Positions 1-32,221 of a stretch of DNA of 32,221 nucleotides are shown in pieces. The translations under genes and the position numbers were made by a program. Source of the DNA: Nitrospira sp. (lineage in GTDB: Bacteria; Nitrospirota; Nitrospiria; Nitrospirales; Nitrospiraceae); the NCBI GenBank assembly GCA_016873495.1, contig VGXC01000032.1, positions 1-32,221 of the forward strand. The letters run 5' to 3'. The notes under the pieces were generated by a model that was given only the letters and a program-made list of their open reading frames with translations, did not search any database and had not been told where the DNA came from. Position 1 is the stretch's first letter, and the number at the start of each line of letters is the position of its first letter.

Positions 1-78
1 CACCGCGAGCTTCTGCTCAGCTGGCCACCGACGCTTCCGACCCCGTCCGTTCTGGATAGGTTTCACCGCTGTGTCCAT
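1..78 (-). CDS. IS3-family transposase OrfA, N-terminal fragment (runs off window)
   Basis: Reading leftward from the ATG at 78, 26 codons are open to the window edge and begin MDTAVKPIQNGRGRKRRWPA, followed by EQKLAV. A basic N-terminus leading into a W-x-x-E-x-K-L start of a helix-turn-helix is typical of the IS3-family OrfA DNA-binding protein. A strong Shine-Dalgarno sequence (AGGAGG) lies just upstream of the ATG. The likely IS end lies about 45 bp further on, as expected for this family. The rest of the gene and OrfB would be outside the window, so whether the copy is intact cannot be judged. Confidence 0.72.
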   Translation of the reverse strand, partial: MDTAVKPIQNGRGRKRRWPAEQKLAV

Positions 79-124
79 TATCCCTCCTGACCGCTGAGAC
101 CTGTCCAAATTTTAGTGGGGCACA
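1..124 (-). mobile_element. End of an IS3-family insertion sequence
   Basis: Read on the minus strand, the segment starts TGTGCCCCACTAAAATTTGG at about 124 and leads through a ribosome binding site into the OrfA start. A 5'-TG terminus followed by a CCCC-ACTAAAATTTGGACA-type end is characteristic of IS3-family terminal repeats. The exact boundary (122 to 127) is uncertain because the other end and any target duplication are outside the window. Confidence 0.68.
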
Positions 125-794
125 GCACGATTTGGGCTTTTTCATCTAGCCCTCCTTTTGGAGGTAATGGTGCGATGGAAGAGATTACTGTTTGGAATAC
201 CGCACGTCAATACTGCTAGAGACGATAAGATGCGGCTAGCACCGATTAGTAGAAGCAGCAAGGTCTATTGTATGTGATCAAGCTGACTCAGCAGTCATTG
301 GTGGATCAGTCGCTGCATAAATTGTTGGGCGGCGGTTAGTCAATAGCTTGACGGCCAAATGTAACATCCAAGCGGCTGACAACGTGGAGCGGAGCGGTTG
401 AAAGGGGATGGGTTTGGAAAGCGACTCATCCCCTTTCCATTGTTATTCCGGCTACTGCCGTGTTGCCGAGCGGGTGGCGGGGACCGGGGCTGGCGGTTAC
501 TTGCGGCGGCGGAGTCGAGCCTTCACTGATTGAATACGGAAAACCGGGCTACGGGGTCAGTGACCTTCCCCCCTTTGCCAAAACCGAATCCGGCAGGTCG
601 AAGATGTCGTTTATTCAGCAAGAAATTTTCTTCATGGAGGAGCCAATTCCGCCTCGATCTGTGGACAAAACGGCGACGGTTAAGTCCGCAGCCGTCGCAG
701 CCGATGAGAGTATGACAAGGTTAAGACGACGACGGAAAATGGACGCGAAGTTTACCCCCGGCCAGTGTTCACCCTCAGCATTTAAGGAGAACTC
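125..794. other. 670-bp stretch with no convincing gene
   Basis: Between the IS end and the HDOD gene I see no recognisable protein or RNA gene. The first 250 bp are clearly more AT-rich than the surroundings. A reading frame from 604 (68 codons, Arg/Lys-rich at its end) runs into the HDOD gene, but it has no good ribosome binding site and no recognisable similarity. The one clear structure is the hairpin at 401-436. The last 100 bp probably hold the promoter and leader of the HDOD gene. Confidence 0.5.
401..436. repeat. Perfect 10-bp inverted repeat (hairpin)
   Basis: aaaggggatg at 401-410 is exactly complementary to catccccttt at 427-436, with a 16-nt loop. No run of T follows on either strand, so it is not a textbook intrinsic terminator. 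It could be a weak terminator, a protein site or a remnant of a mobile element. Confidence 0.55.
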
Positions 795-1670
795 ATGTCG
801 CCAAATATGACGATCGAAGAGCCGACCGAGAAGCTGTTGAACGGAATCATCTTGCCGCCGATGCCCATGACGCTGACGGGCGTCAACAGCGAGCGAGCCA
901 AGCCGGAGCCGAGCCTGGCCGAGATCGCCCGTCTGATCGAACGGGACATCAGCGTCGCGGCGGCCGTGATCAAGGCCATCAACTCGCCCCTCTTCGGCCT
1001 CCGGCGAAAGCTGGAGTCCATCTCGCAGGCGGTGTTCCTGCTGGGGCTCGATAATGTGATAAATCTCGTGACGGCGATGTCGCTTCGGTCCGCGATGCAG
1101 GCGAAAAAGTTCCCCGCCCTGGATCGGTTTTTTGACACGGCCCAAAATGTCGCCATCATGATGTCGTCGCTCGCCGGAGATCTCGGCGTGATGCCCTCCG
1201 GACAGGCCTATCTGCTGGGCTTGTTCCATGATTGTGGCATACCGCTTCTGATCCAGAAGTATCCGGAATATCAGGAGATCGTGCGAACGGCCAAGACGAC
1301 CGTCAATCGGTCGGTCACGGCCGTGGAAGATGAGCGCATCGGCACGGACCATGCGCTCGTGGGGTATTTTGTCGGCCGGAGTTGGAAGCTGCCCAATGCC
1401 ATCTGCCTCAGCATCCGGTATCATCATTGCGCGTACGATCTGCTTACGGCGAGCCAGCGGACGACGCAGCGGGACGAAGACATCGACGCCCTGACGAACG
1501 CAGTGGCGCTCCTGACGATGGCGGACTTCATCAGTTATCGACTCGGAAACCGGGATGAATACCACGATTGGGATCTTGCCGGGCCGTTGGTCCTCGCCCA
1601 CTTTAAGTTGACGCCTCAGGCGTTCGAACTCCTGGAGAAGGAGACCTGCGAGAAACTCGCCGAGGTGTGA
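795..1670 (+). CDS. HDOD domain protein
   Basis: This 291-aa protein is almost entirely one HDOD domain, a non-catalytic relative of HD phosphohydrolases used in bacterial signalling, often linked to cyclic-di-GMP, motility or stress control. The N-terminal part has the usual helix with LARLI-type and AINSPLFG residues (about 50-75). The segment GLFHDCGIPLL (about 140-150) carries the family's HD pair, and YHH follows near residue 215. No output or receiver domain is attached, so a partner must supply these. The start is well placed: AAGGAG at 784-789 lies 5 nt before the ATG. The gene stands alone, and a hairpin follows 5 nt after its stop. The regulated process cannot be read from the sequence. 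Confidence 0.88.
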   Translation: MSPNMTIEEPTEKLLNGIILPPMPMTLTGVNSERAKPEPSLAEIARLIERDISVAAAVIKAINSPLFGLRRKLESISQAVFLLGLDNVINLVTAMSLRSAMQAKKFPALDRFFDTAQNVAIMMSSLAGDLGVMPSGQAYLLGLFHDCGIPLLIQKYPEYQEIVRTAKTTVNRSVTAVEDERIGTDHALVGYFVGRSWKLPNAICLSIRYHHCAYDLLTASQRTTQRDEDIDALTNAVALLTMADFISYRLGNRDEYHDWDLAGPLVLAHFKLTPQAFELLEKETCEKLAEV

Positions 1671-2010
1671 CCGCAGCAGGCAGGCGGCGTCACCGCCGCT
1701 CCAGCGTGGTTCGTTCCGCTGCCTGCCTGCGCATTGCCCGAATAGCTCCCCCGCGCGCTTCTTCCGCCTCGTCGGAGCAACCTCAGCGTTCGCCGACTCC
1801 GAGTTTCCATACCGGCGCCTCGGCCGTCCAGGGAGCGATCAACCCGATCAGCATCGTTCGGGCAGGACCGGTCGGCTGCTTTCGGGCGAGCAGCGGCGGA
1901 CGGACGGGACGATCGGCCTCCTTCCGGCAAAAAGGCGCGCGGTGTCCGTGGCAATGTCTCCCGGCCGGTGTTAGGATGAGAGCGTTTCGACGGCGAACGA
2001 GGAGGTACCG
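1671..2010. other. 340-bp intergenic stretch before lemA
   Basis: Apart from the hairpin at 1676-1730 I find no gene or known RNA here. Reading frames on both strands are GC-driven and do not resemble proteins I know. The right end must hold the promoter of the LemA/TPM operon and has a good ribosome binding site, GAGGAGGT, just before 2011. Confidence 0.5.
1676..1730 (+). terminator. Hairpin just after the HDOD gene, terminator-like
   Basis: gcaggcaggcggcg (1676-1689) pairs with cgctgcctgcctgc (1717-1730). Thirteen of 14 positions are Watson-Crick and one can be a G-U pair, around a 27-nt loop. It begins 5 nt after the HDOD stop codon. There is no U-tract, so it may be a Rho-assisted 3' end or an mRNA-stabilising structure. 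Confidence 0.4.
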
Positions 2011-2610
2011 ATGAACGGTCGAATAGTCGTCCTGCGGGCGTTCCTTCTGGGGGGCCTGCTCCTGACACTGGCCGGGTGCGGCTACAATGAGATCCAGGGC
2101 CTCGACGAAGAGACCAATGCGGCCTGGAGCGAAGTGCTCAATCAATACCAGCGCCGGGCCGATTTGATTCCCAACCTGGTCGCCACGGTAAAGGGCTATG
2201 CCGCGCACGAGAAAGACACGCTCGAAGGAGTGACGCAGGCTCGCTCGCAAGTAGCCGGCCTCAAGGCGACGCCTGAGCTGCTGAAAGACCCGGAGGCCTT
2301 CAAACAATTCCAGGAGGCGCAGCAAGGCCTGTCCTCGGCTCTGGCCCGACTCCTCCTCGTGGTCGAGCGGTATCCGGACCTGAAGGCAAACGAAAACTTC
2401 CGCGATCTGCAGAGTCAGTTGGAAGGCACGGAGAACCGGATCGCCGTGGCCCGCAAACGCTACATCGATAAAGTGGCCGCCTACAACAAGGCCGTTCGGT
2501 ATTTCCCGACCAACCTCACGGCAAAGTTCTTGTTGCATCTCGACGTCAAACCCAACTTCGCCGTGGCCGACGAAAAGGCCGTCAGCACCCCGCCGGACGT
2601 GAAGTTTTAA
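2011..2610 (+). CDS. lemA: LemA family lipoprotein
   Basis: The protein has 199 aa. The first 23 residues form a lipoprotein signal peptide ending in a lipobox (LAGC, Cys at about 23). The LemA core follows: EETNAAWSEVLNQYQRRADLIPNL and a long helical region with KGYAAHEKDTLEGVTQARS, then NRIAVARKRYIDKVAAYN near residue 145. LemA proteins are envelope proteins of unclear biochemical role, nearly always encoded beside TPM-domain proteins, as here. Most LemA proteins have an N-terminal transmembrane helix; a lipid anchor is a common variant. The ATG at 2011 follows GAGGAGGT by 5 nt. The next gene begins 15 nt after the stop, so the three genes are very likely one transcript. Confidence 0.93.
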   Translation: MNGRIVVLRAFLLGGLLLTLAGCGYNEIQGLDEETNAAWSEVLNQYQRRADLIPNLVATVKGYAAHEKDTLEGVTQARSQVAGLKATPELLKDPEAFKQFQEAQQGLSSALARLLLVVERYPDLKANENFRDLQSQLEGTENRIAVARKRYIDKVAAYNKAVRYFPTNLTAKFLLHLDVKPNFAVADEKAVSTPPDVKF

Positions 2611-2625
2611 CGCCCAGGACCAACC

Positions 2626-3528
2626 ATGTCCGTGGTTGGCGTGACAGGGCCGCATCGCGGGCCAACCGGCACGGGGCTGGCCTTCCTCCTCGCGTGCGCC
2701 TTCCTCCTCGGCGGAAGCGCGGCCCAGGCCCTCGACGTGCCTCCGCTGACCGGCCGCATCGTGGATCTGGCGCACTTGCTGCCGCCGGATGGTGCTGCTT
2801 CGCTCACCGCCCAGCTCCAAGCCCATGAGACCCGCACCGGCAATCAAGTCGTCCTCCTGACCCTGCCGTCCTTGCAGGGCGAGCCGCTGGAGGACTATGC
2901 CCATCGGGTGGCCACGGGCTGGCAGTTGGGACAGAAGGGCGCGGACAATGGCGTGCTGGTGCTGGTGGCGCCCAACGATCGCAAGGTGCGCATCGAGGTA
3001 GGGTACGGGCTGGAAGGAACGCTGACGGATGCGCGGACATCGCAGATCATCCGACGCGAGATGGTCCCGCGCTTTAAAGCGGGCGACTATGCGGGCGGCA
3101 TCACCGCAGGGATCGGCGCTGTCCTCGGCACGATCGAGGGCACCGCTCCCGCCGTGCCGGAGCCGGTCGACATTCGGACCGGCGGCGAGCCGACGGCGTT
3201 CCAATATTGGATGATCGGCACCTTCGTGGGCCTGTTGGCCGGCATTGTGCTAAGCCAGGGGCTCCGGCACGCCCGCGCGCTGTTCGGCAGCGCGATCGCC
3301 TTTCTCGTCGCCCAGTCGGCCGGCCTGCTGGTCGGGGTGGCGGCGGGAGGCGTCACGCTGCTCTTGCTGGGGCTCCTGCTCAGCGCGAACCGGGGCGGAG
3401 GCGGCGGCGGGGGACTCGACAGGGCGTGGGGGCCGGGCGGAGAATGGGGCGGTTCGTTGGGGAGCGACGGCGGGTTCAGCGGGGGCGGCGGAGATTTTGG
3501 CGGAGGCGGAGCCTCCGGGAGTTGGTGA
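2626..3528 (+). CDS. TPM domain protein (YgcG type) with Gly-rich tail
   Basis: In order along 300 aa: a signal peptide (about 1-36, ending AQA), a TPM domain (about 38-165: PPLTGRIVDLAHLLPP, NQVVLLTLPSL, DNGVLVLVAPNDRKVRIEVGYGLEG), two or three hydrophobic helices (about 185-260), and a tail rich in Gly (GGGGDFGGGGASGSW). This is the usual architecture of YgcG-like proteins, anchored with the TPM domain outside the cytoplasm. TPM domains were named for a plant thylakoid phosphatase and are also linked to photosystem II repair; the bacterial role is not settled. The ATG at 2626 follows AGGA by about 8 nt. It lies between lemA and a second TPM protein, the standard grouping for this family. 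Confidence 0.92.
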   Translation: MSVVGVTGPHRGPTGTGLAFLLACAFLLGGSAAQALDVPPLTGRIVDLAHLLPPDGAASLTAQLQAHETRTGNQVVLLTLPSLQGEPLEDYAHRVATGWQLGQKGADNGVLVLVAPNDRKVRIEVGYGLEGTLTDARTSQIIRREMVPRFKAGDYAGGITAGIGAVLGTIEGTAPAVPEPVDIRTGGEPTAFQYWMIGTFVGLLAGIVLSQGLRHARALFGSAIAFLVAQSAGLLVGVAAGGVTLLLLGLLLSANRGGGGGGGLDRAWGPGGEWGGSLGSDGGFSGGGGDFGGGGASGSW

Positions 3529-3529
3529 G

Positions 3530-4177
3530 ATGACGCGCGTTTCAGACCAAGATCTGCGAAGGATCCGGGCGGCCGTGCAAGCGGCGGAGCGCAAGACGCG
3601 GGGCGAGATCGTGCCGATGGTCGTTCCGGCTTCGGCGCGCTACCGCGAGGCCGCCTTTCGCACGGGATTGATGCTGGGCTTGCTCACCCTGGCGGGGCTC
3701 GTGACGGCGGAGACGTACTGGCTGCCTTGGGGCTGGCATGCAGGCAATGCGGGATGGCTGCTGCTCGCGGTCCTGCTCGCGTACGGCATCGGGCAATGGC
3801 TTGGCGCTTGTCCGAGCGTCGTTCGTCTGGTCACCTCCCGCGAGCGGATGGCCTTCAAAGTCCGCCGCCGGGCGGAACTCGCCTTCTACGAACATGGTCT
3901 CCACAAGACGCAGGAGGGCACCGGCATCCTCATTATGGTCTCCCTGTTGGAGCGGCGCGTCCAGGTGCTGGCCGATCGGGCCATCAACGAACGAGTGCCG
4001 CCCGGCACCTGGGATGCGCTGACGCAGGAGCTGATCCAGGGGATCAAAGACGGCCGGCCGACCGAGGCCCTGTGTCAGGCCATTGCCCGCTGCGGCGACT
4101 TGCTGGCCGACTACTTTCCCGCGCGCCCCGGCGACAATCCCGACGAGCTCGGCGACGAGCTCGTCCAGGAGCCCTAG
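3530..4177 (+). CDS. Second TPM domain membrane protein
   Basis: The protein has 215 aa from the ATG at 3530, only 1 nt after the preceding stop. That suggests translational coupling, and a TTG 33 nt upstream in the same frame is less likely. Residues 1-35 (RRIRAAVQAAERKTRGEIVPMVVP) match the start of the short TPM variant. Two hydrophobic helices follow (about 45-65 and 72-92). The second half of the TPM fold follows (TGILIMVSLLERRVQVLADRAIN, about 130-155). It differs from the first TPM protein by lacking a signal peptide and Gly tail and by having the membrane helices inside the domain. It probably acts with LemA and the first TPM protein at the inner membrane. Confidence 0.88.
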   Translation: MTRVSDQDLRRIRAAVQAAERKTRGEIVPMVVPASARYREAAFRTGLMLGLLTLAGLVTAETYWLPWGWHAGNAGWLLLAVLLAYGIGQWLGACPSVVRLVTSRERMAFKVRRRAELAFYEHGLHKTQEGTGILIMVSLLERRVQVLADRAINERVPPGTWDALTQELIQGIKDGRPTEALCQAIARCGDLLADYFPARPGDNPDELGDELVQEP

Positions 4178-4197
4178 TCGCGCGCCACCTTCGGCCG

Positions 4198-4629
4198 TCA
4201 CTGGTGGGGCTGAGTCTTGTCCTGGATGGTCTTCAGATAGTCCTGCGACGCCTGCCAGCGCCGGTGCAATTTCTTTTCGAATGCGTCGAGCTTCTGCTGT
4301 TGCTCTGGCTGAAGCCCCGGCTTGACGGCCGCGAGGGTCCGGTTCCAGATAGCCTCGACCTGGGGTTGCTGCTGCGCCCGCAGCGCCAGCAAGTCGTCCT
4401 GCGCCTGGCCCACGATCGGCCCCAGGCTGGCTTGCTGGTCGGCGGTCAGGTCCAGGCGGCGCGTCAGCCGCTCCATCATCCATGGCTTCTTGGCCGTGGG
4501 TCCTGCTTCCCACCGACGCTCGAGCTGGGACTGCAGGTAGCCGTGGGTGACGACTCCACCGATCAACGTGCCGGACAGGAAGAGCAGGGTCAGGCCTCCC
4601 CAGACCTTCCACGGATTCATGCGATTCAT
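4198..4629 (-). CDS. CpxP/metal-resistance-like periplasmic protein
   Basis: The protein has 143 aa. An N-terminal signal anchor (about residues 8-28, GGLTLLFLSGTLIGGVVTHG) is followed by a helical region. It contains LDLTADQQASLGPIVGQAQ (about 60-78) and LQPEQQQKLDAFEKKLHRR (about 105-125), the paired LTxxQ-type helices of the Spy/CpxP/CnrX group. These proteins sense or buffer metals and misfolded proteins in the periplasm. The chosen ATG has AAGGAG 5 nt upstream. A start 51 nt further upstream would add a Cys-rich leader without a ribosome binding site. It is the last gene of the sigma-factor cluster, 25 nt after the small membrane protein. It converges with the TPM gene, with 20 nt between the stops. 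Confidence 0.75.
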   Translation of the reverse strand: MNRMNPWKVWGGLTLLFLSGTLIGGVVTHGYLQSQLERRWEAGPTAKKPWMMERLTRRLDLTADQQASLGPIVGQAQDDLLALRAQQQPQVEAIWNRTLAAVKPGLQPEQQQKLDAFEKKLHRRWQASQDYLKTIQDKTQPHQ

Positions 4630-4654
4630 GGCGTCTCCTTTTTCTCCCATCGGC

Positions 4655-4987
4655 TCACAGATCGGACAGCACGGCCACAAGCGTCTCGGCCGGGTCGTCG
4701 AACAACAGCGAGGCGACGAGGTCCGCGCTTTCCGGCTGGGCGAGCAGATAGCCGACCAGCAGGCAGGCGACGAGGCTCGCGGCCATGGCGGTCCGCCACA
4801 CGAGACGATCCAGGGGGAACGAGCCGGCCGCCGGCCGATCGGAGGGCCGGCTCCGGGAGACGGCCCGCATGACCCCGGCGCGCCAGCCGGGCCCCGCGTC
4901 CGGTTCCGGCTGGGAGCGGTGGGCCGCCTGCAGGTGTTCGAACAGTTTCCGGATCTTCTCTTTGCGCACAGGGTTCGCAGGCTTCAT
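4655..4987 (-). CDS. Small membrane protein, candidate anti-sigma factor
   Basis: The 110-aa protein has a basic cytoplasmic N-terminus (RKEKIRKLFEHLQAAHRS), one membrane helix at about 66-83 and a short acidic outer tail. Its ATG overlaps the stop of the sigma gene (ATGA), so translation is coupled, which is typical of sigma/anti-sigma pairs. I see no zinc-binding HxxxCxxC motif and no clear anti-sigma domain, so the function is inferred from position, topology and size. In CnrYXH-type systems the anti-sigma factor is likewise a short single-pass protein with little conservation. Confidence 0.6.
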   Translation of the reverse strand: MKPANPVRKEKIRKLFEHLQAAHRSQPEPDAGPGWRAGVMRAVSRSRPSDRPAAGSFPLDRLVWRTAMAASLVACLLVGYLLAQPESADLVASLLFDDPAETLVAVLSDL

Positions 4988-5586
4988 GGGCTTCCTCGCT
5001 CCTTCACCAGCCCGAGCAATAGGGTGCGCAGGCGCAGGCGCGCGCGATGCGCGCGCACTTTCACGTTGACCTGGCTCCAGTTCAACAGGGCCGCGGCCTC
5101 TCGGATGGACAATCCCTCGAGGTACACCAGCGTGAGCACCGTCCGGTTTTCGGGGGACAACTGGTCCAGCGCCCAGTGCAGCACCGTCTGCGCCTCCTGC
5201 GCGGCGGCCTGTTGATGGAACGACCGGTCGGCTTGCACCGTCAGCACGTGCTCCACCCACGTCTGGCCCTCTTCGGAGAGGGCACTCATCGGCGTTTCGC
5301 GCGACCGGTAGGCCTCGCGCCAGAATCCGTAACAGGTCCGCACGGCGAGCGACGCCAGCCAATGGTGAAACGGCGCTTGCTCCGAATATGTCGCCAGGGA
5401 GGTGAAGGCGCGCACGAACACATCCTGCGCGACCTCGTCGACCTGCGCGCGCGGCACGTGCCGGCCCACGATCTTGAACACCTGGGCTTGATGGCGCGTG
5501 ACCAGGGTCTCGAAGGCGTCGGTCTTGCCTTCGACCACGAGCCGCACGATCTCGGCATCCGTGAGCGCCTGTTCCGCCTGTGCCAT
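4984..5586 (-). CDS. ECF-type RNA polymerase sigma factor
   Basis: The protein has 200 aa. Region 2 lies at about 25-95, with DAFETLVTRHQAQVFKIVGR and DEVAQDVFVRAFTSLATY for -10 recognition and core binding. Region 4 lies at about 135-190, with LSPENRTVLTLVYLEGLSI and REAAALLNWSQVNVKVRAHR forming the helix-turn-helix for the -35 element. Region 3 is absent, as in ECF sigma factors. The ATG at 5586 is chosen because it gives a normal ECF length; AGAGGA lies upstream at a long distance. The frame continues 135 nt upstream but that part is not ECF-like. It is followed with overlap by a candidate anti-sigma gene and flanked by two Spy/CpxP-like genes, suggesting control of a periplasmic stress or metal response. 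Confidence 0.9.
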   Translation of the reverse strand: MAQAEQALTDAEIVRLVVEGKTDAFETLVTRHQAQVFKIVGRHVPRAQVDEVAQDVFVRAFTSLATYSEQAPFHHWLASLAVRTCYGFWREAYRSRETPMSALSEEGQTWVEHVLTVQADRSFHQQAAAQEAQTVLHWALDQLSPENRTVLTLVYLEGLSIREAAALLNWSQVNVKVRAHRARLRLRTLLLGLVKERGSP

Positions 5587-5674
5587 GGAACCAGCTACGT
5601 CCTCTCGCCTGCTCGGCCGCTCGGAGGGGAAAACCGGTAAACCGGCTGCCCCGGCTTCCGCCCAGGAAGAAATG

Positions 5675-5713
5675 GAGGCGGGGGTGCGGCCAGCATAGCC
5701 GAAGCCCCGCCTC
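5675..5713 (-). terminator. Hairpin between the Spy-like gene and the sigma gene
   Basis: gaggcgggg at 5675-5683 is exactly complementary to ccccgcctc at 5705-5713, a 9-bp stem with a 21-nt loop. It begins 16 nt after the stop of the upstream Spy-like gene on the minus strand and is followed by CATTTCTTCC, only a weak T-run. It could be a partial terminator that lowers sigma expression relative to the Spy-like protein, or an RNA-processing site. Confidence 0.4.
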
Positions 5714-5728
5714 GCCGCCACCGCCAGG

Positions 5729-6250
5729 CTATCCTTCCTGATGGTGACGCATTCGCTGCTCGCGCTCGGCCCTCACCCTGTCGCGCTGTTCCTGCGTCAA
5801 CAGGGACCAGACTTCCCGCTTGGTCTTGATGGCCGCCACGCGAAGCCCCGCCTCGAGCGTCTCGCTCTCCTTGACCTTGGCCTCGATCGCCGCCATGTCG
5901 GCCTTCTCGTCGTGCACGAGAGAGCGGAGTTCCCGTTCGGCCACCTGCATGCCGGCCTCGGTCCTGATCCTGGCCCGGTCATAGTCCAGGCTCATGGCCT
6001 TCAGCTTGGAGACCTGCTCCTCCGTCAGCCCATACTGCTTCTGGTGCCTGAGGAGGTGGTGGAGAAAGTGGCCGGCCCGGTCATGGGTGCCCGCCATCCC
6101 GTGGTCTCCATGCATCCCCCCGCCATGGCCGTATCCAACCTTGTGGTGCCCCGGCTCCGACCGGCCCGCCGGCTCATCCGCCCGGGCGATTCCGGAGCAC
6201 GTCAGGGCCAAGACCATGGCGCAGAGCACCGGTTTCATCGTACGCATCAT
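5729..6250 (-). CDS. Spy/CpxP family periplasmic protein, His-rich
   Basis: The 173-aa protein has a signal peptide (1-24, cleavage after ARA). A Gly/His-rich stretch follows (about 33-66; many HH, HG and GH pairs), which could bind metal ions. The Spy core begins with YGLTEEQVSKLKAMSLDYD (LTxxQ-like motif 1) and ends with LLTQEQRDRVRAEREQ (motif 2). Family members are periplasmic chaperones or metal-responsive proteins, often made in envelope stress. The ATG at 6250 has GGAGG 5 nt upstream. The gene is first in the minus-strand set ending at 4198, with 142 nt and a hairpin before the sigma gene. The His-rich insert is unusual for Spy itself and points toward metal sensing or buffering. Confidence 0.82.
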   Translation of the reverse strand: MMRTMKPVLCAMVLALTCSGIARADEPAGRSEPGHHKVGYGHGGGMHGDHGMAGTHDRAGHFLHHLLRHQKQYGLTEEQVSKLKAMSLDYDRARIRTEAGMQVAERELRSLVHDEKADMAAIEAKVKESETLEAGLRVAAIKTKREVWSLLTQEQRDRVRAEREQRMRHHQEG

Positions 6251-6360
6251 CGTTGCCTCCTCCCGCCATCGCGATGCCGATGGGGCGTCTCGTGTTTGTG
6301 AGTGGAACGGCTGGCCTTGCCGCGCAGCCCTCTTGTAGCGCTAAGTGGTCCTCGGGGCGG

Positions 6361-6371
6361 GAAAGGTTACA
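6361..6371 (-). promoter_or_regulatory. Candidate ECF -35 element upstream of the Spy/sigma set
   Basis: On the minus strand the sequence TGTAACCTTTC lies about 110-120 bp upstream of the Spy-like ATG. It resembles the AAC-containing -35 box of many ECF promoters. The -10 region 14-17 nt downstream (GGAC) is only a partial match to CGTC or CGAC, so this is tentative. No similar box is seen directly before the sigma gene, which suggests that sigma is co-transcribed from this point. Confidence 0.3.
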
Positions 6372-6431
6372 TGGGCCGGAGCTCCACAAGTGGAGACACC
6401 GGGGCGCGCCTGTGTCGGGCGTGCCACCCAG

Positions 6432-6460
6432 TGGATTCGCTCAGCCGGTTCGGTTAGAAT
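6432..6460 (+). promoter_or_regulatory. Candidate sigma-70 promoter of murJ
   Basis: TAGAAT (6455-6460, five of six to consensus) lies 8 nt before the ATG at 6469. A poor -35 (TGGATT, 6432-6437) is 17 nt upstream. No Shine-Dalgarno sequence precedes the ATG, so the mRNA may begin at or next to the start codon. Confidence 0.35.
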
Positions 6461-6468
6461 CCGCCGCA

Positions 6469-8088
6469 ATGCCCGACCCGGACGGCCCCCCAGTCGCAGC
6501 GGTTCCAGCCCAGGACGACAACCATATGGTGGTCCGAGCCGCCGGCTTGATCGGCGTCGCCACCCTCTCCAGCCGCATCCTCGGCTTTATCCGCGACATG
6601 GTCCTGGCCCGTCTGTTCGGCGCGACGCCGGCCGCCGACGCGTTTTTCGTCGCCTACCGGATTCCGAACCTGCTGCGCGAACTTTTTGCCGAAGGCTCCA
6701 TGTCCTCCGCCTTCATCCCGGTCTTTACCGAATACCACACCACACGGGAGCAGCGCGACGCCTGGGAGCTGGCCAGCGCGGTCTTCACGACGCTGCTGAC
6801 GATCCTGACCGGGATCACGCTGCTCGGCATCCTGGCCTCGCCCGCGATCGTGTGGCTGCTGGCGCCGGGGTTCCACCAGGACCCGTCCCGCCTGGCCATG
6901 ACGACGCTGCTTACGCAGATCATGTTTCCTTACCTCCTGTTCATCAGCCTGGCGGCCCTGGCTATGGGGGTGCTGAACTCGCTGCGCGCCTTCGCGGCGC
7001 CGGCCTTTTCCCCGGTGCTGTTCAACGTCTGCACGATCGCCGCCGCCTTGGTCCTCTCCCCGCTGCTGAGCGAGCCGATTTTAGGCGTGGCCCTCGGGGT
7101 GGTGGTCGGGGGCGCCGCGCAGTTCGTGATGCAGCTTCCGGGTCTCAAGCGGCGCGGATTTCTGTTCGGCTGGCGGTTCGAGCCGGGCCATCCCGGCGTC
7201 AAACGGATCGGCGCCTTGCTGGTGCCGTCGCTCCTGGGCATGTCGGTGACGCAAATCAACATCACAGTCAGCACGGTCCTGGCCTCGTTCTTCGCCGGCG
7301 CGCCGACCTATTTGTTTTACGGCATGCGGTTGATTCAGTTTCCGCTGGGCATCTTTGGCGTGGCCCTGGCCACGGCCATCCTGCCGACGCTCTCCCAGCA
7401 GGCGGCCCGGGGCTCGTTCGCCGAATTGCGCGACACGCTGGGTTTCGGCCTGCGCATGATCCTGTTCATCATTCTGCCGGCGATGGTGGGGCTGATCCTA
7501 TTGCGGCGGCCGATCGTCCACCTGTTTTTCGAGCACGGGACCTTCACCGCGGCGGACACGGCCGCAACGGCGACGGCGCTCTTGTGTTATGCCGTGGGCC
7601 TGTGGGCCTTCGCCGGGGTGCGGATCGTCGTGACGGCCTTCTACTCGATGCAGGATACGAAAACACCGGCCCTGGCGGCCGTGGCGGGAGTCGTCGGGAA
7701 CCTGGTCCTGTCGCTGCTGCTGATGGGGCCGCTGCAGCATGCGGGGCTGGCCCTGGCCACGGCCCTGGCCTCCATGCTGAACGGGGCCATCTTGGTGGCG
7801 GTCTTGAATCGGCGGCTGGGCGGAATCGACTGGGCCTCCGTGGGCCGGTCGGCCGGACGCAGTCTGATCGCGCTGGCGCCGGTGGTGCTGGCCTCCGCCT
7901 GGGTGGCAGGCGCGGCGGTCTGGACCCATCCGGGCGATTGGATCGCCAAGACGGTGATGCTGCTGGTGGGCGTCGGGTTGAGCGTGACCGGCTACTTCGG
8001 CGTCCATGCGCTGATGCGCTCGCCGGAGCTGGACGTCGTCTGGGGGATTATGAAGCGAAAGCTCGGGGGAGGATCGCATGGCCGCTAA
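6469..8088 (+). CDS. murJ: Lipid II flippase MurJ
   Basis: The 539-aa protein flips lipid-linked peptidoglycan precursor across the inner membrane. The N-terminal signature is clear: AAGLIGVATLSSRILGFIRD and VLARLFGATPAADAFFVAYR, then IPNLLRELFAEGSMSSAFIP (about 20-85). A series of about 14 hydrophobic helices runs to the C-terminus, typical of the MOP exporter fold. E. coli MurJ has 511 aa. The ATG at 6469 gives a 19-residue extension before the conserved MVVRAAG; the ATG at 6526 (520 aa, AGGA 10 nt upstream) is an alternative. The frame is open further upstream but that part is not MurJ-like. The last 11 nt overlap ogt. Confidence 0.95.
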   Translation: MPDPDGPPVAAVPAQDDNHMVVRAAGLIGVATLSSRILGFIRDMVLARLFGATPAADAFFVAYRIPNLLRELFAEGSMSSAFIPVFTEYHTTREQRDAWELASAVFTTLLTILTGITLLGILASPAIVWLLAPGFHQDPSRLAMTTLLTQIMFPYLLFISLAALAMGVLNSLRAFAAPAFSPVLFNVCTIAAALVLSPLLSEPILGVALGVVVGGAAQFVMQLPGLKRRGFLFGWRFEPGHPGVKRIGALLVPSLLGMSVTQINITVSTVLASFFAGAPTYLFYGMRLIQFPLGIFGVALATAILPTLSQQAARGSFAELRDTLGFGLRMILFIILPAMVGLILLRRPIVHLFFEHGTFTAADTAATATALLCYAVGLWAFAGVRIVVTAFYSMQDTKTPALAAVAGVVGNLVLSLLLMGPLQHAGLALATALASMLNGAILVAVLNRRLGGIDWASVGRSAGRSLIALAPVVLASAWVAGAAVWTHPGDWIAKTVMLLVGVGLSVTGYFGVHALMRSPELDVVWGIMKRKLGGGSHGR

Positions 8089-8644
8089 AAATCCGCGCTC
8101 CGCCGCCTCACGTTCCACGCCTCACGCGTCACGCATTTTTCGGACGAGCTGGGGCTGGATGGGCGTCGCCGTGTCTCCGCATGGCGTGGCGAGAATCGTC
8201 CTGCCGCAGATGTCGCGCGCGAGGGCCGAGCGGGAGCTGATACCGGAAGGCGTGAGAGGTCAGGCGTCAAGCGAAAGGAATATCAGGGATATCCTCGACG
8301 TGGCGCGCACTCAAATCCTGGAATTTCTGTCAGGCAGGCGGCGCGAACTGGACTGCCCGCTCGATCTGTCACAAGGCACGCCGTTTCAACGGAAAGTCTG
8401 GCGGGCGGCGCTGGCCATTCCCTACGGGCGGGTCCGGTCCTACAAGTGGATCGCGGTCCGGGTCGGAGGCACCCGTTATGCGCGGGCGGTAGGCCTGGCG
8501 TTGGGCGCGAATCCCGTGCCGATCCTGGTGCCCTGCCATCGCGTCGTGGCGCAAGACGGGTCGCTGGGCGGATTCTCCTGCGGCCTGCCCGCCAAGCGCC
8601 GACTCCTGACGCTGGAAGGCACGCTCTCACAACTCAAGAGCTGA
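8078..8644 (+). CDS. ogt: Methylated-DNA-protein-cysteine methyltransferase
   Basis: The 188-aa protein removes alkyl groups from O6-alkylguanine by transfer to its own cysteine. The catalytic part carries GTPFQRKVWRAALAIPYGRV, then RSYKWIA, the DNA-binding helix with its Arg finger (RYARAVGLALGANPVP), and the active-site PCHRV (Cys at about 153). The N-terminal domain is short (about 22-57, TSWGWMGVAVSPHGVARIVL). Residues 1-18 and about 58-66 are encoded by cacgcctcacgc-type repeat sequence (see the repeat entry), so the ends of that domain may be recent additions. The ATG overlaps the murJ stop by 11 nt and has GGGGAGGA 5 nt upstream, so translation is probably coupled. Confidence 0.93.
   Translation: MAAKNPRSAASRSTPHASRIFRTSWGWMGVAVSPHGVARIVLPQMSRARAERELIPEGVRGQASSERNIRDILDVARTQILEFLSGRRRELDCPLDLSQGTPFQRKVWRAALAIPYGRVRSYKWIAVRVGGTRYARAVGLALGANPVPILVPCHRVVAQDGSLGGFSCGLPAKRRLLTLEGTLSQLKS
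8106..8273. repeat. cacgcctcacgc-type repeat arms inside ogt
   Basis: The left arm (8106-8134) is built of tcacg, cacgc and ctcacgc words. The right arm (8249-8273) has the complementary words ggcgtgag and caggcgtcaag. The arms are in opposite orientation about 115 bp apart. The left arm encodes the Ogt N-terminus; the right arm encodes the linker before the catalytic domain. Similar words recur at 20196-20290 and 31625-32075. Confidence 0.5.
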
Positions 8645-8763
8645 TGGCCGATAGCCGATGGCAGGAGAAGGGAAGAGTTGTTGGATTATAGCCGGAGGAG
8701 TTGGCGATGGCGTTCTTAATTGCCGGCCATAAGCAATATGCCATCAGCCAAATGCTCTTAATC
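8641..8763. repeat. Intergenic inverted-repeat element, gatggc/cataagc family (copy 1)
   Basis: The left arm (8641-8670) reads ctgatggccgatagccgatgg and continues to ggagaag. The right arm (8725-8757) contains ggccataagcaatatgcc and atcagccaaatgctc. The arms are related to the two arms of the element at 26911-27048, where they occur in swapped order and orientation. The element fills the whole gap between ogt and dtd. Confidence 0.6.
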
Positions 8764-8765
8764 CC

Positions 8766-9230
8766 ATGAAAGCCGTCATCCAGCGCGTGTCGCGCGCGAC
8801 GGTGCGGGTGGAGGGAACGACGGTCGGGGAGATCGGCGTCGGGTTGCTTGTGCTCCTCGGTGTGGCCCAGGGCGACAGTGAGGACGATGTCCGGTACATG
8901 GTCGAGAAACTCTCCACGCTCCGCATCTTCAGCGACCAGGCGGGCAAGATGAACCTGGCGGTGAGCGAGGCCGGCGGTCAGCTGCTGGTCGTCTCGCAGT
9001 TCACGTTGCTGGGCGACACGGCCAAGGGCCGCCGTCCCGGTTTCGATCAGGCCGCCCCGCCGGAGACGGCCCGATCCCTCTACGAGCACGTGGTCAACGG
9101 GCTCAAGCTCCTGGGGCTCCACGTCGCGACCGGCCGTTTCGGCGCCCATATGGAAGTCGAGCTCGTCAATGACGGGCCGGTGACCTTGATCGTGGACAGC
9201 GGCAAGGGCCGCTCGCCCGAATCGGGCTAG
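8766..9230 (+). CDS. dtd: D-aminoacyl-tRNA deacylase
   Basis: The 154-aa enzyme hydrolyses D-amino acids wrongly attached to tRNA, a proofreading step in the cytoplasm. It starts MKAVIQRVSRATVRVEG as usual. It has the two family motifs that build the active site across the dimer: SQFTLLGD (about 79-86) and NDGPVT (about 137-142). The length is close to the E. coli protein (145 aa). The ATG directly follows an intergenic repeat and has no Shine-Dalgarno sequence. Confidence 0.96.
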   Translation: MKAVIQRVSRATVRVEGTTVGEIGVGLLVLLGVAQGDSEDDVRYMVEKLSTLRIFSDQAGKMNLAVSEAGGQLLVVSQFTLLGDTAKGRRPGFDQAAPPETARSLYEHVVNGLKLLGLHVATGRFGAHMEVELVNDGPVTLIVDSGKGRSPESG

Positions 9231-9370
9231 CCCTCATGAACAATGCGGGCTAAAGTCTTCGCTCGGTCTGCCGATACAGGAGACAGGCAGGGCAGTCGGG
9301 CTTGGAACCGATCGAATCGCTTGCGGACGACAAAGGAGCTTGGTATAGAAGGGACAGTCGGGAGGTGGCC

Positions 9371-9937
9371 ATGGCGACGTGCATACCTGAGCATCACCCG
9401 TTGCGCCGGCTCTTCGGCGCCTTGACCGAGAAGAGCTTTACCGAGCACCTCGGCTGGCCCGACCTGAACGTCACGGACTACGTCTCCAACCTCCTCGTCG
9501 AATTTACCCACATGGACTGCCTGTACAAGGTCCGCAATCAGCAGGGGGAGCAAGTCGAGGCGGTGGTGGAGCTTCTGTATGAATCCGAAGTGCTGCAAGG
9601 GGCCCAGTCCCTCGAGCAGGAACGAGATGTCCACCGCCATATCGGCGATTTCACCCTCTTCATGGCCGGGATTTTTCCTGAGTACCTGCGCCGACTGAAG
9701 ACCGCCGGGCTGATCTATCACAAAGACTTCCTCGTGGACTATGTGAAGACCGGGAAGCGCTCCTATGGCATCGTGGCGCAGCTGGAGGACCGACCCGATG
9801 CGGACGGCCCCCCCTTGTACCGGAAGCTCTCAGAGAACTTCGAGCTCTGCGTGACCGGTCTGGGCTTCGTCCGCAGCGACCTCGACCGGATGCAGGACCC
9901 CGCCTACCGCACGGCGAAAAACATCCTGTTGAATTGA
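9371..9937 (+). CDS. Conserved-looking protein of unknown function
   Basis: I do not recognise this 188-aa soluble protein. It has no signal peptide or membrane helix and is rich in charged and aromatic residues. Clear segments are FTEHLGWPDLNVTDYVSNLL (about 22-41), VEFTHMDCLYKVRN (about 42-55), and LSENFELCVTGLGFVRSDL near the end. The ATG at 9371 follows GGGAGG by 5 nt, so translation is convincing. Codon use matches the neighbours. The stop overlaps a TTG that probably starts the next gene. Possible roles cannot be deduced from the sequence. Confidence 0.75.
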   Translation: MATCIPEHHPLRRLFGALTEKSFTEHLGWPDLNVTDYVSNLLVEFTHMDCLYKVRNQQGEQVEAVVELLYESEVLQGAQSLEQERDVHRHIGDFTLFMAGIFPEYLRRLKTAGLIYHKDFLVDYVKTGKRSYGIVAQLEDRPDADGPPLYRKLSENFELCVTGLGFVRSDLDRMQDPAYRTAKNILLN

Positions 9938-10893
9938 AACCACATCGAGCCCCCCGATCCCCTCTCATCCTGATTCACGGCGGCGCCGGGACCCGTCCGA
10001 TGACGGGCCTGCAACGGGCCTGCCTCATCGACGCGTTGCGCGCCGGCTACGGGCGGCTCCGCGAGGGCGCCCCGGCGCTCGACGCAGTGGAGGCGGCGAT
10101 CCGCCTGCTGGAAGCCTCAGGGCTCTTCAATGCCGGGATCGGCGCCCGCTTACAGCTGGACGGGACCCGCCGCATGGATGCCTCGCTTATGGAAGGGGCC
10201 GGTCTCAGGGCGGGAGCCGTCGCCGGAATCGAGCAGATACGCCACCCCATCACCGCCGCCCGGCTGGTGATGGAGCAGACGGAGCATGTCCTTTTGGCCG
10301 GCCCCCCCGCCACCAGACTGGCCTTACACTTCAAGCTGGCGCGACAGGCCCGTCCCTCTCCCGAACAACGCAGGGCACTGCAGACGGACATTCGAATGAT
10401 CGGGAAACAGACGTCCCCAGCCGGCACGTTGCGTCTGTTCAACGTCCTAGCTCGACGTCGGAAGGCCGGGTTGGAAACGGTGGGAGCGGTGGCGCTCGAT
10501 CGGGCCGGGACAGTCGCAGCCGGCGCGTCCACCGGCGGTATCACACTCATGTTGCCCGGGCGCGTGGGCGACACGCCCTTGATCGGTTGCGGCTGTTATG
10601 CGGACAACGGAGCGGGGGCCGTCTCCATGACCGGCGTCGGCGAGGGCATCATCCGCCTGGCCATGGCCAAGACGATCGTCGACCGGATGGCCTCCGGCGC
10701 CACGCCGGTTGCGTCGGTCCGCTGGGTGTTGAGGCTGCTCGGTTCCCGCATTCGGGGGCAGGCCGGGGCGTTGGTTCTTGCCCCCAACGGAAAATTCGCG
10801 ATTCGGCACAACACGCCCCACATGATCGCCGGCTCTTGGGATGGGCGTGGAGAGCCGGTGGTTCAAGACCGCTTCGGACTAGGTTCAGGCTAA
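9934..10893 (+). CDS. Isoaspartyl peptidase/L-asparaginase-like Ntn hydrolase
   Basis: The 319-aa protein belongs to the family that autocleaves into two subunits and removes isoaspartyl residues or hydrolyses asparagine. The family start LILIHGGAGT (about 12-21), SGLFNAGIGARLQLDG (about 63-78) and RMDASLMEG are present. The nucleophile region is ETVGAVALDRAGTVAAGAST followed by GG. The nucleophile should be Thr182, but the residue before it is Glu; Gly (GTVGAVALD) is usual in isoaspartyl peptidases. The second half, GDTPLIGCGCYADNGAGAVS, supplies the substrate pocket. The start is a TTG at 9934 overlapping the previous stop (TTGA), so translation is probably coupled. The last codons lie in an intergenic repeat. 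Confidence 0.88.
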   Translation: MKPHRAPRSPLILIHGGAGTRPMTGLQRACLIDALRAGYGRLREGAPALDAVEAAIRLLEASGLFNAGIGARLQLDGTRRMDASLMEGAGLRAGAVAGIEQIRHPITAARLVMEQTEHVLLAGPPATRLALHFKLARQARPSPEQRRALQTDIRMIGKQTSPAGTLRLFNVLARRRKAGLETVGAVALDRAGTVAAGASTGGITLMLPGRVGDTPLIGCGCYADNGAGAVSMTGVGEGIIRLAMAKTIVDRMASGATPVASVRWVLRLLGSRIRGQAGALVLAPNGKFAIRHNTPHMIAGSWDGRGEPVVQDRFGLGSG

Positions 10894-10949
10894 GGTTGAG
10901 GTTGAGAGGTGCACTCCGGTATTCTAAACCTGAACCGCAACCTTGACCT
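10881..10949. repeat. aaggttgaggttcagg-type inverted repeat
   Basis: taaggttgaggttgag (10891-10906) and ctgaaccgcaaccttg (10930-10945) are complementary at 13 of 16 positions. They are surrounded by more words of the same kind (ggttcagg, gacctgg). The element covers the last codons of the Ntn hydrolase and the gap before the VOC gene. It could fold in RNA and act as a 3' end. Confidence 0.55.
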
Positions 10950-10963
10950 GGGCGGCGAATGAA

Positions 10964-11401
10964 ATGAGCCGAGCTATCTTCCATCTCGCCTTTCCGGTCA
11001 CGGACCTCGCCGCCGCGAAGACATTCTACGTGGACGGGCTCGGTTGCACGCTCGGCCGCGAAACGGACTCCGCGGTCATCCTGGGTTTGGCCGGCAACCA
11101 GATCGTGGCGCATCTCACGAAAGAGCCCTCGACCCAGAAGGGCATATACCCGTGCCATTTCGGATTGGTGTTCACGAACGAGAAGGACTGGCAGGCGCTG
11201 GCGGACCGGGCCAAAGCGAAGGGTCTGACATTTTATCAGGAGCCGCGCAGACGCTACGAAGGCAAGCTGACGGAGCATCGGACGTTCTTCCTGGAAGATC
11301 CCTCCCGCAACCGGCTCGAATTCAAGTGGTACCGATACGAGTCCGCCATCTTCGGCGAGCAGGATTCCACAGAGGTCGGCGACCTCACGGAACCCCGCTA
11401 G
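10964..11401 (+). CDS. VOC superfamily (glyoxalase-fold) protein
   Basis: The protein has 145 aa with two beta-alpha-beta-beta-beta modules: AIFHLAFPVTDLAAAKTFYV (about 4-23) and YPCHFGLVFTNEKDWQALAD (about 62-81), then FFLEDPSRNRLEFKWY (about 110-125). His7, His65 and Glu121 could be metal ligands, as in glyoxalase and dioxygenase-type VOC proteins. The substrate cannot be told. Close relatives are usually annotated as VOC family proteins or extradiol dioxygenases. The ATG at 10964 is taken because the conserved domain begins at once; a TTG 21 nt upstream lies in a repeat. It ends 16 nt before the convergent mtgA stop. Confidence 0.85.
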   Translation: MSRAIFHLAFPVTDLAAAKTFYVDGLGCTLGRETDSAVILGLAGNQIVAHLTKEPSTQKGIYPCHFGLVFTNEKDWQALADRAKAKGLTFYQEPRRRYEGKLTEHRTFFLEDPSRNRLEFKWYRYESAIFGEQDSTEVGDLTEPR

Positions 11402-11417
11402 CGATGGCCCTGCTTCC

Positions 11418-12125
11418 TCAATTCATCCATCTCAGAATGTGTGCCCGGCGATAGGCGAGGTAGGGGGTCACCTTCAACGGGTCGTGGCGGCGCGGCGAGG
11501 GCAGGATCGCCGCCAGCAAGGCCGCCTCCTCCGCCGTCAGTTTGGCCGCCGGCTTGCCGAAGTGGTGCTGCGCCGCCGCCTCCGCGCCATAGACGCCCTG
11601 TCCCCATTCGGCGACGTTCAAATAGATTTCCAAGATCCGCTTCTTGGTCAGATGGTGTTCCAATGAGCGCGCGATCAGCGCCTCGCGGACTTTGCGCAAG
11701 AGGTTTTTTTCGGAGGAGAGGTAGAGGTTCTTGGCCAGTTGTTGGGTGATGGTGCTTCCGCCGCGAGCGAGTGTGCCTGATTTGATGTTGCGGACAGTCG
11801 CGTCCTGGATGGCACCCCAGTCGAATCCTTCGTGCTGGAAGAACGAGGCATCTTCGGACACGATGACCGCCTTCTGCAAATGGGGCGAGATGCGGGACAG
11901 GGGCATCCAGGTCCAGCGGGGCGCGACGGGCCGGTCCTGCCGCCGCGCCTCGGCGATGCGGGCCTCGATCAGGGCGGTCGTGGTTGGATTGACCTTGCTC
12001 AGAGCGGGAATGTCGGGAAAGGTGAGCCACCACCAGCCGGCGGTCCCGCCCAGCGCCAGCGCCGCGAGCAGCAGCGATCGAAGCAGAAATCGCGAGAGCC
12101 AGCGGCGCAGATTTGACTTACGCAT
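11418..12125 (-). CDS. mtgA: Monofunctional peptidoglycan transglycosylase
   Basis: The 235-aa protein polymerises lipid II into glycan strands at the inner membrane. It has one N-terminal membrane helix (about 12-36). The GT51 domain follows with EDASFFQHEGFDWGAI (catalytic Glu at about 91), RGGSTITQQLAKNLYLS, KKRILEIYLNVAEWG and AALLAAILPSPRRHDP. There is no transpeptidase domain, and the length matches MtgA (242 aa in E. coli). The ATG at 12125 is preferred; a TTG 18 nt upstream is possible. No Shine-Dalgarno sequence is seen, but a -10-like hexamer lies 6 nt before the ATG. Confidence 0.94.
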   Translation of the reverse strand: MRKSNLRRWLSRFLLRSLLLAALALGGTAGWWWLTFPDIPALSKVNPTTTALIEARIAEARRQDRPVAPRWTWMPLSRISPHLQKAVIVSEDASFFQHEGFDWGAIQDATVRNIKSGTLARGGSTITQQLAKNLYLSSEKNLLRKVREALIARSLEHHLTKKRILEIYLNVAEWGQGVYGAEAAAQHHFGKPAAKLTAEEAALLAAILPSPRRHDPLKVTPYLAYRRAHILRWMN

Positions 12126-12131
12126 GGGCGG

Positions 12132-12137
12132 ATGATA
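12132..12137 (-). promoter_or_regulatory. -10-like hexamer 6 nt before mtgA
   Basis: On the minus strand TATCAT (five of six to consensus) ends 6 nt before the mtgA ATG. No good -35 is seen. With no ribosome binding site present, it would fit a leaderless mRNA. Confidence 0.3.
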
Positions 12138-12154
12138 CAGCAAACGCTGTGCAA

Positions 12155-12343
12155 CAGGATGTTGAAAAAGGCCTCCAGCTTTGTTCTCGGTCGCTTATCC
12201 CCCTCAACGTATGGCAGAACTGGAGGCAAAGTACCTCTCCGCTCGCATGTGATCGAAGCGAGCGGTTCAAGCGAAGCTTGGTATGTACCTCCTCGGGGGC
12301 CTCACTCCCTGCGGCCGCGCTGGCCGACCTTTTTGAACATCCT
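12155..12343. repeat. Inverted-repeat element, tgttgaaaaag family (copy 1)
   Basis: The element is about 189 bp with terminal inverted repeats. aggatgttgaaaaagg (12156-12171) matches the reverse complement of cctttttgaacatcct (12328-12343) at 15 of 16 positions. Its inner parts (ccagctttgttctcg near the left end, ctgcggccgcgctgg near the right) recur in the copy at 16519-16716. There is no open frame inside. It lies between the divergent mtgA and engB genes. Confidence 0.72.
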
Positions 12344-12378
12344 AAGCGGTTTTCAAAAGCTCTTTCGGAGGGCCCGGC

Positions 12379-12990
12379 GTGAAAATATTATCCGCGGAAT
12401 TCCTGCGAAGCTGCGTCGGGCCCGATGATTATCCCAAGGATCGAACGCCCGAGATTGCCTTCGTCGGACGGTCGAACGTGGGCAAGTCGTCCCTGATCAA
12501 CTCCCTGCTCAACCGCAAAAAGCTGGTGAAGGTGAGCCGGACGCCGGGGAAAACCCGCGCCGTGAACTTCTTCCGCGTGGCCACGGCCGACCCCCGGCTG
12601 AAGAGTTTTTACCTGGTGGACCTGCCGGGCTACGGGTACGCGAAAGCCTCCAAATCGGTGATCGCGGAGTGGGGGCCGATGATCGAACACTACCTCACGG
12701 CCCGGCCGGAACTCCGCGCCGTGTTTTTGCTCCTGGATGCGCGGGGCACCGAGGACCACGACGTTTCTACCTACGCCTGGCTCTGCGACCACGTGCAACG
12801 GCCGGTGCTGGTGCTGACGAAGAGCGACAAGCTGTCGCGCAGCGAGCGGGGCGCCAGCCTGGCGGCCGTCCGCGAAGCCTTCCGGTTGTCGGAGGCGGAT
12901 CGGTGCGTGCCCTATTCCTCGGTCACGCACGAAGGGCGGGACGAACTCTGGCAGGCGATCCGGGGCGCCATAGCTAGGAGTGAGGAGTAA
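12379..12990 (+). CDS. engB: Ribosome biogenesis GTP-binding protein EngB/YihA
   Basis: The 203-aa GTPase is needed for 50S ribosome assembly. GTPase motifs in order: G1 GRSNVGKSS (about 30-38), G2 region TPGKTRAVNFF, G3 DLPGYGYA (about 82-89), G4 TKSDK (about 152-156) and the G5 region SSVTHEGRDELW. The circular length and motif spacing match EngB. The start is GTG at 12379, supported by GGAGG 7 nt upstream; the frame begins with the typical short helix KILSAEFLRSC. Confidence 0.95.
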   Translation: MKILSAEFLRSCVGPDDYPKDRTPEIAFVGRSNVGKSSLINSLLNRKKLVKVSRTPGKTRAVNFFRVATADPRLKSFYLVDLPGYGYAKASKSVIAEWGPMIEHYLTARPELRAVFLLLDARGTEDHDVSTYAWLCDHVQRPVLVLTKSDKLSRSERGASLAAVREAFRLSEADRCVPYSSVTHEGRDELWQAIRGAIARSEE

Positions 12991-13006
12991 AGGAAAAGAG
13001 GCTCTT

Positions 13007-14419
13007 ATGACAATTCGACCGCCAAGAATTCGGCTTATAACGTTCTCGGTCCTTTTTGTCGCAACCCTCTCAAGTTGCGCTGGCACGCCCACTATTAGCA
13101 ATACAGTGCAAGTTAAACATATTGGAAATGAGGTGAAGAACCCAACTGCCACCAATTCTAAACTGGTGGGAGGTGGAGGAAAGGACTGGGCGCGGACGGT
13201 GATCTGTAAGAAAGACGGGTCCTGCGCCATATTCGGATATGGGATCAAGAGTTGGGGCGAGAGTACCGATTATTTTGCGGCCATGGAATCTCCTGCACAA
13301 CAATTGCTGTGGGCTCGATCATATGGAGGCACTAATAAGGACGTCCTGTCTACCGCTACCACATCGCCCAATGGTGGGTATCTTTTGATAGGAACTAGCG
13401 AAAGCCTATTCTTTACAGCAATGAAAGTGATTGGCCCTAACCGCCCTCCCCGTCCCTTTGTTCTAAACATAGATGCGGCGGGAAATCCGCTCTGGGCGGA
13501 GACTGTTGATTCTGACGTTCAGGAGTTTTTAGGGGTGAGAGCCACTCGGGACGGCAATTACATCTTGGCGGGTTTTACTTTTTCTGAAGAATCAGCATCG
13601 GGAAAGGGGCGCGGCATCGCTATCACGAAGATTTCTCCTGAGGGCGAAGTGATCTGGGCGTATCGCTACGACATAGGGTTCACGGCTTATGGTCGAGATA
13701 TTGCCATCGATCAAGACGGTAGTCTCACGGTTTTGGGAGGTCTCAAACGGGACAAGGATGTGAAGCAGGAGATTCTCTTGCTTAAACTGACTAAGGATGG
13801 CGATATAATTTCTGCCCAATCCTACGCCGGCGAAACACACTTGATCCCTCATTGTTTGTCCCTTGACGAAGGGCGCGGATTCAGTTTCGCAGGGGCTTCA
13901 AAGAGCACTGAAGGAAAGACGGATAGCATCTGGTTCAGAGGAGCAGCAGACGGATCGCTGACCACGTCAGTGATCTATGAAGGACCGCAAGGAAGTCAAA
14001 TCTTCTCATCGAATCAAGGATTTGATAATGATTGGGTTCTGGCAGGCCGAATTGGTGATGGCAAGAAAGCACTGGCCGATGGATTTGCCATGCTGGTGAC
14101 CTCCAACGGAAACGTAAAAGCGTTCCTTGCAATAAGCGGGGAAGGCAACGACGAGGTAATGTCCGTCTCACGGCTTTCCGCAGGAAAATATCGGCTCTTT
14201 GGTGATACCGAGAATTTTCAAGCCAAAGACATGGATATGTTTGAGATCGATTGGGTGCCCGACACCGCTACGGTTCAGTCAACATTCTCACAGGGAACAC
14301 TCAAGGTGGTAGTGAGTGGGGCAGAAGTCAGTCGGAAGGCAATGACACCGACGATTCGTCACGTTGGAGCGTCACTTCTTGAAGTGCGAACGCTAATGAT
14401 CAATCAAGCAATGCCTTAA
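13007..14419 (+). CDS. Lipoprotein with beta-propeller-like repeats, unknown function
   Basis: The 470-aa protein has a lipoprotein signal peptide with lipobox LSSC (Cys at about 24). The rest carries repeats of about 50-60 residues of the form D-x-x-G-x-x-x-W-(A)-x-x-Y, for example NPLWAETVDSDVQEFLGVRA, EVIWAYRYDIGFTAYGRDIA and DGDIISAQSYAGETHLIPHC. These resemble PQQ/delta-60-like blades of extracellular beta-propellers, so binding of a ligand or partner at the outer membrane is likely; no enzyme motif is seen. The ATG has GAGG 5 nt upstream. Base composition is strikingly lower in GC than both neighbours and codons ending in A or T are common, suggesting horizontal acquisition. It starts 16 nt after engB. 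Confidence 0.78.
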   Translation: MTIRPPRIRLITFSVLFVATLSSCAGTPTISNTVQVKHIGNEVKNPTATNSKLVGGGGKDWARTVICKKDGSCAIFGYGIKSWGESTDYFAAMESPAQQLLWARSYGGTNKDVLSTATTSPNGGYLLIGTSESLFFTAMKVIGPNRPPRPFVLNIDAAGNPLWAETVDSDVQEFLGVRATRDGNYILAGFTFSEESASGKGRGIAITKISPEGEVIWAYRYDIGFTAYGRDIAIDQDGSLTVLGGLKRDKDVKQEILLLKLTKDGDIISAQSYAGETHLIPHCLSLDEGRGFSFAGASKSTEGKTDSIWFRGAADGSLTTSVIYEGPQGSQIFSSNQGFDNDWVLAGRIGDGKKALADGFAMLVTSNGNVKAFLAISGEGNDEVMSVSRLSAGKYRLFGDTENFQAKDMDMFEIDWVPDTATVQSTFSQGTLKVVVSGAEVSRKAMTPTIRHVGASLLEVRTLMINQAMP

Positions 14420-14497
14420 TCCGCATTCGTCTCATGTCCGTTGGATGACCTAGCTAGTTGCTTCTTTCATACGCCTAACCGCTCTCCTTACTTCCAT

Positions 14498-15487
14498 TCA
14501 AAATTTGACTTCGATATAGGCCTTGTTTTTCAGCTCCTTGAGCCAGGCTTGGAATCCATCCTCGTTCTTCTGCCGGTACACGAGTCCCTGGATCTCGGTC
14601 CGGACTTCGGCGAAGGGCCGGAAGCCGGGCGGGACCTTCTCGTCCAGGCGGAGGATGTGCAGTCCCTGCGGCGTCTCGACCGGCTCGCCGATCTGTCCGA
14701 CCTCCAGGGTCGCGAGGGCCCGCTCGATCGGGGGGAGGAGTTCCCCCTGCCGGACGAAACCGAGCGCCCCGCCCTTCGTCGCTTCCGGGCCGTCCGAATA
14801 GCGCAGGACCATCTCGGCGAACTCCGCCCCCTGCTTGAGCTCGGCATAGGCGGCCTGGGCCCTGGCGCGGACCTGAGCCCGGTCCTCGCCCGCTCGCGGG
14901 ACGAGCAGAATCTGGCTGATTCGGTATTCGTCGGGCAGCAGGAACCGGCTCTGGTGCTGCATGTAGTATCGCTGCAATTCGATTTCGGCCACCATCAGGT
15001 TGCTGCGGACTTCTCGATCTACGATTTTCAACAGAAGGATCTGTTCCCGAATCCCGCGCTGGACGGACGGATTGGACTCGTCGATCTTTTCTCCCTGACG
15101 CTTCATTTCCTTGATGGCGGACTTCACTTCCTCATCCGTCACGTCCACGCCGCGGGTTTTGGCGATCTGCAGCTGGAGCTTCGTCTCGATCATCCTGGTC
15201 AAGGTTTCCAGCTCGGTCTGCCGGATGCGGCGCTCCAGGTCGGCCCCATGGTACTGTGCGCGGAGGCGAATATCGGTGGCCTCCGTTTCCGCCTTGAGTT
15301 CCGACAGGGTAATGAGCTCGGTGTTGACGACCGCCACGATGCGGTCTGCGAGGACGGCGGCGTCGGCGACGGGGGGCGCGGCGAGCGGGGCGCCCAAGTG
15401 GGCACACAGAACCACGGCCGCCGCCTGCAGGGCGCGGCGGAGCTGGGAACGCGGAGATCTGTGAGTTGGCGCGATGCCTGGCAACAT
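14498..15487 (-). CDS. SurA-like peptidyl-prolyl isomerase, periplasmic
   Basis: The 329-aa protein has a long signal peptide (about 1-43). A SurA N-terminal chaperone domain follows (about 45-175: AVLADRIVAVVNTELITLSE, KTRGVDVTDEEVKSAIKEMK). One parvulin domain is next (about 190-290: EYRISQILLVPRAGE, FAEMVLRYSDGPEATKGGAL, GFVRQGELLP, LHILRLDEKVP). SurA chaperones help outer-membrane proteins cross the periplasm; E. coli SurA has two parvulin domains and this has one. The ATG at 15487 has no clear Shine-Dalgarno sequence. It is downstream of mfd and another PpiC protein in the same direction, 61 nt apart from the latter. Confidence 0.9.
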   Translation of the reverse strand: MLPGIAPTHRSPRSQLRRALQAAAVVLCAHLGAPLAAPPVADAAVLADRIVAVVNTELITLSELKAETEATDIRLRAQYHGADLERRIRQTELETLTRMIETKLQLQIAKTRGVDVTDEEVKSAIKEMKRQGEKIDESNPSVQRGIREQILLLKIVDREVRSNLMVAEIELQRYYMQHQSRFLLPDEYRISQILLVPRAGEDRAQVRARAQAAYAELKQGAEFAEMVLRYSDGPEATKGGALGFVRQGELLPPIERALATLEVGQIGEPVETPQGLHILRLDEKVPPGFRPFAEVRTEIQGLVYRQKNEDGFQAWLKELKNKAYIEVKF

Positions 15488-15548
15488 GGAGCGAGCACGA
15501 TCCGTCCGGCCCACCGGCCGGCCGCACACCGAACCGAAACGGGAATGG

Positions 15549-16445
15549 CTAGGGAGCCGGGGCGACGGGAGGCGGCCCGGCATCCTCGGTGACGAAGCGG
15601 GAGGCGTCGGCCATCCGGATCGCCGCCGTTCCCCGCAGCCGCGAGAGCAGGGTTTCAAACTGCTGGCGTTCTTTTTCCGCATAGAGTTCTTGTCGCAGCC
15701 GTTCCCGCACCGCGGCGACTTCCGCCGCGCCTTCCGGCTCGCGGCCGATCAGTTTCACCAGATGGAATCCCGAGGCGGTTTCCACCGGCTCGCTGACCAT
15801 GCCGGGCTTCAGGGCCAACAACGCGGTATCCACGGCCGGCTCCACCCATCCCGGACGGTAGGGACCCAGATCGCCGCCCCGGTATTTCGTGGCCTGATCC
15901 AGCGAGAAACGCAGCGCCAGCTTGGAGAATTCCGCTCCGAGGTCCAGTTGTCGCTTCAGATCTCTGGCCTGTTCCTCGGACTTGACGAGGATGTGCGCCG
16001 CCCGCATCTGGTCCGCCGCATGCAACTCGGCCTGGTGGAGCGCGTAGTAGCCGTCCAGCTCTTCCTTGGTAAACGCCACCTGCGACGTGACCGCCGCCTT
16101 CATGAGCTCGTCCAGCGCCAGCTGTTCCTTGACCCGCTCCAGCCGCTCGATCGCGCGCGGGGTCCGGTCCAAGCCGAGCCTGCGCGCCTCCTGCAGCAAC
16201 AGTTCCCGCGAGATCAAATCGTCGAGAAACTTGCGCCGGCCCCCTTCGCTCTTGTAGCGGGCCTGCACGGAAGCCGGCAGCTCCGACCAACGGTACTCGA
16301 ATTCGTTTTGGGTGACGGGCTTGCCGTTGACGATCACGAGGACGGGGGATTCGTCCGCGCCCAGGCTGCAGCCGGCAAGCCCGATGAGGGCCGCCACATA
16401 TGGGAGAACCGCCCAGCGCACGGCACGTCCTGCCGACGCGACCAT
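15549..16445 (-). CDS. PpiC-type peptidyl-prolyl isomerase, lipoprotein
   Basis: The 298-aa protein has a lipoprotein signal ending in LAGC (Cys at about 26). A SurA-type N-terminal domain follows (VIVNGKPVTQNEFEYRWSEL, ISRELLLQEARRLGLDRTP). One parvulin domain comes next (MRAAHILVKSEEQARDLKRQ, FSLDQATKYRGGDLGPYRPG, SGFHLVKLIGREPEGAAEV). The C-terminus ends in a Pro/Ala tail. It probably assists folding at the outer face of the inner membrane or at the outer membrane. The ATG at 16445 is preferred because GGGGAG lies 8 nt upstream and the signal peptide then has normal length; the ATG at 16490 is the alternative. The frame runs upstream into an intergenic repeat. Confidence 0.88.
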   Translation of the reverse strand: MVASAGRAVRWAVLPYVAALIGLAGCSLGADESPVLVIVNGKPVTQNEFEYRWSELPASVQARYKSEGGRRKFLDDLISRELLLQEARRLGLDRTPRAIERLERVKEQLALDELMKAAVTSQVAFTKEELDGYYALHQAELHAADQMRAAHILVKSEEQARDLKRQLDLGAEFSKLALRFSLDQATKYRGGDLGPYRPGWVEPAVDTALLALKPGMVSEPVETASGFHLVKLIGREPEGAAEVAAVRERLRQELYAEKERQQFETLLSRLRGTAAIRMADASRFVTEDAGPPPVAPAP

Positions 16446-16518
16446 CCTTCGTCTCCCCGTCGGATGCCCGCTGCTTCGTTGTGCGTCCATGCCCCTCTGT
16501 GCAGATCCCTTGTCCAGC

Positions 16519-16716
16519 AGGGTGTTGAAAAAGTCCGCCAGCTTCGTTCTCGCATCGCTCAGAGGCTCCACGTACGGCAGGGAGTACGCGTCGCCTCTTT
16601 GCTCGCTGCGGCCTCGCTGGACGGCCTTTTTGACCATCCTGCGGGGGATGCTCATGTCATCCCAGACCATCGAGCCATTGGTGTCCGAGTGGTTCCAAAA
16701 TCGTTTTTCAACAGCC
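16519..16716. repeat. Inverted-repeat element, tgttgaaaaag family (copy 2)
   Basis: agggtgttgaaaaagt (16519-16534) and cctttttgaccatcct (16625-16640) form imperfect terminal inverted repeats (12 of 16). The inner sequence matches copy 1 at its ends (ccagcttcgttctcg, ctgcggcctcgctgg). A further end-like sequence, cgtttttcaacagccc, follows at about 16703-16716, so the copy may be compound. It fills most of the gap between mfd and the PpiC lipoprotein. Confidence 0.7.
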
Positions 16717-16742
16717 CGTTGGAGCCTCAATCGGCCGCTCAG

Positions 16743-19700
16743 CTAGGTATCACAGACGTGCAGGGTTTGCAAGGCTCTGTTCAGTTCGGGGAATTGCGCG
16801 AGCCAGTCTCCCGCCGGCAACTGCAACTCCAAGGCCTGGGGAGAGAGCAGCCGGAACCGTCGCTGGTACCGGTCCATCAGCCGCCGGATACCGGCCTCCG
16901 GCAAAGGAGCCTTCGGGTCGAAGGTCAGCACCGCCGCCGTCGCCTTCACCTCCACGGAGGCCAGGCGCAAGGCCTTGGCTTGCAGGCGGATCTCCATGAC
17001 TTCGAACAGGCGTTCGACCGGGTCGGGCAGCGGGCCGTACCGGTCCTGAACTTCCCCATGGAGCAGGGCGAGGTCGCCCACCTGCGCCGTGGTCGACAGC
17101 CGTTTGTAAAGCGAGAGCCGTTGGTGGGCGTCCGCCACGTACTCGTCCGGAATGAAGGCCGAGACGTGCAGGTGCAGAGTCGGGTCCGGTTCCTCTTCGA
17201 CCACCTGGCCCTTCAAGTGCTGCACGGCCTGCTCGACCATTTGCAGGTACAGGTCCAGTCCCACGGCGGCGATGTGCCCCGATTGCTGCTTGCCGAGCAG
17301 GTTGCCGGCGCCGCGAATCTCCAGATCGGCCGCCGCAATGCGAAACCCCGCGCCGAGTTCCGTGAACTCCTGGATCGCCACGAGGCGCTTCTGCGCATCG
17401 CCGCTCAGGGTCCCTTCGTCCGGCACGAAGAAGTAGGCGTAGGCCTGGTGGCCGGCCCGGCCCACCCGGCCCCGCAACTGGTAGAGCTGCGCGAGCCCGA
17501 AGGTGTCCGCCCGGTTCACGAGGATCGTGTTCGCGTTGGGCACGTCCAGGCCCGATTGGATGATGGCCGAGGCGATGAGGACGTCCGCGTCCCGCTTGAT
17601 GAATTTCAGCATGACCGATTCCAGCAGCCGTTCGTCCATCTGTCCGTGGGCCATGACGATCCGCGCCTCCGGCACCAGCTGTTGCAACCAGGCGCCGATC
17701 TTCTCCATGGTTTGGACGCGATTGTGGACGAAGAAAGCCTGGCCGCCGCGGCCCAGCTCCCGAACGATCGCTTCCCGGATCGTCGCTTCGTTGAAGCGCA
17801 GGACCTGGCTTTTGATCGAGAGGCGGCCCATCGGCGGCGTTTCGATGACCGACAGGTCGCGGACGCCGGACATGGCCATTTGCAAGGTCCGGGGGATCGG
17901 CGTGGCGGTCAGGGTCAGCACGTCGACCTGCGTCCGCATCTGCTTGAGCCGCTCCTTGTGGCGCACTCCGAACCACTGTTCCTCGTCGATGATCACCAGG
18001 CCCAAGTCCCGGAACTGCACGTCCTTCTGGAGCAGCCGGTGCGTGCCGATCACGACGTCCACGGTCCCGGCCGCCACTTCCTTGAGCGCCGCTTTGATCT
18101 CCTTGGGGCGCTGAAACCGGGAGAGCATGGCGACTTTCGCGGGAAAGGGCGCGAAGCGTTGCGAGAAGTTCTCGTAATGTTGCTGGGCCAGGAGGGTCGT
18201 CGGGACGAGCACGGCGACCTGTTTGTTGTGTTCCACCGCCTTGAAGGCCGCGCGCATGGCGACCTCCGTCTTGCCGTAGCCGACGTCCCCGCAGACCAGC
18301 CGGTCCATGGGCTTGGGCGCTTCCAGGTCGCGCTTGATGTCCTCGATGGCGCGGAGCTGGTCCTGGGTCTCTTCGAACTCGAAGGCCGCTTCGAACTCGT
18401 GGGTCAACGTGCTGTCGCCGCCGTATTCGCGGCGATGGACCACCTCGCGGTTCGCATAGAGATCCACCAGCTCGTGGGCCATCTCTTCGATGTCTTTCTT
18501 GACCTTGGCCGTGGTCTTCGCCCAACTGGTCCCCCCCAATCGGTCCATCCGTAGGCTCTGACCCTCCGCCCCGCGATACCGCTGAACCTGGCTGAGCCGG
18601 TCCAGCGGAACGTAGAGATTGTCGCCGCCGGCGAATTCCAGGATCAGGTAATCGCTTTCGAAATCCTGCACGGACAGCCGCTTCAAGCCCTGATACCGGC
18701 CGATGCCGTGCTGGACGTGCACGACATAGTCGCCGACGCTCAGGTCCTCCAGCGAGGACAGGAACGTGGCGGTCTTGCTCTTGGGCGCCGGACGGTGGCG
18801 CAGACCCTTGGCGAACAATTCTTCTTCGGTGATGACGGCGCAGCGGCCTTCGGCGGACACGAAGCCGCTGGACAGGTCGCCCTGCAGCAGATAGAAGGGC
18901 TGCTTCTTCAGCGCGCCCTGGGACCAGAATTGCGGCTTCCAGGGCACTGCGGGCAGGTCGTGTTCCCCGAAGAGCGCCAGCAAGCGATCCACCTGGCCGC
19001 GGCTACGCGCGACGATCAGCACGATCCCCTGGGTCCGGAGCCGGTCCAGTGTCGCTAGGGTCTCGGAGAAGGGCGTGCCGCGTTGGGCCAGGCCCACGCC
19101 GGCCGGGGACTGGGCGGGAAAAGACAGGACCGGTTCCCAGGACGCGTCGGGGGCCGCCAGCGGTTCCGTGGCAAGACAGGGCCAGGGCCGCATCCGCTGC
19201 TGAAGCTCGTCCCACCGATGGTAGAGCCGGTCCGGGGTCGGGTAAGGATGCGGGCCGCTCTGGCCTCCATGGCGGCCGTAGGCTTCCTCGATCTCCTGGT
19301 GAAACAGCGCGGCTTTCTCGCTCAGGCTTGTCGGCTGATCCAGGACCACCAAGGGCTGGCCGTGAAAATAATCCAGCAGCGAGGCCATGTGGGGGTAGAC
19401 CTCCGGGCCGCGCCACTCCGCGTCGGGCGGCAGGGCCTCCAGGGATTCGGGCTGTCCGTCGGCATGGATCAATTCCCGTGCCGGGAGCAGCCAGGCCTGG
19501 TCCATCTTGGCCGTGGATTTCTGCGTGGCGGTGTCGAAACAGCGGATGGACTCCACCGTGTCTCCCAGGAACTCGACCCGCAGCGGGTCGGGAAAGGCGG
19601 TGGAAAAAATATCCACGATGCCGCCGCGGATGCTGAACTCGCCTGGGATTTCCACGACCGAGGCCCGGCGATACCCGAGCCGCAGCAAGCGCGAGGTCAG

Positions 19701-20177
19701 CGCCTCGCGCTCGAGCGTATCGCCGGGCCTCAGCGGCAGGCAGGCCGAGCGGAACGCCTCCGGCGGGAGCAGGCGTTGCAAGAGCGCCGGCACGGAGGTG
19801 ACGAGCAGCGTCGGGGCCCGGTCCGTCAAGCGGCGGAGGGTCCGCATCCGGCGCCCGATCAACTCCACGTGCGGCGGCGTGGCCTCGTACGGCAACGTTT
19901 CCCATTCGGGAAAAAGAGTCAGCGGCTCGGGGGACCGACCAAGCAGGGCGAAGAAGAAACGGAGGTCCTCATGGAACCGCTCGGCCGCATCGTCCGTAGC
20001 GGCGACAATCAGCCAGGACGCGTCCTCGTGAGCTTGCGCGAGCAGGGTGAGGGCCAGGGCCGGCGTCGAACCGTGGAGGCCGGTCAGGCAGGGCCGGCCC
20101 GCGATGCGTTGGAGCGCATCCAGGACCGGCTTGAGGACGGTCTCCCAAGGGGACGCGATGTGGCCGGCAGCGGTCAT
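16743..20177 (-). CDS. mfd: Transcription-repair coupling factor
   Basis: The 1144-aa protein is nearly the length of E. coli Mfd (1148). It removes stalled RNA polymerase at lesions and recruits UvrA. In order: a UvrB-like N-terminal module (about 30-350); the RNA polymerase interaction domain with VGDYVVHVQHGIGRYQGLKR (about 480-500); the RecG-like translocase with Walker A GDVGYGKTEVAMRAAFKA (about 625-645), DEEQWFGVRHKE (about 728-740), TATPIPRTLQMAMSG and motif VI QLRGRVGRAGHQAYAYFF; and the C-terminal regulatory domain (from about 1000). No element appears missing. The ATG at 20177 has no Shine-Dalgarno sequence. rfaE2 lies 95 nt upstream and PpiC genes follow, so it may share a transcript with them. 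Confidence 0.98.
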   Translation of the reverse strand: MTAAGHIASPWETVLKPVLDALQRIAGRPCLTGLHGSTPALALTLLAQAHEDASWLIVAATDDAAERFHEDLRFFFALLGRSPEPLTLFPEWETLPYEATPPHVELIGRRMRTLRRLTDRAPTLLVTSVPALLQRLLPPEAFRSACLPLRPGDTLEREALTSRLLRLGYRRASVVEIPGEFSIRGGIVDIFSTAFPDPLRVEFLGDTVESIRCFDTATQKSTAKMDQAWLLPARELIHADGQPESLEALPPDAEWRGPEVYPHMASLLDYFHGQPLVVLDQPTSLSEKAALFHQEIEEAYGRHGGQSGPHPYPTPDRLYHRWDELQQRMRPWPCLATEPLAAPDASWEPVLSFPAQSPAGVGLAQRGTPFSETLATLDRLRTQGIVLIVARSRGQVDRLLALFGEHDLPAVPWKPQFWSQGALKKQPFYLLQGDLSSGFVSAEGRCAVITEEELFAKGLRHRPAPKSKTATFLSSLEDLSVGDYVVHVQHGIGRYQGLKRLSVQDFESDYLILEFAGGDNLYVPLDRLSQVQRYRGAEGQSLRMDRLGGTSWAKTTAKVKKDIEEMAHELVDLYANREVVHRREYGGDSTLTHEFEAAFEFEETQDQLRAIEDIKRDLEAPKPMDRLVCGDVGYGKTEVAMRAAFKAVEHNKQVAVLVPTTLLAQQHYENFSQRFAPFPAKVAMLSRFQRPKEIKAALKEVAAGTVDVVIGTHRLLQKDVQFRDLGLVIIDEEQWFGVRHKERLKQMRTQVDVLTLTATPIPRTLQMAMSGVRDLSVIETPPMGRLSIKSQVLRFNEATIREAIVRELGRGGQAFFVHNRVQTMEKIGAWLQQLVPEARIVMAHGQMDERLLESVMLKFIKRDADVLIASAIIQSGLDVPNANTILVNRADTFGLAQLYQLRGRVGRAGHQAYAYFFVPDEGTLSGDAQKRLVAIQEFTELGAGFRIAAADLEIRGAGNLLGKQQSGHIAAVGLDLYLQMVEQAVQHLKGQVVEEEPDPTLHLHVSAFIPDEYVADAHQRLSLYKRLSTTAQVGDLALLHGEVQDRYGPLPDPVERLFEVMEIRLQAKALRLASVEVKATAAVLTFDPKAPLPEAGIRRLMDRYQRRFRLLSPQALELQLPAGDWLAQFPELNRALQTLHVCDT

Positions 20178-20195
20178 GGGACTGATGGTGAAACG

Positions 20196-20290
20196 CTAGA
20201 CGTAAAACGTGAGCGGGGGACCGTTGAAAAGCGCGGAGAGCGTGGCCGCTCCTTTCATCACCCGGTCACTTCTCACTTTTCTCGCCTCAC
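20196..20290. repeat. gtgaggcg/cctcacgc-type repeat between rfaE2 and mfd
   Basis: The words aaacgctagacgtaaaacgtg (left) and gtcacttctcacttttctc with gcctcacgccc (right) are of the same type as those in ogt and near 31640 and 32050. The right part encodes the last residues of RfaE2 (KGVRREK and its stop). Confidence 0.45.
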
Positions 20291-20764
20291 GCCCTTACGA
20301 ATTTTGTCGACGAGGTTGGTGGTGGACGCGCCGGGCACCAGGGGAATCGTCCGAACCGTGCCGCCTCGGGCCTCCACGGTCTCGCGGCCGACGATCTGTT
20401 CCGGCGTCCAGTCGCCGCCTTTCACGAGAATGTCGGGCTCGAGCTCGGCGATGAGGCGGGCCGGGTCCGGCTCGCCGAACAGGACGACATAGTCGACGCA
20501 AGCCAGGGCGGAGAGGACCTCGGCCCGCTGGTCTTGGGGCACGATGGGACGGTCCGGACCTTTCTGCAAGGCCCGAACGGACTCGTCGCTGTTCACCCCG
20601 ACCACCAGCAGGTCGCCCAGCGCTCGCGCCGCCTCTAGGTACCGGACATGGCCCACGTGCATCAAATCGAAGCAACCGTTGGTGAACACGATTCGCTCGC
20701 GGTTCGCCCGCCTGGTGGCCAGCTCCGCCGCCAAGTCGGCGCGACGCTTGATCTTCTCCCGCAT
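20273..20764 (-). CDS. rfaE2: D-glycero-beta-manno-heptose 1-phosphate adenylyltransferase
   Basis: The 163-aa cytidylyltransferase-fold enzyme makes ADP-heptose for LPS. The nucleotide-binding motif HVGH is at residues 36-39 within FTNGCFDLMHVGHVRYLEAA. GVNSDESVRALQKGPDRPIV and ILVKGGDWTPEQIVG follow, and the end is typical of RfaE2 (IPLVPGASTTNLVDKIRK). The kinase half of bifunctional HldE is absent, so rfaE1 must be a separate gene. The final residues come from repeat sequence. The ATG lacks a Shine-Dalgarno sequence and has a -10-like hexamer 6 nt upstream. hldD and gmhA, which act in the same pathway, lie 7-8 kb to the right. Confidence 0.95.
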   Translation of the reverse strand: MREKIKRRADLAAELATRRANRERIVFTNGCFDLMHVGHVRYLEAARALGDLLVVGVNSDESVRALQKGPDRPIVPQDQRAEVLSALACVDYVVLFGEPDPARLIAELEPDILVKGGDWTPEQIVGRETVEARGGTVRTIPLVPGASTTNLVDKIRKGVRREK

Positions 20765-20770
20765 GCGGAC

Positions 20771-20776
20771 ATCTTA
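20771..20776 (-). promoter_or_regulatory. -10-like hexamer 6 nt before rfaE2
   Basis: On the minus strand TAAGAT (four of six) ends 6 nt before the rfaE2 ATG. No good -35 is present. It faces the plus-strand promoter at 20826-20854 in a 96-bp divergent region. Confidence 0.28.
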
Positions 20777-20825
20777 CTCAAACCCCCAGGGGAAATCCTA
20801 GCAAGATGTTGCAAACGGTCTCGGC

Positions 20826-20854
20826 TTGTCCTCGGCGCGGGGATTGACTACACT
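20826..20854 (+). promoter_or_regulatory. Sigma-70-like promoter of the 49-aa membrane protein gene
   Basis: TTGTCC (20826-20831), a 17-nt spacer and TACACT (20849-20854) end 6 nt before the ATG at 20861. The expected transcript start is the A of the ATG, and no ribosome binding site is present. Confidence 0.5.
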
Positions 20855-20860
20855 GGCGGC

Positions 20861-21010
20861 ATGAGCGATGGGGTCTGGGTCGGCGCGGCGCTCATCATCG
20901 GCCTGACGAGCGCCGCCGGGTACCGGTGGTATCGCCACCGCCGCGCGGGGAAGCTCGCCGATGAGTTGTTGGCCGCCGCCCTCAAAGACAAAGATTCGTT
21001 TCGACGATGA
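20861..21010 (+). CDS. Small single-pass membrane protein (49 aa), unknown
   Basis: The sequence begins MSDGVWVGAALIIGLTSAAG, a hydrophobic helix of about 18 residues. YRWYRHRRAGK follows, positive residues that would keep the rest in the cytoplasm. The tail is a short amphipathic helix (LADELLAAALKDKDSFRR). No family is recognised. The gene is supported by a promoter with good spacing, sensible membrane topology and codon use like its neighbours. It is followed by another small gene 26 nt later in the same direction. Confidence 0.6.
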   Translation: MSDGVWVGAALIIGLTSAAGYRWYRHRRAGKLADELLAAALKDKDSFRR

Positions 21011-21036
21011 CGCCAGAGTGACAAAGGAACCGCGCT

Positions 21037-21213
21037 ATGGCCGACATGGGAAATGAACAGGGGGGCAAAGCATACGCGCTCTACTCGTCGCTGCGGCGCT
21101 TCTTCGAGCCCTTACGGGAACATTGGGAGAAGCTGACACCCCAGGAGCGGGACGTCGTCATCAAGGAAGTGGAAGGGTTTCTGAACTCCGTTCGTCCCCC
21201 CGACAGCCGATAA
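21037..21213 (+). CDS. Small soluble protein (58 aa), unknown
   Basis: The frame begins MADMGNEQGGKAYALYSSLR and continues RFFEPLREHWEKLTPQERDV, then VIKEVEGFLNSV. It predicts two helices with aromatic residues and no Cys. An AAAGGA sequence lies 8 nt before the ATG. No family is recognised, though small proteins of this make-up are often conserved within a genus. It lies downstream of the 49-aa membrane protein, so the two may be co-expressed. It is convergent with the hybrid kinase gene, 34 nt away. Confidence 0.6.
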   Translation: MADMGNEQGGKAYALYSSLRRFFEPLREHWEKLTPQERDVVIKEVEGFLNSVRPPDSR

Positions 21214-21247
21214 GGCGGAGGCGAGTCCCACGGCTTCGTCGTCGCCC

Positions 21248-23212
21248 TCAGCTGGGCTCGTCCAGTGCCTCACGGACTTTTCGTTCCAGGGTTTCGGGCA
21301 GGAACGGCTTCTCAAGGAAGAACGCGCCCTCCGGCTTGGGGCCCGATTGAGCGGCGGATCCCCCCATGTAGCCCGACATGAAGAACAGCTTCATCTCGGG
21401 ACGCAGAGAACGTAAGCGGGAGGCCAGTTCAAATCCGTTCATGCCCGGCATCACCACGTCGGTGAGCAACAGATGGATGGGGCCCCGGTGTTGGTCCGAC
21501 TGGCTCATGGCTTCGACGGCGTCGCCGGCCTCCAAGACGGTGTGCCCTTGCTCTTCCAGCACCGTCCGAGTCAAGCTCCGGATGGATATCTCGTCTTCAA
21601 CCAGCAGGATGGTGGCTGCACTCTTCGGGAGGGGCGCCAGCGCACGGGGTTGATCGATCGGGAGAGTCTTCTCGTCCACTCGAGGCCAGTAAACGGTGAA
21701 CGTCGTGCCCTGTTCCGGGGCGCTGACCACGCTGATGGCGCCCCCGCTCTGCGCCACGATCCCGTAAACCATGGCCAGCCCCAGCCCCAGCCATTTTCCC
21801 TCCTTGGTGGTGAAGAACGGTTCGCCCAGCCGGGCCTGCGCCTCGGCATCCATGCCGATCCCGGTGTCGCTCACGGTCAGCCTGACCCAGGAGCCCGGTC
21901 GAAGGACTCCGATCTGGCAATCGGCTTGACCCTTGTCCCACTCGACCTGATCCGTCGCAATCGTAAGCCGCCCACCCTCCGGCATGGCCTCCAAGGCGTT
22001 GACGGCCAGTTGATGCAACAGTTCGCGAAACTGCACCAGGGCGGCGTTGATGCGGCCAAGGCCCGGGGCCAGCGTCAGCGTCAACCGGACATTCCGTCCG
22101 GTCAACTGCCGGAGCGTCGGCTCCATGTCGGCGATCACGACGTTGATGTTCAGGACTTCCTGCGGCACATCGCGGCGGCTGAAGGCCAGGAGCTGCCTGG
22201 TCAGATCGGCGGCTCGTTCTCCCGCCTTTGTGATCTCCTCGGCGCGGCGGCGCTGGGGATCATTCGGGGCGCAGGTTTTCAGCATGAGCTGGCCGTACCC
22301 GGTGATGACCGTCAACATGTTGTTGAAGTCGTGGGCGATTCGCCCTGCCAACAACCGCACCGTCTCGACCTTCTCCTGCCACGACCGCTCCGTGAGCGGC
22401 TGAGAAGCGGCGCGTTGCGAGGGGCTCTCATTCGCGGTGCGCCCCAGAACCCCGAGCGTGCTCAAAAATCGCGATTGGCTTCCGGCGCTATACAGACCGG
22501 TGGCGCTGCACTCGACCGGCACCGTTTCCGCCTGGGGACTCGCGCCGGTCTTGGCCGCCAGCCTAAGGGCGAGGCCTCGAGTGGCTCTCGCCCCTGTGCG
22601 CCGCTCGTTGACGCGTCGTTCCCCTCGGTCCCGATCTTGGGCAACAAGGATGGTCGTGTAAGGGGCCCCGATAAGCTCCTCGGCGCGGCGGCCCAGGAGC
22701 GAGGCCACGCCAGGGCTCAAAGAGACGAACCGCCCTTCCGGGTCCAGCTCATAGATAATGTCGTGGATGGACTCGAGGAGGAAGCCGGCGCGCTTGTCGG
22801 CAAGGTCAAGCCGCGCGATCCGGTCGCGTTGTGCCAGCATGGCGCCTGTCACGACGGGCAGTTCCGCGAAAAAGGCGGGGGAATGTTGGGACAGCACGTG
22901 GTCGGCGCCGGCCTGAAGAAGGTGCACGGACACCATGGCGTCGTAATGCTCGGTCAGCACCAGGATGGCGGCATTGGCCGTTCGTCGCCTGAGCTCGGGC
23001 AAGATTTCGAGCCCGCTTAGGCCGGAGAGGCGTTCGTCTAAGAGGACCGCGTCGCACGTCCGTGTCGCAACCCATTCCATCGCTTCCTCGGCTGTGTAAA
23101 CGGCCTCGACACGACAGCCGGGATAGAACCCTCGCATTCGGGGTGTGATGCGTTTGATCTCCTCCGCTCGTTCGCTCGCGAGCAGGAAGGAAAGAGGGGT
23201 GGCCTGTTGCAT
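21248..23212 (-). CDS. Hybrid histidine kinase, receiver-PAS-kinase-receiver
   Basis: The 654-aa protein has no membrane helices. In order: a receiver-like domain (about 6-115; DAVLLDERLSGLSGLEILPE holds the Asp); PAS (about 145-200; IIYELDPEGRFVSLSPGVAS); HisKA with RIAHDFNNMLTVITGYGQLM (His at about 291); an ATPase domain (about 380-515) with NALEAMPEGG (N box), DTGIGMD (G1) and KWLGLGLAMVYGIVAQSGG (G2); and a C-terminal receiver (about 530-645) with LLLTDVVMPGMNG (Asp at about 585) and the Lys of LEKPF. The ATG at 23212 has AAGGA upstream. It lies 221 nt downstream of another hybrid kinase of the same kind, and no separate DNA-binding regulator is near. The signal is unknown. Confidence 0.9.
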   Translation of the reverse strand: MQQATPLSFLLASERAEEIKRITPRMRGFYPGCRVEAVYTAEEAMEWVATRTCDAVLLDERLSGLSGLEILPELRRRTANAAILVLTEHYDAMVSVHLLQAGADHVLSQHSPAFFAELPVVTGAMLAQRDRIARLDLADKRAGFLLESIHDIIYELDPEGRFVSLSPGVASLLGRRAEELIGAPYTTILVAQDRDRGERRVNERRTGARATRGLALRLAAKTGASPQAETVPVECSATGLYSAGSQSRFLSTLGVLGRTANESPSQRAASQPLTERSWQEKVETVRLLAGRIAHDFNNMLTVITGYGQLMLKTCAPNDPQRRRAEEITKAGERAADLTRQLLAFSRRDVPQEVLNINVVIADMEPTLRQLTGRNVRLTLTLAPGLGRINAALVQFRELLHQLAVNALEAMPEGGRLTIATDQVEWDKGQADCQIGVLRPGSWVRLTVSDTGIGMDAEAQARLGEPFFTTKEGKWLGLGLAMVYGIVAQSGGAISVVSAPEQGTTFTVYWPRVDEKTLPIDQPRALAPLPKSAATILLVEDEISIRSLTRTVLEEQGHTVLEAGDAVEAMSQSDQHRGPIHLLLTDVVMPGMNGFELASRLRSLRPEMKLFFMSGYMGGSAAQSGPKPEGAFFLEKPFLPETLERKVREALDEPS

Positions 23213-23433
23213 GGCTTCCTTCGCCTGGGCCCAGGAGGGCAAATTCTCCCTGCCTGTAAGCCATCTTTTCTGTGGAAGCAAGTGTTTTTTATCCGAGGCG
23301 CCGCGGACCGAGATCAACCGACAATAACGCGAGGAAACGGATGGTCCATTCGGTTGGACCAAGAGCCGTATCTCCCCCTCAGGAGTCCGCAGTACTTCCG
23401 ACGCATCGACGCCTCACGGCTGCCCCCGCTCGA

Positions 23434-25677
<2,244 letters not shown>

Positions 25678-25743
25678 CGTGCCTCCATGTGTAGCAAGTT
25701 TGGGGGCAAGATGGCAATAGGTAGATGTGACAGGAGGTGCCGG

Positions 25744-26898
25744 CTACGCAGTTTCCGGTGTGCCGCCGAGGCGGATCGCCTTCGGTCCGTGCTTCTTGAT
25801 GATCGCGTCCATGGCGGCGAGGGCGTGGCTCCGTCGCCGGTCGAAGAGACCTCCCGCCGCAGGGAGGAGATCGCCGAAGGTGATTCCGGCGAGTCGGTAC
25901 CGGCCGCGCGGCGACAGGAGCCCGCGCAGCGCCTCCCGGATATCCGGCCACATGACCGCATCGTCGTTCAACGGCTGGGGGAAGTGCCGTTGCTTGGAGG
26001 TGATCCGATGCGCCGCATCTTTGAGTTTCACGGTAAAGGACCCGGCGGCGAGACCCTCCATCCGCAGTTCGTGCGCCAGCTCGCCGAGAAACCCGCGCAG
26101 CGTCCGTTCCAGGAACGCCGCATCGTTCGTGTCCTGCTCGAACGTCGTCTCGTGCCCGAGACTCTTGCGTTCGCGATCCGGCACGACCGGATCGTGGTCC
26201 CGCCCTTGCGCGAGCGCCTGAATGACCGACAACCGCTTGCCCCAGACCCGGCGCAACATCGGCTCGAGACGCGGATCCAACAAGTCTCCGATCACGCGCA
26301 CCCCGAGCCGGTCCAGTGTTTCGGCGGTCTTCGGCCCGATGCCGGGCAGCGACTTCACGGGACGCGGGGCGAGGAAGGCCGCTTCGGTGCCCGGCTCGAT
26401 CACCGCCAATCCGTCGGGCTTGTGCGCATCCGCGGCGATCTTGGCGACAGATTTGCCGGTGGCGATCGCGATCGTGCACCGCAGGTCGGTCGCCTCGAGG
26501 ATCGCGTCTTTGACGCGTTGCCCCAACAACATCGGATCGGGATAGAGGGTTTGGAGATCCGTCGCGTCCGCGTAAAACTCGTCGATGCTGGTCCACTCGA
26601 CGGCGGGGAAGAACCGGTCGGTCACCTCACGCATCTGGTCGTGCAGACGTCGGTAGAGGGGGCGATCGGGCGGCACCAGGACCAGATGGGGGCACAGTTT
26701 TAGTGCCTGGGCCGTCGGTATGGCTGAGGTGACGCCATAGGTTCGCACCGCGTAGCTGGCGGCGGCGATGATCCCGCGCGGCGGCCTGCCGCCTACCGCG
26801 ACCGGTTTGCTGGCGAGGGCCGGGTTGGCCAGGACGGCCGCAGACGTAAACATGGCATCCACGTCGCCGAAGAGAATCTGTCGGAACCAACGAGACAT
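25744..26898 (-). CDS. dinB: Y-family DNA polymerase (DinB/Pol IV-like)
   Basis: The 384-aa protein is a translesion polymerase of the IMPB/MucB/SamB group. The first catalytic segment is LFGDVDAMFTSAAVLANPAL with Asp12 as metal ligand and Phe17 at the expected steric-gate place. The second carries SIDEFYAD (Asp106, Glu107 as catalytic pair). The helix-hairpin-helix has SLPGIGPKTAETLDRLGV (about 183-200). The C-terminal little-finger domain follows. The usual Phe before the gate and the usual Val-Glu after the first motif are Met and Ala-Ala here, changes that may tune activity. The ATG at 26898 has no Shine-Dalgarno sequence. Confidence 0.92.
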   Translation of the reverse strand: MSRWFRQILFGDVDAMFTSAAVLANPALASKPVAVGGRPPRGIIAAASYAVRTYGVTSAIPTAQALKLCPHLVLVPPDRPLYRRLHDQMREVTDRFFPAVEWTSIDEFYADATDLQTLYPDPMLLGQRVKDAILEATDLRCTIAIATGKSVAKIAADAHKPDGLAVIEPGTEAAFLAPRPVKSLPGIGPKTAETLDRLGVRVIGDLLDPRLEPMLRRVWGKRLSVIQALAQGRDHDPVVPDRERKSLGHETTFEQDTNDAAFLERTLRGFLGELAHELRMEGLAAGSFTVKLKDAAHRITSKQRHFPQPLNDDAVMWPDIREALRGLLSPRGRYRLAGITFGDLLPAAGGLFDRRRSHALAAMDAIIKKHGPKAIRLGGTPETA

Positions 26899-26910
26899 AG
26901 AAAAGAACCC

Positions 26911-27048
26911 AGGAGCATATGGCTTATGGCCGACGGCCCAGACAAGAGCCGATGGCGTATAGCCTATGGCTAAGAATCAGACGGAATTTTAATGGCCACG
27001 CGCCGCTCTCTTGCCAAATGCCATCAGCTATAGGCTCTTCTCCGCGCT
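26911..27048. repeat. Intergenic inverted-repeat element, gatggc/cataagc family (copy 2)
   Basis: The left arm (26912-26931) reads ggagcatatggcttatggcc. The right arm (27011-27043) contains ttgccaaatgccatcagcta and ends taggctcttctcc. The centre has related words (gccgatggcgtatagcctatgg). The right arm continues into the 3' end of the SprT-like gene and encodes its last residues. Arm sequences match those of copy 1 (8641-8763). Confidence 0.6.
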
Positions 27049-27579
27049 CAGCTCTTGTAATTTCCCGCGACAGCTCCCGCAGCGGTGACGGCGGGGTTCG
27101 ATGGTCCGCCGCTGCCGCGCATAGGTTCGCCCGCAATTCAGACATTGCCAGGCGTAGCGGGCCAGTCTCCGTACCGCCTCGGTCAGGTCATGGCGGATGG
27201 TGATGCCTAATCCAGCTCGGTTCATCTCACCCATCTTGCGGCGGAAGTCCTGTCCGTGGTTCGGGCGGCGCTTGAGGACGTCGAACTGCCACTGGTGAAT
27301 CATTTCATGGGCCAGGGTGGCGAGCAGTTCCCGCGCGGCCCGGGGGGACGTATCGTGAAGCAACGGGGCCGAAAGACGGATCCGGCGCTGCCGCGCGCCG
27401 ATCACCGGCACGCGCGGGCCGCCCCGGCTCACGAACAGCCCGGCCGAAGCGGTCAAGCGCCGGCTCCAGAGGATCTCGATGGAGGGCAGCCCCCCGCCGA
27501 AGTGGCGGAGGTTCAAGTCGGTCCATAGGCGTTGCAGGTGCGCTGGGTCCACGGTCACCGTGCGGGGCGATCGGCGCAA
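27028..27579 (-). CDS. SprT-like zinc metalloprotease domain protein
   Basis: The 183-aa protein has the SprT metalloprotease motif HEMIH in ELLATLAHEMIHQWQF (about 93-108), with a further His in RPNHGQDFRRKM. A zinc ribbon follows: CLNCGRTYARQR and HRCGSCRGKLQEL near residues 145-180. SprT/Spartan-type proteins are linked to DNA-protein crosslink repair in eukaryotes; the bacterial role is not well known. The start is uncertain: TTG at 27579 begins just before hldD ends, and GTG at 27558 or 27552 is possible. It directly follows hldD in the same direction. A longer frame exists inside hldD but is not SprT-like. Confidence 0.82.
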   Translation of the reverse strand: MRRSPRTVTVDPAHLQRLWTDLNLRHFGGGLPSIEILWSRRLTASAGLFVSRGGPRVPVIGARQRRIRLSAPLLHDTSPRAARELLATLAHEMIHQWQFDVLKRRPNHGQDFRRKMGEMNRAGLGITIRHDLTEAVRRLARYAWQCLNCGRTYARQRRTIEPRRHRCGSCRGKLQELSAEKSL

Positions 27580-27580
27580 G

Positions 27581-28567
27581 CTATGTCCGTTCCGGGCCCC
27601 CGAGCAAGTCCCGGACGTAGCGGCGTACCCCTTCTTCCAGGGAGGTGAACGGCGCCGTGTAGCCGGCGGCGCGGAGCCGGCCCATTTTCGCCTCGGTGAA
27701 ATATTGGTACCGCTCGCGAATTTCAATCGGCGTGTCGATGAACTCGATCGTCTCGGGACGTTCCAATTCCCGAAAGACGCAGCGGGCCAGATCCAGGAAC
27801 GTCCTGGCCTGTCCTGTCCCCAGGTTGAAGATTCCGCGGGTCAACGGCTTCTCCAGGGCGAAGCGGAGCACGTCCACAACGTCGCGCACATAGATGAAGT
27901 CCCGTTTCTGTTCCCCGTCGGCGATCCCGGCTCTGTGGCTCCTAAACAAGCGGACCGTCCCCTTAGTGCGGATTTGGTCGAAGGCGTGGAGGACCACGCT
28001 GGCCATCTTGTCCTTGTGGCGCTCGCCGAAGCCGTACACATTGAAAAACTTGAAGGCCGACCAGGTCGGCGGGGCGCTGCCGCGCCGCTCCTGGTCGAGG
28101 GCCCAGCAGTCGAAGTCCTGCTTGGATTGGCCGTAGGGATTCAGCGGCAGCAACCGGGGAATCAGGGCCTCGTCGTCGTCGTACCCCAGCGATCCGTCGC
28201 CGTAGGTCGCCGCACTGCTGGCATAGACGAGCGGCAGCCGCCGTTTGACGCAGTAGGTCCAGATGTTCTGCGAATACTCCAGATTCACGGCCCTGAGATA
28301 GGCTTCGTTCATCTCCATCGTGTCCGTGCAGGCGCCCAGGTGGACGAGGGCCGTCAGCTCGGGCCGCTCGGTCTGGAGCCATGGCCAGAGGTCGTGCAGG
28401 CCGAATCGGCGCCCGAACTCGATCCCCGTCAGTTCGGGCCTGGCCCCGAACGAGGTTGGATCATCTACCGACACGACGGGCCAGCCCTGCTCGTTGCACG
28501 AGGCCACGAAGCGCGAGCCGATGAATCCGGCGGCGCCGGTGACGAGAATGGGATGAGTGGGTTTCAT
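27581..28567 (-). CDS. hldD: ADP-L-glycero-D-manno-heptose 6-epimerase
   Basis: The 328-aa short-chain reductase is the last enzyme of ADP-heptose synthesis. It has the Rossmann motif GAAGFIGSRF (about 11-20), LGACTDT (about 77-83), YASSAATYGDG (about 114-124) and the catalytic YGQSK (Tyr at about 146, Lys 4 residues on), then KFFNVYGFGERHKDKMASV, a typical HldD stretch. The length is close to E. coli HldD (310). The ATG at 28567 lies 13 nt after the gmhA stop; no Shine-Dalgarno sequence is seen, so it may depend on coupling to gmhA. Confidence 0.95.
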   Translation of the reverse strand: MKPTHPILVTGAAGFIGSRFVASCNEQGWPVVSVDDPTSFGARPELTGIEFGRRFGLHDLWPWLQTERPELTALVHLGACTDTMEMNEAYLRAVNLEYSQNIWTYCVKRRLPLVYASSAATYGDGSLGYDDDEALIPRLLPLNPYGQSKQDFDCWALDQERRGSAPPTWSAFKFFNVYGFGERHKDKMASVVLHAFDQIRTKGTVRLFRSHRAGIADGEQKRDFIYVRDVVDVLRFALEKPLTRGIFNLGTGQARTFLDLARCVFRELERPETIEFIDTPIEIRERYQYFTEAKMGRLRAAGYTAPFTSLEEGVRRYVRDLLGGPERT

Positions 28568-28580
28568 AGTGGGAACGGCG

Positions 28581-29159
28581 TCAGCTCGGTTTGCCGATCA
28601 GTGCGGCATCGATCAGTTCGCAGAGGACATGGCCCAGCGTGATATGGCTTTCCTGAATGCGCGCCGTGACGGTGGAGGGAACGATGAACGCATGGTCCAC
28701 CAACCCGGCTAATTTGCCGCCCTTGCCGCCGGTCCAGCCGATCGTGATCAAGCCTCCTTCCCGCGCGGCCGCGACGGCTTTCAGCACGTTGGGGGAGTTG
28801 CCGCTCGTGCTGATTGCGATGGCGACGTCGCCCTTGCGCCCATGGGCGCGAACCTGCCGGGAAAAAATTTCGTCGTAGCCGTAGTCGTTGCCGATGCAGG
28901 TGACGGCCGCCATGTCCGTCGCCAGGGCAATGGCCGGGTAGGGAGCCCGATCGCGGTGGTAGCGGCCCACGAATTCGGCCGCAATGTGGCTCGCGTCAGT
29001 GGAGCTGCCGCCGTTCCCGAACAGCAGTACCTTGTGTCCCTCCTGGATGGCGCGGATAAGCAATTGCGCCACCAGGACGATGCGGTCGGCATATTCGGTC
29101 ACAAAGCGCCGCTTGACGTCGGCGCTTTCATCGAATGCGTTTAACACTAGCTCTTTCAT
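28581..29159 (-). CDS. gmhA: Sedoheptulose 7-phosphate isomerase
   Basis: The 192-aa SIS-domain enzyme starts heptose synthesis by converting sedoheptulose 7-phosphate to heptose 7-phosphate. GNGGSSTDASHIAAEFVGRY (about 48-67) and STSGNSPNVLKAVAAAREGG (about 117-136) are the sugar-binding motifs. ARIQESHITLGHVLCELID (about 167-185) carries Glu and His residues of the zinc site. The length equals E. coli GmhA. The ATG at 29159 sits exactly at the predicted transcript start of a near-perfect sigma-70 promoter and has no ribosome binding site. It is first of an operon with hldD and the SprT-like gene. Confidence 0.96.
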   Translation of the reverse strand: MKELVLNAFDESADVKRRFVTEYADRIVLVAQLLIRAIQEGHKVLLFGNGGSSTDASHIAAEFVGRYHRDRAPYPAIALATDMAAVTCIGNDYGYDEIFSRQVRAHGRKGDVAIAISTSGNSPNVLKAVAAAREGGLITIGWTGGKGGKLAGLVDHAFIVPSTVTARIQESHITLGHVLCELIDAALIGKPS

Positions 29160-29165
29160 GCGGCG

Positions 29166-29194
29166 ATTGTAGGGGAGCCGACAGGACCTGTCAA
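29166..29194 (-). promoter_or_regulatory. Near-consensus sigma-70 promoter of gmhA
   Basis: On the minus strand TTGACA (29194-29189, perfect), a 17-nt spacer and TACAAT (29171-29166, five of six) end 6 nt before the gmhA ATG. The expected +1 is the A of the ATG, so the mRNA would be leaderless. Confidence 0.8.
29180..29192. promoter_or_regulatory. Perfect palindrome over the gmhA -35, possible operator
   Basis: gacaggacctgtc is a 6-bp perfect inverted repeat around one base. It overlaps the end of the -35 element and the start of the spacer. A protein bound there would block RNA polymerase, but no regulator gene in the window is an obvious partner. Confidence 0.35.
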
Positions 29195-29264
29195 ACCACG
29201 AGAAGCGGGAACCGGCAACATGGGTGACCCAGGCTTGCGGAGCGGTCGGGAGTTTGAAAAGGCG

Positions 29265-29810
29265 TCAGCCTGCGGGGAGGATGAAGTCGGTCGTCCAGCC
29301 GCGTGTCTCCGGGGAGGCCCCGCCCCGGTCCGCTGCGTTGGCCTGCCGGCGGCGGAGCGCCGCCGTGATCCGCGACAGCGCGTCCACGAAGGCCATTTCC
29401 TGATCCGCTCGGACCCGATCCACCACCAGACTGAGAGTCAAGGGAGGCTGGTCGGGATGCTCCGTCTTCCACTCGGCGAGTCGGTCTTCCAGCCGGGTGA
29501 GCAGGATATCGGCTCCCAGGTCGGACGTTTCCAGCAGCAGGACGGCAAACAGGTCCGGCCCGATGCGAGCCACCGCGTCGGAGGTTCGGAACGTGCGCCG
29601 GAGAAGCCGCGCCGTCTCTTTGAGGCTGGCTTCTTGAGCCGGCATCCACGTGCCGTCCGTCCCATTCGCCGGGAGTCCGTCCACCCCGACGACGAACATC
29701 GTCATCTCTCGTTTCACGCGGCGCAAGAGTTTCAGATAATGCTCGGCAAAAAACAGCAGGCCGAATCGGCTCCACGCACCGGTCAGGGAGTCCTGGAGTT
29801 CTTCTGTCAT
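29265..29810 (-). CDS. Degenerate GGDEF domain protein
   Basis: The 181-aa protein opens with DSLTGAWSRFGLLFFAEHYL, the DxLTGxxNR-type start of GGDEF domains. VARIGPDLFAVLLLETSDLG (about 80-99) stands where active diguanylate cyclases have RxGGDEF. The signature is changed to IGPDLF, with both catalytic acidic positions lost or moved, so cyclase activity is unlikely. It might bind a nucleotide or act in protein contact. No sensor domain is attached. The ATG has GGAGG 7 nt upstream. The gene lies upstream of the gmhA promoter in the same direction but is probably separate. Confidence 0.72.
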   Translation of the reverse strand: MTEELQDSLTGAWSRFGLLFFAEHYLKLLRRVKREMTMFVVGVDGLPANGTDGTWMPAQEASLKETARLLRRTFRTSDAVARIGPDLFAVLLLETSDLGADILLTRLEDRLAEWKTEHPDQPPLTLSLVVDRVRADQEMAFVDALSRITAALRRRQANAADRGGASPETRGWTTDFILPAG

Positions 29811-30150
29811 TGTGCGCCCTCCGGTTTCCCCATCGGCTGTTTCGGCGACCGGCTTGAGCCGGTCGGCGCCGGTCTCGGACGTGCCGGCGTCAATCGTGAC
29901 GAACCGTCATGAATGGGCAAGATAGCTTCGTCTCCGGGCGCAAGAGGGTGCGATCCGAAGCGACGACGCACGGTCCGGATTCCTCAGGCTTTCAAGGGAT
30001 GCCCCTCTTCTGCCGGCGCGCCGTTTCTTCTTGTTTCAAATGAAATCACCTGTACTTTCCGTGAGGGGTTGGCTACCATGCGCCTCCGGAAAGCAACGTC
30101 ACTCGTAACCGGCAGGGAAGACCAGCCAACACACGGGAAGGAACGCACCC
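29811..30150. other. 340-bp divergent intergenic stretch
   Basis: It lies between the divergent GGDEF-like gene and the 32-aa gene. It holds the hairpin at 29846-29865 and, at its right end, the ribosome binding site GGAAGGA. TTGTTT (30031-30036) with TACTTT (30053-30058) at 16-nt spacing is a possible plus-strand promoter for the small gene. A plus-strand frame across it has no recognisable protein content. Confidence 0.45.
29846..29865 (-). promoter_or_regulatory. GC-rich hairpin upstream of the GGDEF-like gene
   Basis: cgaccggc (29846-29853) and gccggtcg (29858-29865) pair perfectly across a 4-nt loop. It lies 35 nt before the ATG at 29810. If transcribed, it would sit in the leader. Confidence 0.35.
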
Positions 30151-30249
30151 ATGGGCAAAGGCGAAAACCGGCGGAAAGAAACGAAGAAGAAACCGGCCAA
30201 AACGATGGCGGAAAAACGGGCCGAGAAGCGGGATAAGAAAAAAGGCTAG
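30151..30249 (+). CDS. Very small Lys/Arg-rich protein (32 aa)
   Basis: The protein begins MGKGENRRKETKKKPAKTMA and ends EKRAEKRDKKKG; about half of the residues are Lys or Arg. GGAAGGA lies 8 nt upstream, a good ribosome binding site. The MGKG start and size recall the small ribosomal protein bTHX, but the rest does not fit clearly, so this is only a suggestion. RNA or ribosome binding would suit the charge. It is flanked by non-coding sequence and a hairpin after its stop. Confidence 0.6.
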   Translation: MGKGENRRKETKKKPAKTMAEKRAEKRDKKKG

Positions 30250-30267
30250 GATTCCAGAAGGTCGATC

Positions 30268-30301
30268 GCCCGGTAGTCCCTCCTCTCCAACACCACCGGG
30301 C
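30268..30301 (+). terminator. Hairpin after the 32-aa gene
   Basis: gcccggt (30268-30274) pairs with accgggc (30295-30301) across a 20-nt loop, 19 nt after the small gene's stop. No T-run follows, so termination is only a possibility. Confidence 0.3.
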
Positions 30302-30315
30302 CTGGCGGCGCGACA

Positions 30316-30344
30316 TTGATCGAGCCCAGGCAGGGTGCTATAGT
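30316..30344 (+). promoter_or_regulatory. Extended -10 sigma-70 promoter of the CARF gene
   Basis: TTGATC (30316-30321), a 17-nt spacer and TATAGT (30339-30344), with TGC directly before the -10 (extended -10). It ends 8 nt before the ATG at 30353. No ribosome binding site is present, so the mRNA should have almost no leader. Confidence 0.65.
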
Positions 30345-30352
30345 CCGCCCCG

Positions 30353-31615
30353 ATGGGCGTGGAGACTTCGACTAAAGCGCTGTTGATCGCGATGACCGGG
30401 GATGCGCCGGCGGCGGTCTATACGATCAACCGGCTCAAACCGGAGTGCCTCTGTTTCTTTGTGCCTGAGTCGGCCAAGGCGCTGGTGGAATCGGCCGTCC
30501 AGCCGCACATCGCCCTGATGCCGCGCAAGTGGGACTGGATCGTCACGCCGGACCTCCATCGGTTCATGGCCTGCTATCAGGTGCTGGCCCGCACTCTGCC
30601 GGACCTGCTGCGGACCTGGGAGATTCATACAGGAGAACTGGTCCTGGACTTGACCGGCGCGACGCCGGCCATGGCCGCCTCCCTGACCCTCGCGTCCATC
30701 GGCTCCACCTCGCGCATCGTGGCGCTGGGGCTCCCGGAGGCCACTGCATCGGCCGAGGGCGAAGCCGTGATGTTGGACGGCCGCGCACGGGTCTGGCAGC
30801 AGGGCAATCCCTGGGACGAAGCGGCGGCTCAGTCGAGCCGTGAAGGCGCGGAGCTATTCAACCGGGGCTTCTTCGGACCGGCGGCCTCGCTTTTTCATCA
30901 GATCGAAGCCCGAGTCAGCGGCGGGCAGAAGCCCCTCTACCATGCCTTGGCCGATTTGGCGGAAGGCTACGGCCTGTGGGAGCGGTTCCATTACCGCCAG
31001 GCCTGGGACAAGCTGAAGAATTCCCTCAAGGCCCTGGACATGGCCTTGGTCTGGGGCGGACCGTCAGGCCTCAAGGCCGTACTCCCGCCGGTCAAACAGA
31101 ACGCGGGCTTTCTGGAGAAGCTGGTCCTGGACCCGCAGGAGGTCAAGGAGACGGTGGCCTACGATCTGCTGGCCCATGCGCGGCGGCGGATGGACGTGGA
31201 CCATCATCCGGAAGCCGCGACCATCGCCCTGCTGCGCTCGCTGGAAGCCTTCGCTCAACTGCGCCTCTTCAAACAATACAAGATCAAGACATGGGACGCG
31301 CAGCCGGAGCAGTTGCCCGAGGCGCTGCGCGAGCCCTGCCGAACCTCTTTCATGAGCGACCTCGACGGTAAGTACAAGCTGTCGCTGCACGATCAGTTTC
31401 GGACGTTGGCCGGCCTGGGCGATCCGATGGGCCAGACCTATTTGGCCCAGTGGCCCAAGATGAAGCCGTTGTTGGACGCGGCCCATCAATCCATCCTGGG
31501 ACACGGCTTCGAGCCGATCAAGGCCGAGCGGTTCCAGCAGCTCCACGAGATTGTCATCAAGCTCACGGGTGTCGGCGACAGCGCGTTGCCGCAATTTCCA
31601 ACCCTACGCCTCTGA
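30353..31615 (+). CDS. CARF-type CRISPR-associated protein (TIGR02710/Csx6-like), orphan
   Basis: The 420-aa protein has an N-terminal Rossmann-like part (TKALLIAMTGDAPAAVYTIN; PECLCFFVPE; LVLDLTGATPAMAASLTLAS at about 97-116), as in CARF domains that bind cyclic oligoadenylates. The family's usual GGTKxM loop is GATPAM here (102-107). Residues 135-420 are helical, with a C-terminal segment AHQSILGHGFEPI (377-389) that resembles the HEPN-like R-N-x-S-x-L-A-H-G ending, but Ala-His replaces Arg-Asn. Such proteins are usually RNases of type III CRISPR systems. No array or other cas gene lies in the window. The family call is from remembered motifs, so it is moderate. Confidence 0.62.
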   Translation: MGVETSTKALLIAMTGDAPAAVYTINRLKPECLCFFVPESAKALVESAVQPHIALMPRKWDWIVTPDLHRFMACYQVLARTLPDLLRTWEIHTGELVLDLTGATPAMAASLTLASIGSTSRIVALGLPEATASAEGEAVMLDGRARVWQQGNPWDEAAAQSSREGAELFNRGFFGPAASLFHQIEARVSGGQKPLYHALADLAEGYGLWERFHYRQAWDKLKNSLKALDMALVWGGPSGLKAVLPPVKQNAGFLEKLVLDPQEVKETVAYDLLAHARRRMDVDHHPEAATIALLRSLEAFAQLRLFKQYKIKTWDAQPEQLPEALREPCRTSFMSDLDGKYKLSLHDQFRTLAGLGDPMGQTYLAQWPKMKPLLDAAHQSILGHGFEPIKAERFQQLHEIVIKLTGVGDSALPQFPTLRL

Positions 31616-31633
31616 AGAGCGTCGTTCGTGAAG

Positions 31634-32067
31634 CGTGAAGCGTATCTCGTGGTAAGCGGGATAGACCGAAGAACTTCAAGTGGAAAAGATTCGGAGTTTC
31701 CGCAATCTGAAACTGTGGAAATTGGGCAAGGAGATCGTCCTCGATGTGTACGGAGTGACGGGAAAGTTTCCCAAGGAAGAAATGTATGGGCTGATCTCAC
31801 AGATGCGTCGCGCGGCCATATCGATTCCATCAAATGTGGCGGAGGGATTCAATCGCAAACACAATCCAGAATATCGCCAACTGCTCTACGTCGCGCTTGG
31901 CTCGAGCGCTGAGCTTGAAACACAGATTGAGGTAGCGCACGACCTCAGTTTTCTTTCTAGGGATGATCGGGATGGCCTGTTGGAAAAACTCGATCATGAG
32001 TTGAGAATGCTCAGAAATCTGATCAAGCGGCTTTAAGCGCTTCACGAATGACGAGATACGCTTCACG
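31634..32067. repeat. Perfect 17-bp inverted repeat framing the four-helix gene
   Basis: cgtgaagcgtatctcgt (31634-31650) is the exact reverse complement of acgagatacgcttcacg (32051-32067). The two arms lie 30 nt outside the start and 15 nt outside the stop of the four-helix-bundle gene. Extra partial copies of cttcacg and gagatacg lie beside the right arm. Confidence 0.65.
31680..32036 (+). CDS. Four-helix bundle protein (23S rRNA intervening-sequence type)
   Basis: The 118-aa protein has the family hallmarks: a start like IRSFRNLKLWKLGKEIVLDV, then FPKEEMYGLISQMRRAAISI, PSNVAEGFNRK (about 50-60) and a long C-terminal helix ending LRNLIKRL. The family includes proteins encoded in 23S rRNA intervening sequences and the Avd-like group; most are of unknown function. 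The start is GTG at 31680. It stands free here, not in an rRNA gene, and is framed by a perfect 17-bp inverted repeat, which suggests movement as a cassette. No reverse transcriptase or variable repeat is seen nearby. Confidence 0.88.
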   Translation: MEKIRSFRNLKLWKLGKEIVLDVYGVTGKFPKEEMYGLISQMRRAAISIPSNVAEGFNRKHNPEYRQLLYVALGSSAELETQIEVAHDLSFLSRDDRDGLLEKLDHELRMLRNLIKRL

Positions 32068-32100
32068 AGATACGGGCAACGATGGATATTCGAATTGGAG

Positions 32101-32221
32101 CTAGTCTAGTTTTGGACGAGCCCTTTTCAAGATTCGCTCGATCAGACGCGGCAAATCCTCGCGTCGATGGTTGAACCGAAATTCCATCTCCTTCAGGTAG
32201 AGGACAAAATGACTCCGTCGG
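32101..32221 (-). CDS. IS1595-like transposase, C-terminal fragment (runs off window)
   Basis: The minus-strand frame is open from the window edge to a TAG at 32103-32101 and ends RRSHFVLYLKEMEFRFNHRR with EDLPRLIERILKRARPKLD. The YLKEMEFRFNHR segment matches the C-terminal part of IS1595/ISXO2-type transposases (Y-L-x-E-x-x-F-R-F-N-x-R). The remainder lies beyond the window, so completeness is unknown. This places a second mobile element at the right edge. Confidence 0.68.
   Translation of the reverse strand, partial: RRSHFVLYLKEMEFRFNHRREDLPRLIERILKRARPKLD

Follow-up and report, generated by a model that had tools for sequence, protein, structure and literature searches.

In many bacteria, leaderless genes are marked by a TANNNT motif roughly 12 bp ahead of the start codon (Zheng et al. 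2011, PMC3160421). Such genes make up 20–40% of all genes in Actinobacteria and Deinococcus-Thermus, and Nitrospirae is not among the phyla listed there as having them (PMC3160421). In Deinococcus-Thermus, the -10 motif typically lies 6–7 bp upstream of the ORF and is conserved between orthologues, and start codons have been reassigned with its aid (PMC12340547). Leaderless genes have usually been studied where they are abundant, that is, in Actinobacteria, Deinococcus, and archaea. Our literature search found no paper on leaderless genes in Nitrospira or on a leaderless gmhA, and no map of Nitrospira transcription start sites; one paper, which deals with a conserved MazF of Nitrospira, includes leaderless mRNAs in its reference list only.

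The window, by which we mean the whole stretch of DNA analysed, is contig VGXC01000032.1 (32,221 nt) of Nitrospira sp. GCA_016873495.1, which has a genome of 3.19 Mb. It encodes gmhA, which serves the synthesis of an outer-membrane sugar; Nitrospira-like bacteria are nitrite-oxidising. Judging from sequence, we assign a probability of roughly 0.87 to the reading that a sigma-70-type promoter fires at the gmhA ATG or no more than about 3 nt before it, giving an mRNA free of a Shine-Dalgarno (SD) sequence that would be translated as a leaderless message, and that this is an order-wide trait. The features concerned are as follows.

29189..29194, minus strand: gmhA -35 element, TTGACA, matching 6/6 consensus positions (direct reading and promoter scan)
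29172..29188, minus strand: gmhA spacer, 17 nt, with neutral-like drift except for the CC directly before the -10
29166..29171, minus strand: gmhA -10 element, TACAAT, matching 5/6 positions (direct reading and promoter scan)
29160..29165, minus strand: gmhA discriminator, CGCCGC, 6 nt, without an SD (direct reading)
28581..29159, minus strand: gmhA, 192 aa, D-sedoheptulose 7-phosphate isomerase-like, leaderless candidate, ATG at 29159-29157
27581..28567, minus strand: hldD, ADP-glyceromanno-heptose 6-epimerase (TIGR02197, above cut-off), 13 nt downstream of gmhA
29265..29810, minus strand: GGDEF-domain gene on the same strand upstream of gmhA, 105 nt away from it

The original prediction had described a perfect -35, a 17-nt spacer, a -10 matching at five of six positions, and a 6-nt gap to the ATG, and these figures are correct when read directly from the sequence. 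The hexamers TTGACA and a TATAAT-like element at the 16–18 nt separation of sigma-70 promoters make this most likely a sigma-70-type promoter, with the housekeeping sigma factor as its putative reader. It is the sole 11/12 consensus match found by the promoter scan between 24.0 and 32.2 kb; the same region, when shuffled, yields 1.3 chance sites of any quality scoring at least 9/12. A 13-bp palindrome, GACAGGTCCTGTC (29180-29192), overlaps the -35 element and the spacer, probably by chance; we dropped its reading as an operator, as the gmhA promoters listed for the relatives lack it.

The best NCBIfam families for the gene product are GmhA/phosphoheptose isomerase, with scores under the strict equivalog cut-offs. 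Several solved GmhA structures align with the protein from about residue 2–3 onward, so a start at 29159 gives a normal GmhA N-terminus, and this N-terminus is conserved among relatives. Position 29159 is also the earliest ATG, GTG, or TTG behind the preceding in-frame stop, leaving gmhA without an in-frame start upstream. The start codon was assigned from these three observations together.

The strict pattern TTGACA-N17-TANAAT-N{6,9}-ATG has a single match in the 3.19-Mb host genome, and that match is gmhA. Across 58 genomes of the family the same pattern gives 78 matches, 52 of them at gmhA by coordinates; in these genomes the reversed pattern gives 0 matches and a distance-shifted version (N{21,24}) gives 15. 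The strict gmhA match is missing from six genomes, one of which lacks gmhA (G042), and the non-strict variants have a spacer of 18 nt (G001, G023, G060), a gap of 11 nt (G006), or TAGGAT as the -10 (G069). Single sites of 9/12 quality do arise randomly (1.3 per 8 kb), but it is extremely improbable that the gmhA boxes are a chance consensus match, given that the sole strict match in 3.19 Mb falls at gmhA and that the promoter sits at a fixed place in 65 orthologues.

Orthologues of gmhA occur in 135/147 genomes of the family and in all 22 genera sampled. We collected the upstream sequences of 65 distinct gmhA genes from Nitrospiraceae and from marine NPIRA/UBA8639-type Nitrospirales, which are related rather than independent samples and come mostly from metagenome-assembled genomes. 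The spacer is 17 nt long in 63 and 18 nt in two. The gap from the -10 to the start measures 6–9 nt in 64/65 (7 sequences with 6 nt, 8 with 7 nt, 37 with 8 nt, the mode, and 12 with 9 nt) and 14 nt in the remaining one, and ATG is the start codon in 64/65. An SD-like tetramer at the proper position was found in 0/65. If a gene counts as leaderless when its -10 sets +1 on the start codon or no more than about 5 nt away, gmhA falls in this class by its predicted start.

The -35 is TTGACA in nearly all Nitrospiraceae orthologues, and the -10 of almost every relative reads TAGAAT, TACAAT, or TAAAAT. Averaged over sequence pairs in the subset of 44 promoters that carry TTGAC, identity reaches 1.00 in the -35 and 0.91 in the -10; it is 0.51 in the spacer, 0.48 in the discriminator, and 0.375 upstream of the -35, compared with 0.50 at fourfold-degenerate sites of gmhA in the same subset. 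Because the spacer and discriminator lie at about the fourfold-degenerate level and the boxes far above it, the boxes are constrained and the remainder is near neutral; the invariance of TTGACA in this 44-member subset suggests selection on the -35. All 44 of these promoters share two C immediately ahead of the -10, whose third base may be G, C, or A but is never T.

These data also bear on the possibility that most GmhA is made from a longer upstream transcript, for example by read-through from the GGDEF-domain gene, with the proximal promoter playing a minor part. A same-strand gene does end 105 nt upstream, as this account needs. However, an SD precedes the ATG in none of the 65 orthologues, and the sequence upstream of the -35 is unconserved at an identity of 0.375 next to two constrained boxes, which leaves this account improbable. 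A minor longer transcript, arising from an extra upstream promoter or from such read-through, may nevertheless accompany the main one.

In the marine NPIRA/UBA8639-type lineage, the gmhA -35 is GTGAAA-like instead of TTGACA, and many of these promoters have a TGn extended -10, TGATAGAAT, 8–9 nt from the ATG. In three orthologues (L036, L038, and L041), CTC stands where the start codon usually is, and the ATG is four codons farther upstream, 7 nt past the -10. Start codons of two other genes, hemE and murJ, likewise shift by one or two codons and stay near the -10; the shifted hemE starts (L290, L293, L297, L306, and L308) remain 6–7 nt past it. Taken together, the shifted gmhA starts, the extended -10 of the marine lineage, and the hemE and murJ shifts indicate that the distance from -10 to start is itself kept. 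The arrangement is best explained as a trait that the order Nitrospirales has conserved.

The tracking of the start by the -10 also weighs on whether the true gmhA start lies downstream, at the GTG of codon 5 or of codon 20, behind a short leader with a weak ribosome binding site, AAAGAG. The host genome indeed has AAAGAG at codons 2–3 followed by GTG at codon 5. Yet the spacing from AAAGAG to that GTG is too short, most relatives have no possible start at codon 5, the first residues match solved GmhA structures from residue 2–3, and what follows the -10 in the shifted orthologues is the first start codon rather than codon 5. V5 and V20 (both GTG) do not form a conserved second start backed by a good SD. 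Of the two outcomes named beforehand as contradicting a leaderless gmhA, a 5' end well upstream of 29159 and a downstream in-frame start with a ribosome binding site, neither turned up in the sequence analysis; we consider a start at either codon very unlikely.

In the window, the A of the ATG (29159) lies 7 nt past the -10 and is preceded by C, and from this we infer that transcription starts on this A. Leaders of 0–3 nt are allowed across the family, since the gap between -10 and start spans 6–9 nt. A purine heuristic, which is a rough guide, gives a leader of 0 nt in 33/65, of 1–3 nt in 30/65, and thus of at most 3 nt in 63/65. It is possible, if not the account we favour, that this real promoter starts mainly 1–5 nt before the ATG, so that the mRNA has a very short leader, lacking an SD, instead of no leader at all: the 8-nt gap found in 37/65 leaves 1–2 nt when transcription starts 7 nt past the -10, and the 30/65 with a heuristic leader of 1–3 nt point the same way, but the gap in the window itself is 6 nt, which places the A of the ATG, behind a C, at the expected start. 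The functional consequence would be the same, because leaders this short cannot hold an SD.

In the leaderless reading, a strong sigma-70-type promoter would drive gmhA, and probably the gmhA-hldD pair, from a start on the A of the ATG or up to about 3 nt before it. The hldD gene is probably on the same mRNA, which would then carry a leader of 0–3 nt, and with the start on or near the ATG there is no room for an SD in the gmhA message. GmhA would thus be made by leaderless initiation at a 5'-terminal AUG, a route that uses 70S ribosomes or IF2 with fMet-tRNA. The original prediction of a leaderless gmhA finds strong comparative support, in the form of a leader of 0–3 nt, in the geometry, the constraint on the boxes, the lack of an SD in all 65 orthologues, the start tracking the -10, and the SD that accompanies a longer leader in orthologues of other Nitrospirota families.

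Like the leaderless genes of Actinobacteria and Deinococcus-Thermus, Nitrospirales gmhA has a -10 equally far from the start, no SD, and an ATG. It also shares the Deinococcus-type feature of a -10 motif adjoining the ORF, although the Deinococcus-Thermus lineage is unrelated to Nitrospiraceae. In contrast to the Deinococcus type, in which no -35 is needed, Nitrospiraceae gmhA keeps a perfect TTGACA, nearly always at 17 nt.

We surveyed 1.23 Mb (39%) of the host genome, with genes called by a home-made codon-pair caller. Starts in this portion are mostly SD-led, with a GGAG-type peak 5–8 nt upstream. Among genes preceded by 60 nt or more of free space (n=594), TANNAT ends 6–9 nt before the start in 23, where 6.3 are expected (p = 2.5e-7), an excess of ~17/594, or near 3% of promoter-proximal genes in this 39% of the genome. 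An SD precedes 3/29 TANNAT-led genes versus 384/955 others (odds ratio 0.17, p = 8e-4). In a second genome (0.4 Mb, 278 genes), the TANNAT signal is too thin for use alone. Whereas 20–40% of genes are leaderless in Actinobacteria and Deinococcus-Thermus, the share in the SD-dominated Nitrospira genome is thus roughly 3% of promoter-proximal genes.

The TANNAT-led genes include murJ, an mtgA-like gene, hldE-II, and gmhA in the contig, and hemE, fabD, panB, and purM elsewhere in the genome; gmhA and hldE-II are named from family matches, and most of the other names were assigned by reading translations. The hldE-II gene corresponds to hldE domain II, D-glycero-beta-D-manno-heptose 1-phosphate adenylyltransferase. 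The further -10 elements in the contig are as follows.

6455..6460, plus strand: murJ -10, TAGAAT, 8 nt before the ATG at 6469, with this geometry in 29/29 orthologues
20771..20776, minus strand: hldE-II -10, TAAGAT, 6 nt before the ATG at 20764, with this geometry in 19/29 orthologues
12132..12137, minus strand: mtgA-like transglycosylase -10, TATCAT, 6 nt before the ATG at 12125, with this geometry in part of the family only

The leaderless geometry is present in 25/30 hemE orthologues and in 0/30 orthologues of the control gene engB. The engB result rejects the notion that every gene looks leaderless, and the notion that gmhA is the only leaderless gene is rejected by murJ, hemE, and hldE-II, which have the same geometry. 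Within genomes that are otherwise SD-led, gmhA is best explained as the strongest among a few conserved candidate leaderless genes.

Outside Nitrospirales, gmhA looks leaderless in three Nitrospirota families (f4, f12, and f15; 6–9 nt), whereas in three others (f7, f8, and f16) an SD (GGAG/AGGA) precedes the ATG. Family f7 has a TTGACA/TATAAT-like promoter similar to that of Nitrospirales, but farther upstream of the ATG and combined with an SD; in f8 and f16, the same gene has an SD and no promoter seen close by. The same gene therefore exists in leaderless and leadered forms, the leadered gmhA of other Nitrospirota families usually having an SD, and we reject the idea that a leaderless gmhA is fixed phylum-wide, as several of these families are leadered.

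Nitrospirales are mostly SD-led, yet a few named genes keep a leaderless fusion of promoter and start order-wide, which raises the question of why these genes stay leaderless. That selection maintains a small fixed leaderless set (gmhA, murJ, hemE, hldE-II, and others, with several envelope genes among them) as a regulatory device is a speculative and rather doubtful proposal. If true, envelope and heptose synthesis, for example, could be translated while SD-led initiation is limited, and Nitrospirota gmhA would present leaderless and leadered states in one natural series; since sister-family orthologues have a leader and an SD, a natural comparison is available. In practice, the position of the -10 can fix or correct the start-codon annotation of gmhA, hemE, and similar genes.

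Three minor observations concern other promoters and lineages. Two Aquificota gmhA homologues about 55% identical (L082 and L084) have TAAAAT 9 nt before the ATG, so gmhA may be leaderless there too. Upstream of gmhA in L007, L009, and L015, a -10-like TATAGT on the opposite strand lies 8–9 nt before an ATG, and the divergent gene there may for this reason be leaderless. A second recurrent strict promoter of the leaderless type (TTGACA...CTGAAATCTAGAATGCC...ATG) precedes an unnamed gene in genus g10, at G009:C3:345649, G037:C2:44051, G050:C7:87050, G062:C9:9738, G073:C93:3023, G084:C10:67490, and G111:C156:12198.
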